Source: Coffea arabica | Taxonomy: Eukaryota > Streptophyta > Magnoliopsida > Gentianales > Rubiaceae | Length of the DNA: 64,000 bases | Direction: 5' to 3' | Assembly: GCF_036785885.1 (NCBI RefSeq) | Contig: NC_092317.1 | Coordinates: 6,574,501-6,638,500, forward strand | In this document: positions 1-64,000 of the stretch, one piece after another | Numbering within the stretch: position 1 is the first letter of the stretch | Layout: every line of letters starts with the position of its first letter | Notes under the pieces: model-generated | Databases searched by the model: none | Told to the model about the DNA's origin: nothing | What the model saw: the letters and a program-made list of their open reading frames with translations, nothing else | Program-made: the position numbers and the translations under genes

Positions 1-837
1 ATTCCTTATGGTTCTGGTTCTGGTTCCGGTTCCGGTTCCGGTTCCGTATGGTTATATACAATTTTATTTAATTTCTTATCCTTACCAATTTTAATACGAA
101 TATAACAATATATTTAAAATTTTAAATAAAATGTAAAAAAATAAATACAAAATAAATATCATATTTTAATTTTATTATTATTCTACAAAGTATGAAATAA
201 TAAATAGATAATAGATGAAGAAATTGAGAGTAGTTTAGAGATGGAAGAGAGAAGATTGATTTTGGTGTAGTAGAAAATAAAATTTCAAGTCTTATTTATA
301 GGACAAAATGAAATTAAAAATTTGGAACGTTGTATTGTAACATTCCAAATTTGTAACGTTGTATTGAAAATTTGGACAAAATTACAACGTTGAATTGTAA
401 CGTTGTAAACTTGTAATTCACCCTAACCCCCAATTTGTCAAATTTAGCAGGCAGCCACCTTTCTTGTTTTTTTTCTATCCTTTGCTTTGTTTCTTTCTTC
501 CGTTGAGAGCCTGAGGACCTTTGTGCAAGTCAGGAGGAGCCCCGAGAGCAAAAATTGAGAGCAAAAATTGTGGTGGCATCATGATGACCAAGGTCATCAT
601 GATGTCTCTACTTTTATTATTTTTTATATTAATTGTTTTTAAATTTTTTAACGGTTCTGGAACCGGCGGTTCTGGTTCTGGTTCTATTTTTTAGAGAACC
701 AGAACCGGAACCTTTATCCAAGGTTCTACTACGGTTCTGGTTCCACGGTTCTGGTTCCGGTTCTGGTCCGGTTCCAAACGGTTCGGTTCCGGTCCGGTTC
801 CCGGTTCCAAGTGGAACCATGGCCATGCCTACTACTG
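1..837. mobile_element. hAT-like element remnant with GGTTCC-rich ends (left end outside window)
   Basis: Both ends of this stretch (1-47 and 650-815) are simple arrays of GGTTCT/GGTTCC units, the right one partly self-complementary. The middle (300-420) has short repeats around TTGTAACGTTG and TTGTATTG. The right side ends in GGAACCATGGCCATGCC and TACTACTG, which resembles ends of plant hAT elements with GGTTCC-rich subterminal arrays. The left terminus lies before base 1, so no target duplication can be tested. Frames through the arrays read as PEPEPE/GSGSGS repeats and are not genes. It could also be plain minisatellite DNA. Confidence 0.4.
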
Positions 838-1224
838 ACTCTGACTAGTAATGAATGGAATTTGGAAGTGTGAATTGGAGAGATGAAACAGAGGAGGAGC
901 TATGGGCTGGCCAGTGGTGGGAGCCGCAATTTAGGAATAGACTTCAATTGACTGAAAGTGGTACATTTGCGTCTTTAGGGTATTTTTGGCTTTTTACTCA
1001 ACTCCATCTGTTTTAATGATTTCCGTCAACTTTTTAGAATAATTCAAATCATGGGGTATCGACGCGTATAATATTAAACCACAAGGGGCTTTTCTATATG
1101 ATAGCTATACCACCGGGGGCTTTTCTGTTTTTGACCCTTAGTTTTTCTTGATCTGTGAATAGTGCTTCAGTAATAAAGAAAGAAAGGTATTAGTTTATTT
1201 TGTAATAGAGGGTTGATGTATTTG
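838..1224. other. intergenic, no gene seen
   Basis: I see no open frame of note. Around 1010-1130 there are phrases such as accacaaggggcttttct that resemble worn ends of the MULE-type MITE seen better at 30.1 kb. Confidence 0.4.
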
Positions 1225-2222
1225 TGTGAAAGATGCAGATTGTTTTATAGAAAAAGGATTGCTATATATATTAGATACATGTTAAGTACATATGATTTTC
1301 ATTGATTTGTATTAATACGAAACAATATAATCGATTTATATATACTGATTGGATACACAAAGAATTTTTATTCATTTGCATATATTAGATGCACGTAGGA
1401 TTTTTAGCGATTTCCATAATTTTTTCATATTTAATATTTTTGCTAATATATACATTTTGGAGAAAAGTAATAAATAAGTGAATAAATATAAAAAGAAGGC
1501 TATTGTATGTATTAGATGTGCATAGCATTTTTAGTGATTTGTGTATTTTTTAATACTTAATATCTTTGTCAATATACACACTTTCGACAAAGTTAATATA
1601 TAAGCGGATAAATATAAAGAAGGAGGGAAAATTATAAACATAGAAATAGTCATGAAATTATAATTATTTGACATAAATAACACTTATTATACGTTAATAC
1701 AAAGCAGTATTATTAATTTATATATATTAGATATACGCTAAACACGTATAATTTTCATTGATCTGCATTAATACAAAACAACATAATCGATTTATATATA
1801 TTAATTAGATACACATAGAATTTTTATTCGTTAGTATGTATTAGATGTACATAGAATTTTTAGCAACCTGCGTAATTTTTTGATATTTAATATTTTTTTT
1901 CAATATACACACTTTCGACAAAGTTAATAAATAAGTGAGTTAATAAATAAGCGGATAAATATAAAGAAGGGGGAAAATTATAAACATAGAAATAGTCTTG
2001 AAATTATAATTATTTCATATAAATAACACTTATTATATGTTAATACAAAGCGGTATTATTAATTTATATATATTAGATACATGCTAAACATATATGGTTT
2101 TTATTGATCTGCATTAATACAATACAGCATAATTGATATATATATTGATTAGATGGACATAGAATTTTTATTCGTTTGTATGTATTAGATGTACATAGGA
2201 TTTTTAGCGACCTGCATATCAA
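1225..2222. repeat. degenerate tandem repeat, about three units, period about 344 bp
   Basis: AT-rich array. The marker attagata followed by catg/tacg and TAAgcac-like sequence recurs at about 1269, 1727 and 2071. Each unit also carries a block with atcgatttatatat, then agaatttttattcgtt, then attagatgtacataggattt. The last two markers are 344 bp apart. The first interval is 458 bp because of an extra internal copy of the ttagatgtgcatagcatttt block near 1510-1620. The units have clearly diverged, so the array is old. It lacks coding potential and the spacer pattern of a CRISPR. Confidence 0.8.
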
Positions 2223-3319
2223 AGTAGCCTCCTGAGCACCCGACCCAATTGCCATCTCTCTAAGCGGGCGCATTCATTGTGCCTTGATTAAAATAACAAG
2301 TCTTGACCCATGTCGAGTCTGATGGCCGTACTTGAACTTGATAAAGCACACAAGTCCAGCGGATAGGGGCCCAATCTTTTTAGCATGGATGCAGCGCAAG
2401 GGCTGGAAAATACTACAATGTATAGTCCTAATTCCGAATGTGCCTTAATCAGGTAGTAATAAACAAAAGATTAACCCAGCCCCATATCATAGGACTTGTA
2501 AGTTCCAATCGAAAATAAGCCCCAAGCTTTTTAGAACCACGGGGCTAGCACTAGCAGTTGTGAACTTTAGGGTCTATCTATGGGCCTTTGTTGAAGAATG
2601 ATACTGCTCGGAGACGGGCCTTCAAGCATGCTTCGCGATAATTGTGAAATGTTAGTGCATTACTACATTTGTCTGTAGTCAAGAAGCAAAACATTACTCT
2701 TTCCGTCAACAAGAATTGGATTAATTACATGCTCGGTATTCTTGATGGTATTCCATTAAGGCCACGACATAATTAATTATTCTCAGCCCTTTTTCTTTTC
2801 TTTTTTTTTTTTTTGGAGTGCATGGCTAGATGGTTATTTGTCCTCTGCAAATTAAAGTCTTCTGTTCCTCCCTCCACTTTGTATTTTCCATTAACTCCTT
2901 TTAAATATTAAGGCAAAATAATTTCTACCGTATTTTTTTACAGTATAACATAACATTACTGACTGTCACCTAGTGCTTATATGAACTTGCCTCATTAACA
3001 CGACACAACCTTCAGACTCCAACAATGGACTCGCGACTAAATAATCACTACCCTCAACAATGGCATGGCAAAATGAAATACATTAGTAGTATCAAATCAT
3101 CTCCATTGGAAACAAGGAAGCAGATCACAAAAGTCCATAGGTAACTTAAGTTTTTTTTTTTTTTTTTTGGTTTTTTACCCCCCAGCAGGATCTATTTGAA
3201 AGACAGACACATGCATATTACAATAGCAAGAATTTAGCAAAAAGAAAAGAAAAACAGTATATAATGTTCAAAATAATACGTGTATTGTCGCGAATTTCTT
3301 GAAGCTGAATCGTGCAGTG
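2223..3319. other. intergenic, unique sequence with homopolymer runs
   Basis: A less AT-rich, apparently unique block (2225-2650) abuts the tandem array abruptly at about 2222. T-rich runs lie at about 2795 and 3150. No recognisable gene. The part from about 3180 on is the likely 3' flank of the minus-strand gene that follows. Confidence 0.4.
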
Positions 3320-3847
3320 CTATTTGATCATCCGTTTGAAAAAATCCAATTGCCAAGAGATGATAATCGCAATAGCGGATATTATGTAAATGGCCCAGGA
3401 AAGGAGCTTGAGCCACAGAGAAGAAAAGGCCGTGATTGCCAGAAAAAAGGCAGTGACGCCGCTAAATACTCCGACGTACTGGAGCAATCGAGCCTGTGCT
3501 CCAAAATTTGGAGCCACGAACTTGGAGACCACAAAAGCGGCCAAGGAGAAAACCAAACCCAGCCGAGCCACGTCCAAGCTAACAGATAAATGTAGGTGGC
3601 TGGAACCTTGGCACTGCAAGCCGATGCCGATGCCGATTGCTGCAAAGCTATAACCCATAATTAAGGTAAGCCATTCTGGATTTATTTCGGGACGACGGTT
3701 GTTCTGGTCAGCAGCAGCTGGCTGGGGAAGCGGTTGATGGTGGGACGTTGGTTTGCCGGGATCCTCCAAATCCATTTCTGCTTTGACAGCTGGGCACTCC
3801 GGTGATGATGGTGGAGTTGGTGGCGGAGAGTCTTGGACTTTCTTCAT
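3320..3847 (-). CDS. small four-helix membrane protein, family copy 1 (subtype A)
   Basis: Single-exon gene for 175 residues if translation starts at the second Met (3847); an in-frame Met at 3862 would add five residues. I prefer 3847 because it lines up the Ser/Pro-rich N-terminus (about 1-60) with the start of copy 5 at 26.5 kb. Four hydrophobic helices follow: the first begins at EWLTLIMGYSFAAIG, the second contains VFSLAAFVVSKFVAP, the third GVFSGVTAFFLAIT, the fourth LKLLSWAIYIISAIAII. The motif pair AFFLAIT...LKxxSWxIY is shared by all copies in this window. A TATAAAC box on the minus strand at 3903-3909 sits about 55 bases upstream. I do not recognise the family; localisation and function are unknown. 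Membrane topology is inferred from hydrophobicity by eye. Confidence 0.8.
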   Translation of the reverse strand: MKKVQDSPPPTPPSSPECPAVKAEMDLEDPGKPTSHHQPLPQPAAADQNNRRPEINPEWLTLIMGYSFAAIGIGIGLQCQGSSHLHLSVSLDVARLGLVFSLAAFVVSKFVAPNFGAQARLLQYVGVFSGVTAFFLAITAFSSLWLKLLSWAIYIISAIAIIISWQLDFFKRMIK

Positions 3848-3902
3848 TTTCAGCTCCACCAAAGTAATTTTACTTGTTTGAAGAAGTTGCAGGATGGCAT
3901 GC

Positions 3903-3909
3903 GTTTATA
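3903..3909 (-). promoter_or_regulatory. TATA box of membrane family copy 1
   Basis: TATAAAC on the minus strand, about 55 bases upstream of the preferred start codon, a spacing typical of a plant core promoter with a short leader. Confidence 0.5.
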
Positions 3910-4867
3910 AAGAAAACTGCGGTTCATGAAGGGGTGAAGGGAAGTCCATGGTTCCAGTCTTCCAGAAAAGGGGTCAGAGATCAGGTTTAAGGTCCTCAGC
4001 CAAGGGTTCATAAGTCCCTTCCAGAGGGTTTTTTTTTTTCTGCCCCGTCTCCATCCCATTTGCTGACTCTATAGCGCGGGCATTTTCCAACTTTGACGAG
4101 ATACTCCAACTTGACGAATAAGAGAGCTGCCCAAAGAGTACTAACATTGCTAGAAAGATTGAAGATCCAACTTAATTAATTCGTTGGTAGATGCATTAAC
4201 TTTTTAAGATTTCTCGTTTCCTCCACAAGCAGTTTTTGTCTATGAAATTTACGGTAACAAATTTAAAAAATAATTTAAAAGAAAAACACAATCTCAAATA
4301 CATTTAACCAAACAATAATAATAATAATAATAATATAAAATTAAATAACCTCTACCACCTCTTTCTCTTTTTCTACCCACCACCCATCAAAAAAAATAAA
4401 ATTTTTAAAAAATATTTCAATAAAATTATAAATTTTAAAAACACTCCAAAATACATCTCCAAAATTATCCAATCCAAACAAATAATCTACAGTAGAAAGT
4501 TTTTCACACGCACAGCTATAATAAAATTTTTGAAAGAAAATACCTAATATATATGAAGCTGTAGGATACTAGAAAACTAACGCAATTCATCAACATATAT
4601 GCTTGGACAGTCAATTGTACACATTCCTCGCCTTTCTGAACCCAGGGCTCAGGGGTTCAGGGTGCAAGGACTGGGGATTCGGGGTCTCATATATCCTTAT
4701 ATATTTTATTTATTTATTAAGAAAAAATATTATTTTATTTATTTTTAAAAAATAAAATAATTATTTTTTATTTTTTTCGAACTCGTGCTTTAAATTATCG
4801 ATTCGTCGAGTTCAAGATTGAGTTCAAGTTCAATAGAATTAAATTAAGACTCGATTCGATTAGACCA
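3910..4867. other. intergenic space between membrane copy 1 and NLP copy 1
   Basis: Contains the promoter side of the minus-strand gene, an (AAT)n microsatellite at about 4314-4333, AT-rich DNA and a GGGGTTCAGGG-type stretch at about 4640-4690. No gene seen. It ends at the left breakpoint of the NLP duplication. Confidence 0.5.
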
Positions 4868-7800
4868 AAACTTGATTCCGCTCGTTTGCAGCCCAACTCT
4901 TAACATATTCAGCTCTTCATCTTTCATTTTTTTTTTCTTTTTCCAGAAATATGTCAATTCAAGACCACTAATACGACCATATTCTCCAGCAAAATCTCCC
5001 TTTTGTCAATCTGCTGTAAAGGAAAGCAGACTTTGGTTGACTCTCATTTTAGGCGCGGGAGCAGGAAAATCGGCCGTCGTCGCCCCGTGCAAGGGCGGGC
5101 ATGGCTGAAGTTAGAACACGATGCCCCAACGACGTTGAGGATATTGACGGAACTTTTAGTAAATCGGAGTTCCTGGATTACATTGGTACTAAACTTCACA
5201 CGTCCGTAAGCACCTCTCGCAAAAGTTTTCGTGTTTTCTGGGACGAGGAAGATGATGAATCAAATAGCTATCAGACACTCTTTTCCCAGGGTAACTGTTA
5301 AAGTTTTTTTTTTATTTGGCCATCAATTCTCCCTTCGTCACTCTGTATATTTTTACTTGCATTACTAAGTACTATTTTTTTTTTTTTTTGGATAGTGGGT
5401 CCACCTTTACTTCCTCCTCCCATCGTCAAGGACAAGATCAAAATTGCGCTGCAGCATGTTGATCTCCTGTATAATCGAGCAATGCTAGCTCAGTTCTGGG
5501 TGCCGGTGATGATCGGGGGACGGCGATTCCTGAAATCCTCAGACCAGCCTTTTGGGTTGACTTGCTTAAGGAAAGGACTATGTTCGTACAGAAAGCTGTG
5601 TCTGAATTATTACTACTGTACGGATAATACCTGCAGTAGTGATGGTGGTGCTGATTATGTGGATGTGGATGTGGACTGGAATGGCGGAGGAGGGGTAAGA
5701 GAAAGCGTGCTTCTCACTGGTCCGCCTTCACGTGTCTTTCTTCGTGGACTGCCGGAGTATAGCCCAAGCGTGGAGTTCTACGCGGACTCGGAATATCCTT
5801 TAAGGGATGAGGCTATGGGCCGTAAGATAAGCGACTATATGGCTGTGCCTGTGTTCGATCCCAATTCCCGAGAATGTATTGGCGTAATTGAGCTGGTTTC
5901 AACTGCTGACTCAGTTAGAGGTAAGTAATTAGTATTAAAATTTCACAATTTCTGGTCACGGCCAGACGTGGGAAAGGAAGGGGAGTGGGGGAAGGCGGGG
6001 GAAGGAGGGAGAAGAAGGAAGGCGGGGAGGGCAGGGGAGGGGAAGGGAGGAAGGAGGGGGTGGCGGTGGTAGTGGTAGTGGTGGTAGTGGAAGAAAAAAA
6101 TGTGCCAGGATTTGTTTTTTTATTTATTTTTTTATTTTTGGGGGTATTTTTGTAAGCTGCATTTGAGATTGTGTGTGTGTGTCTTTCTAAAATTATTATT
6201 AATATTGTGGGCTCTAAATATAAAAACGATTTTTGAAAAAAATATCATATTCATATAGACCCATAGTTTTCTATTTACTTGCAACTGAGTAGAGCTCAAT
6301 CCCGCTACTTGCAAGCTTCGTTCGATCATCAGTTTCAACTCAAATAGCTCGACAAGCTTAATGAACTACTCGTGTCTGAGCTTAACGTGTGAGGCTCGAA
6401 AGTTCATCGAGTCCAATGCTTTTTCAAGAGTTGAAATAGAATTTGCTTATGAGCATTGGCCACCAACGTATATGTAGACATCGACCTAGGGGGATTCTTG
6501 GGCTATTGAACGTCGGTTGTAACAGAAGTTATAGGTGTTGGTTTATAAATATGATGATTAAGACTTACCTCTTCAACTAGTTTTTAACTGTTTTAGAGTA
6601 GGAAGACCGAATTACGTCCACCAGGGATAATATTTCATTTTACTTTACAGCTAGCTTTTCGCAAGTATAAATTCGGCTAATTGGAAAATCCTCGTGTTGC
6701 CAAATTTGCAATGACACTTATATTTTGACACCGCACTGTTTTGTTAGGTTAAATCTAAATCCTAAAGTTCAATTGACAGATGTCAAATTATCTGTTGGTG
6801 CAAATTAGAGGAATATAACCTCGTAATGAATAACAAGAAATTGGTTTTAAGTCGTGAATTAGATTCACTTTCCTTTAGGTTAAATTCGTCCTCTATTTAG
6901 TGCAATATCATAGATGAATTCCCTTTAGAATGAAATGAAGTTTGTCTTGATAATACTTTATGCTGACGTTCAAGATCCTAATGAGGAAGTGTTTGATGTA
7001 TTTTTACAGAATATCTAGTATTGATGGAATGATTTTCTGCAATAAATTAGCCCTCAATTGATCTTCGATCTCTTTATAAACTAGCAGATGTCACATATTA
7101 TTTTGGTTAAGTTAAATTCATACCGTTGTTTGCAATAAGACTAGGTACTTTTCTCATTGATACTGGTACTATAACTGCCTAAAGGTTCGGATGTTTGATA
7201 AAGGGCTGCACATTAGCCCGCCACCCCTTCCTCTTCCCCTTGGTGAGTTGGTGCTTTTCTTGCTATTAATACCGTTGCACTTAACACCTTCACTGAATCA
7301 TTGAAACATTGTAGCAGAGATGGATAAGCCTGCATATATATTTGGGTTAATCTCGACGGCACTTCAGGTTTGTCCTTGCTTCCTCCTCACCTAGCACTCG
7401 AAACCGGTAGGAAGAGTTATTCAAATCGCTATTCTTGTATAGTATTAGCTTCATTTTCTTTTAATATCAAGTAATACTCCATCTAGTACTTCACAATTTT
7501 TATTTTTTTTTAAAAAAATTATTGCAATTTACTCTAAGTTCATAATTTGTGTCATAGACGTTAGAATGCTCTTCAATTTATGGTGCAATGCATTTAAGTC
7601 TTACTTGTCAAAGCCTTGGTACAAGCTGCTGAAATATGCTTTTATTCCTCTATCAAGAAGCTCAATTGCCTTCTAGTTCAAAATTATTCCCGGTCTGTTA
7701 TTCAAACTATTTCTTTTTCTAGATGTTAACAGTTTTTGTTTTGAACAGGGGGTAGAATTGAGGACTTCAAATTTTACCAGCGATTTTGACTTGGAGAGCG

Positions 7801-9350
7801 ACTTGGCGAAGGTAAGTTGCAGTTTTGTTTTGTCAATGACCGATAAAACTTTCTTCCATTAATGCTGAAGTTCTAATTACCTTTCTCTCTCGGAAAATTT
7901 TCTTAGCAGAGCTCAACAGATATATCCCATGCACTGCGTGACATCCGCAAAGCATTAGGTGATGCATGCCAAACACACAATTTGCCTTTTGCTCAGACCT
8001 GGATGCCTCAGTTAGGGAAATGTCATAGCTACACAGATAATGCCCTTTCAACAACGAGTAACGAATATTACCTCTCACACGCAAGATTCTCTTTATTTAG
8101 AGATACCTGTGAAAGTTTTCCGCTATTGAGGGGGCGAGGGGTTGTTTGGAAATCATATTCTACAGGTTATCCGTGCTTCTGTAGAGATGTAACCAAGTTG
8201 AGCATAGCTGATTACTCCTTTGCTCACGTTGGCAAAAAGGTTCTCTTAGACAGCTCTTTAGCAATTTGTTTAAAGAGCGATCATACGGGGAATGATGTTT
8301 ATGTACTTGAGCTCTTTCTGCCCTTTAAGACTGCTGATCCTAGAAAACTTCTGGAATCTGTCTTACTCACGATGAAGAAGCATCTCAATAGTTTCAGACT
8401 TGCTTCTGGGCATACACTGGAGGATGAGATGTTTGTTGAAGTTTTGAAAGTTTTAAAAGAAGACAAGTTCGATTTGTTCAGATTGTTTCATACTGACGGT
8501 GGTTCTGATGAACTGCTGGATCGTGGTTCCTCAATCCATCAACAACTGTTCCCAGATGACCAAAACTGGCTACTTAGTTCAATAAATACTGCAAACACAT
8601 TGATCGCTGACGAACAACGGTTGGAGGATTTGGTTTCATACCCACGCTTATTAGAAGCCTCTGATTCAAAACTTAGCCTCGTAACGGGTGATGATCTTGC
8701 TGCATGGAAGGAAGATTCTTGTGATACTCAATCCGTGAAAGAAGGCAACAGTAATATTAATTCCTCTGCTTCAACATTTAGTTTTCCAGCTCAAGATAAT
8801 TTGGAAAGCTTAGTTGCAGAAGATGCTGGATTCAATGCACCTCTAAGTCGTGATGTAGACTTTTCTGTAAATAAGGAAAGCATAAGTTCAGCATCAGATT
8901 TGGACAAACTTGACCGTGAAACTATTGAGAAACACTCTCATTTGACGCTTAAAGATGCTGCTAAGAGTCTTAGAGGTTAGTCACAGTGGTATATTCTGGT
9001 GCACTCAACAAATTATCTGGCCATTTTTTAGCTCAATGATGCATATATTATTTCCTATTCCGAATTTTCAGTGAGTCCATCCACGCTCAAGAGGAAATGT
9101 AGGAAATTTGGCATCCCAAGGTGGCCGCGCAAGAGAAACCAGGACACTTGCTCTCCTACTAGCACTGAATCCAACAAAGACCGCGAAATACCTAATGCAG
9201 AATATGGTCAGGAGGTCTCACATCCTAATGTGTCTTCTCAAGAAGGTACAAATTCCAGCAAGCACAATTCCTTACAAGCTGCAACAATAGCGAAGGATAG
9301 CTTCATGATGATAAAGGCTGCATATGGAGGGATAAAGAAGATTAAGTTTC
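4868..9350 (+). repeat. tandem segmental duplication, unit 1 (4.48 kb)
   Basis: The sequence from about 4868 to 9350 recurs downstream at an offset of 4482 up to base 5763 and at 3594 after base 6651. Unit 1 therefore keeps 888 bp (5764-6651) that unit 2 lacks. The junction near 9347-9352 joins the PB1-coding sequence tttcaactt directly to the upstream flank acttgattccgctcg. The two parental sites share AACTT, so this is a head-to-tail duplication with short microhomology. Confidence 0.93.
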
Positions 9351-9385
9351 AACTTGATTCCGCTCGTTTGCAGCCCAACTCTTAA
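5101..9385 (+). CDS. NIN-like protein (NLP) transcription factor, copy 1, PB1 domain truncated
   Basis: NLPs are plant nitrate-response transcription factors. Exons read from GT-AG sites and frame: 5101-5290, 5396-5920, 7315-7367, 7749-7811, 7907-8975, 9072-9385 (stop included), giving 737 residues. The GAF-like N-terminal region is mainly in exon 2 (about residues 64-238, with ALQHVDLLYNRAMLAQFW). The segment with HNLPFAQTWMP spans exons 3-5. The RWP-RK domain crosses the exon 5/6 junction (LKDAAKSLR, then SPSTLKRKCRKFGIPRWPRK); its first helix is poorly conserved and lacks the usual VLQQYF stretch. PB1 begins at about residue 727 (IKAAYGGIKKIKFQL) and is cut at the duplication junction, after which ten foreign codons and a stop follow. 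Exon 5 has a NAGNAG acceptor (tagcag). Protein interaction through PB1 should be lost unless the transcript reads into copy 2. Confidence 0.85.
5942..6095 (+). repeat. purine-rich G tract in intron 2 of NLP copy 1
   Basis: Nearly pure purine DNA from about 5968 to 6091, built of GGGGAAGG, GGAGG and GGTAGTGGTGG units, with many G runs of three or more on the plus strand. It could form G-quadruplex or triplex structures. It lies wholly inside the 888-bp segment missing from copy 2. Confidence 0.75.
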
Positions 9386-12300
9386 CATATTCAGCTCTTC
9401 ATCTTTCATTTTTTTTTTCTTTTTCCAGAAATATGTCAATTCAAGACCACTAATACGACCATATTCTCCAGCAAAATCTCCCTTTTGTCAATCTGCTGTA
9501 AAGGAAAGCAGACTTTGGTTGACTCTCATTTTAGGCGCGGGAGCAGGAAAATCGGCCGTCGTCGCCCCGTGCAAGGGCGGGCATGGCTGAAGTTAGAACA
9601 CGATGCCCCAACGACGTTGAGGATATTGACGGAACTTTTAGTAAATCGGAGTTCCTGGATTACATTGGTACTAAACTTCACACGTCCGTAAGCACCTCTC
9701 GCAAAAGTTTTCGTGTTTTCTGGGACGAGGAAGATGATGAATCAAATAGCTATCAGACACTCTTTTCCCAGGGTAACTGTTAAAGTTTTTTTTTTATTTG
9801 GCCATCAATTCTCCCTTCGTCACTCTGTATATTTTTACTTGCATTACTAAGTACTATTTTTTTTTTTTTTTGGATAGTGGGTCCACCTTTACTTCCTCCT
9901 CCCATCGTCAAGGACAAGATCAAAATTGCGCTGCAGCATGTTGATCTCCTGTATAATCGAGCAATGCTAGCTCAGTTCTGGGTGCCGGTGATGATCGGGG
10001 GACGGCGATTCCTGAAATCCTCAGACCAGCCTTTTGGGTTGACTTGCTTAAGGAAAGGACTATGTTCGTACAGAAAGCTGTGTCTGAATTATTACTACTG
10101 TACGGATAATACCTGCAGTAGTGATGGTGGTGCTGATTATGTGGATGTGGATGTGGACTGGAATGGCGGAGGAGGGGTAAGAGAAAGCGTGCTTCTCACT
10201 GGTCCGCCTTCACGTGTCTTTCTTCGTGGACTGCCGGAGTATAGCTAGCTTTTCGCAAGTATAAATTCGGCTAATTGGAAAATCCTCGTGTTGCCAAATT
10301 TGCAATGACACTTATATTTTGACACCGCACTGTTTTGTTAGGTTAAATCTAAATCCTAAAGTTCAATTGACAGATGTCAAATTATCTGTTGGTGCAAATT
10401 AGAGGAATATAACCTCGTAATGAATAACAAGAAATTGGTTTTAAGTCGTGAATTAGATTCACTTTCCTTTAGGTTAAATTCGTCCTCTATTTAGTGCAAT
10501 ATCATAGATGAATTCCCTTTAGAATGAAATGAAGTTTGTCTTGATAATACTTTATGCTGACGTTCAAGATCCTAATGAGGAAGTGTTTGATGTATTTTTA
10601 CAGAATATCTAGTATTGATGGAATGATTTTCTGCAATAAATTAGCCCTCAATTGATCTTCGATCTCTTTATAAACTAGCAGATGTCACATATTATTTTGG
10701 TTAAGTTAAATTCATACCGTTGTTTGCAATAAGACTAGGTACTTTTCTCATTGATACTGGTACTATAACTGCCTAAAGGTTCGGATGTTTGATAAAGGGC
10801 TGCACATTAGCCCGCCACCCCTTCCTCTTCCCCTTGGTGAGTTGGTGCTTTTCTTGCTATTAATACCGTTGCACTTAACACCTTCACTGAATCATTGAAA
10901 CATTGTAGCAGAGATGGATAAGCCTGCATATATATTTGGGTTAATCTCGACGGCACTTCAGGTTTGTCCTTGCTTCCTCCTCACCTAGCACTCGAAACCG
11001 GTAGGAAGAGTTATTCAAATCGCTATTCTTGTATAGTATTAGCTTCATTTTCTTTTAATATCAAGTAATACTCCATCTAGTACTTCACAATTTTTATTTT
11101 TTTTTAAAAAAATTATTGCAATTTACTCTAAGTTCATAATTTGTGTCATAGACGTTAGAATGCTCTTCAATTTATGGTGCAATGCATTTAAGTCTTACTT
11201 GTCAAAGCCTTGGTACAAGCTGCTGAAATATGCTTTTATTCCTCTATCAAGAAGCTCAATTGCCTTCTAGTTCAAAATTATTCCCGGTCTGTTATTCAAA
11301 CTATTTCTTTTTCTAGATGTTAACAGTTTTTGTTTTGAACAGGGGGTAGAATTGAGGACTTCAAATTTTACCAGCGATTTTGACTTGGAGAGCGACTTGG
11401 CGAAGGTAAGTTGCAGTTTTGTTTTGTCAATGACCGATAAAACTTTCTTCCATTAATGCTGAAGTTCTAATTACCTTTCTCTCTCGGAAAATTTTCTTAG
11501 CAGAGCTCAACAGATATATCCCATGCACTGCGTGACATCCGCAAAGCATTAGGTGATGCATGCCAAACACACAATTTGCCTTTTGCTCAGACCTGGATGC
11601 CTCAGTTAGGGAAATGTCATAGCTACACAGATAATGCCCTTTCAACAACGAGTAACGAATATTACCTCTCACACGCAAGATTCTCTTTATTTAGAGATAC
11701 CTGTGAAAGTTTTCCGCTATTGAGGGGGCGAGGGGTTGTTTGGAAATCATATTCTACAGGTTATCCGTGCTTCTGTAGAGATGTAACCAAGTTGAGCATA
11801 GCTGATTACTCCTTTGCTCACGTTGGCAAAAAGGTTCTCTTAGACAGCTCTTTAGCAATTTGTTTAAAGAGCGATCATACGGGGAATGATGTTTATGTAC
11901 TTGAGCTCTTTCTGCCCTTTAAGACTGCTGATCCTAGAAAACTTCTGGAATCTGTCTTACTCACGATGAAGAAGCATCTCAATAGTTTCAGACTTGCTTC
12001 TGGGCATACACTGGAGGATGAGATGTTTGTTGAAGTTTTGAAAGTTTTAAAAGAAGACAAGTTCGATTTGTTCAGATTGTTTCATACTGACGGTGGTTCT
12101 GATGAACTGCTGGATCGTGGTTCCTCAATCCATCAACAACTGTTCCCAGATGACCAAAACTGGCTACTTAGTTCAATAAATACTGCAAACACATTGATCG
12201 CTGACGAACAACGGTTGGAGGATTTGGTTTCATACCCACGCTTATTAGAAGCCTCTGATTCAAAACTTAGCCTCGTAACGGGTGATGATCTTGCTGCATG

Positions 12301-12945
12301 GAAGGAAGATTCTTGTGATACTCAATCCGTGAAAGAAGGCAACAGTAATATTAATTCCTCTGCTTCAACATTTAGTTTTCCAGCTCAAGATAATTTGGAA
12401 AGCTTAGTTGCAGAAGATGCTGGATTCAATGCACCTCTAAGTCGTGATGTAGACTTTTCTGTAAATAAGGAAAGCATAAGTTCAGCATCAGATTTGGACA
12501 AACTTGACCGTGAAACTATTGAGAAACACTCTCATTTGACGCTTAAAGATGCTGCTAAGAGTCTTAGAGGTTAGTCACAGTGGTATATTCTGGTGCACTC
12601 AACAAATTATCTGGCCATTTTTTAGCTCAATGATGCATATATTATTTCCTATTCCGAATTTTCAGTGAGTCCATCCACGCTCAAGAGGAAATGTAGGAAA
12701 TTTGGCATCCCAAGGTGGCCGCGCAAGAGAAACCAGGGCACTTGCTCTCCTACTAGCACTGAATCCAACAAAGACCGCGAAATACCTAATGCAGAATATG
12801 GTCAGGAGGTCTCACATCCTAATGTGTCTTCTCAAGAAGGTACAAATTCCAGCAAGCACAATTCCTTACAAGCTGCAACAATAGCGAAGGATAGCTTCAT
12901 GATGATAAAGGCTGCATATGGAGGGATAAAGAAGATTAAGTTTCA
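9351..12945 (+). repeat. tandem segmental duplication, unit 2 (3.6 kb, internal 888-bp deletion)
   Basis: Near-identical to unit 1. The deletion point is at 10241-10246, where tatagc is followed directly by tagcttttcgc. Both ends of the deleted piece carry AGC, a 3-bp microhomology. Where I compared the units base by base I found one substitution: A at 9144 against G at 12738 (Asp to Gly). Intron poly-T lengths I checked match (15 T). Confidence 0.93.
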
Positions 12946-13153
12946 ACTTCGATTTTCGTCACGGTTGGTAGATATGGAGATGGAAGCGGCATCAAGGCTC
13001 AAGTTAAAAGTTGGAGATTTCAAGTTTTGGTATTTGGATGAAGATGATGACTGGATATTGATAACCTGTGATGCAGACGTGAGGACTATGGAATCAATGG
13101 GTAAGAATACAATCAAAGTGTCTATCACTCACGGTGATGATGCTCCATCCTAA
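9583..13153 (+). pseudogene. NIN-like protein (NLP), copy 2, GAF exon truncated, intact RWP-RK and PB1
   Basis: Exons equivalent to copy 1 are 9583-9772, 9878-10248 (broken), 10909-10961, 11343-11405, 11501-12569 and 12666-13153. The 888-bp deletion removes the last part of exon 2 and its splice donor, so reading from the local ATG stops at 10248 after about 186 residues. The last exon is complete: RWP-RK second half (GIPRWPRKR), linker, and a full PB1 domain of about 80 residues with the acidic patch YLDEDDDW and ending KVSITHGDDAPS. Its own promoter region is the tail of copy 1, because the duplication brought only about 230 bp of upstream DNA. On its own this copy is probably a pseudogene. 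Its last exon could serve as the 3' end for a copy 1 transcript: exons 1-5 of copy 1 plus 12666-13153 sum to 2388 bases, 795 residues, in frame. Confidence 0.85.
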
Positions 13154-13395
13154 ACAAAAAGGGAAAAAGAAACACACTACTACCAAGGGACAATGAATGT
13201 TTTCACCAAAAAGGAAATGTCCATGGCCCCATTCTTTTACATTTGCTACGTTTTGCGTTATTCAATTAGTGATTGAAGCCTTGAGATTAGATCCGTAAAA
13301 GTGTATTTGTAATTCTTTTTACTGCCTTATCATAACAGGGCAACTACACTGGCACCCGCTAGTGCCCATTTTTGTGCCTAATCGAAGCCTGATGA

Positions 13396-13474
13396 TGAAA
13401 GTGGCAGCTCTGTATCATGATATGGTCTAAAATTTTTGACTTATTATACCTGAAAGTGGCAGCTCTGTATCATG
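13396..13474 (+). repeat. 24-bp direct repeat, 55-bp spacing
   Basis: The sequence beginning tgaaagtggcagctctgta occurs at 13396 and again at 13451, extending to about 24 identical bases. Short local duplication in the NLP 3' flank. Confidence 0.85.
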
Positions 13475-13511
13475 TGAAAATTTTCTACCAATTTTTGATA
13501 TAATAAAATAC

Positions 13512-13710
13512 AGAACCAACTTTGACCACATAAAACAGATGATACATGCCGGAGAAGATAATCTTGTTTGGAAAATCGTATTGAAAGTCCCAGAATTAAG
13601 TTTGAGAGGAAAAGAGAAGGTGAAGGCAATGAAGAACGCAGTAACTCTAGAAACAATCCGACTTTTGTCTGTCTTCTGGGAATATATTTTGAGGCCCAAA
13701 AGGTGCCAAT
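13512..13710 (+). pseudogene. possible relic of a heavy-metal-associated (HMA) domain gene
   Basis: An open plus-strand frame contains WKIVLKVPELSLRGKEK followed by KVKAMKNAVTLE, which resembles the first strand and helix of HMA-domain plant proteins (KIVLKV..., KAMK/KALK...). There is no start codon in context, no metal-binding CxxC, and the similarity ends at the stop near 13710. It may be coincidence. Confidence 0.25.
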
Positions 13711-15356
13711 GACAAGGCCAGTGCAAGGCCTACAAAGTGGAAGTTGAAAGAGAAACTGCTGGAGGCTTGGACTGCCAGCAAATCGCTGCTGATTACCGCA
13801 AAGTAGAAACACACTTGATGATAAGATTCAACAAGAGGAAGCCGTTAATGCGGCAACTGATAGTCCGGAGCCTCCAGTAGCCAGGCATAATGGTAGCTCT
13901 TTTATGGTATAGAAAAAGATCAACTTACACTCCTGATTGATCTACCCATTTAAGTACTTGTTATTCTTTCTTCAAATGTTGTGATATTGCTTTTTACAAG
14001 AAGGTATTACTACTAAGGTTTTGCTTCAGCTACCTCTAAGATTGAGTCATTTCCTTCTTCAAATTGTATGATAGTCTTCTTAAATGAGGCATTGGTATAT
14101 TCTTTTTTGTTCTCTCGGATAAGCAGATATACTGTGTGGGACTCTTAATCAGTAATACAGAAGAATCGAAAGTTACTAGGGCGTCCCGTGATAAACTGCC
14201 TATTGAAGTTAGGCCTTTACATTCTGAAAGACACTTTAGGTGTTATAGGAGAGATCAACTTAACTTGCTTATATTTACTCCCTTGTTTCTACCAAAATAA
14301 AATTATCCTGTGTATGTAGATCAGTGCATGTTACATTTTCTAGGGAACGGATTGCTTTTATGAGATACGTTATGGTTTAGAAAAGAACAGCTGAAGTATA
14401 AGCTCTACATGTTGTATCCAAAATAGAAGTGTAGAAATAAAATGGAAAAGAAGAACATAGTAGCTTTGCAGGTGGTGGTGGTGGTGGGAATGGACTATGG
14501 GCAATACTGTTTACATATGTTGTATTAATGTTTACATGTGTTGCTTTAATTGTAGATCCTGGTTTGATGAACTTCATAATTTACAGGGCTGAGCTGATAT
14601 ACTTGTATCTAAATACTTCTTTGATGGATGAAATTTTTGGCACATTTTCACTTCTGTAAGATTTCACTTTTTTGAATTAAAACATTGTGCTCTAAATTTT
14701 TTGTAATTTCGTTCCAACACTTTTTTGTATGAGTTTTTTGGATCAAGGTTCTTAATCCAGTGTGGGGGAGAAATGAGAATATGTTTAGATTGCAAGTTTT
14801 TTCAGTTTAGGTCAATAGTTGCATCACAGACGTTATGATTTTAAGATTACATGCAGACACAATGCGAATACCAGAAATTATGAGAAATCACGGGTGCATG
14901 TTCACTCTTCAGGAGATGGGCGTATCTAAACTCGAGGATGAGGTTTAGATAGTATCAACTAGCAAGTGGCCTCATTGAATCATGTCATCCTCTCAAAATT
15001 GTTAGCAATTTCGATAAAAGATCCAAGAAAAGACAAATCGTTCCTGATCAAATATTCATACTAAACCTGTTGCTTAATTTGTTAAGTTGAGAGGAATGTA
15101 TATTAAAACTTCAGAAACACAAAGTAACCTCATTTATTTAGGCGGCTACAACAGACTTCATAATAGTTGAAAGGTCGAATTTTAGGGTTTAGCGCCAAGC
15201 GCTGGCCTGCTCAAGCTAGCGTTTCCTAGTACCCGACCAAACGTACATAGAGGGGGCAAAAAACATTTTTTTTCCTTCGGGTGCAGGGAAATTATTACAT
15301 ATAAAGCGTTAAAGAAAATTCACAATTTTCCTTTGGGTTCTTAACTTTATTCATAA

Positions 15357-15977
15357 TCATGCTTGAGGAACGCGTCCATTGGTTACGGCAGCATAGACTC
15401 TGATCAGCAAGCAAAGGCCGAAAATGGACCAAGATATGATCTTGAGAGAGAACGAGAAAGGAACTGTTATTGCAAGAAAGAATGCTGTGAAAATAGATAG
15501 CTTTGCCATTAGTATTAAGGCATTTGCGAAGTTTGGAAGATCCTGAGCAATGATGCTCGACACGAAAGTAGAGGCGAAAGCAAACATCATTGCAAGGGAG
15601 AGCAAGTGCACGAGCGGAGGGAGTTTGATTTGGGGTTGAAGGGATTGAAGAGCTATTTCAACTGCTGAAGTCAAGCAAAATGCAATGATTATAGCTGCCA
15701 AGTCAAAATGATATGGTGGTTGATAAACATGGTGAGCAGGAGCAACACCACCGGAAACTGGTACAGCTGGTTGCGGATCAATGTTTTGCTCCTCAAGGAC
15801 AGCGGCCTCCAGGTCAAGTACAGAAGGAGGAGGAGGGTTGTCTGGGATAGCCGACGTAGATGAAGGTGAGGTTGACGTGAAGAAGATCAAATTCCCAAGC
15901 ATTCTGCTCACGGCTGTAATTTTCTGAACGCAATAGGTCGATATTCTCCCATAGGTGGTCTCTAACCAGGCCTCCAT
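15357..15977 (-). CDS. small four-helix membrane protein, family copy 2 (subtype B)
   Basis: Single exon; 206 residues from the Met at 15977 (MEAWLETTYGRIS). The frame is open 29 codons further upstream, but the MEAW start is favoured because the ggcctccattt sequence around it is kept in the broken copy at 19.97 kb. The N-terminal part is longer than in the other copies and includes a proline-rich stretch. Then come the family helices: FCLTSAVEIALQSLQ, HLLSLAMMFAFASTFV, KLSIFTAFFLAITVPF and LKIISWSIFGLCLL. It is closest to copy 3 (pseudogene) and shares AFCLTSAVxIALQS with copy 8 at 37.7 kb. Function unknown. No clear TATA box was found at the usual distance. Confidence 0.78.
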   Translation of the reverse strand: MEAWLETTYGRISTYCVQKITAVSRMLGNLIFFTSTSPSSTSAIPDNPPPPSVLDLEAAVLEEQNIDPQPAVPVSGGVAPAHHVYQPPYHFDLAAIIIAFCLTSAVEIALQSLQPQIKLPPLVHLLSLAMMFAFASTFVSSIIAQDLPNFANALILMAKLSIFTAFFLAITVPFSFSLKIISWSIFGLCLLIRVYAAVTNGRVPQA

Positions 15978-17040
15978 TTTTGTGAGCCTTGAGTATTTTC
16001 TAATCTGATTAATGGCTTGAAGATTGAACACCGAAGAATGTTCCTCGGAAATGCAAAATTGCAAATAAATGATAGTTCAGAAGGTATGAGCTGAATGGTA
16101 TTTAAATGATGATTCCCAGGTGGTATAAATAGAATTAGGTGGTTGATGTCGATGCTTAATGCTACCCTCTAAATTAATGTAATACTTGTCTTTTTCGGCG
16201 TACATCATCTCTAGGGCAAAAGATAAGGAGAACAAGACCAGACGACACTTGGTATTGGACATGCTGGGAAGAAAAGGAAAGAAAGGATAAAGAATGGCAG
16301 ATCGTTCGGCCTTCCCACTTCCCAGCAGTTGTAGGAGATTTGATTCATTCGAAATTGAGATTCGACTTTCTATTCTAGTCTTAACCCCAGTCAAAATTCT
16401 TTAGGGTAAATTACTAGTTTCGTATATAATTATATGACAGCTTTAAAATTTTAAAATAGTTATATAATACCGTGTAGTTATACAAAGTGAAAATTTGATG
16501 GAAAGCAGTCTTTCTATCGTCGTTGATAGAAATGCCAGCATTACTCTTAGTTTAGTACTAAACAAAATAGTGGTCTAAGTGTTTTACATATATCATAGAA
16601 GGATTATGTGGACACATGCGAAACAATAGGGTTAGATGAATACATAAGTAAAAATATAAGGAGGTTACATGAACATCGTAATTTCATCATCCCTGGTTTT
16701 GAAAACGAGTCTCGGTCAATTGCGATAAACACAGATGCTTTCCATCCATTTCTTTACTTATATAAAGACATGAAAAAATTATGTGGATATTTTAAAATAT
16801 TTGAAAGATCATGTGACATAATACAAATTCACAAGTCATCCAGAAGTAATTTCCCCAAATTGTATAGTTTTTCAACTCGGATTACAAGTCATGCATTTTC
16901 CAAATTTCCCCAACTTCTGTAAGAGGGATATAAGATGGGAAAATAGTTGTTCAGATTCTGACTTCTCATAACATGACACATCGTTTTACAAGTGTGGAGA
17001 GAAAAGTAGAAAGTGTTAACACATAAAAGTTCTCGCTCAA
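15978..17040. other. 5' flank of membrane copy 2 and intergenic DNA
   Basis: Upstream DNA of the minus-strand gene, a worn MITE-like phrase near 16400 (gggtaaattac), then AT-rich sequence up to the LINE insertion. Open frames here have no family features and are not called as genes. Confidence 0.4.
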
Positions 17041-17055
17041 GCAAGCTAAATATCC

Positions 17056-17320
17056 TTGAGGATATAGCAAATAGGAGAGGTTTGTTTGAACAATGTATTT
17101 TCTCTTTTGTGCATAGAGATGGGAATAGATGTGCACATAGTGTAGCAAAATTTGCTGTCAAGCTAACAACAAATGTTGAATGGGATGTATGTTTTCCCAT
17201 GTGGCTCCAAGAGGAAGCCCAAAGTGACCTCAGAGGAAGCGAATCTGCTGTATAGTCTTGTAATATCAAGTTTACAAAATGAAATGAAGTTATGATGTAT
17301 TCGACAAAAAAAAAAAAAAA
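17056..17320 (+). mobile_element. 5'-truncated LINE insertion with poly(A) tail
   Basis: A 265-bp insertion bounded by a perfect 15-bp target duplication, gcaagctaaatatcc, at 17041-17055 and 17321-17335. It ends in 15 A residues (17306-17320). The coding end shows FVHRDGNRCAHSVAKFA, the typical C-terminal RNase H-like motif of plant LINE polyproteins, closing with a stop at 17255. About 50 bp of 3' UTR precede the tail. Truncation at the 5' end is the usual outcome of target-primed reverse transcription. Confidence 0.93.
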
Positions 17321-17335
17321 GCAAGCTAAATATCC

Positions 17336-17723
17336 AGTTAGTTTTAGCGTTTTGGACTTAGTCTCTGATCTCTTTAATGATTCTGTCCCCAGTAACATCT
17401 GCAGCAACAACTTTATGCTGAAGGCTAAAGCTAATCTCTTGCCCACACTATCAAAAGGCTCAGTTTTGACATTCTTGACCATTCGGCCACTGATTTTCCA
17501 TTTGGTTTTTACTATGAACTTTCCCCCGAATATGAAAATATCAAAATTCTTGCTTCTTTTCTTCCCCTTCCAACATTTCTTCGTTTCTATCCTGTGCTCC
17601 TTGGTTAAGATGACAGATGCAGGTATTCTAAAGAAAATTTGATGTTGACGTCACTTTCTTTCCACCTGCCGTCATGCATGTTCTTGAGTCCTCTCCAACA
17701 TATAAAACTACTCCTTTTCCAGT
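17336..17723. other. intergenic, no gene supported
   Basis: Open plus-strand frame across 17336-17640 without recognisable features. It lies between two retroelement insertions. Confidence 0.35.
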
Positions 17724-17728
17724 GGCGT

Positions 17729-18201
17729 TGCAGAGGCCCCGTTCCGGGCCCAGACACGTGGCAGCCCAGGAATGGCCGAGCTGGGCCTTGGCCCTCAGAC
17801 CCCTGGGAGCAGCCCCGGGCCGTACCGACTAGGGCTCCCAGGGGAGGCGAAGGTCCATCCCGAAGAGGTCGGAGGAAGTCCCCCCCGAGTGCGGGATACT
17901 ATCTATACCGGGCAAGTCCCGCGTCGTGCGGAGGTCGGACTCCCTCGCAGGTATAAATAATAGCACACATCCACTGTACAAGGGACGCTGATTATTGGCA
18001 ATTAACTCTGGACAGTTGCTACTTCCCGTGAACTCTACTCACCGGAAAACTAACTTGGCCGTCGGAGCGCCCTCGGGGACAACCCTCGGGCCCCCTCTGT
18101 TAGCTCATCTTCTCTGTTTTACAGGTCTTGGATCAGCTCTCCCATCGACACCCCGAGCTGATCAGGTCAGCTCTCCTCGGGGAAGCGTCTGCGCTTCTTC
18201 A
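17729..18201 (+). mobile_element. solo LTR, copy 1 (473 bp, Ty3/gypsy-like)
   Basis: GC-rich island in AT-rich DNA. It starts TGCAGAGGCCCC, ends CTTCTTCA, and is flanked by a perfect 5-bp target duplication GGCGT (17724-17728 and 18202-18206). A TATA-like box (ggtataaataatag) is at about 17950 and is followed by cggaaaactaacttgg and gtcggagcgccctcgg, a pattern common in Ty3/gypsy Tat-type LTRs (family recall, not a search). No second LTR, primer-binding site or internal region is present, so it is a recombined solo LTR. A copy in the opposite orientation is at 57726-58195. Confidence 0.9.
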
Positions 18202-18206
18202 GGCGT

Positions 18207-19363
18207 CAAATTTAAAAAGTTTCCTTGTCCCAAAAAACCAAGATAATATATATATATATATATACGTCCAAGAAAAATGTGACAAAGCATATTTTAGAAG
18301 TTCCTTGGTTTTGTAAAAAGTTAATGGAGAAGAGCCCAGATCAAATATTTGTTATCCACATTAGTTATTGAAATATAGAAGTGGAGTAAACTCTTCACTT
18401 GAACCAACACTCGGGAAGATTCAATTAGAAGATTCTAAAATTTAATGCAACAATATTACCTGCCACACCTGCTAATTCTTCGTTATCTTTATGATTATCC
18501 TTCTGAAAATATTTTTTCTGATGGCTAAAAGGAGAATGCTTTTTATGGAAAATTGTCGCTTTTGTTTAAGATAGAGCAAGAAATAACAAGCCAAACTATA
18601 AGCAAATTAATCTACAAAGTTGAGTCAAAAATTGAAAAAGGCAAACCCCAATCTAGCGCTAACATCATGCCATGACAGAACCACAAACTCCCATTCCTGC
18701 ATTGCCAAATCTTGCCAGAAAACAAATTTGTAATGACTATCGAGTGAAGGTAGGGAAAGTTTCACGAACGTGTTCAAAATTCTAACGGAGTCGCTACAAA
18801 GACCTCTCCCCACGTCGGAAAATGTCTGGTTTTAACTAAAGAAATAACCACACGATGAAAATAAAAAAACCCAATCTAATGGAGTTGCTCCCAATTATAC
18901 TTCCCCCCGCAATAGCCTAGCGGAGTTTTAAATTATTGGCATTTGGGCTCTTGAACTAAGTTATTCTCCAATTTTAGTAACAACATTAAAAGAAAATCCT
19001 GAAACGACCAGTTGTTCCAAACAATAATCTTTCTTACCAAACCTACTTGCTTTTCCCAACGTGAGACTACGAGGATAAAAAGTTGAAGAATCAAGTACAA
19101 TTCTTATGATTATGATTATTATTATTTGGTAGACCAGACAAGCTAGCATTTGCGGCCCATGGGTGTTAACCATTTCCAATAATCAGGCGCAACAGGAAGA
19201 AGAAGGCCGGGAAGGATGTTATGGGAGCTTCATATAGTAGATATGTAATAGTTTAGAAGATATGCAGTGAAAAATTTTTATACTTTTGTGTTTATTTTCT
19301 CTTAGGTGTTGGCTCTATATCTTATCTGAACTAGTCTACCATTCACATTTCATGCTCATGCGG
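18207..19363. other. intergenic, no gene seen
   Basis: Holds a (TA)n microsatellite at about 18246-18266 next to the solo LTR and otherwise unremarkable AT-rich sequence. Confidence 0.4.
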
Positions 19364-19976
19364 TCATGCATGAGGAAGAGGAACTTGTCCATTCGTAGCA
19401 GCAACATAGGCAATGACTTGCAAGCAGTGACCAAAAATGGACCAGCATATGACCTTGATAGACGGTGTGAATTGGACTGTGATGGAAAAAAAACTAATAC
19501 GGAGAAAACCAAGATCTTTTTGCCACTGATATCGAAGTATTAGCGAAGTTTGGGAAGTTGGGGGAGATGAAGTTTGAGACGAAAACAGGATCAAAAGCGA
19601 AGAGCATAGCAAGTGGACGAGTAGAGGGGGTTTAATCTGAGGTTGAAGGGATTGAAGAGCTATTTGCACTGCTGATATCGAGGAAAGCATCAACCCCAGT
19701 CAAAACCTTTTAGTGGATTATTAACCTTAGCATCAGGAACTACTAGTCCAGCAGCTGGTTGTGGATCCAGGTGCTGTACTTGGTCCTCAAGTTCAATGGC
19801 CTTGAGGTCAAGTTCAGCCGAAGAAGGTGCACATCCAAGCCGGCCGCTGTTGATGAGAAACGAATTAACTGCCTAGGTTTTCTGTTTAAGAAATTAAAAG
19901 ACAAAAAAATTGCTTCTAACCTCCCCATGCAATACGTAGATACTCTTGCATAACTAGTCTTAACCCGGCCTCCATT
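19364..19976 (-). pseudogene. membrane protein family copy 3, broken relative of copy 2
   Basis: On the minus strand the sequence follows copy 2: MEAW-type start region (ggcctccatttta near 19970), the aggtcaag/cctcaag segment near 19785-19810, the block encoding VQIALQSLQPQIK, a helix-4 relic IKVICWSIFGHCL and a tail NGQVPLPHA against NGRVPQA in copy 2. The frame is lost several times: the second and third helices read out of frame (LILFSSQTSSPPTSQ) and the region around 19690-19740 does not align. A tandem duplicate that has decayed. Confidence 0.8.
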
Positions 19977-22730
19977 TTAGGCACTTGGCAATTTTTTTAG
20001 TTCAGGGAAGATTTTAAGACTTGTAATGTGGAGGACATGAAAGTGAAATTAAGAATTTCAAATTCACCTAGTAATTTCGGAATCGAGCTTAAGCATCGAC
20101 TGAAGTTAATTTGCAAGCAAAGCCAAACAACATACTACGTAAAATGGTTGAATGAAGGTTCTTGATTCTTGAGGAGGTTAATATCTACGTACTGTATATT
20201 TTGTGTTTGAATATCATACAACCTCTTGCCAAGTCAGAAAATGTGATGAGCTCATCAAGATTGAAAAAAACAATTTTTTTCAAAGGAGATTGGATTGATT
20301 TAAGTGAATGGCAGGTGATTATCTAGTCACTTGACCCCATAGATATTACTAAATATTTAGGCTCCAAAAGATTTCTCCCACTTAAGTTCCTTCCCAGCCA
20401 TCCTTTTTGCCTTACCTTCCGGATTTTCTTGTTTTTCACTTTTTCTTCACCTTTACCTTCCCCTAATAAAATAGGACGGGTACTACTTAATACTCTTCTC
20501 CTCCTTTTTCCAAACTTTGCTTCTTTTGTTACCCCACCTTTCCTGGCTATTGTGCTTGTGCTGGTAAGTACTCTCATCCCACGTAAACTACTCCAACAAT
20601 ATTAATATACTGCCCGGCCGGCCCTTACTTTCTCCTCTGATCAGTCCTCTTCGTCAACCTATAATATATCTGTTATTCTCTTTGCTTTCCCCTCCTCTTC
20701 ATGCATGCTTCGCGCGACATCCTCCACCAACATGACTGCTCTTGGCCTCCACCAGCAACAATCCTCGTCAGTCAGTCGTCCCTCCTCTCTTAATGATGTC
20801 ATAATGCTCTCGTCGCCTTCCTTTTGATGCCATCTTCCCTAATGGAACAATAACAGTAACTTTCTGATTCCCTTATTCCTTTGATCGCTTTATTTCTAGC
20901 CTTCAGATTTAAATGGTGTCACAATGATGTCACAATGCTCTCTCATTTCTGATCCCCTCGTCTCTTAATGATCACTTTATTTCTGATCCCTTCCTCTCTT
21001 AATGATGTCACAATGCTCTGTCGCCCTACCTTTTGATACCATCTTCCCTAATGGAACAATAATAGTAACTTTCTGATCCCCTTATTCCTTTGATCACTTG
21101 AGTTCTGGTGTTCAGTTGTAAATGGAAGGTGATACCATCTTTCTGATCCCCTCATTCGCTTCCTTTTGGGTGATTATATGTTACCCTCTCCCCTTCCTTT
21201 GTGAGCATATTAAGCAGTAGCCAACCTATTGCATTTACGACGTACAAGTATAATTCGATAACGATGAAAACCCAACTTTTCTTTGGCATAATCCACAAGT
21301 CTTCTACAAGGACATGTTCATTCGTAACAAGTCCCAGCCTGCATCAAGTCACGTTCATTCATGAAATTTTGGGTCATTTGCTCCATTCTATTAAGTCCGT
21401 GAGCATAGATGCACAGCACAAGAGTGGGGAGATATAGTGCTAAAAAAATGTGCCCCAGTTACATATATATACATGCATGTGCATACCTATAACTTCTCTT
21501 GGAGATTCTGTTGATATAGCCTAATGTTACATTTTTCCTTTTTTTTTTTCCCTTCAAGCTCGATAGTGTTGCTTCTGAAATGGTATGGAGCTTAAACAAG
21601 TTATACTGATTAAAATTAAAAAAAAAATGAATCAAAGTTCAACCATTCCCATGTTATTGGACTTGGAAGTTCTAATATGAAACGGGCCCCGGACTTTCCA
21701 AAAGGCTAGATGATGAAAATTTTGGGTCAATTACGGGCCTTCCAGTTTGAGAGATGGATGCTACTGGAAACTGGTGTTAGGTCTGGTCATCGACCAGGCA
21801 AATGCCTGCCCTCATAGAGCTGCATCCAATTTGAATTGGGCTAGCAACATCTGTGAGAAACTCGTACCCCCAAAAAAAAAAAAAAAAAAACTGTCAAAAA
21901 GTGTCAAATCGAGTTTAGTACTTATTAAGTGATTATTATTACTGCGACCAGTGGAATGCAGCACCGAATTCAACTGGCAAACCATCTCTATGACAGTTGG
22001 ATTAGTAGCATGTTTACTCTTGATAATAGTATTGAATTAAGTCCGTAAAAACTGATTCTTTGGCAGATAATTGTTGCTTTTTTTTTTTAGTTACCCAAAA
22101 GTATGTTTCTCCCCCATTTAATTCCGTTCCTGAATTCTTAAAACATTTAGAAAGCAATAATTTTCTGGTGTAAAATTTTACAATCTCACGAGTCTTAAAC
22201 CGTCGCGTATTGCTTATATTGATTTGCCTATTGAAACTCTGGTTTGCAAAATTTACCATTCCATTTAAAAAGGACAGAAAGCACCTGCAGTTATGGCTGT
22301 TGTCCTTGACCAGTTTTGGAAACACATTTGAAGCATAGCTGGAATACCTACTTAGCTTCCTTGTAATTTCTTCCTACTTAGTAGTTTTATGTAAAATAAT
22401 TAGACACGTTGTGCTTCATTTATGTGTTCAGTATTTGAGTAAGAAACGTAATAATTGTTAGTGTGTGTCTCTCTCTATATGTACAGAGTGTGGCTGAAAT
22501 TTAAATGTATTAATCAATATCCATTGGACACTCATTAACATAAATAGAATTTTATTGATGCCATTATTAGTAGTGTTTTTCGTCAATTATAAAATTACAT
22601 AAAATTATAGTGTGTAAAGTGAATTCATATGGTAAAATGCGAAACCACAAGTAATTTACCTCCTTTTTTGTTTTTTTTTTTGGCCTTGGCTTTTCAAATT
22701 ACATAAACTTACATTTGGCTAAAACGGAAA
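19977..22730. other. intergenic space between membrane copies 3 and 4
   Basis: Contains the 209-bp tandem duplication at 20.8-21.2 kb, poly-A/T runs (21870, 22080, 22670) and, at about 22560-22690, the worn right end of the MULE-type MITE that also flanks copy 6. No gene supported; frames at 22014-22325 and 20323-20577 lack family features. Confidence 0.45.
20782..21200 (+). repeat. two-unit tandem duplication, period about 209 bp
   Basis: Markers such as cttaatgatgtca, accatcttccctaatgg and ccttattcctttgatc recur 209 bp apart (for example atcttccct at 20832 and 21041). Smaller repeats of gtcacaatg and tctgatccc occur within each unit. Non-coding. Confidence 0.8.
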
Positions 22731-23240
22731 TTACACAATTTCATGCATGTCACTGGTATATGGCAGTAGATCAATACATCCTAGAAGCGGCAGGACATGA
22801 AAAATGAAGATGGCTAGCAAGATGAGCACATAGATGGACCAAGAAACTAGCTTGAGGCATAGTGGTAAGGCAACCGTGATCGCCAAAAAGAATGCTGTGG
22901 CTGCACAAAAGATCCCAGCATACTCCAATCCTTTTGCATGGTTTAAGAACGTCGAAGGGACGAATTTGGCCATAAAAATACATGCAAAAGCCAATACCAT
23001 GGCCATGGAAGCCAAGTGCACTGACAAAGGCAGTTGAGTTTTGACTTGCAAGGATTGAATGGCAATCTCAGTCGCGGATGTTAGGCAGAACCCAAGAACT
23101 AATACTGACCAGTCCATTTGCTGCTGCAGAGGATGAATCAATCCAAAACTTTCCGCACTTTGCTGGTTTGCCTTCGTGGGTTCTGATTCCAGCTCCAACT
23201 CCATTTCCAAATCAGAAGAAGGCAAGTCGTCTGAGCTCAT
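22731..23240 (-). CDS. small four-helix membrane protein, family copy 4 (subtype D)
   Basis: Single exon, 169 residues, starting MSSDDLPSSDLEMELELE. The N-terminus is acidic and rich in Ser/Glu, unlike the Pro-rich N-termini of copies 1 and 5. Helices: VLVLGFCLTSATEIAIQS, HLASMAMVLAFACIFMAKF, GIFCAATAFFLAITVALP, LKLVSWSIYVLILLAIFIF. It keeps a longer C-terminal tail (HVLPLLGCIDLLPY...) than its near twin at 30.6 kb. A TATATATA stretch lies about 120 bases upstream at 23358-23369. Paralogy with copy 6 extends into the 3' flank, so the two arose from a segmental duplication. Family unnamed, function unknown. Confidence 0.83.
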   Translation of the reverse strand: MSSDDLPSSDLEMELELESEPTKANQQSAESFGLIHPLQQQMDWSVLVLGFCLTSATEIAIQSLQVKTQLPLSVHLASMAMVLAFACIFMAKFVPSTFLNHAKGLEYAGIFCAATAFFLAITVALPLCLKLVSWSIYVLILLAIFIFHVLPLLGCIDLLPYTSDMHEIV

Positions 23241-23357
23241 TTGGGGACTGAGGAGGCAATGATTTGGGCAATAATTCTACAATTGCCTTTGTTTCTTTTC
23301 TTCGTTATTCTTTTTTCCCTTTGTAGTGAATTATCCAAAATCTTGCCAGGGCAGGGC

Positions 23358-23369
23358 TTATATATATAA
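23358..23369 (-). promoter_or_regulatory. TATA-type sequence of membrane copy 4
   Basis: On the minus strand, tttatatatataag followed by ccctgccct. It sits about 120 bases upstream of the start codon, the same spacing as in copies 6 and 7. Confidence 0.45.
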
Positions 23370-24083
23370 AAATAAAAGGCTTCAAGCTTCCTTGGAGAAA
23401 AACTCGCCCACCAATTGTGGGTACGGCAACGACTTTGGTATTTTGGTAGACTTGGGGAAGTTACTGGGGAATCCATAATGGCGCTTAGATTAGCGGCGCC
23501 CGCAAAAATGAAAAATCTCAGCCGCTTAGATGATTCTGACGGGACCCAAATGACGCCGCAAAAACGAACCACATTAGCCGTTCGATTTCCTCCGAAGAAA
23601 TCTGGATGTTCCACGCTTTAACGCATCATAAAAAGTTTCGTGACGGACTGGACAAAGCGGAAAATCCAATTTAGTAGGCTTTGGATACGATGCAACTTAT
23701 GAGAAGTTTCTGCTAAAACCACAACCAATCAATCACCAATTCTATAGCATATTAGCATCCAACTAATCCTTGGACGTGTGACACTCGGTTAAAATCTTAA
23801 CCCCTTCTAAACAAAACCCAATTTGGGGTTATAGTTCAAAAATATTTTTAGGTGTTAAAAATATTTTTAAGGTATTTGGTGAATATCAACTCATAAAATT
23901 AGACATCAAATTTTTGGTGTTAATAACACTCTTAGCAAAAGTTCAAATTTGGTGTTTTTAAAATAACTTTTGTGATTTAAAATAAAACATAAAATTTAAT
24001 CCTTTTATCCTACATTATAAACTAAGTAAAGAGATACGTACATTTAAAAATTTTCAAATTACTTATTATCCAATATAATAAGA

Positions 24084-24218
24084 GTAAATCTTATATACAT
24101 TGACAGTGCATACATTATTACCGTTGGATCCATGACACATATGCAAAAATTGAATTTTAAATTCAAATTTTGCATTGTTGTCTTTCATCCAATACACTAT
24201 CAGTATAGGAAATATTAA
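24084..24218. mobile_element. palindromic MITE with ACA/TGACAGTG ends
   Basis: Left arm atacattgacagtgcatac, then accgttggat; right arm atccaatacactatcagta. The centre has the near-palindrome ttgaattttaaattcaa. The arrangement matches a MITE type common in asterid genomes whose ends read ATACACTGACAGTGTATAC (recalled from general knowledge). It is nested in a longer AT-rich block. Confidence 0.7.
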
Positions 24219-25039
24219 TTCATATAATAAGTACTTATTAAATTATATTTTCAAACAATATTTAGAAACATTTAAACATTTAATAAGTACTTTAATTAAA
24301 ACCTCTATTGAAAAAGTATTTTTTAATAAATTACCGCAACCCTAAATGGCCCTAAGTCTAAGTTGAGAGATACCAAATAGAAGGTTATAGATTTTGATAG
24401 GCCAGTTTATGACATGGATTAAACCAGACATGACAAAGGACGTTTTAACCTACAGTAGATGGAAATAATTTTATTTCAACCACTAAATTATTTTTCATAC
24501 CAGATGGTGTACTAAACTCCTAAACGTGTTTTATCTTGATCATTCTGTTAATTCTCACTGTTAAGATGGATGGAAATTAACCCACGTGAAAGTCACACCT
24601 ATTCTGAATTAATAGCTTTGGATGTTTTGTATGAAAACCACTAGCTTATTACTTGCTTCATGCTTCTCGAAACTAAAACCTATGAAATTCTCAATGGTAA
24701 GGTCTTTTTTTTTCTTTTCTTTTGAGAGGATCAATAAAATATTAGGGTCATTAGTACAAAAACTAATTCCAAAGAACGAGTTCTCTTCTTGATTCTTCAA
24801 CGTTATTAGTAGAAAAAAATTTTCAGAAATCAATGGATTGGGTTTAAACGAAATTCTTAAATCTAGATATCTAAACCGAAATAAAAGCACCAAAAATATT
24901 GGACCGTTTCCCTCTAGAGACCCCACAAAAACCCAAAAAAAAAAAAGGTGAAATGAATGTTATTGAACAACAAGGAATTTGTGTGGTAATATGAGAAACC
25001 ACAAGGGATAAATTGTAATTTAATTTTGTTTTATCACCG

Positions 25040-25240
25040 TAGGTTTTCAAACTGCATAAATTTATTTTTACATAGAATCACAAGGATGTTAAATTGATAT
25101 TATTACACTATTAAGAGATTGAATGGGGAAACACAAAACTACTGGGGGAAAATAGTAATTTTACCATTTTCTGGCCGTGGCTTCTCAAATTGCACAAATT
25201 AATTTCTGGCTGTAAAAGAAGTTACACAATTCTCAAATTG
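25040..25240 (-). pseudogene. orphan 3' flank of the copy 4/copy 6 segment, gene body missing
   Basis: At about 25175-25235, ggcttctcaaattgcac and agaagttacacaattc match the 3' flanks of copy 4 (22684-22742) and copy 6 (30469-30525). The preceding MITE end (ccacaa/cacaaaactac..., atattattacac) also matches both. In those two places the membrane gene follows within 30 bp; here no gene sequence follows. This marks a third copy of the segment whose gene was deleted or has decayed beyond recognition. Confidence 0.6.
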
Positions 25241-25393
25241 TACAAACTAAGAACTTTAGGTTAATTCTCCATTATTGTTTATTAACCTATTTATCAGTTT
25301 TGTATATTATTTCAAAATTACATTTGGATAAATGACTAACTAAGTCCATATCTAAGAAATTTTGAAGTTCTCATGTATATGTTTGCTACGTCT

Positions 25394-25765
25394 GGTTTGT
25401 TTGAATAGAGACTGTATTATTTGAAATATTATTTAAAATAATTACTGTAATATTTTTTGTAATGTGATGTATGTGAGATAAAATATGGTTGAAAATATAA
25501 AAAGGTGGATTGGAAATTGTGTTTATGATGCAAGCGAAATATTATTTAGAGAAAATTGCTATCCAAACACTCCCAATATGATGCAAGCGAAATATTAATT
25601 GGGTTTGTTTGGATACCCCAATTATTCCAAATAATATTTCGCTTGCATCATAGACACATTTTCCAATCCACCTTTTTATATTCCCAATCATCTTTTTATC
25701 TCACATACATCACATCACAAAAAGTGCTACAGTAATTATTCCAAATAATCCTTGTAAGTTGACTC
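25394..25765. mobile_element. two inverted MITE copies forming a 370-bp hairpin
   Basis: Copy one (25394-25580) begins gtttgtttgaatag and ends ctatccaaacactccc. Copy two (25600-25765) begins gggtttgtttggata and runs in the opposite orientation, so gatgcaagcgaaatatta faces taatatttcgcttgcatc and catcacatcacaaaaagtg faces the matching ttttgtaatgtgatgtatg. The same element is at 57334-57500. Confidence 0.8.
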
Positions 25766-26493
25766 CTTGACTAAAATCAATGCAAATTTTGATATTCTAA
25801 ATAGTAAAATTGGATTATATGTTTACATCGATCTTTACATAATGTGAGACCTGCAAAATAACATTTGGAATTTGTATTTTAGCATAAAGATTTTACAATA
25901 GTAATTAGTAAGTTAGGAAGTGCATCCACTAAAGAAATTTTCTGGTTTCGCTAGTGGGTAGGTACAAGCATCTCAGCTTGAGGCCGGCAAATGGTGCTTC
26001 ATTCTGCTTAGCAGCTGAGGCCAAGGCACCCAACGTGTCCATTTGATTAGCAGAGGATCTTAGTGAATAACAAATGTTCCTTAGCCCAGAAAAAAGAATG
26101 CAAAGATGTTCTTGCGGCTCCAAGCATTATATCTGATTTTTTAGTACTATTGAAGATATATACTGTAATTTTTATTAGTAATTCTCTACATCTATATATG
26201 GCTCTGTTTTTCAGATCTTTCATATCTATATATATGTATGATGTAATTTCTATTATTAGTGCAAATTTAACGAAAGTATATTAATAATTTATCCCAAAAA
26301 AAAAAGTGTCACGGTAGTGCTCATATTAAGTTGCCTCGTTCATTGTACACAAAAACCTCATACTCCAACCATGGGAAAAAAAAAAAAAAACTCACCACTG
26401 CACTGGAAAAAATGGAATGGAAATTAACTTGACCGAATTAATAGTGCTAGATCAGGTGGAGAATACACTTTGGAATTGTACTGTACAGTTGGG

Positions 26494-27063
26494 TCAAGTG
26501 TTTTGCCCTTTAGTTAACTCCATGACAATGTGGAAATTGCGACAAATGATAATTGCAATAAGAGAAATTGCATAGACGGTCCAGGAAATGATTTTGAGGC
26601 TGAGATGGAAAAAAGGGGTGATGTCAATGAAAAATCCGGTCACCCCGAAAGAGACCCCGGCATTTTCAAGAAACCGAGCCAGTGCTGATAGATTTTCAGG
26701 CACGTATTTCGACACCACGAAAGCAGCCAAGGCGAAAACCATTCCAAGGCAAGCCATCTGGAAGCTCAAGGGGGGAAGCTGATGATGATGGCTGGAAGTA
26801 CTTGTGGAAGCTTGGTTTGATTGAACAAAAATGCCGAATGCAGTGAAGCTGAAGTTCATGAACAGAGAAAACCATTCAGGGTGTGGTGGATAAGGAGGTG
26901 GAACATGGATTATTGGAGGAGTGCCGTAATTAGGTGGTGGTGGCGGTGGATGATTGTGGGGTGCAGGTGAAGAATCCGGTGGTGGATGTGGCGGTGTTGG
27001 CCGTTCTAGTGGTGGAGGTGGTGGTGGGCTTGCTGAGGAAGGTGAGTCTGCGGTGGTGTTCAT
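26494..27063 (-). CDS. small four-helix membrane protein, family copy 5 (subtype A, proline-rich)
   Basis: Single exon, 189 residues from the Met at 27063 (MNTTADSPSSASPPPPPP); an in-frame Met 10 codons upstream is possible but would lie within 20 bases of the TATA box. The first 70 residues are dominated by Pro with Ser/His/Asn. Helices follow: EWFSLFMNFSFTAFGIFV, FQMACLGMVFALAAFVV, AGVSFGVTGFFIDITPFF and LKIISWTVYAISLIAIII. Helix 3 has GFFIDIT where the other copies have AFFLAIT. It is closest to copy 1. A TATAAATG box is about 50 bases upstream. Function unknown. Confidence 0.8.
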   Translation of the reverse strand: MNTTADSPSSASPPPPPPLERPTPPHPPPDSSPAPHNHPPPPPPNYGTPPIIHVPPPYPPHPEWFSLFMNFSFTAFGIFVQSNQASTSTSSHHHQLPPLSFQMACLGMVFALAAFVVSKYVPENLSALARFLENAGVSFGVTGFFIDITPFFHLSLKIISWTVYAISLIAIIICRNFHIVMELTKGQNT

Positions 27064-27112
27064 TTTAATTTGAATTGGTACGTGACGGTGCATTTTCCCT
27101 CCGGGAATTTGC

Positions 27113-27120
27113 CATTTATA
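27113..27120 (-). promoter_or_regulatory. TATA box of membrane copy 5
   Basis: TATAAATG on the minus strand within aagcccgtataaatggc. The core agccc..gtataaatg also occurs upstream of copy 6, suggesting a shared ancestral promoter. Confidence 0.55.
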
Positions 27121-27325
27121 CGGGCTTGGATCTGGGATGGCTTCGTAAGGACTTCAACTCATGGTCTGGGGTTCAGGGGCTCACAGGCTTCCTCAGCACG
27201 GTGACGTGACATTTTTCACTTAAGACCCCGTAAACTTTAAAAAATGGCTCTTTAGGTCCGACTAGTTTCAAATTGAAGGAGAAGATTGCTGTTCTTCCCT
27301 TCTTTTATTGGCACAAGAATGACCG

Positions 27326-27488
27326 TTTGAATTGCAATTTTTAGGAGTTTTCATAAAAAAAAATGTAGGATAGCTATTTGATGTATGTGAGGTAAAAAAG
27401 TGATTAGAAATGTGTTTACAAAAGGATGATTGGAAAATATGTTCATGGAAAACGTAAAAATTTTTTTTGCAGAAAACACAATTCAAAC
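27326..27488. mobile_element. MITE with GTTTGAATTG ends
   Basis: Begins gtttgaattgcaattttta and ends aaacacaattcaaac, an inverted terminal match of about 10-14 bases. The interior has tgatgtatgtgagg as in the 25.4-kb MITE family. Confidence 0.65.
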
Positions 27489-27489
27489 A

Positions 27490-29361
27490 AGGTTACTTTC
27501 CCATAATTTCTAGGCGCAAAACTTTTCCTTATCAATGTGATATTGTTTTTACCATAATTTGTTCTATAAAATCTAGTTCAATAAAACCATATTCAATAGT
27601 AACGTCATGTCTAATTTTTTCTTTTTCAATTGTAATACTTGTTAAAATTCATACATAAACATGAACCTGTACCTTTCGTACTTCTAGACAATGAAAAGGT
27701 TAATTTTGTACTGGGCAGCAGTGTGTAGTGAAATGGAATACCATATTGATGAATTATTTCACAAAAAAGAAAAGAAAAAAACAAACAAAACATCATAAAT
27801 ACTGATGTATATCAAAGCTCACATGTATGTAACATGCACAATAGCCAATAAAATGTTTCGAGTTCATCATTTTGTATTACATTTAAAGAAAAGGGTAGTC
27901 CTTTGATCTTCTTAACATCTCCCTGCCAGCAGGAATTTACTATTCATAACAGAATCGCTGTCTAAGTAATAGGGATCTTTTAGTCTTCACCACTAAATGA
28001 TTTTTTTTAAGATCTTGGTTAAAATATTGTAGTAATAACTAATAAATTAATCCAGAAATACAATCTGCATCTAGAAAAGATTCTTGATTGACTATTAATG
28101 CTCAGCCATGCTTGGATTGCTTGTTTCCGTCGGAAAATATTGTCGTTTTCCGTGATCACATTTTCCTATCACCTTTTTTCCTCACATATATCAAATCGCT
28201 ACAGTATTTTTTCCATGAAAAATGACAGAAAATGCAATCCAAACACAACCTTAAGATTCTGCATTGGGTATTACCTATTAAGCCCATTTTGGAAATTATG
28301 GGGTTGTTGTTAAATGGGTATCATGGTTAGAAATGGGTATCAAAATAAATGATTCCCATACATGTTGTTTGGTGTATCATTATAACAATCGTTTAATAGA
28401 AATGAAAGTTTGAAATTTTGCCTCCTATCATTTCCTGTTCTTGACTTGACTTGATTTTTTTTTTTATTTATTAATATTGAAATATAAAACATGAGAAGAG
28501 GACATGGACCCTACCTCCTATAGAAGAGATTAAAAGTATTCACTCTGTTATATTATTAATGTCATATTTCACAATTTTCATTGTCTCAAAATTAGAGTCA
28601 CATAACCTTTTTACACTTTCAAACTTCCAAACATGCCCTTACAAAGTTTTTAATATATAGTGGGTTAAATCATTCATGTGGAACAATAAAGTAAGTTTTA
28701 ACTTGAAAAAAAAAAAAAAAACATTGGTTGCGTACATTACGACACCTGATTGCATCCACACCTTTAATGAGTCTACTATCATTTCAACACAAGTTGGGAT
28801 GGGACTCAAAATAACTACGTACTACTATCAAGAATCAAAATCCATTCTCTGATATAATGAGGGCAAACCTAGAAATGGGACGCTTGCAAATAACAACACG
28901 ACACTATTGATAAAAAAAAAAAAAATTCAAAAATTGAAATGCAGCTACTATTTCAGGACGAAGGGGGTATCAGATATAAGGAGCACCACTCTTTTGTAAT
29001 AATTATTTTAACAAAATGTAAGCTAATGCTATCAAGTTAATTATTTTAGGACACGGGTTCCAAATTAATAACCCCTTACTAAAATGAAATCCATTTTGGT
29101 TCCAAACCAAGAATATAGTTAGCGTGGTTGGTGATTCCAATTTCGGTTATGTAAAACAAACACAAAGTAACAAATCTGATTGTGACAGGACTGCAGTGAG
29201 TTGGTTATAATCATTTACGAGTTACGAGTTACGTTATAATTGTGGCAAGACTTTTGGTCCAAAGTCATCTTGAGGGACCCTGAAAACTAGAAGATCCGGC
29301 CATCTACCAGTAAAAACTCACTATTGCCTGCAATGCGATGTTCTTCTTCCTAATTTTACAA
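27490..29361. other. intergenic, MITE-rich, no intact gene
   Basis: Apart from the MITE at 28.1 kb, AT-rich sequence with poly-A runs and a possible larger AT-rich transposon remnant (28310-29130). No open frame with recognisable features. Confidence 0.4.
28109..28250. mobile_element. MITE with GGTTGTGTTTGGATTGC-type ends
   Basis: Left end catgcttggattgcttgt, right end gcaatccaaacacaacc, with ggaaaat facing attttcc-like sequence inside. Length about 142 bp. Confidence 0.65.
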
Positions 29362-29454
29362 TGGATACTATCAACTGGTGATCAGGACTTGGGGACCATG
29401 GAATCCACAGGGAAGACTACAATTAAAATGTCTATCCTGAAGGTTAGAGGATGA
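29362..29454 (+). pseudogene. orphan NLP PB1-domain fragment
   Basis: Translates as WILSTGDQDLGTMESTGKTT then IKMSILKVRG and a stop. This lines up with the C-terminal PB1 segment of the NLP at 13054-13153 (WILITCDADVRTMESMGKNT, then IKVSI). Sixteen kilobases from the NLP pair and separated from it by four membrane-family genes or relics. No other NLP exon is visible nearby, so it is a remnant of a third NLP copy. Confidence 0.8.
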
Positions 29455-30084
29455 AGCCATGTTTGCCAATCTCATATTTCATCAAATATTTCTAGTATAC
29501 GTTGCAAATTCCAAGTTTTCCTTCCGTGTGAATAAGATGCAAGTCTAAAGAATTATATATCTGTGTTCACATTTGTTCCTACAAATTAAAATTGCTGGGA
29601 GCTTGCCTCCTTTTCATGGTTGATGTGAATATCGAGTCAAGGGGCCAAAAAAGTTGGTTGATGTGGAATGATGTTAGTAAAGTTTCGTTTTGTTTCGCTA
29701 ATGCTAGTAAAATGTGACTGAAAATTGCCAACAGCATAATTTTACCGTCATTTGGAAACAACTCTTTTTTTTTTTTTTTTACCTGACAAAACCTACTGTT
29801 TGAATATGTTTCATGCGTAGACACCCGAACTAGGCCATGAAATTGGGTCTGCTTCTTCACTTGAATATGCTTCATTTATAATGGCACTATTAAATTAAAT
29901 CACGAGCTTAATCCAACCAAAATTGTAGATTATTTTTTTTCTTTTTTACTGCTAACTCTGAGTTTACAAAGGTTTATACATGTGATCCAATAAATGAATT
30001 TGAAAAGCTTAATTAAGAGGAGGTCCTTGTATCAACGATAAACCTCAGCGGTGGTTAGTGCTATGAGTTTTAGGTTATCATTTT
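29455..30084. other. intergenic, no gene seen
   Basis: AT-rich sequence with a T run near 29766-29780. The minus-strand frame at 29579-29875 crosses this homopolymer and has no family features. Confidence 0.4.
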
Positions 30085-30458
30085 CGGTAAATTACGATTT
30101 ATCTCCTTTGGTTTCACATTTTACCATATAATCCCCCTATCATTCATCAATGTCCGCTTAATTCTTTATATAAAGTGATAAATGAACAAAAAGCAAATCT
30201 AATTACGGAGATTGGCCCAAAAACTGAGTTTGAAGCATAAATATAGAATACGTTGAAATATCGAATATCCACTTAGTTTTCCTATGGTTTCGCAATCGAC
30301 ATCTCGAATTTCAACTAACACTGTTGTTGACGGTGTTTTCTATCAATTTTTCACTCTACATAAAATCACATGGAATTAAGTGGATATTATTGCACAATCA
30401 AAAAAATTATATGATGAAATGCAAAACCACAAGGGGTGAATGGTATTTATCATTTTTT
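30085..30458. mobile_element. MULE-type MITE with about 55-bp terminal inverted repeats
   Basis: Left end ggtaaattacgatttatctc followed by ctttggtttcacattttac; the right end read in reverse gives a matching gataaataccattcacccc, then cttgtggttttgcattt. Sequence of this type (start GGTAAATTAC, about 370 bp) is common for non-autonomous Mutator elements. Worn copies of its right end sit at the same place next to membrane copy 4 and at the orphan flank near 25.1 kb, so it moved with the duplicated segments. Confidence 0.65.
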
Positions 30459-30559
30459 GCCGCCTTGGCTTTTCAAATTGCAATTATTTACTTTTGGCTA
30501 AAACAGAAGTTACACAATTCCATGCATGTATCACTGGCATATGGCAGTAGATCAATACA

Positions 30560-31030
30560 TCATATAAGCCGGAGAACATGAAAAATGAAGATGGCTAGCA
30601 AGATGAGAACATAGATGGACCAAGAAATCAGCTTGAGGCATAGTGGTACGGCAACTGTGATCGCCAAAAAGAACGCTGTGGCTGCGCAAAAAATCCCAGC
30701 ATACTCTAGCCCTTTCGCATGGTTTGGGAATCTTGACGGGACGAATTTGGCCATAAGAATACATGCAAAAGCCAATACCATGGCCATGGAAGCCAAGTGC
30801 ACTGACAAAGGCAGTTGAGTCTTGGCTTGCAAGGATTGCATAGCAATTTCAGTCGCTGATGTTAGGCAGAACCCAAGAACTAAAACTGACCAGTCCATCT
30901 GCTGCAGAGGATGAATCAACGCAGAAGTTTCTGCGCTTTGCTGATTAACCTCCTTGGATTCTGATTCCAGTTCCAACCCCATTTCCAAATCAGAAGAAGG
31001 TATAGAAGAAGGCGAGTCCTCTGAGTTCAT
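30560..31030 (-). CDS. small four-helix membrane protein, family copy 6 (subtype D)
   Basis: Single exon, 156 residues from the Met at 31030 (MNSEDSPSSIPSSDLEMGLE). The frame is open 110 codons further upstream, but that part lies over the promoter, has no family match and would place the TATA box inside the protein. Helices are nearly the same as in copy 4 (VLVLGFCLTSATEIAMQS, AATAFFLAITVAVPLCLK, SWSIYVLILLAIFIFHVL). It ends at HVLRLI: a stop appears where copy 4 reads on for 13 more residues, so the tail is shortened. TATAAATG lies about 125 bases upstream. Function unknown. Confidence 0.8.
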   Translation of the reverse strand: MNSEDSPSSIPSSDLEMGLELESESKEVNQQSAETSALIHPLQQMDWSVLVLGFCLTSATEIAMQSLQAKTQLPLSVHLASMAMVLAFACILMAKFVPSRFPNHAKGLEYAGIFCAATAFFLAITVAVPLCLKLISWSIYVLILLAIFIFHVLRLI

Positions 31031-31152
31031 TTTTGGACAGGAGGAAACAATTTGGCCAAGAACTTTTTCTTCTTGGGGTGGTATATATACTATAATTGGC
31101 CTTTTTTCTTCCCGGCTTCGAGTAGAATTATCTAATTCTTGCCATGACGTAG

Positions 31153-31160
31153 CATTTATA
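31153..31160 (-). promoter_or_regulatory. TATA box of membrane copy 6
   Basis: TATAAATG on the minus strand within agccctgtataaatgct, matching the core upstream of copy 5. Confidence 0.5.
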
Positions 31161-32168
31161 CAGGGCTGGGAGCCTGGACTTCGGAAGTTAGAACAAGAAC
31201 TCGCCCACCAAAACTGAAAAAACCATTGAAGTGTAGTCGGGCCGCAAAAATGACCAATATTAGCCGTTAGATATCCTAGAATGAGATGTGAAAGGTCCAG
31301 AAAATAAATTGATAAAACAATGTTCCATGCGCAGGACACAAAGGAAATTAGCAGTTCCATGTCATCTCAATTCTCACCCTGTTTTCGGAGAAAAAGCTAA
31401 TGATCTCTTCCATGATTTTGATGTTCCGCCATTTTTAATTACTCCCACCGCAATTAATTAGGCTTTGCCACGACTTCTTTTACTACTTCGTTTCATGGAT
31501 CTTGCAACTTTTCTTACGGGAGATTCGCCATTTTCATTGCCAAACTTTTTCACTAAAACCAATGTCATCCTTCATGTTTTTTTTTAAACCAATTTAGTCC
31601 TCAAAATTTTATTTGCAATCTAATTAAATTCTTCTGCAGTGGCACTGTCAGTTGGAACCTTTTCAGCCAGAAGGTAACCAGCCAATCAAGCCTAATATAG
31701 GGAAATTAAGTTAGGACCAATATGAGGATGCAAAGATTTTTTTTTTCCCCCCATCAAACAGGGGGAAAAAAAACCAATTTTCCCTCATATTGGATAGGAA
31801 AATAAAAAGTAACTTTTTCTTTATTAAAAACAAAAACCCAGGTACCTTTTTTCTTCTTCTTCTCGTCTGTTCGCCGTCATTAAATTCTCTGCTTCTCTAC
31901 CGGTGGCAGAATCACAGCCAGCACGCCGTGGCTGCCTTGCCCTGTTATCTCTATCGGTGTTTCATTCCGACATTTCTACAAACAGGCTGAAGGCATATAT
32001 ATACCCAATCTTCTTGTTAAAATACAGATTGTTATCCAACCAAAATTTTTCCAATTAAACCAAATATTCATAGTCTTGAAGTGACAGAAATTTAGGAGCT
32101 TTTTTTTTTCCTAGGTGTAGTCAATGATTAGCCGCTCCACAATACTGAGTAGATATTGTTGATGCAAA

Positions 32169-32443
32169 ATGAGATCAAATGGAACAATTTCCAACCTCAG
32201 AATTTCTAACCAAACCTCGAAGAAAATGAACAAGAAAATACCCCAAATGCCAAACACTTTGATTCGAGAGCCTAAACCGAAAATGAGCTGTTGTTTTCAC
32301 TACACTCGCGGTTCCAGTTCCAAGCAAATGAAGATGACCCAAGAGGTGATGATGGAAATTGAAGATTGTCAAGGATTCCCGATAAAGATATTAACTGATG
32401 ATGCTTTAGGATCATTTTCCGATAAAGACGTTAGATATGTGGA
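32169..32443 (+). pseudogene. unidentified gene fragment inside the MULE-like element
   Basis: Frame from ATG at 32169 reads a basic stretch, then IEDCQGFPIKILTDDALGSF and SDKDVRYVEV, followed directly by gtgagt, a good splice donor. The composition after residue 55 looks like real protein, but I do not recognise the family. Probably a captured or relict exon; it may also be chance. Confidence 0.3.
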
Positions 32444-32799
32444 GGTGAGTTTTTTACTTGAAACTGCAGTTGTTTTGGTGATACAATTCCACAAAACTTT
32501 GTGCGCCAATTGACTTGGCGGCTATGGCGGACGTGGGTGGGAGGATAAGTGGAAGCTTCAAAGGTTGAACGAGCCGTGACTAGGCCAGCTTTCCATTATT
32601 TATCTTAAAGTCCGATTGATGCCTTTCGGACGGATGAATCTCAGGGTCACCGCTCAATGCTGGCCAGAGGAGATAAGTCGAAGGAGAAGAAATTGTAGCA
32701 GGTTTTTGTGTTTTTATCTTTTTGGAAAAAAAAAATTTGTTACTTTATGTTTTCCTCCCCGGTTGTTTGCCCCACTATTTGATGGAAAATTTTTTTCTT

Positions 32800-32905
32800 T
32801 ACTCTAATTTTTTTTTTAATTTTTTTTTTTTGTGTAAGTAGGAAGATTCGAATTTGAAACCTTTCATTGGTATTTTCTCGCTGAGCCATAATTTTGGTCT
32901 TAACT
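32800..32905 (-). mobile_element. worn tRNA-derived SINE
   Basis: On the minus strand, atggctcagcgagaaaa resembles a tRNA A box and caaattcgaatcttcc a B box, followed by cctacttacac and an A-rich tail (32810-32832 as T on the plus strand). Same layout as the cleaner SINE at 63.6 kb. No target duplication found. Confidence 0.5.
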
Positions 32906-33104
32906 TGTATATCCTATACTACCTTTAACAAGCCGATCGTCTTCTTGCCGAAAAGGTTTAAAAAGGTGGTGCCGCCCTACAAGGATACAATTGAACAAAA
33001 AAAAAGAAGAGTAAAACTTCAAGGACTAAATTAATAAAAAAAAATCATTAAAGATGAAATTCGTTTCACTGTAAAAGTTTAGAGATGAAAATGATGAGTT
33101 TCCC

Positions 33105-33499
33105 TTTTGTTGAAAAGCAAAAGTATTTGTTCCACGAGCAATTCATGTGTTCTTGAAGGTAACTAATAATTCATATTATTCAGCCTAAAAATAATAATAA
33201 TAATAATCCATATTATTCAGATGTAATCCGCCCTTAGACTACCTCTTGTGCAGTTAACATCACCGTCACCAATGGATAACTTGGAAGAATCGACATGCTG
33301 CAGCATATTATGTGAAACTTGAAGGAAGTTAACGATGTAACTTCCTCAGACTTCAGGTTTTATAAAAATGTTCCGTCGGAAATAAATTATGCATAATAAG
33401 ACTATGGGCCACATTTTTAGAAAAAAGGACCTACACCAAGTTTCAAGGACTTTTCGGGTCGATGTAAGACTTGTTGTGGGCCTTATAAAAGTTCAGCTG
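33105..33499. other. intergenic, no gene seen
   Basis: AT-rich sequence with a short (ATA/AAT)n run at about 33188-33207. Nothing recognisable. Confidence 0.4.
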
Positions 33500-33832
33500 G
33501 AGATAATCCTCAAACTTTTTTTCTTAAACCAATTTCATCCTTCATTTTTTATTTAGATGCTTTTAGTCCTTCAACTTAAATTTAGTAACCAATTTCATCC
33601 TTTTGCGGTGGTACTACTTTTTGACACAAAAATCACCACCAAATTAAGGGCAATATAGGAACTACAAGTTAAAAGTCAAAACAAAAAGTCAGAAAATGCT
33701 AGGGAGTAAAGCTGAAAACATTTCATCTTCTCCTATTTAAGTTAAAGGACTAAAATTACCTAAACAAAAGATGAAGGATGAAATCGCCTTTAAGTTAAAA
33801 AGTTGAAGGATTAAATTGGCCATTTCCCCTTA
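33500..33832. mobile_element. MULE-type MITE with about 90-bp inverted repeats
   Basis: Left arm contains aaaccaatttcatccttcat, then tttagtccttcaactta. Right arm in reverse gives gcgatttcatccttcatctt, then tttagtcctttaactta. Overall length about 330 bp. The outer bases on the right are gggaaatggcc in reverse. Related in sequence style to the 31.5-kb element. Confidence 0.65.
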
Positions 33833-34801
33833 TTTCTTTTGTTGCAAAAGAGGACTAGTTGGTTTTTCTTTAGCTCTCCAGTTTCTTTTTTATGTGACAA
33901 CGGCCTTCTCTACAGTTTCATTTGTTTGGCCAACAGGACTCTTTTGCAGTATCTAATTGTTTGACAAAATTCAGTAAAAACAAAAAAACAAAAATTACAT
34001 GTAGTGATAAAAAAAAATTGTGAGGACAAAGATACTTTCCATAAAAATCTTGCATTTGGGTAACTTTGTACCTATTTCTATCGATTTCCAAATCACAATC
34101 TAATCAAGTAACCTGTTCAAAACTTTGCCCTTCAAATTGTGCACGCATGTGGCTCAGAGTGACATTTTGGATTGAAAATGAAAAAATGGAACCAACTGAT
34201 ACAGTTGGAATATCTTAAGACCTAATTATGAAGGAATACAAAAAATTATAAAATGTGAAACAGACATTTTGTGGTAATTAAAACATGGGTAAGAAATAGG
34301 CATTACACGGATAATCCTACTTCTTGCCCTACACGCTCTCTCTCTCTCTCTCTCATATATACACGCTTAACGTTGATCGGTACCAATTGCTTTACAAATT
34401 CTTGGAAAAAATTCAATAAAAAATCGACTAAATACTCAATTTGACATAATGAGCAACAGCATGAACCACTTTATTCAACAACGTCCAAATCTTAACCAAG
34501 TCTAATATCATCAACCATTGGACAAATGGCAGACAAATATTACGTTTTCTCTTTTTGATCTAGTGATGATGTGCTAGCTGATGCTTAGTCTAATTTTGGA
34601 GAAAATCTTCAATACCTTTGGAAAGCTTTATAGTCTGCACAGTATTATATGATTAAAAATTAAAGAATGCTCGACAACAGGGCAAAGAAATGAGACCATC
34701 AACTTAATTCTTCGGTTGATATATATGTTAGTATGTTTCATTGTAGTTGATGACTGCTTATTAGGTAATTTTATTTCTATTATGTCACACGATCCCAATT
34801 C
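33833..34801. other. intergenic, no gene seen
   Basis: Contains a (TC)n microsatellite at about 34337-34353 and the 3' flank of the next minus-strand gene. Confidence 0.4.
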
Positions 34802-35284
34802 TCATACAACATAAGTGGTTAATGAAAGTAGATCACACGACATAAAAAGGGGCAGCGCATGGAAACTGAAGATAGCCAGCAAGACGAGTGCATAGATGGA
34901 CCAAGACATGATCTTGAGGGATAATGGTAGAGCAATCGTGATGGCCAAGAAGAAAGCCGTGGCAGCAGAAAAAATCCCACCATACTCCAGCAATTTTGCC
35001 TGACTTAGGTACTTGGGAGGGACAAATTTGGCCATGAAAATAGACGCAAAAGCGAATACCATAGCCATTGAAACCAAGTGCACTGACCATGGCAGCTGAG
35101 CTTGTAAGGATTGAAGAGCGATTTCAGTTGCTGATGTCAAGCAAAACCCAAGTACCAATACTGCCCAGTCAAGCTGCCCCGGATGAGTGCATGGAGATGT
35201 GCTTTTGTGCTGCAAATTTGTTTCCTCAGCAGAGGACTGGGATTCGGGTTCCAGAATATCAGAAGGTAAATTATCTGTGCTCAT
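34802..35284 (-). CDS. small four-helix membrane protein, family copy 7 (subtype D)
   Basis: Single exon, 160 residues, starting MSTDNLPSDILEPESQSS, an acidic Ser/Glu-rich N-terminus as in copies 4 and 6. Helices: VLVLGFCLTSATEIALQS, HLVSMAMVFAFASIFMAKF, GIFSAATAFFLAITIALP, LKIMSWSIYALVLLAIFSF. A TATAAAA-type box lies about 130 bases upstream (35416-35423). Its 3' flank does not match those of copies 4 and 6, so it is an older duplicate. Function unknown. Confidence 0.83.
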   Translation of the reverse strand: MSTDNLPSDILEPESQSSAEETNLQHKSTSPCTHPGQLDWAVLVLGFCLTSATEIALQSLQAQLPWSVHLVSMAMVFAFASIFMAKFVPPKYLSQAKLLEYGGIFSAATAFFLAITIALPLSLKIMSWSIYALVLLAIFSFHALPLFMSCDLLSLTTYVV

Positions 35285-35415
35285 TTCTGGAAATGCGATT
35301 ACGAAATTGATGATGTTCAGTATTTACTTATCAAAAAAATCAGAGAAAGAAGAGAGTAATTAATGATACGGGCAAGGTTCTTGTTTCTGGAGAGGGTAGA
35401 ATCGAATCGAATGCT

Positions 35416-35423
35416 TTTTATAT
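35416..35423 (-). promoter_or_regulatory. TATA-type box of membrane copy 7
   Basis: ATATAAAA on the minus strand about 130 bases upstream of the start codon. Confidence 0.45.
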
Positions 35424-37656
35424 GGAGTTTCTATATATGTTGCATTGGTAGTTGGTGACATCATGGAGTTGAGCTCCACGATGTTGGTGACAGCGGCCAG
35501 AGCCCAAAGGAAGTTGCAAGGAAAATCTTATCAACGCTAAAATCAAAATTTGCGGCTGAACAAAATTGAGTCTTTATTAACCAAAGATTTACTAGAAGCA
35601 AATCTCAACCATTCTTGTGTTGTGACAATAAATACAGCAATTTTGGATGTTCACCATACAGCAAATGCTGCAGCCTTTTTAAGCTGTAAATTGTGGAATA
35701 ATTCTCACATTAGGCGGTGCTGATTAATCAGTGTACTTGATAGACTCTGCGAACGAACTAGTTCTATTTGGGATATCAAATCTTAGGTTCAATAAATTTG
35801 CTTTGCTGCAGTCACCTTAAAGTAGATTCCTTCCGTAATCTTTTTGGAACTGGTCATTTTCTTCTTCCAATTTGCATTTGAGATTTCAAAACAATAATGC
35901 CGTTACACGTGCAATTCACTTTGTTGATTGACTTTTTTTTTATTTTTTTTTTCTTCTTTTGTGGGGTCAATTTTTACTTAGAATTTAATGCACACAGATT
36001 AGTTTACAGTTCTCATGCCCACTATTTTTGACTAATAGGATCTGAAATCGACATGGTATAATATTATACAATATAAATCTAGCAGAAACAAATTCCACCG
36101 TCAAAAAAAAAAGTAGTTCTCTGCAAATTTGAACGTTATCTTCTATAGATGAACATACATATTAATATCCAAAGCGATATACGCATTAATGTATGTATTA
36201 ATTGCCAACATCTATAAGTGGTTATAATATGAGAAACATTTTTTAAAGAAATTTTAATTTATTTACCTAATTGACATGCATACATAATTTCTCCTTTTTT
36301 TTTTTTTTTATACGTAACTTAGACAAATCAACAACGGGATTATTAATTTTTTAGACAATTTAGAAAGTAAATTTAAGCTAACATGTCATAAAAGGTATCA
36401 TAGCACAACAGTAATATGAAGAGAGGAAACTACTTTATTGTTGAGTATTTTTTTTTTCTTAGTGCTTTAGGTGTGTAATTACTGCATCTTTGCAGGTATG
36501 AATAAACGAGAAATATTCACAAGAGGAAAGCTTGAACGAAGATATATAAGAGGAGCTAAAACACTGACCCTTGGACTAAATAGGTTAAAGACTAGAAGTC
36601 AATGACCCTGTCCATATTAATGTCCATCAAGATTGAATATGGACTAGAAGTCAATTTTGCACATTAATATAAAGGAAATTTAAGTAATGTAGTAATTCTC
36701 AATTTTTTACATGCCACGATATTAATGGTGGAATAATCCATCGTGAATATTCTGGAGCAGCTGGGATCATATCTTATATATTCTTTCTCTATATATATAG
36801 TTCGGGAATGACATGAATAGCCCCCTTTTTTTGTCTCGATCGTCTCTTTCTGCATGTCCTCATGCACCCCATATATAGTAACTATAGTTAGTAACTATAT
36901 ATAGACATTTAATCGTTATTTTATAAACATGTTTTGGCTTCGAACTATTTCTACTACGTACTGACCAATACAACTTGTCAAATTATCAATGTAATTCCTA
37001 GTTCCACAACAGTAATACTAGAAATGTGTGTAGTAAACAGTTAATTATCCTAGAAAAAAGCACCAGAAAATCGTCTTGTCATTGTAAAATCGATAAAATA
37101 TGAAGCTTAGGAACTGACAAATATGGACTAAAAGTTCAAGGTTGTTCCAAGTACTTGAGCCGGTAGAGTAGGTTGCATTGGCGTGTCTATCTAGTTTTTG
37201 GCTTATTTCTAGGTTAGTGCAATAAGCGAAGTAGATTATGTACTGAAACAGTACCAGAGACAATAATATGTTAATCCCCTCCACAGGCACAGGGTACATT
37301 GCCTTTGTTCTTTGACTCGTTGGCACCAAAAACATGGAAGAAACAGGATAAGTGTTGTCCTTTATATATATAGGGTTAAAATCCAGTCAAGACTAAGTCT
37401 GCCCATTTTTACCAAGCTTTCAGATGATACTTTTGCGAACTAAACCACTAATTTAATATTTTATTTTCTTCCGGTTCTTTTATTCTGCCGGTTATGCTTT
37501 TTACATTGTAATCTCACATTTTTTTTTTAAATTTATTTTCTGGTTTGCATTGTGATTTCATTCGACCCTTGATGACTCCAAGGAATTTGTGCCTTTTACA
37601 GTTATAAAATTTGGATTTTAGCTATTGTCGAGGCAAAGACTAGGTTACTCTTGCTC
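35424..37656. other. intergenic space between divergent membrane copies 7 and 8
   Basis: The genes at 34.8 kb (minus) and 37.7 kb (plus) point away from each other, so this 2.2-kb stretch holds both promoters. AT-rich with T runs near 35935 and 36295. I see no gene or clear transposon end. Confidence 0.4.
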
Positions 37657-37663
37657 TATATAA
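37657..37663 (+). promoter_or_regulatory. TATA box of membrane copy 8
   Basis: tatataa within gctctatataagcaatcag, 44 bases upstream of the ATG at 37707. Confidence 0.6.
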
Positions 37664-37706
37664 GCAATCAGTGTACAACTGATTAGTCCGTGATCTCTCA
37701 TCAACT

Positions 37707-38237
37707 ATGGCCCTTGTTCTCTTCTTCAAGAAAATAGTTGAGGTGCTTTTGCATTTCTTCAACAAAATACTTGAGCCTTTCCTCCCATGGCTCAATCTTC
37801 TTCTTCCTCCTCCTCCGCCTGCGGCTCAAAATCATAGGCCATTCGCCATTCCTGATCAGGTCGTGCGTGAAGCAGCTCATCAAAATGTGCCACGGGATCT
37901 AGACTGGACTATGCTATTAATTGCTTTTTGTTTAACATCAGCAGTTGATATTGCTCTTCAATCAATCCAAACTACCTCAAATCTTCCTCCATGTTTCCAT
38001 ATACTATCCTTCTCAATTCTACTCGCTTTTGTCTCCCTTTTTATGGCAAAATTCATAAATCCCAACAGTCGGATGCTTTCTGAAGCATTGGAAAAAATTG
38101 GGATTTTCTTTGCTGCCACGGCTTTCTTCCTAGCCGTGACTACAGCATTTCCTCCATGGCTGAAGATCATTTCTTGGGCCATTTATGCACTGTCCTTGCT
38201 TGCCATAATCATATGCAAATTATGCAACCGTCACTAG
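37707..38237 (+). CDS. small four-helix membrane protein, family copy 8 (the only plus-strand member)
   Basis: Single exon, 176 residues. The N-terminus differs from all others: a hydrophobic stretch MALVLFFKKIVEVLLHFFNK, then LPWLNLLLPPPPPAA, so it may carry an extra amphipathic or membrane-associated helix. Family helices follow: MLLIAFCLTSAVDIALQS, HILSFSILLAFVSLFMAKF, KIGIFFAATAFFLAVTTAFP and LKIISWAIYALSLLAIII. Helix 1 resembles copy 2, helix 4 resembles copies 1 and 5. A TATA box sits 44 bases upstream. Inverted relative to the other seven copies, so it arose by inversion or inverted duplication, or is an ancestral outer copy. Function unknown. Confidence 0.82.
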   Translation: MALVLFFKKIVEVLLHFFNKILEPFLPWLNLLLPPPPPAAQNHRPFAIPDQVVREAAHQNVPRDLDWTMLLIAFCLTSAVDIALQSIQTTSNLPPCFHILSFSILLAFVSLFMAKFINPNSRMLSEALEKIGIFFAATAFFLAVTTAFPPWLKIISWAIYALSLLAIIICKLCNRH

Positions 38238-38408
38238 CACTTCAAGCATGCAAGGAACTCATTATATTACATAGTACTATGTACTAATGTTCCCAGTATG
38301 CTTCCTTGATCTATGTACTGAGTATATTCCGGACTTTTCCGAGGAAGATCTTCTAGTATATTTTGCCATGAGAATCTCTTGAATGAAGGGCTGAAGCTGC
38401 TTTTACTG

Positions 38409-38505
38409 CTTGGTTTAAAAGAATAAAATAAAGAGTGTTGGATATCCAGATTGTGCTTTGGTTTAATAGAATAAAATAAAGGGTGTTGGATATCCGAATT
38501 TGAGT
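38409..38505 (+). repeat. 48-bp tandem duplication
   Basis: ggtttaaaagaataaaata followed by agagtgttggatatcc at 38411 recurs as ggtttaatagaataaaata, then agggtgttggatatcc, at 38459. Two diverged units in the 3' flank of copy 8. Confidence 0.8.
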
Positions 38506-38825
38506 TGATGATGAATCAGCAAATAAAATTTGATCTCCGGTTGTAACCGTGGAGTATATGTACCTGGTGTTATCCAACATTCCAAGTTGTTATTGCCCCA
38601 TCTATAAAGTTTTTGTTTTTGTTTTTGTCCATTTTGTAGTTTGTACTTTGTCAAATCAATTAAATCTCTCATTGGGTGGATTTGTTTATTAAATAGGATG
38701 AATTCCCAATTAATTTCTTGCACGTGCTTAGTTAACTAAACAAAATTTTTAAGACTAAAGTGATGATTGATAAACCCATTCAAATACTTAAAGTTAATAA
38801 ATTAAGTAATTTTTTAAGATTAAGG

Positions 38826-39437
38826 GTATGTTTGATAACTAGATTTGCTCCCCCCTCTCCCCCTCGGGGGGTAGTGGTTCGATAACCAGATTTGCTTACA
38901 TCTAAGTAAAACTACTTAATAAATTGTATATAAAATTGTAAGTAAAAGTTGTATCGTATAATTTGTTGAACTATTGAACTAGTACAATAATGTTAATACT
39001 ATTGAAAATATACATTGTCCTCTCTCATACACACACCACTTTCGTGCGCGCGCACGCACAGAGTCTCCCACACACCTACATAATTTCTTCTCTTTGACAT
39101 ATTTTCTTTGTCAAACACATAAAATATACATTTTTCTTCTCCCAAACACACATTTTCACACATAAAAATATATTCTTTCTCACACAAACATACTTTTCAT
39201 ATTAGCATGTAGATTATTAGTAATAAAAAAAATAATATTTACAAAAGTAATATACAACAAAAATAAAGCATAACATTACTATTAAGCTATATAATACACT
39301 GTGAAAAAATATTTCAAATTAGTCCTCACATTCAATTTGTTATCAAACATTAACTTTATGGATTCAACAAATTAAGGCTTAAGCAATTAAGTTTCATTCT
39401 TCAAGATTCAGTTTTCAGTTTTGTCCAACACACCCTA
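38826..39437. mobile_element. possible non-autonomous DNA transposon
   Basis: Left edge agggtatgtttgataac, right edge in reverse tagggtgtgttggacaaaac. The outer match is about 12 bases and no target duplication is evident. Confidence 0.35.
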
Positions 39438-40712
39438 AATAATCTTCATCAACAAAATTGATGCCTATCCATTAGAGATAGAAGGGAAGCCAGGCCAAAT
39501 GTAGTTGTGAATCTAACAAGCATCAACATGGATTTAACCGATCCAGTTGTCTTTAGCAAATGAGACAAAAGAAACGATAGAAAATTTGTTACATGTACAG
39601 TTGAATTTTGAAATTCTTTAATCGAAATACCAAAATACAAGATATGCCCTTTAATATAAGATAGAATTTGTGACTTTATGAGTTTTCACAAGGTTCCATT
39701 TACTTCACTCAGAGCAACAATGAAGGGTTTCCAATCACTAAGCATCTTGGTTGATGTCCGCTTTGTACATGTCATCTTACTTAACAAAGATGATTCCACT
39801 TATGATTCGTCGACATGATTGCTTAACTAGGATTAATATGTTACAAAACCAAGAAACCTTTTAGCAAATTATCCTCATCAGGAAGGTGAGCCATGTAAAA
39901 CAACCAACATAGAACTAACCGACTACATTAGTCCTTATCCCTAAGAAAAAGAAACAAAGATTTTTAAATAGACAACAAGAGGGTAGGCAGAGGTGTTTCT
40001 GACTTATCTGTGCATCATATATACTGCGTAACTTGTGATGGAAGCAATTTAATCCCTTACACATTCGCATAATTAGGAATTCATGGTATATATATAGTTC
40101 TTCTTGTTTTCATCGTCTCACAAGATTCCAATTATTCGATCCATGTTTCTTGCGTTAGAATGATCAATTCAGTTTATTACTTTGTTATAAACTTTTATGG
40201 TTATCAAGATTGCTATGTTAAATGTGCAATTCTGATGTAGTATTTTAGCTGCATTGTGTGTTTCCTCCAATGACATTGCATGTATCTGTCACCGAACAAA
40301 TGGTTGCAAAGTTAGATCATATATATATATGTTTCGAACTGACCATATATACCTCTTAGAGTGATACTTTGAAGTACTGCTTATAGTTTTCCCAAACTCA
40401 ACAGATTGGAATTTCCTTGCAGAAATGATTAGTCAAGCAAAATGAAGAAACAATCGTCCAGAATATCTGGTTTTTGGTGCTTTTGACGGAGAGCACAAAA
40501 CGTTTACAAAGATCTGGTGGAAACTCCACCTGGTTGATAAAGTGAGCAGAATTTTAGCATTTGGACAAATTGAAAAAGTTTAGACAAGAGGTCCACTACT
40601 GGTGCTTTAGTGTAATTTTTAAAAAATTAGGTATAAAAATTAAAATCATTAAGAGATTGCAACTCAATATATTACAATTAATCAACAAAAATGGCCAGGT
40701 AAATACTATAGG

Positions 40713-40947
40713 TTGCGTTTGGATTGAAAAATTTGACGAAAAATTTAAAATCCTCTGAAATTCCACTAGCTGTTTATATTGTTTAGAAGGTAGTTAAATT
40801 ATAAATTATCAATTAATCTTGTATTTAAACTATATCTTAATAATTGATATATTACAAATCTAAATCCCTATTAGACAATTCAAACAACTAGAGTAATTTG
40901 GATGAATTTTAAATCCTTCATCAAATCCCTCAATTCAGACCAAACAC
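40713..40947. mobile_element. MITE with GTGTTTGGATTG-type ends
   Basis: Left ttgcgtttggattgaaaaat with aaaatttaaaatcc; right in reverse gtgtttggtctgaattgagg with ggatttaaaattc. Length about 235 bp. Confidence 0.6.
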
Positions 40948-41289
40948 TTGATTAATGAGACTCAAATCCAAGATCTCCTGGCACTTCCTTAATGTATATA
41001 TATTCACCTCTATAATTTACCAAGTCTATCATTCTTACTTGCAAAATGTGTAGAGTACTCAATTTGAAAAAAAAAAAAAAAAGTATACAAATTCTCTATT
41101 ATTTTCTTTTTTTTTTTGGGGGGGAACTCTACAATGATCTCACTTGTCAGACAGCAACGTCAGAAATAACGAAAATAACTGTCATTCTTGAACTCACCGC
41201 CCACTTGAACAGATAACGAGGAGGATAGAGGCGTTGGGAAAAGGTCTCCCGAGCTAACAAACCGAGGCAACCACTGCACCTCCTAGGTC

Positions 41290-43902
41290 ATGGCTTTGGT
41301 GCTCCCGTTATTTTCAAGCCATCATCTCCACCACCATAATCATCATCATCATCACCTCCCCATTCGCAATCCCATCAGCAATCATTCAGTTCAATCGATT
41401 TCCACCCCAGTTGAGAACAGAAGTGGTCGTCGTAATTCTCCTCTTGAAGAAATAACTGAACTTTGCGAATCAAAAACTCTCATCAAAGCCTTGAATTTGA
41501 TTCAAGAAAATCCGCATAATAGCTTTCTTGATCCAACCCAAAAAGCTTTAGCCTTGGGAATACTCTTACAGGCCTGTGGAGTTGACAAAAACATTGAAAT
41601 AGGAAGAAAAGTCCATGAATTAATTCGGGAGTCGATCCATTTGAGAAATAATCCTGTACTAAATACTAGGGTCATTACAATGTATGCAATGTGTGGTTCT
41701 CCCTCAGATTCCCGCTCTGTTTTTGATCAAATACGGGGGAAAAATCTGTACCAATGGAATGCGCTTTTGAGTGGGTATACAAGAAATGAGTCTTACTATG
41801 ATGCGTTGTATCTTTTTGATGAAATGATCTCAATAACAGAATATATGCCGGATAATTTTACGTTTCCTTGTGTTATAAAGGCTTGTGGAGGGATTTTGGA
41901 TGTGGATTTGGGAATGGCTGTTCATGGGATGGTAGTGAAGATGGGTTTGGCTTCTGATGTGTTTGTGGGGAATGCATTGATTGCTATGTATGGGAGGTTT
42001 GGGATTCTTGAGAATGCCGACAAGATGTTTGAGTTTATGCCTGAGAAGAACTTGGTTTCTTGGAATTCTATGCTTTCCGTTCTGTCCGAAAATGGGTGTT
42101 TTCAAGAAAGTTTCAATTTTTTTAGAGAATTGTTAATGGGTTTGGATGGATTGGTTCCTGATTCAGCTACAATGGTGACTATTTTGCCTGCTTGCGCAGG
42201 GGAAGGGGATTCCGTGATGGGAAAGGCTGTTCATGGTTTAGTGGTGAAATTTGGGATGAGTGGGGATGTAATGGCGAGCAATGCACTAATTGACATGTAT
42301 TCAAAATGTGGGCTTTTGGAGGAAGCCCGAGTTACTTTTGACTTGAATGATAGCAAGAATGTAGTATCTTGGAATTCAATGATTGGCGGGTATTCTAGAA
42401 AAGGACTTATTGATGGAACATTTGACCTTGTGAGGAAGATGCAAATGGAAAGGGATAAGTTCAAGGCTAATGAATTAACAGTGTTGAACGTATTGCCTTG
42501 TTGTCAGGCGGCTTCAGAGCTATTGTATTTGAAGGAACTTCAAGGATATTCTATTAGACAGGGGTTTGTAAATGGTGAATTGTTAGCGAACGCTTTTATT
42601 ACAGCATATGCTAGATGTGCTTTATTAAGTACGGCAGAGTGTCTGTTTGATAAATTGGAGAGGAAAGCAGTGAGCTCCTGGAATGCACTTATAGGTGGAT
42701 GTGTACAGAATGGGAATCCATCCAAAGCATTAGAAAAGTATCTTGAAATGGCACATTCAGGAATTGACCCTGACTTGGTTAGCATTGGTAGCCTTCTTTT
42801 AGCTTGTAATCATTTGAAATCACTATGGTATGGTAAAGAAATTCACGGTTTTGTTCTTAGAAAGGGGTTAGAAATTGATTCGTTTATCAGTACATCACTG
42901 CTTTCACTTTACTTTAGTTGTGATATTCCAGCACATGCACAAGTTCTATTTGACAGCATGGAGACAAGAGGGTTAGTGTCTTGGAATGCAATGATTGCAG
43001 GGTACTTGCACTATAGACTGCCTTGTGCAGCTTTGGATATCTTTCGTGAAATGGTATCTGATGGTATCCAACCTAAAGAAATTACTATAGTAGGTGCCCT
43101 AGGTGCTATTTCACGGTTGTCAGCTTTGCATCTTGGGAAAGAAGCTCATTGCTTCGCTCTGAAGGTTGACTTAATGAAGGATAGTTTGGTTAATTGTTCA
43201 TTAATTGACATGTATGCCAAAAGTGGGTCAATAGAATTATCCCAAACAGTTTTTGATCAGGTACAGGATAAAGACACTGCATTATGTACAGCTATGATTT
43301 CTGGCTATGCAATTCATGGATATGGAAAGGAGGCTCATATGCTATTCCAGAAACTGAAAAAGCTTGGCTTGAAGCCCAACCTCTGTACATTTTCTAATAT
43401 CCTAATTGCATGTAACCATGCTGGAATGATTGAACAGGGACTTAGTTATTTAACCGAAATGCATGCTTTTCACAACATAGAGCCTAAGTTGCAGCATTAT
43501 GCATGTGTAATTGACATGCTCGGTCGTGCAGGACGATTTGTTGATGCTTTAGAGCTAATTGCTAGTATGCCTATTAAACCCGATGCCAGAATTTGGAGCT
43601 CATTGCTTAGTTCCTGTAGAAATCACCGTGAGTTGGATTTGGGAAATGAATTTGCTGAGAAATTGTTAGAATTGGAGCCAAGCAGAGCTGAAAGTTATAT
43701 TCTAGTCTCTAACTTCTTTGCTGGTTTTGGGAAGTGGGATGATGTGAGAAGGGTCAGGGGTATAATGAAAGAGATGGGACTGCAGAAGGATGTAGGTTGT
43801 AGTTGGACTGAAGTTGGAGGGAAAACTTATAGCTTCATTGTTAGTGACGAAATGCTTCCTGACTCAGAAGAGATTAGGCTTATGTGGAAGACATTAGAGT
43901 AG
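41290..43902 (+). CDS. PLS-class pentatricopeptide repeat protein, E-type end, DYW domain missing
   Basis: Intronless, 870 residues, as usual for this class. PPR proteins of the PLS class bind organellar RNA and mostly act in C-to-U editing. Residues 1-25 include a His-rich run (about 11-24) and probably belong to an organelle transit peptide. Repeated P, L and S motifs run through the protein, visible as recurring VFVGNALIAMYGRFG, NLVSWNSMLS, VVSWNSMIGGYSRKG and SLIDMYAKSG. The E region begins near KPDARIWSSLLSSCRNHREL and continues to KDVGCSWTEVGGKTYSF. The reading and length resemble Arabidopsis At1g18485 (from memory), which continues into a DYW domain; here a TAG stop falls at that point. 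If editing is the role, the deaminase would have to be supplied by a partner. Start chosen as the first ATG before the His run. Confidence 0.92.
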   Translation: MALVLPLFSSHHLHHHNHHHHHLPIRNPISNHSVQSISTPVENRSGRRNSPLEEITELCESKTLIKALNLIQENPHNSFLDPTQKALALGILLQACGVDKNIEIGRKVHELIRESIHLRNNPVLNTRVITMYAMCGSPSDSRSVFDQIRGKNLYQWNALLSGYTRNESYYDALYLFDEMISITEYMPDNFTFPCVIKACGGILDVDLGMAVHGMVVKMGLASDVFVGNALIAMYGRFGILENADKMFEFMPEKNLVSWNSMLSVLSENGCFQESFNFFRELLMGLDGLVPDSATMVTILPACAGEGDSVMGKAVHGLVVKFGMSGDVMASNALIDMYSKCGLLEEARVTFDLNDSKNVVSWNSMIGGYSRKGLIDGTFDLVRKMQMERDKFKANELTVLNVLPCCQAASELLYLKELQGYSIRQGFVNGELLANAFITAYARCALLSTAECLFDKLERKAVSSWNALIGGCVQNGNPSKALEKYLEMAHSGIDPDLVSIGSLLLACNHLKSLWYGKEIHGFVLRKGLEIDSFISTSLLSLYFSCDIPAHAQVLFDSMETRGLVSWNAMIAGYLHYRLPCAALDIFREMVSDGIQPKEITIVGALGAISRLSALHLGKEAHCFALKVDLMKDSLVNCSLIDMYAKSGSIELSQTVFDQVQDKDTALCTAMISGYAIHGYGKEAHMLFQKLKKLGLKPNLCTFSNILIACNHAGMIEQGLSYLTEMHAFHNIEPKLQHYACVIDMLGRAGRFVDALELIASMPIKPDARIWSSLLSSCRNHRELDLGNEFAEKLLELEPSRAESYILVSNFFAGFGKWDDVRRVRGIMKEMGLQKDVGCSWTEVGGKTYSFIVSDEMLPDSEEIRLMWKTLE

Positions 43903-44099
43903 AAAATAACTGATACCTGATATTTCCCTAACCTGGGTTTTAGTGCTTCATGAGCAAAGATAGATCTGAGAAAGCAATAAAAGATATCACTTTATTCTTT
44001 TGGCTTGTTGAGGACGCCTAAAGTTGTTGCTTTCAGGGTCTGCAAGAATGCCATCTAGTTGTCTCATAAGTCAATTGAATGGAGAAAACTCTAGGGAAG

Positions 44100-44178
44100 T
44101 TATACCATTTTGGACTGACTTATGCTTCTGTAAGACTTGTGATAACTGCCTCATTTCCATCAAGTTGGTATCTCAAAG
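44100..44178 (+). pseudogene. possible decayed DYW-domain remnant
   Basis: A plus frame reads LCFCKTCDNCLISIKLVSQ, which can be laid against the DYW-type pattern CxDCHxxxKLIS of PLS-PPR proteins. It lies 200 bases after the PPR stop on the same strand. The match is short and the neighbouring HSEKLA and terminal DYW motifs are not visible. Confidence 0.25.
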
Positions 44179-45296
44179 TTGCTTGTGGGGAGATAGTTCT
44201 GAGTGATAACTAGCATTTTGACCGTTTCAATATTCAGGGACTGTTAATCCTTCTACTGGTCTATGGGGTAATGGATTTTAAAGCTGCAAAACATGCTCTG
44301 AAGGCATTGAAAATCATGCAAGTGTATGATTATCAATTTATTAAAAGCACATTATCATCTGGTATGTGAAAGTTTAGGGTCTTTTGAAAGAGATCAGGAA
44401 GGGGAAGTGTTAAAACTGGTTAGCAGAAATTTACATGCAGAAACTGCTTTTTCCTTTGATCAACTGTAGAAGAAGTGTCACAGGAAACGTTTGGACTGAC
44501 TTAGGCAGATGAATTGCTTCGAACAATATTCCTACCAAGTTCGTATGGATCATCATTCTTGAAGCTGCTGAAGAGGAATCCTTCCTGTCTAATGATCTCG
44601 AGCGAGGACAGAACGAGGAAAGAATGCCAAAACTGCGAGTGCATCATTCTTAGAATGCCATTCATGGTTAAATCCATTAAATGGGCCAATCCTATAGGAA
44701 ACTATCCTGGTTCTGTACTTGTTTGTTTTGGTTGGTTTAACCCGGATTTTGAAAGGCCCAAAAGGGGTTGACTTTTCAATGGGAAATCCCGGATTAATTG
44801 CAAATTTATGCGTTACAGAATGTTATAGTTTAAAATCTGAATTCTAAATTTTGAAAATTAAGTGTTGAAAGCATTAAGTTGTTGAATTGTTTAAATTATA
44901 TGTATTTGATAACTAATTGGATAATAATATCGAATTGAAATATCGCGCAAATATTATATTTTTATTTTAAAAAAATTAGCTTTATTTGTGTATTTGGAGA
45001 AAAAGAAAAATGTGGGTGTATGTGTATATAAGAGCAAGAAAATAATGAAACAGTATAGAGGTGATATTTCTAAATATTTATATTAAAAGTCTCTAAAATG
45101 TGCTAGAGTAAATCAAATGAAGCTGAACTATACTCGTTATCTACCAAGTTCTTAATATTTGCAACCATTTTCATCTTCCAAGTCCTTAAATTTGTTATCC
45201 ATCAAGTTTAATTGAGCGACTTTCCAAACATGCAGTAGAATTTAAAGTGGACAATACATAATTATTGCGTTAGTATTTATTATTTTAGTTTTTATC

Positions 45297-45400
45297 AATA
45301 TAAGTTAATTCAGTTGGTAACGATGGATCACTTTCTTACGAGAGATCATGAAAGCGGTCAATCCTCTTATCCAAACTTTTATTTTATCCAAAAAAAAAAA
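45297..45400 (+). mobile_element. SINE-like insertion
   Basis: taattcagttggtaacgatg resembles a tRNA A box and aagcggtcaatcctctt a diverged B box about 45 bases later, followed by cttttattttatcc and a run of A (45389-45400). No target duplication identified. Confidence 0.5.
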
Positions 45401-45582
45401 TGAAATGATTTGGTTTCTATTTTTTTAAATTCTTTTTAAAGTATTTTAGATTGTAAATTGACTAGAGCAATTAGAACTCTGTGGTGCCCGTCCACTAGCA
45501 AATAGCAATATCTCAATCAATGAAATAAGTTCTCAGTTTTCTTAATGAGCATGACTAAATTCTTACTTGCGCCGCAACAAAT

Positions 45583-45592
45583 TATTAAATTT
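45583..45592 (+). repeat. target-site duplication of the Pack-MULE, left
   Basis: tattaaattt directly before the left inverted repeat, identical to 47415-47424 after the right one. Confidence 0.93.
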
Positions 45593-46126
45593 GGGAAAAA
45601 CGCCAATTTAGTCCTCAAATTATTTCACTAAAGCCGATTTGGTCCCTTAACATTTTATCGCATGAATTAAGTCCCTTAATTAAAATTCTTGTGTCAATTA
45701 AGGACCTATACGGTATCGCCACCCAAAACACATGTTTCTGTACACAAACCAACGGCGAGGCAGGGGCTTTTTTGGAAGTAAAAAAGTACGATTTCTATGG
45801 GAAGCAAGACACTAACCATTTTGTTCTTGCCTGTTCCATGCTAAAACCCAATACAGTATCTGTCACAGTTTCATTCCCTCTCTTTCTATCTTCCTTGCTG
45901 AAATTCTGGAAATCATTTTCATTATTCCTAAAACCCAGAAGAGAAAAAGGAAAATCTTTCTGTCAAAATTAAGAAAATTCAACACCAGCATGATTAGTCC
46001 TTAAGTTCACAAAACCCAGATGTTTAATTGCTACCACAATAACAAAGCAAACTTCACTGAGGCATTTCATCGAACACCTTTGCCACATTTAATCAGTACT
46101 AGCAATTTTGATCATCCGTTACAGGT

Positions 46127-46585
46127 ATGTCAGAATTAGTTGGAATCGATTTGGACCCTGAGGACTTTGCCTCCTCACTTCCCTTAAAAAAGGTCCCATA
46201 CGGCAATGTTTATGAGGCTTCCAGGGCCGGCGACGTTGACCAGTTGAAGTACTTGTTGGAGTCCGGCGTCAACGTAAATGCTCGGGACCAATGGGATTCG
46301 GTGGCCCTTTACTACGCTTGCCTTGCGGGGCATTTGGATGCAGCTAGGATGCTTTTGGAAAGCGGGGCCATTTGCTCCGAGCACACGTTTGATGGCGATC
46401 GCTGTCACTATGCCGCGCTTAATCTTAAAGTTAGGAAGCTATTGAAAGCGTTTGAAGCTCGCCCGCCTCCTTTGGGGCCTTTGCAGGCTGCATTGAGGGA
46501 GACCTTCTTGGGGTGTTGGGCTAATAAGGCTTATTTGGAGCAACTGGATAGCCAAGCTCAATTTCCAATTCCAGGTCTGATTTGA
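46127..46585 (+). pseudogene. captured 5' fragment of an ankyrin-repeat BTB/POZ gene
   Basis: Frame of 152 residues from ATG at 46127: acidic start [20 protein letters not shown], then two ankyrin repeats (about 26-95; [40 protein letters not shown]) and the conserved block [20 protein letters not shown]. It resembles plant proteins of the At2g04740 type (recalled), which continue with BTB domains. Coding ends in FPIP and then gtctga, probably the captured intron donor, followed by a stop. An acceptor-like ttacag lies just before the ATG, consistent with a captured 5' UTR intron. The BTB part is absent, so this is a fragment. The open frame could still be transcribed. Confidence 0.88.
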
Positions 46586-46632
46586 ATATTTTGTTTTTGT
46601 TCTTGCCTATTTCCAATTCCTGTTTTTGAAGG

Positions 46633-47064
46633 TTAACCCTTGAGCAAGCCAGCGCTGTCGGAGGTCTTAAGGCTAAGAAATTGAGGGGATCGCGTGGTAT
46701 GAAGCGGCCTGACTTGCTCGGGAATAATAGCGAGAATGCCGGGGAAGGAGTGAAAGGCGTGAGCTTGGGAAACAGTGAGCTGAGCAGAGAAGCCGTGGAA
46801 GACGGTGTTGTAGGTGTGGACAAGAAGAGGAGGGGGAGTGGTAGCAGCAGTGGTGGAATCATGAGATGAGCGGAGAGAGGTGAGGGAGGACTCATACCAG
46901 TGCTGATGAGTGGGGAAGATGGAAGGCTTAGCATCGGGGTGAACTCGAACGATGATCGTCTTGCGCTCTCTTTCAGTGACTAAGACAGGGGATGTTGGGA
47001 GGTGTAGGAGGAGTAAGAGAAACAGTGTAGCAGGGAAGAGGGGAAGATTGGAAGAGATGGCCAT
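46633..47064 (-). pseudogene. captured 5' fragment of a subtilisin-like protease gene
   Basis: Frame of 143 residues: signal peptide (hydrophobic core PATLFLLLLLHLP, about residues 10-25), then an inhibitor I9 propeptide (KTIIVRVHPDAKPSIFPTHQ ... LLVHTYNTVFHGFSAQLT), ending LHTTRSPQFLSLKTSDSAGL just before the catalytic S8 domain would begin. No Asp, His or Ser catalytic motif is present, so it has no protease function. The junction with the ankyrin fragment is near 46630. It is on the opposite strand to the other captured piece. Confidence 0.88.
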
Positions 47065-47414
47065 TTAATTTAACTGCTACTAGCATTTAGGGAGGAGGAA
47101 GAGAATGGTGGGAGAGGGGTGGATTTTTTGTTATGTAGTACACTGAAACTCCTCACTACACTGAGTTTTGAGCTCGGATGAGTGGGAATAAATGGTATCT
47201 TGCTTCCCGTAGAAATCGTATTTTTTTACTTCCAAAAAAGCCCCTGTCTCGTCATTGGTTTGTGTACAGAAACATGTGTTTTGGGTGGCGACACCGTATA
47301 AGTCCTCAATTGGCACAAGAATTTTAGTTAATGGACTTAATTCATGCGATAAAATGTTAAGGGACCAAATCGGCTTTAGTGAAATAGTTTAAGGACTAAA
47401 TTGGCGTTTTTCCC

Positions 47415-47424
47415 TATTAAATTT
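47415..47424 (+). repeat. target-site duplication of the Pack-MULE, right
   Basis: tattaaattt, identical to 45583-45592. Confidence 0.93.
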
Positions 47425-47848
47425 TTCACAACTTTAGATTCACTTCCATTTCATAGATTCCAACTCCAACCGTCTGCCACAACATCTCTACATACCAATA
47501 TGGTGGCGCCGCCTCCTTCACCACCAGCACCAGCACCACTACCAGCACCCCTTCCGCCTATAACCGGTGGCAGATTGGCAGCTACTTGAGTCTCTCTGAT
47601 AGTGCAGGAACGTGTCCAAAATTTCCCTTTAGACATTTTGGAAAAAAAATCCCAGTGACCTTCTCACCCGTCCAATTCGTTGTCCAAACTCCAAACTCTA
47701 TTTATCTGCTGCCGTTACTAATTTGGAAAACTTGTCAGTATTTAAGACATCCAAACCAAACCCCCACCCCCGGGGCTCAAGCCCGCTCCTCCTTTGCAAA
47801 AACCCGACACTCGGAGAAAAAGACATCAGTAATCAAACAAAGGCTACA

Positions 47849-50800
47849 ATGGCTTCAACTTCAGCATCAAATTCCGGGCTTCATTCTGAGTCTGCTTCAT
47901 CTCCGTCTCTGCCCCCGAACAAAGAAGAACAGGTTTTTATTCTTTCTTATTTCCAACATTCACCACTACTTTTTTTTACTTCTTTTTTTTTTTTCAATAT
48001 TTTCTTGCTTTTCTCTGAATTAACTTTTGGCAGGACGTGTCAAGTGAAAATGGTGCACTCCTGGAGCCAAAGAAAGAAGAACCATCTAAGTAAGTCTTAA
48101 GAGATAGAATTTTTGTTAGTTTAATTTATATTGCCATCTGATTTTACGCGTGGAATTAATAAAAGCTTATCCTTTGTAGGTTTTTGGGTCTGCATGTGTT
48201 GTAGTATGTATGTTTCATAAATTATGGTCTTTTATGTGATTTAGTTTCCATATGATTCATTAAATATTTCTAAATCATACATGTGTTTCCGCTTGCTAAG
48301 TTTTGATTATCTGAGCTCCTGTGGTGTACTATTCAGATAGAGTAGAATCCTTAATGATCATTCACTTTGCTAAATTGGATGCTTGATATGCAAAATTATA
48401 TAATGCATACATGATATAATCTTTTTATGTTAATTGCTCTATGTCATGGGATAGAATGGTTTATTGATGATTTCAGTGATCAAATTGCATGCTTAAGTAA
48501 AATTCAATATGGAGCATATGATGTAAACTTGCTATATTACTTGCACGTACAAAGACCATCTTGCTTTATTTCCTGTTTTACATCTTCTCCCTGTTTTCTT
48601 TGTCTTTTGATATTCTTAGAATGCATATGGCTTCATTCTGAATGAAGTGAGAGAGGGATTTTGTGTGGGGGAGGGGGGGCGGACAGAGGGGTTTCAAGAC
48701 TACTTACAGAAAAAAAATTGTAACATGTGTAAAACAATAGATTGAAAGAAACTACCTTTTAGAACTTCCCCAAATTTCTCTATGGCAAATTTTTGATTTT
48801 GAGATCTATGTCATGTTTATAGTTTTGGTATTTAACAACATGGCAATAGATATTTCAAAAACTAAATGACTTTTGCTTTCCAGGAGTTGTTTATTGAAAA
48901 GAAAATTGTGAACTTGCACATTTTTACTAATTAAATTGAATGGGGTGCTAGGACTGTTGTGCACTTGAAAACCGCTATGTCAGTTTTGAGGAAACTAAAT
49001 CTGACCCCTGTCAGTATACCGTTGAAATGCATGTGATATTAATGTGAATGTTGACAGAAGAACGCATATTGTAAGTAGAGACTTCCCATGTAAAATGTCT
49101 GGTATGGAAACATGTCAAATCATAATCAGGTGCTCAATTTCTTATGTGTAAGTTCTCTTTCACTAAATTGAACTTAAAATATCTTTATGGTTTCCATGTC
49201 ATGTTTGACTTTTTATCTTGATTGTCTGTGGAAGTTGAAGTTCATCTACTTAAAATGATAACTTCTGTATACATCATTTAGCACTAACCTTGATGTGCTG
49301 TTCAAAGTAAAATCTGTCAGAATACTTCGTATCACTGTAAAGACAGGTGGTGTTCTGGAAATCGGAGTGCATCCACTTGATTGGGAGGAGGGGTGGTCCA
49401 ACAATATTGTCAGTGTGTGACTATGAATTTTTATTGGATCACAAGCGTGTTAGGGAATCAAGGTCATCTTTGTTGCCAGTCATAGATATAGGGCAACATG
49501 AATGATTCTTCTCTATTATGCATGGTTTTTCTCTTATATGTCATTGATTTTCTCATTTCCTCTTTTCATTTCTTTACTGTACATCTCTGAAGCATCAAAG
49601 TACACAAGTTCTAAAGCTTTTAGCTCTGCGTTGAGTCACTGGCTACATTGAAGAAAACCACAAATTGCATGTAACCACTTAGAATTGTTGATTGTTTATT
49701 AGCTATTGCAGTTACAGAATTGAAGCCAGTCATTTACAAAAATGTTTTGTGTTAATGCTAAAATATTGAAGATTGTGAATTATATTATAGCACATGGTGA
49801 ACAATAAGCAAGTATAAGAAAACTAACTACACAATCAAGATTTCCAAGAATATTTTAATTTACTGCCAAGGTTCTTTGTGTGACGCAGCATAAGAATTAG
49901 GGAAATGGCGGAGACAACTTTCTTTAAGAAATCAAAGCCTGAGAGTCAATGTATGCTTTGTTGAGCCTACTCAATCTTTCATTTGTTTTTTTATAAATCT
50001 TTATGGTCATGCATTTACTTTATTGCCTTCATGGTAGGCAGAATATGACAATTCTGCCCATGAGTTTTAATAGGCCACTACTGCATTTGCAAAACTACTC
50101 TCTACTCATCTAGCCCTAATTTTCTTGTGCGGCGGCAGCCCCTTCTCGTATCGAAACCTTTGTCAAGTAAAGAATTCTCTCCTGCATCTAATAATAATTA
50201 TTTTGTATTTTTTTATTTATGTAACTGGTTTAGCTTATGTACAGTAATATCTGTATCTATTTGGTGCAGGCCATCAGCAATTCAAAATATCTTTTAACCT
50301 AAAATTTCTGAATAATATACTTTTACAACCATTTGTCTATTAGATTTACCAAGGTCAACGCATGTGCTTCCAATGCTCATCTTTTTTGTTTCACTGAATT
50401 TTGTAAAAGTTTTTTATGGAGATATCTATATTTTGCTGTTGAAGCTTCTCTGAAACCTGAATGTTTTTGTGGCATAAATGGCAATTGCAAAAAAGTGGTC
50501 TGCTACTATGTAGATAGATGTTAAACTAGAGAAGATTATCTTTCTTTGTTTATTTGCATTATCATCCCGTTCTCTGTTGACTGTTTTGAAAATGAAGAAG
50601 AGATCCAAAATACTGCCTTGGGGTGATCTGGAGATGATATCATTAATGATGGGAGATTTGTGAAGTTCATCTTTTGACCCTTGTTATTTTGCCAATTGCT
50701 ATGCACAGGAAAGGAAATGACAATTCTCAATAATTTATGAATGAGCTTACCGTCTGTGTCGCATGACTTGGTTTTTGTGACGAATGAGCTCATTGTCAAC

Positions 50801-52193
50801 ACACTACCTTATGTCACTTGCTTGTTTTCCCCAGCTAAATCAAGTCATGGCTATGGTATTCTTGTTTATGAATCAAATATAAGCATTGGGCAAAAAGTAT
50901 CACAAGCTGCTTCCTTCAGCTGGCAACCTAGTTTCCAAGGATTTTATTCTTCTTATCATCTCCTGTTGATTGCTACAAGGATTTCATCTTACTTCTCCCA
51001 GTTTGTTTGAAATTTATGCTTAATGTATCTTAAATGATTGATCTCGTAAAAGTTCATTCTGCTGAAACATTTATTGGAGGTGATGTCAATGTCGACAATG
51101 TTCTTGATCTGTAGGGATATGGATAACCAGGAGGACAAGAAAAAGTATGAAAATTATGTAACGCAGATGACTAGCTATGTGACGGCTAAGTACTTCTCTG
51201 ACAAGACCCTGTATGGGGGTAAGTGTAGTTACATGAAATGCTTTGCTAGGATCCAGCATTTTGCCTCAGATCTTTAGTTAGAGTAGCAATTGATTTTATG
51301 TGTGTAGAAGTCCTATTTCTCCTACTTAAATCCTTAAAATCCTAGTAGCATTTTGTCTATTGCTTCATACTTGCATATGTAATAAGGGCAGTAGTTCTTG
51401 TCATAGTTAATTGCAGTGTTCTGAGATTCATTCTCTTCGTGTACCCCATGTACTTTGCAAGCTGAAATTGTTTAGTTAGTTTTCTTTTGACCTGAAACGA
51501 GTATGAAGCTTTATGTTATTCTGAGATAGTTTGTTTAAAGGTTAGCATCCTTTCCCTACTTGATGCTGGAGACTTGATGATTTCATGCAGCTGTAATTCA
51601 TTCTCTCAATACATCTAGTTGAACTCAGTTGAAAAGGAAAAAACAGTTATTTTCAATATTTCTGAAGAGTTTCAAGGAATGAAACAATATGAAGCATGTA
51701 AACCAACCTTAGGATCTGTTGGGTAGTCATACTTAGAGCAGTTATGATTGGATTTATGTTTGTTTTGGCACAATAAGAGAGAGTTCTTTCAGTATTTTGT
51801 TAGAATGCATGCAGAATAGCTAACTGGAAAGTTTCTGGTGCGGATCTTCAATGCCCCTACCACTTAATTTGTATCATATGTCTGGAGAATGTCATTATTC
51901 GGTATCCCAATTGAGATTACTAGCACATTTTGCAGGCAATATTTATGATGTGAAAGTGAATACAGATGGACAGACTGTGAAGGCAAGCAGGTAAGGAAAA
52001 TTCAGGTATAGCTGTCGGAAGTTTCTTTGCTTTCTTTGTCTAATCTATGTACCCATCTTTGCATAGGTTGCCTCCACATCAATCCTATGCAGATCCTGTA
52101 AGCTTCCATGAACTGCTGAACAGTGTAGCAAAGTCTGAAGAGGAAACATCAGCTGATGCTTCGAATGGGAAGCACTCTGGGAAGAAGAACTGA
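47849..52193 (+). CDS. conserved-looking small protein of unknown function, five exons
   Basis: Exons by GT-AG sites and frame: 47849-47932, 48034-48089, 51115-51218, 51936-51990, 52067-52193; 141 residues. All junctions keep the frame (phases 0, 2, 1, 2). Exon 1 gives a Ser/Pro-rich start (MASTSASNSGLHSESASSPS). The core is in exons 3-4: KKKYENYVTQMTSYVTAKYF, then SDKTLYGGNIYDVKVNTDGQ. The tail is polar and ends NGKHSGKKN. There is no signal peptide or membrane helix. I do not recognise the family. Intron 2 is about 3.0 kb and contains no other gene I can support. The Pack-MULE sits only about 425 bases upstream of the ATG, in the promoter region. Confidence 0.72.
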
Positions 52194-55100
52194 TGTAATT
52201 CTTGCATCATAAAGGATACCATGGAATCAAACCTTTATCAAAAAAGTAGAACTTATGTTATTATGCCAGAAACTTAAAATAAATCCATGGAATTATGTCC
52301 TTTTTGAAATCAAATGACAAACTTAAAGTTTAGCTTTCCGTGTCAAGTAGTCCATACAATCAGAACTTATTACAACTACTAACCTATGCTTTTCTCAACG
52401 AGCATGAAAATGTTTGTGGCTTTGAGCTTATGGACCGTGCACCTTGTACACATGATGCATGGCGAGCAACCAGGCGTTAGGCTCTACAACATCTGAGGAA
52501 ATAGCAGATTTTCTTGTAGTAGAAACTATAAACTTAATTCTGAATTAGCAGGGGAGACAATTTTGAGAGAACATGGATGGATGGTGTCGTGCTGGTGTGG
52601 CCCATTTTCTGATCTCTCAAATGGTGAGGTCCTCAAGTTCTTTTAGAGATCAAATATATCATAGCTGGGCATTCTCCAGGTGCAGTTGGTAGATCCCTTC
52701 GAGCTCATGAAGCATCTTCCATGTGAATATGATCATTTCAGAAATTCAGATTACGAGGTAATCGACATTTGACTCTAGTTCTGTGCAGTTAGTATGCTCA
52801 AATGCTTTCAAGGTGATTCTTCGTAATCGGCTCAGCCGTGAAGCATGTAGATCTAGTTAGCAGGGGAGACAATTTGAATTTGGTGAGGATGGAATTTTAG
52901 GCAGGAATGTGGAAGTGGAAACGGGCTTGAACCTGGAACGTCTTTCTTACTTGAGCGTATCACAAGTAAAGCCATATTTAGCACGAAGAAAACTACTCAA
53001 ATTAGTATCCTCTACTGTTCTTGGCTGAGATTTCCAGCTCATACCGGCCATCCAGAGATCGTCATCCATGAAGGCATGAGCAAAGCCAGAAATTCCCAAA
53101 ATGCTCAAAAGCATTAATCAACCAGTAAAGGTAACCAGAAGTGCTACAGAAAAAGGAAGTGCTACAGAAAAAGGAAAATGCAAGGCTCATCAGATATTAG
53201 AGGGGCAAGAAGAAGGTAGTCAACCCAATATGTGTGATACCACAGCACAGGGGATATGGTGCAAGTAAAAGATTGACAGCTAGAATTTCATCCAAAATTA
53301 CAAATACACTGTATCATGTAGCCACTACGTAATAGTCCTCACTTTCTATGCCTTTGACCTGTACCCTAAACCCAAATCTCTTTTACTCAGATGGGGCTTT
53401 GATTACATCCAACATTTCTATGTAACTCTTCCCCAGTGGAAAGGCTCCCTGCAAAAATCATGTCATGCAGTATTTTGAAAGTATACCTCTATAGAAGAAA
53501 AACAAATCCTTGGTAAAATCCCCTAACTTCTTTTTAAGCCATCTTCACCATGTCCAATCGAGTCCTTGACTCCAGCACAAGTTAAATACTCAAACACACA
53601 TCAGGAATGTTCAATTCAGAGCTCTCAACTAAAAGTTTCTGGGTCAGCTGATCCCTTTTGGGGGGCTTTCAGTAAACAAACTTCGTTGTCTTGTAGAGCC
53701 ACAAGAATCTATGCAGCATCAGTAAATCTGAGGTCAATTTCCCCCAGCAACTATATGATGCCATCTCCAAGCATCCATCACCTAGGAAATCTAACAGATC
53801 CAGAACTCAATCACAGCACATAGCAAAATGAAGTTGAATAGCTTAAGGCACCAACAAGAGAATAGTTAGCACAAAACACAGCAAAAATAATACTTTCACT
53901 GTTGAGGACTGATGAGTGTCAAACACAACTTCAAATTTATTTCAGGACTACAGAAATAAGCATTCAGAATCTAGAGCTCTTAATGCCTTTAAAATCCTTT
54001 ATAAAAGCAAATTGATAGTTATAGAGATTGTAAAAATGTGGTTCAGGCACTCGTGCCTGCAGTACAATGTCATATACTCTGTAATCAATCTCAATAGAAA
54101 CTTTTCCCAGCTATTATTTCTCTACACGCTCATTTATAAAAAAAAAAAATCAAATAAAAACTAGGAACTGGCGATTGGATGATGACGCCCACCATCAATT
54201 GAACTAGAGCCACGACCGTGTCACCCTTTAATAACAAAAAAATCTATGATCAAACAGGTGTTACAGAAAATTGGGGTTAGGAATATCCCAAAAAGCCAAT
54301 TAGATTGCATTCACATATAGTTTATAATCATTCTCAAGTGCTGATGAAACCTACCAGTAATAGTGGATTTCTTAATACCAAAAAAGCCACATTTCATACC
54401 CCCCCCCCCCTTTTCAAAATCCACAAGGTATAAATTACATGTACAGACATATACAGACAAGCACATAAAGAGACAAAAGGAAGCACGAACTAGATATATA
54501 TTTCATTTCTGCTTTCAAATAAGAAGATTAATTGTGAATTTCAGGCGTTTGTTGATATAAGATCGGAAGTCATGACAGGTAAGCCTGGCAACAGAAAGTG
54601 TTGTAAGATAACTGAATCAGGGTTCAAGCAATCAATGTAATTTAACTATTAGTCTTTTTGCTTCAAAATGGATGATATGACTCTTGTCCTCTTCAACACA
54701 TCCTAAATGAATTACATATACCAACTAGTAGAGGCTCCATTGGTCAAGCTTGCAAATTCCAACAATTTGATTATTAAACTAATGTGAAATGAGTAACATA
54801 ATGCATCAGTTAAAATACTCTTAAAAAAAAAAGGCAACACATTTAAAAGACTTTACAGCAGTGGAAACAATATAAAGATATCCTGTAGGCCAAAAGCTAG
54901 CTAAATTACACTCAAACTTGCAAACAATGCTATTTAACCAATCTCAGAGCCAAGACTAGTATGCTACTTGCTTAATGGTTATTTATGAGCTAGCAATGGA
55001 AAATATACCAATGACTAACTGCTTTAATGTAGGGTTGGAAGAAATTTAGGATGACAAGGAAGCAAACCATAAAGAAAAAGACAACTTCAAATAAAAATCT

Positions 55101-55646
55101 GATGTGGTCAATTTCCTTTTGTGTTGGATCTGAATTGTGTTTCACCATTCTTCCATTTCTTACATTTTGTGGATGGCAAACTGCATTGTTTTCTTGGAAA
55201 GCAGCAGTTACATAATTATTACATACAAAAGATAGTCCCTTGAAGCTCAAGTAAATTCTTATCAGACAATGCAAGAGAAACAGGTCTCGCAACAACATCC
55301 AGAGCTACAAGGTTTAAGGAAACCAAAAGTCAATGATGTTTAAGATTACTAATATACACATTTCAGTATCCTGCACTCAACCTCAGAGTACAACAGAGGC
55401 AGATACAGCAACCACATTCATTATCTACATATTTGAAGTGTGGTGTCTGATATACTTTCAACTAAATAGCTCAGCAATAAAACATTCACATCATCAAAAG
55501 AATGAAGAAACTCTGTAACTTTCAGCTCTTCTCAAAGTTACATAATCCATTTGTGTGTATCTAAGAGTATCATCTATATTAAGCACAACACACAGCTGAA
55601 AAACAAAGTCACCCAGATACTACAAAACAATATACCTTCAATTCAC
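52194..55646. other. convergent intergenic space with two 3' flanks
   Basis: Holds the 3' UTR side of the small-protein gene and of the minus-strand RING gene. A 19-bp direct repeat (ttagcaggggagacaattt) is at 52545 and 52857, and agtgctacagaaaaagga is doubled near 53138-53174. A C run lies near 54400. No gene supported. Confidence 0.45.
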
Positions 55647-56954
55647 TCAAGTAGCTCTTTGGTCCCTCTTCCTCCTTTCATAGTCTGGATCATCAGTAGG
55701 CAACTCATACCTACAAACAGGACATGTATTCCTAATCCCCAGCCATGGAAGAATACAATCCCCATGATACCTATGATTACAAGGCAGCTGCCTTGCCTTC
55801 TCACCAACTCCCATCTCATCCTTACAAACAGCACAAATCAAGCTATTCTTTTTCAAATCCTCCTCACACAAAATCACTAAAGGAAGACTCTTTACAACGT
55901 TCTTAGCAGCTGGTGGCCTGCCTATTATGGCATTTTCGCTCTCTGCAAATTGCCCAAACAACATCTCATACTCAGCGGTGTAGTTGTACTCATCATGCTC
56001 GTTTACGCCAAAATTCAACTCATTGAACCCTTCATTCACATTCTCGGGGATTGCTTCCAAATTCTGCACATCTAACAAAACCTCCCAGTCCAAATTCCTA
56101 GATACATCTGCACTCTCCTCCCGGGCCATCACCGGCATGTCATCATCATCCAGAAACATGCTCAGAACCTCTCTCTCATCAACTCCTTCATCCACTTCCT
56201 CCCACTCAAAATCCTCATTAACTTCTCTATGATCCTCTATCTGAAAAGAATCCCAACAGAGCCTAAGGCTTGGATCATCATCACCCTCACTTATATCATC
56301 ATCGTCAGCACTAAAATCAATCTCAACGTCATGGTTTATATCAGAATCCGATTCCGACCCGATATCCACGACTCGCAACCCGGTTACAAAATGGTCCCCA
56401 CCCTCAAAATTTTCAGCTACGAACCCCGAATTTTCCACATTTGCCGAAGTGGGCTCTCCGAGAAACCCTAGATTCAGATCAAGATCCAAATGGGTCGGCT
56501 CCATTCCGTCGTTTCCTTCATGAATCCCGAAATTCGGGCCAGCATCGGAAATCTCCGGGTCAATCACCACACAGGTTGTGGAGGACAATTGGGACTGCTC
56601 AACTCGTTGGTGCAGGAGGTCCATAACGAAATTGACCTGATTCTCGCGGTCGAAAAGATCAGCGCTGGTGACAACCGATTCGGGCTCCGACACGATGTCG
56701 CTGGGGGAATCAACCAATATTGATGATGAACGATGGAGAGTGGAGAGTCGGCCACGGGGAAGAACATCGGACGGTGGGAAATCGGAGGAGGGATCTAAAG
56801 TGAAGGCATCGAAATCGGAAGACCAGTAGGGATCGAGATGATGGCGGTGGGGATGGGTTTGATGATGAGAAAAATCTACTTCTTCAATGACGTCGTCTAG
56901 GCCGTCATCGTCCTGGTGGAGTCTGAGTAGTTGAAGCAACGTCGTCTCAGCCAT
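55647..56954 (-). CDS. RING-H2 finger E3 ubiquitin ligase
   Basis: Single exon, 435 residues, starting MAETTLLQLLRLHQDDDGLD. The first 350 residues are acidic and low in predicted structure (runs of Asp/Glu, e.g. EIDFSADDDDISEGDDDPS). The C-terminal RING-H2 finger (about 374-418) has the full C3H2C3 set: CAVCKDE, then CNHRYHGDCILPW, then CPVCRYEL, followed by PTDDPDYERRKRDQ. The finger resembles plant ligases of the CIP8/BCA2-like group and proteins like At5g60820 (recalled). It should pass ubiquitin from an E2 to unknown substrates, probably in cytosol or nucleus, since there is no signal peptide or membrane helix. The ATG is the first in frame and is followed by a conserved-looking MAE start. 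Confidence 0.93.
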   Translation of the reverse strand: MAETTLLQLLRLHQDDDGLDDVIEEVDFSHHQTHPHRHHLDPYWSSDFDAFTLDPSSDFPPSDVLPRGRLSTLHRSSSILVDSPSDIVSEPESVVTSADLFDRENQVNFVMDLLHQRVEQSQLSSTTCVVIDPEISDAGPNFGIHEGNDGMEPTHLDLDLNLGFLGEPTSANVENSGFVAENFEGGDHFVTGLRVVDIGSESDSDINHDVEIDFSADDDDISEGDDDPSLRLCWDSFQIEDHREVNEDFEWEEVDEGVDEREVLSMFLDDDDMPVMAREESADVSRNLDWEVLLDVQNLEAIPENVNEGFNELNFGVNEHDEYNYTAEYEMLFGQFAESENAIIGRPPAAKNVVKSLPLVILCEEDLKKNSLICAVCKDEMGVGEKARQLPCNHRYHGDCILPWLGIRNTCPVCRYELPTDDPDYERRKRDQRAT

Positions 56955-57720
56955 TCTGTTTCAGCGGGGTGGGGAGAGTAGGAGGAATAAAAGTGAGAAA
57001 GGAAACACCTTTTTTTCGAAAATTATTTTCTATCTAAAAATTCCCATCTTTTTGCGTTTTCTTTTGTTTGATATTCTACGCCATGGGCCAAGGGGGTAGG
57101 TGATCAGCAATTTCCTCTTTTATTTTCTCTCTCATTTTGACTAAAAATGAGCACTTTTCCAGCTTCCCTTCTTGATTTCTAGTTTTTTTTTTTTAATTCA
57201 ATACACTCAGAGAAAAAAAAAAAAAGAAGAAGAAAATTCTACCTCAAGTGCTTTAGGTTCTTTTAATCATGAAGGAAGATATGTTCTGAACGTCCTTAAG
57301 TACGGAATTAAATTTCAACAACTCGATAGTTTGTTTGGATTGAGTATTATTTATCCAGTTTTATTTGCTTACATCATCATTATAATTTTTAATACACCTT
57401 TTTATCTTTTCAATTATCTTTTTATCTCACATACATCACATCACAAAAAGTGCTACAGTAAAAATATTCCAAATAATCCCAAATAACTTACCATCCAAAC
57501 AATTATTCTCGTGATTTACTAGTTTTTATTAAATTTCTTCATAAAATTGAACATGCTTCCAAGTATAGGAGTTTTCGATGGGTTCAGAACATGTTTTGGA
57601 GATCTTTTGCTCCAACTTTAGGCCTAAGTGCTAGCAATTCTATATATTATATTCCATCCACCATAGTTTGGAACCGTTTATTACTTGGAACAGTTTTTTC
57701 TTGTCTTCAGTGGAGAAATG
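56955..57720. other. 5' flank of the RING gene and intergenic DNA
   Basis: Contains the RING promoter side, poly-T and poly-A runs near 57182 and 57214, and the MITE at 57.3 kb. Confidence 0.45.
57334..57500. mobile_element. MITE, same family as the 25.4-kb hairpin
   Basis: Begins gtttggattgagtattattt and ends taacttaccatccaaac. The inner segment ctttttatctcacatacatc followed by acatcacaaaaagtgctaca is shared almost exactly with 25690-25735. Confidence 0.75.
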
Positions 57721-57725
57721 CTTAA

Positions 57726-58195
57726 TGAAGAAGCACGGAACTTCCCCGGACCGACCTGACCTGATGAGTTCGGCGTGCTGATGAGAAGAGCGCGTCCTAA
57801 GCCTGAAAAACGAACAAGGAAGTGATCCAGTGGGGGAGTCCCGAGGTCGTCCCCGAGGGCACTCCGACGGTCAAGTTAGTTTTCTGGTAAGTAAGATCCA
57901 CGGGAAGTAACACAGTCGGGAGTAATTGGCGTATATTGAGCGTACCTTGCGCAACCGGTGTGCGTTACCATTTATATCTGCTTAGGAGCCCGACCTCCGT
58001 ACGTTGCGGGACCTGCTCAGAATAGCCTCAATCCCGCACTGGGGGCAATCCCGACCTATGCGGGATTGTTCTCTGGAGCCCCTTGGAGCCCTAGCGGCGG
58101 GGGGCCGCGGGACGGTTCCCATGGGCCTGGGGGTTAAGCCCAGCTCAGGCCTCCCTGGGCTGCCACGTGTGTGGGCTCAGGACCGGGCCTCTGCA
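57726..58195 (-). mobile_element. solo LTR, copy 2 (470 bp, inverted relative to copy 1)
   Basis: Flanked by a perfect 5-bp target duplication cttaa (57721-57725 and 58196-58200). Read on the minus strand it starts TGCAGAGGCCCGG and ends GTGCTTCTTCA. It matches the 17.7-kb LTR along its length (acacgtggcagcccagg, TATA-like gatataaatgg, aaaactaacttg, gtcggagtgccctcgggg). Several indels and substitutions separate the copies, so they are separate, fairly old insertions. No internal retroelement sequence remains. Confidence 0.92.
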
Positions 58196-58593
58196 CTTAA
58201 AAACTTGCTTTAGTATTTCTTGATTCATGCTTCTTGTCTATTACCGTGTAGCTCACAACACGTTTCCTTTGTCGAGATATTATTGTTCTTGGCAATTGGC
58301 ATAATAAGGGTTCTATATGGGGGAAAAAGGAAAATAATCCGACCATGCACCGAGCATAATAAGGGTTCTTTTTTAAATCTGTTTCAAGCTTCTGCTGCTA
58401 AGGTTAGCAACTGATTATTCTGAAGCTTTTTACGCCTGTAAGCATCTAAGATTTCGTATAGCTGCCGCAATTTGCTATTATTAAACAAGTACTTGAGGCT
58501 TATTTATAGCATTGGCCATTTTTTTTTGTTTTTTTTTTTGCATTTTTCTGATCTTTATTATTCCTTTTTTCTGAGAGTTCTCTAGCTTTATCC

Positions 58594-59320
58594 ATGGCAA
58601 AGGTGGGAACAAGCAGTTCGAGATGGTCTCTGTCAGGAATGACAGCTCCTGTCACCGGTGGAAGTCGAGGAATCGGGCGTGCAATCGTGGAGGAACTGGC
58701 TGAACTAGGAGTAACTGTCCATACTTTTTCAAGAACTGAAGCAGAGCTCAATCAACGCCTGCAAGAATGGTCCTCGAAGGGATTCAAAGTAACTGGTTCA
58801 AGAGATCAAAGAACACAGCTCATGGAAAAGTTCGCTTCTTTATTCAATGGCAAGCTGAACATTCTTCTAAATAATGTAGGGAAGCCAGCTGTTGAGTTCA
58901 CTGCTGAAGAGTATGATCTGATCATGTCTACCAATCTTGAATCTAGTTTCCAGTTCTCTCAACTTGCTTATCCTCTCCTGAAAGCATCTGGGAACGGGAA
59001 TGTCGTGTTCATTTCCTCAGTTCTTGGAATGGTAAGTCTGCAATATTCATCATCTTATTCAGCGGCTAAAGGTGCAATAAATCAACTCACCAAGAATTTG
59101 GCTTGTCAATGGGCTAAACGATAACATTAGGGTCAATTGTGTTGCACCTTGGTCTGTTAGAACTCCCCTAGTAGAACATATGCTCAATGACTCAGAGGAC
59201 CTGAAGAAGATCGAGGCAAGAACTCGAATGAGGCGAGTAGGAGAACCAGAAGAGATATCCTCCACATTTGGATGTCTTCTAATCATGGCATCACCAGCCT
59301 TATCAGTACCATTTTCTGCT
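58594..59320 (+). pseudogene. tropinone-reductase-like short-chain dehydrogenase, copy 1, frameshifted
   Basis: Reads as an SDR from ATG 58594: cofactor motif TGGSRGIG (about residues 21-28), NNVG, catalytic Ser in FISSVLG, and YSAAK (Tyr/Lys pair). One extra base at about 59119 (ctaaacgataac) gives a stop after AKR; the other frame continues IRVNCVAPWSVRTPLVEHML ... MRRVGEPEEISS. About five codons that usually hold the CDVS segment are missing after VTGS, and TNIR-like residues are missing after NNVG. The C-terminus (SYITGQ...VDGG) is not found; the frame runs into unrelated sequence after about 59320. No introns are visible where related genes have them, so a retrocopy is possible. Unlikely to make active enzyme. 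Confidence 0.85.
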
Positions 59321-61155
59321 AGGGAAAAAAGAATAAATACGTTTTTTAATTACCTTTATATTTTAAAGACACATTTAGCAACAATTACGTATAAATTAAG
59401 AATGTCTTTTTATATTGTTAGGAGTAGAAATTAAGAATTGCTCTCCTCAAATTCTTGCTTACCCAAAAAAACAAAAGATAAGTGTCTGCTATTAATGCCT
59501 TTATGTCTTCTGATGGAGATGCTCTATGCTAAGTACTAAGGTCTGTTATTGAGAAGTAATTCTTGTTGCAAAATTTTTTTTTTTGTCTTTAATATGTGAC
59601 ATAATCCCTATCATTTCTTGCTACTCTTTCCCGTTCTTCATTTCAGCAGAAGCAATTGACTCAATCTTGAGGTTGGAATTTTGCTTTAACGTATGGTGGG
59701 CAGTACTTCTCAATGATGATAAGAACCCAAAATTTTGGCTGGAAATGTTTCAATCAACTGATTCTACATGGTTTGATTAAGTATTAAACAAAGTAATTTC
59801 ACATTGATATTCTGGTGACTCTAGAAAGCTACTTAATAAGAATCTTGACAAATACTTTCTCTTCTAGCCTTGCAGTTGAATTTTTTACCAGGCGTTTTAC
59901 TCGACATCTTTTTTCTAGCATAAGTTATTATAGTTGACACTTCAATTACTCATGAGCAGTAAATATTTAATCTCTAACAACTAATTAGCTGAAAATTAAC
60001 TTCAACTTTTGTAATAAACTTAACCAATTTGGAATTTCATATAATATGCACGAAAATAAAAATCCCAATGTCCTTGTTTTCCACGAAATCTTTATGCACT
60101 CCTTGTTAGAATCTCCATGTCACATTCAATTTGGAACATCCCGTTACAGTAACATTTTGTTTTGCTTAGCTTTGTGGGTCAAGTTAGCTGTTATAACTGA
60201 GTATTGAAATCTTCAAAGCCGGAAGCAACTACACTGTCTTTAATTTATCGACCAATCACTTAAAATTTTGTGAATCGATCGAAATCATGTCAAAAGGTCC
60301 AAAAACATAGGACATGGACCTTTTCCTCCAAATCATTATGGACCTTTTCTTAAATGATAAACAAAAATACATAAAGACAATTCAAACTTTCCAATACCGT
60401 AGAGTGATAAATAATTTGGGGCTTTATAAATACTGTATCGATTAAAGAGGTAAAGTGATAATGGGCTTTATGATACAATTTCGAGCATTATCATTGCTCA
60501 AGACCAATTACTGAGCAAGACAACATTTCTTGCTTGTCCCATGTAGAAGCTGAGTTCTGCAACTTTGTCTTGATGTTGTTCAAGCTTAGCAAATAACCTG
60601 TAAAAATGAAGGGGGCTTGATCCTCGGAATAAACTCCGACAATCAAGTTAGAAGGAAGAATTCAAAATTGTTCTATCTTATGAATGAAAAGAGATATGTA
60701 TACGTATTTTTTCTTTGTTGTTACACCTTTCTTTTATATCCCTATAATGATCGACACTGTTTGATTTGGCATTCTATATATTCTTGGAGATCTCGAGGTT
60801 GAGGTCCGTTGATGAGGTGTCATGCTAGGAGCTTGCCCAACAATAATTTCTACTTTGATAATGATGACTCATCAATTGCTTTATGACTTCATTTCAGATT
60901 TTTTTTTTTTTAGTGTTATGACACTCATAAGACAGGCGTCAGTAAATGGTAAAGATATTAAACATTTTTTCTTTCTGTATTTTACTTTATTCTCCATCCT
61001 ACACAATGCAGATGTATATAATTATTTGTTCAGAGTAATTTCAACTATTTAAAAATGATTAAAAAAGAGGTAAATTCACTATAAATTTATAATATTATTA
61101 TCTATCTCTATATCGCCCTGTTTGGGGTTAATCATCATAGTTTCAATTCCGATCC
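59321..61155. other. intergenic space between the two SDR copies
   Basis: AT-rich with poly-T runs (59574, 60900). No gene seen; frames at 59583-59780 and 60822-61052 have no features. Confidence 0.4.
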
Positions 61156-61913
61156 ATGGCAAAGGTGGCAGAAAACAGCTCAAGATGGTCTCTTTCAAGT
61201 GCCACTGCTCTTGTCACTGGTGGAACTCGCGGAACAGGCCGAGCAATCACGAAGGAACTTGCTGAATTTGGTGCTACAGAGCACACTTGTTCAAGGAATG
61301 GAGCAGATCTCAGCTAACTCTTGCAAGAATGGTCTTCAAAGGGATTCGAAGTCACGGGTTCTACCTGTGATGTATCTTCAAGAGAGAGAAGAATTCGACT
61401 GGTTGAAAAAGTATCTTTGATCGTCAATGGCAAGCTGAACGTTCTTGTAAATAATGCTGTGCTGCAGTATGCATAGGGAAGCCAGCAGTTGATTATACTG
61501 CAGAAGAATATTCTTTGCACCTGTCCACCAATCTTGAACCTAGTTTCCATCTCTCCCAACTTTCTTATCCTCTTCTGAAAGCATCTGGGGCCGGAAACAT
61601 GGTGTTCATTTCCTCCGTTGCAGGTATAGTAAGTCTGCAATATTCGTCTGTTTAGGGAGCGACTAAAGCTGCAATGAATCAGGTCACCAAGAATTTGGGT
61701 TGCGAGTGGGCTAAAGATGATATTCGTGTCAATTCTGTTGCACCCTGGCTTGTTAGAACCTCAATGGCTGAATATTTGATCAATGAACCAGAGTTCTTGA
61801 AGAAGATAGAATCAGAAGAGATTTCAAATAAAACCAATTGGCTTGATGGTTCATTTTTTTTTTTCTGTTTTTATTCTTCTTAGTTATCAGAACTCACCCT
61901 ATTAACTTAGGAG

Positions 61914-62639
61914 CATTGTTTTCAAAGGCGTAGTCCGGGTGCGTTTTGGGGCGCGCCCGGCCTTCCAAATGAGGTGTAGCTTCTATTGGGCGAAAGCCCA
62001 GTGATGTCATCAGCTTTAAGCCGTTGCCCAGGGCGTGAAAGGCGCACGCGCGTGCTCTGTTGCAGAAAACAAAAAAAAAAGTGCTGATACTGATATAGGG
62101 AGAGAAATAGAAGGTGACCACAAAATAGAAAGATAGAAGCAGAAGAAGGAGTTGTGAAGGATCTGCAAAGGATAGCAGAAAAGGATAAATCAGACGAAAT
62201 GAGTTTGTTTGGGTAGAAGAAGAGGAGAAAGTGAAAAGATACTAAAGAAAGAAACGGCGCAGAGTATGAAGAGGAATGATGGTGTAGCTTTAGGGATGTA
62301 CCATGATAGTTTTTGCATATAACCCCATCATTTTGCTTCATCATTTAAATTTTCCCCATTTTGTGTCTTATTGTTGTTTTATCTTTCTAAAATTATAATT
62401 GAGACCTAAATTATTTAAAAGTTTCACATTTTATTCTCTAGTGACCATTGTTTTAACTAAACAATTTTCTTTATAACATAAATATTACTATAACTTTATA
62501 ATATTTCTTCATATATTACACGGATTTGTAATTTTATTTATTTAAAATTTAAAAATTTATGGAGCTTACGTCTGATGGCTTTCGCCCAATCTAGGCAAAG
62601 ATAAAATGTCTCACCAACGCTTTTGCCTTTTAAAACACT
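61914..62639. mobile_element. non-autonomous hAT element (726 bp)
   Basis: Perfect 8-bp target duplication cttaggag at 61906-61913 and 62640-62647, the size made by hAT transposases. The left end cattgttttcaaaggcg faces the right end, which in reverse reads agtgttttaaaaggcaaaag. A subterminal pair ttgggcgaaagccc (about 61987) and ggctttcgcccaat (about 62577) is also inverted. The left part is GC-rich (gcgcgcccggcc). No transposase; the minus-strand frame inside has no features. Inserted in SDR copy 2. Confidence 0.88.
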
Positions 62640-62647
62640 CTTAGGAG

Positions 62648-62852
62648 TGTCATTTTAAGCTGCATGCTAGTTAAAGAAATTAGATGTATGTTAGTTAAAT
62701 GAATTTTAATTGGATAATTGGATATCCATCATCCATTTGGATCCAATCTATATACAACCATTTATTATATGGATTTAAATGAATTAGACCATTTAATCCA
62801 TGATCCATTTTTATGAAACCAATCATGATCCATATATCCATTTTGCCACCTC
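62648..62852. other. unassigned insert between hAT element and SDR fragment
   Basis: AT-rich, with ggatccaatc/ggatttaaatg/tgatccat repeats (62715-62840). It separates the hAT element from the next SDR piece and may be a further insertion. Confidence 0.35.
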
Positions 62853-62931
62853 TACTTCTAATCATGGCGTCATGCCTATTGATTCGTTAACTCTGGGAAC
62901 TACCTACTGATAGGCACAATTAACTAAGCTT

Positions 62932-63086
62932 AGGCTTCGTTTAGATTGCGAGTTTCTCGGACAAAAATTTAGAATATTCTCTTGACTTATTTTTATGTTA
63001 CATTTTTAATTTCATACGTCATATCGTTACAATATTTTTTTTTTATAAAAATTCTAAAAATTTGCAAATCAAACGTGCTCTTAGAT
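62932..63086. mobile_element. MITE with CTTCGTTTAGATTGCGAGTTT-type ends
   Basis: Left end taggcttcgtttagattgcg; right end in reverse ctaagagcacgtttgatttg. Interior has aaaaatttagaat facing attctaaaaattt. About 155 bp. Confidence 0.55.
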
Positions 63087-63539
63087 TTTTAGAAGGTAAT
63101 ATTAAGCAATTTTGTAATCAAAATGGTTAACCTTTTTGTGTGTGTTGTGTGACTCTAACAAATAGGTGCAAGAACCTAGAAATGGTCTTGACCAGCCGTT
63201 GGAAGTTAAACGGATCCATGATTAGTGGTCTCATTAGTTAAGGATTATAGAGAATTGTAGATCTAATTCTATTTTATCCCAAAAAAGTTCTATTTTATCC
63301 TCTCTGATTCCTTCTGGGGGCATGATTTTGTTGCTTTGGTTTAGCTAGAGAAAGAAGCGTAGGACAGGAACTGTCATGTATTGTCATCTTATATGGATGT
63401 GTTTGGATAGGAGATTATTTGAATTACAATAAACTTTAAAAGGATAATTAAAAAATATGTTTGTGATGTAAGTAAATATTTTTTTTTTATTTTACAAATA
63501 ATACCAATTCAAAATGCCTTTTGCTAGCGTAAAGAAACT

Positions 63540-63685
63540 GATTTCCAGGATATGTGTTTTTTTTTCAATTTTTTTTTTTTTTTTTTTTTAGTGTAAGCGA
63601 GGAGGATTCGAACCCGAAACCTCTTGCTTACACTCCCTCCCCCCGTACCACCCAACCCAACCCTCCCCCGATTTCCAGGATATGT
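63540..63685 (-). mobile_element. SINE with B box and poly(A), perfect 16-bp target duplication
   Basis: Target duplication gatttccaggatatgt at 63540-63555 and 63670-63685 encloses a 114-bp insert (63556-63669). On the minus strand it reads gggttgggtggta, then gtgtaagcaagaggtttcgg, a tRNA-type B box gggttcgaatcc, ctcgcttacact, and a long A-rich tail. The orientation and tail position fit target-primed insertion of a tRNA-derived SINE. A worn relative is at 32.8 kb. Confidence 0.8.
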
Positions 63686-63830
63686 TGTAACATGCAATTG
63701 TTAAATAGCTAAAACATGATTGATGAACTTCTCTCTTTGAAAGCAAAACATAACGGCAATTAAACCATGGCATATTGCTTCAAGAGTTGAGTGAATTACA
63801 GCCGCCCTTATCAGTACCATTTTCTGTCAG

Positions 63831-64000
63831 GATCTCTCAAACGAAGGATGAGAGAAATAAATTGGATCGACAGATTTGGGGTGAAAGGAGAAGAAGAAAG
63901 GGGAGAAAGGAGATGAGAGAATCAGGAACATATGAATTGGAGAGGGAAATTTGAATTGTTATTTCTGCTTATCCAATCCATCCAGTTGCTTGGATTTATA
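63831..64000. other. end of window, no gene seen
   Basis: Purine-rich plus strand (gaaggatgagagaaa, gaagaagaaagggg). Nothing recognisable before the window ends. Confidence 0.35.

Follow-up and report, generated by a model that had tools for sequence, protein, structure and literature searches.

Partial tandem duplication within a NIN-like protein gene on one of two homologous contigs of Coffea arabica

The window analysed here (64,000 nucleotides of Coffea arabica contig NC_092317.1, positions 6,574,501 to 6,638,500) contains, at its positions 4869-13153, a gene that we identify from its domain matches as encoding a NIN-like protein (NLP), a transcription factor of the nitrate-response type. 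Inside this one gene a 4,482-bp segment is repeated directly and in tandem (Table 1). The two copies are adjacent and near-identical and meet at a defined junction with 5 bp of microhomology (AACTT), as in a partial intragenic tandem duplication; the 1.198-Gb assembly contains the exact 32-base string across the junction a single time. Missing from copy 2 are 888 bp, the equivalent of 5764-6651, with a 3-bp AGC common to the deletion breaks. Across the parts compared (4869-5763 and 6649-9355) a single position out of 3,602 distinguishes the copies, with A at 9144 against G at 12738. An earlier note on this DNA had read copy 1 as losing PB1 at the duplication junction, and copy 2 as losing the end and donor of exon 2 whilst keeping an intact last exon, and this anatomy holds. 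Beyond the two structural breaks, the duplicated gene contains neither a stop nor a frameshift.

Table 1. Features of the duplicated NLP gene, in window positions.
Feature	Positions	Strand	Remarks
Copy 1, duplicated unit	4869-9350	+	4,482 bp; starts 232 bp before the ATG and ends midway through exon 6
Copy 2 of unit	9351-12944	+	minus 888 bp
Exon 1, copy 1	5101-5290	+	ATG at 5101
Exon 2, copy 1	5396-5920	+	donor at 5921 intact
Exon 3, copy 1	7315-7367	+
Exon 4, copy 1	7749-7811	+
Exon 5, copy 1	7907-8975	+	GAF_NLP and first part of RWP-RK
Exon 6a	9072-9385	+	remaining RWP-RK; PB1 lost at junction; stop 9383-9385
Exon 1, copy 2	9583-9772	+	same sequence as copy 1 exon 1; donor 9773
Exon 2 remnant, copy 2	9878-10245	+	donor deleted; frame hits a stop right past the break
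Exon 3, copy 2	10909-10961	+	same sequence as copy 1
Exon 4, copy 2	11343-11405	+	same sequence as copy 1
Exon 5, copy 2	11501-12569	+	same sequence as copy 1
Exon 6b	12666-13153	+	remaining RWP-RK; PB1 intact; stop 13151-13153

Joining the first five exons of copy 1 to exon 6b (8975 to 12666) gives an open frame of 2,388 nt and 795 aa in which every intron is GT-AG, and ending the same five exons in exon 6a gives 737 aa; both lengths agree with those proposed earlier. The 795-aa model matches the Pfam profiles GAF_NLP (E 1.5e-41, aa 282-440), RWP-RK (61 bits, cut-off 29.3) and PB1 (36.4 bits, cut-off 23.6). With the same profiles the 737-aa model matches GAF_NLP and RWP-RK, and no PB1 match is found in it. 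Although the 795-aa product had been presented as a chimera, it corresponds to the ancestral gene, split by an extra segment, so an open frame is expected and we reject the view that it is surprising in itself. The label of exon 2 as the GAF exon also requires correction, as Pfam GAF_NLP maps to exon 5, which is intact in both copies, and exon 2 has no Pfam match; at 6 of the 8 strong NLP places of the genome, however, the main GAF_NLP match is preceded, some 1-1.4 kb upstream, by a weak second one, which makes “GAF-like” defensible for exon 2, as a statement of homology only. Copy 2 had been called broken, which is correct for its exon 2 donor, but skipping exon 2 allows copy 2 by itself to encode an in-frame protein of 620 aa. 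A search of solved structures with the exon-6 protein returned a single weak match, to NBR1 (E 0.42).

The duplication is present on only one of two homologous contigs, that of the window (C8); the other (C7) carries an intact NLP allele of 787 aa, in which PB1 scores 31.8 bits. Searching the genome with exon 5 DNA yields four matches: two on C8, one on C7 and a distant one on C10. Between the C7 allele and the window gene dN/dS is 0.62 across 785 codons, with values of 0.31-0.51 for exons 1-2, 3-4 and 6, indicating that the gene was under constraint, although not uniformly, as the exon 5 linker has a value of 1.15.

Two in-frame last exons with intact acceptors are available, and the surroundings of these acceptors are identical over 2,424 bases upstream and 72 downstream, in line with the earlier observation that both copies have the same exon 6 acceptor. 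The earlier note went on to suggest that the locus makes a full and a PB1-less NLP by acceptor choice. Both frames are indeed open, but the route from exon 5 to exon 6b is one of four crossing junctions from copy 1 to copy 2, all of which give the identical 795-aa product, and these require introns of 3,689-4,988 nt against 96 nt for the route from exon 5 to exon 6a. Given identical acceptors and so short an intron, the nearer exon 6a should win. Reads over junction 8975-12666 had been offered as diagnostic of the crossing, on the grounds that exon 6 sequence makes them assignable; we reject this, because the exon 5 copies are identical, and splicing within copy 2 (12569/12666) gives the same read, so that reads joined to 12666 cannot be assigned to copy 1.

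What follows exon 6a bears on the fate of such a message. Right after its stop, in 9386-9582, no hexamer lies within one mismatch of AATAAA; three one-mismatch hexamers occur in 9583-9877 (at 9640-9740), and TGTA motifs are found at 9497 and 9826. None of the 17 GT sites in 9386-9772 fits the gene's own donor hexamers or AG/GT, and the next fitting donor is that of copy 2 exon 1, at 9773. As there is no clear poly(A) hexamer right after the stop, a transcript including exon 6a may run on; the stop would then lie upstream of four further junctions, which would make the message a candidate for nonsense-mediated decay. The hexamer scan is a weak guide here, since at the native 3′ end, too, AATAAA is missing and only two one-mismatch hexamers occur. 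Poly(A) signals in plants are degenerate. Together with the native end, this makes early termination past 9385 possible, which would favour a stable PB1-less protein.

We consider it likely that the locus is a young, partial duplication on one haplotype that splits an ancestral NLP in an A-B-B-C arrangement, and that the split allele would give mostly exon 6a messages, with a possible minority crossing. On the left lie the promoter side and initial part of the original gene, on the right its last exon and 3′ end, and between these a second copy of the middle, from which 888 bp are missing. From the anatomy, the reading frames and the intact allele, all directly observed, we infer how transcription, splice choice and decay may proceed. 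The old promoter would drive transcription into copy 2; exon 5 would usually join the nearer exon 6a, producing a PB1-less message whose early stop makes it a decay candidate; some transcripts, a minority, may cross into copy 2 by any of the four equivalent junctions and encode the full protein; and copy 2 alone may yield the 620-aa form without exon 2. The output of the window allele would on these grounds probably be reduced or altered, backed by the intact C7 allele.

The strongest competing account, which we regard as possible though distinctly less probable, is that repetition and broken messages have turned the duplicated allele into a silent or null pseudogene, leaving the C7 allele alone at work. 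The intact C7 allele, the early stop met by the default splice and the instability of the neighbourhood all fit this account; the absence of any visible stop or frameshift beyond the two breaks and the 620-aa product that is still possible do not. An intact allele elsewhere had been named in advance as evidence that this tandem pair is silent, and such an allele exists, but silence of the window copy does not follow from it.

It is more doubtful still that a single working gene here uses two alternative last exons and, by acceptor choice, makes meaningful amounts of both a full-length and a PB1-less NLP. In its favour, each of the two products has an open, in-frame reading, and the two acceptors are intact and do not differ. 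A form without PB1 could also act differently, since mutating four PB1 core residues weakens NLP7 in plants, an effect that protoplast assays do not show (PMC6393987). Against this stand the 96-nt intron competing with one of about 3,690 nt, the lack of an AATAAA-like hexamer in the segment before copy 2 exon 1, the stop that would precede four junctions if the transcript continues, and the restriction of the duplication to one homologous contig, which gives no sign of long maintenance. Creation of the duplication by the assembler is very improbable, for although the copies are near-identical, they differ by the 888-bp deletion and a SNP, and the C7 haplotype, being several percent different in sequence, cannot be the source of the second copy.

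Adjoining the intact C7 allele is a more surprising feature than the split gene: an array of about 200 kb derived from the last exon of a sister gene. Its 146 full units, each about 1,331 bp long, run head to tail, include 85 distinct sequences and are homogeneously spaced (1,330 or 1,331 in 141 of 145 cases), and over the first 190 kb of the array all matches lie on one strand. Each unit is the terminal exon of an NLP, encoding part of RWP-RK and PB1, with intron and 3′ sequence, and the array lies behind an intact short gene of 397 aa, its exon 2 being joined in frame to exon 6. At the collinear place C8 has a single copy of the sister gene's last exon. Judged from its sequences, the array is apparently without coding constraint. 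The exon-6 frame is open in 99 of the 146 full units, carries one common frameshift in 45 and stops early in 2, and its variable sites number 24, 25 and 23 by codon position, so that we reject a reading of these copies as clearly constrained protein-coding genes. Diversity is slightly higher at third positions (0.0206 versus 0.0153 and 0.0169) and lower in exon 6 (0.0175) than in the 3′ part (0.027). In an earlier alignment, of 144 copies anchored at their acceptors and taken from the first 190 kb, 94 frames were open, 46 carried the common frameshift and 4 were of other kinds, with codon-position counts of 87, 84 and 94 to which misaligned copies contributed.

A more speculative extension, to which we give little credence, is that the haplotypes diverged in opposite directions, C8 duplicating the front of the full gene and C7 amplifying the sister's last exon some 150-fold, with effects in trans if the array is transcribed. 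PB1-bearing products titrating NLPs, or small RNAs against exon 6, could then act in trans, and the PB1-less and exon-2-less C8 products would act against that background.

The locus illustrates how duplication can split a transcription-factor gene and yet leave its whole reading frame in surviving pieces. At this one NLP locus C8 and C7 differ in carrying 1 versus about 150 copies of the sister's last exon, and 2 versus 1 of the greater part of the full gene. Were the array or the split gene to be expressed, the haplotypes would differ in NLP dosage and in PB1 pairing; if neither is, the locus represents ordinary structural variation together with an unusual gene-derived satellite. Among the literature matches listed, titles and abstract openings describe neither this locus nor an NLP last-exon array.

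Compared with the NLP family, the 795-aa and 787-aa models have the familiar order GAF_NLP, RWP-RK, PB1, and the second RWP-RK exon begins at profile position 21 (21-22 at the eight strong NLP places of the genome). The window gene is divergent, however, each copy scoring 139 bits for GAF_NLP against 258-283 bits at those places, and it is split by a tandem duplication. Like partial intragenic tandem duplications in general, it has a direct repeat, short junction microhomology and an ancestral gene split by an extra segment; it differs in that copy 2 has its own deletion, so that the full product must exit copy 1 between exon 2 and exon 6a. With genes bearing tandem alternative exons, such as Dscam, it has in common several last-exon copies, common upstream exons and a single reading phase, whereas its copies are near-identical rather than diversified. 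Brown-algal ROCO genes belong to the same kind (PMC11378527). The C7 array, finally, resembles gene-derived satellite and macrosatellite arrays in its long run of head-to-tail units, and is set apart from them by a unit that is an NLP terminal exon and by the single copy on the other haplotype.

Within the window, a 4,482-bp stretch of the NIN-like protein (NLP) gene, beginning at 4869, is directly repeated at 9351; the duplicated unit opens 232 bp before the ATG, ends midway through exon 6 and has AACTT at both edges. From copy 2 the counterpart of 5764-6651 (888 bp) is missing, and AGC is shared at this break. With the breaks left out (4869-5763 and 6649-9355 compared), the copies differ at one of 3,602 positions, A at 9144 versus G at 12738, and the A is probably derived, since the protein of the homologous contig (C7) has the glycine that the G specifies. 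Exons 1, 3, 4 and 5 are identical between copies; exon 5, the site of GAF_NLP, is intact in both, and Pfam gives no match for exon 2, the exon broken in copy 2. Searching the assembly (1.198 Gb, 131 contigs) for exact matches to the 32-base junction returns one occurrence. The anatomy described in an earlier note is real and was precisely described, and both of its reading frames are open: 2,388 nt (795 aa) with the last exon of copy 2 (exon 6b), and 737 aa with that of copy 1 (exon 6a), in which Pfam finds no PB1. All model introns are GT-AG; nearby alternative GT/AG choices give 32 open combinations, with lengths of 794-796 or 736-738 aa among the combinations listed.

Features of the window gene, its neighbours and related loci (primed exons belong to copy 2; C-numbers are contigs, the window being C8:6574501-6638500; L029 is the C7 stretch with the full NLP allele)
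Feature	Location	Strand	Detail
GAF_NLP	aa 282-440 of 795-aa model		Pfam
RWP-RK	aa 612-655 of 795-aa model		Pfam
PB1	aa 712-785 of 795-aa model		Pfam
Crossing	5 to 6b		intron 3,690 nt
Crossing	4 to 5'		intron 3,689 nt
Crossing	3 to 4'		intron 3,975 nt
Crossing	2 to 3'		intron 4,988 nt
Diverged direct repeats	window 1263-2218		80-91% alike between copies, spacing 344-456 bp
Similarity to the NLP's PB1 end	window 29362-29436		25 aa, 68%, E 3.5e-4
PPR/E-motif frame	window 41287-43902	+	871 aa
RING-finger frame	window 55647-56960	-	437 aa
Insertion in intron 2, C7 full allele	L029 about 874-3353		~2.5 kb; lacking in window
GAF_NLP, strong matches	C5/C6, C15/C16, C17/C18, C19/C20
GAF_NLP, weaker matches	C1/C2, C7/C8
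GAF_NLP clusters, divergent NLP-like	C11 56.33-56.58 Mb, C12 55.88-55.97 Mb, C13 37.04-37.08 Mb
GAF_NLP, single matches	C10, C14

Reading this structure as a choice between acceptors, with 8975 joined to 12666 or to 9072, as the earlier note proposed, is a possible reading, though not the favoured one; more probably, this is a young duplicate allele, weakened or silent, that faces an intact one. The acceptors of the two exon-6 copies are identical for 2,424 bases upstream and 72 downstream and differ mainly in distance, the nearer closing a 96-nt intron. Four crossings from copy 1 to copy 2 would yield the same 795-aa protein, from mature mRNAs that would be alike, and the proposed junction count cannot serve as a sign of crossing, because reads across copy 2's own junction (12569/12666) look just like reads across 8975/12666. 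At 525 nt, a multiple of three, exon 2 can be skipped without loss of frame, and copy 2 alone then gives a 620-aa protein with exons 3 to 6b retained.

None of eight poly(A) hexamers sought after the 6a stop (9385) occurs as far as 9877; the native 3' region contains AATGAA and TTGTAA. In a wider scan allowing one mismatch to AATAAA, 9386-9582 has no such hexamer, 9583-9877 has three and the native 13154-13500 has two. These scans suggest, rather than establish, that a terminator is absent after the 6a stop, because AATAAA itself is found neither there (9386-9877) nor in the native 13154-13500, and TGTA is present in both regions. At 17 GT sites in 9386-9772, there is no match (0/17) to the gene's own donor hexamers or to AG|GT, and the next donor that fits, at 9773, belongs to copy 2's exon 1. 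If a run-on message were spliced from 9773 to exon 3', four junctions would lie beyond the 6a stop, a hallmark of messages targeted for decay. We infer transcription of the locus, the choice of splice sites and the decay.

C7 behaves as the homologue of C8, and it carries one full NLP allele, open to 787 aa, with an exon 3 acceptor three bases further on and NWPRK in place of RWPRK. Compared with the window gene across 785 codons, this allele gives a dN/dS of 0.62: 0.33 in exons 1-2, 0.31 in exons 3-4, 0.39 in the GAF half of exon 5, 0.51 in exon 6 and 1.15 in the linker half of exon 5, the last value speaking against uniform constraint. Divergence is mosaic, with dS of 0.22 in exon 5 (window 7907-8975 versus L029 4152-5193) compared with 0.04 in exons 1-2, and 4.5% to 17% across the four introns compared, a pattern that old allelic lines, or exchange between related copies, would be expected to produce. 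The assembly holds 38 GAF_NLP matches; as an NLP, the window gene is divergent, and the core function may rest with stronger NLPs at other loci.

More surprising to a specialist would be the other haplotype's array of exon 6 copies. To the left of the full gene, both C7 and C8 have a short sister gene in which exons 1, 2 and 6 are present, exons 3-5 being unmatched in the stretches compared. On C8 its exon 2 is interrupted by a ~0.8-kb insertion (about 634-1443 of L030, the stretch with this gene) with an 8-bp target duplication and TAGGGATGGCAA inverted ends, which we take to be hAT-like; the C7 gene keeps both exons 1-2 whole, and these join exon 6 in frame (397 aa). Among the 40 best matches scored, one unit copy lies on C8 and 39 on C7, where C7:6639525-6839006 (~200 kb) is a head-to-tail repeat of a sister-gene segment, from part of an insertion in its intron 2 to the 3' region. 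At its front the unit has a stretch related to the insertion that the full C7 allele carries in intron 2. The array comprises 146 full units, each about 1,331 bp long, and 4 irregular interior units, of which three have an internal deletion and one has part of its interior duplicated, a copy number that rests on the assembly; the array holds 151 exon-6 acceptor motifs (up to 2 mismatches), and the sequences flanking it are collinear (about 95-98%) with the lone copy on C8. Exon 6 is open in 99 of the 146 full units, 45 share one common frameshift and 2 have an early stop. Variable exon-6 sites number 24, 25 and 23 per codon position; diversity is alike in exon 6 (0.0175) and intron pieces (0.0145-0.0152), higher in the 3' part (0.027), and slightly greater at third codon positions (0.0206 versus 0.0153 and 0.0169). 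Judged from these unit frames, codon-position counts and diversity values, the array looks like a neutral, gene-derived satellite, with past constraint at most weakly signalled.

As to the 737-aa product, a published account of Arabidopsis NLP7 (PMC6393987) describes that, with four PB1 core residues substituted, rescue in plants needs far higher expression, and that transactivation in protoplasts is similar. Given those results, the PB1-less form, if stable, might by analogy be weak rather than dead.
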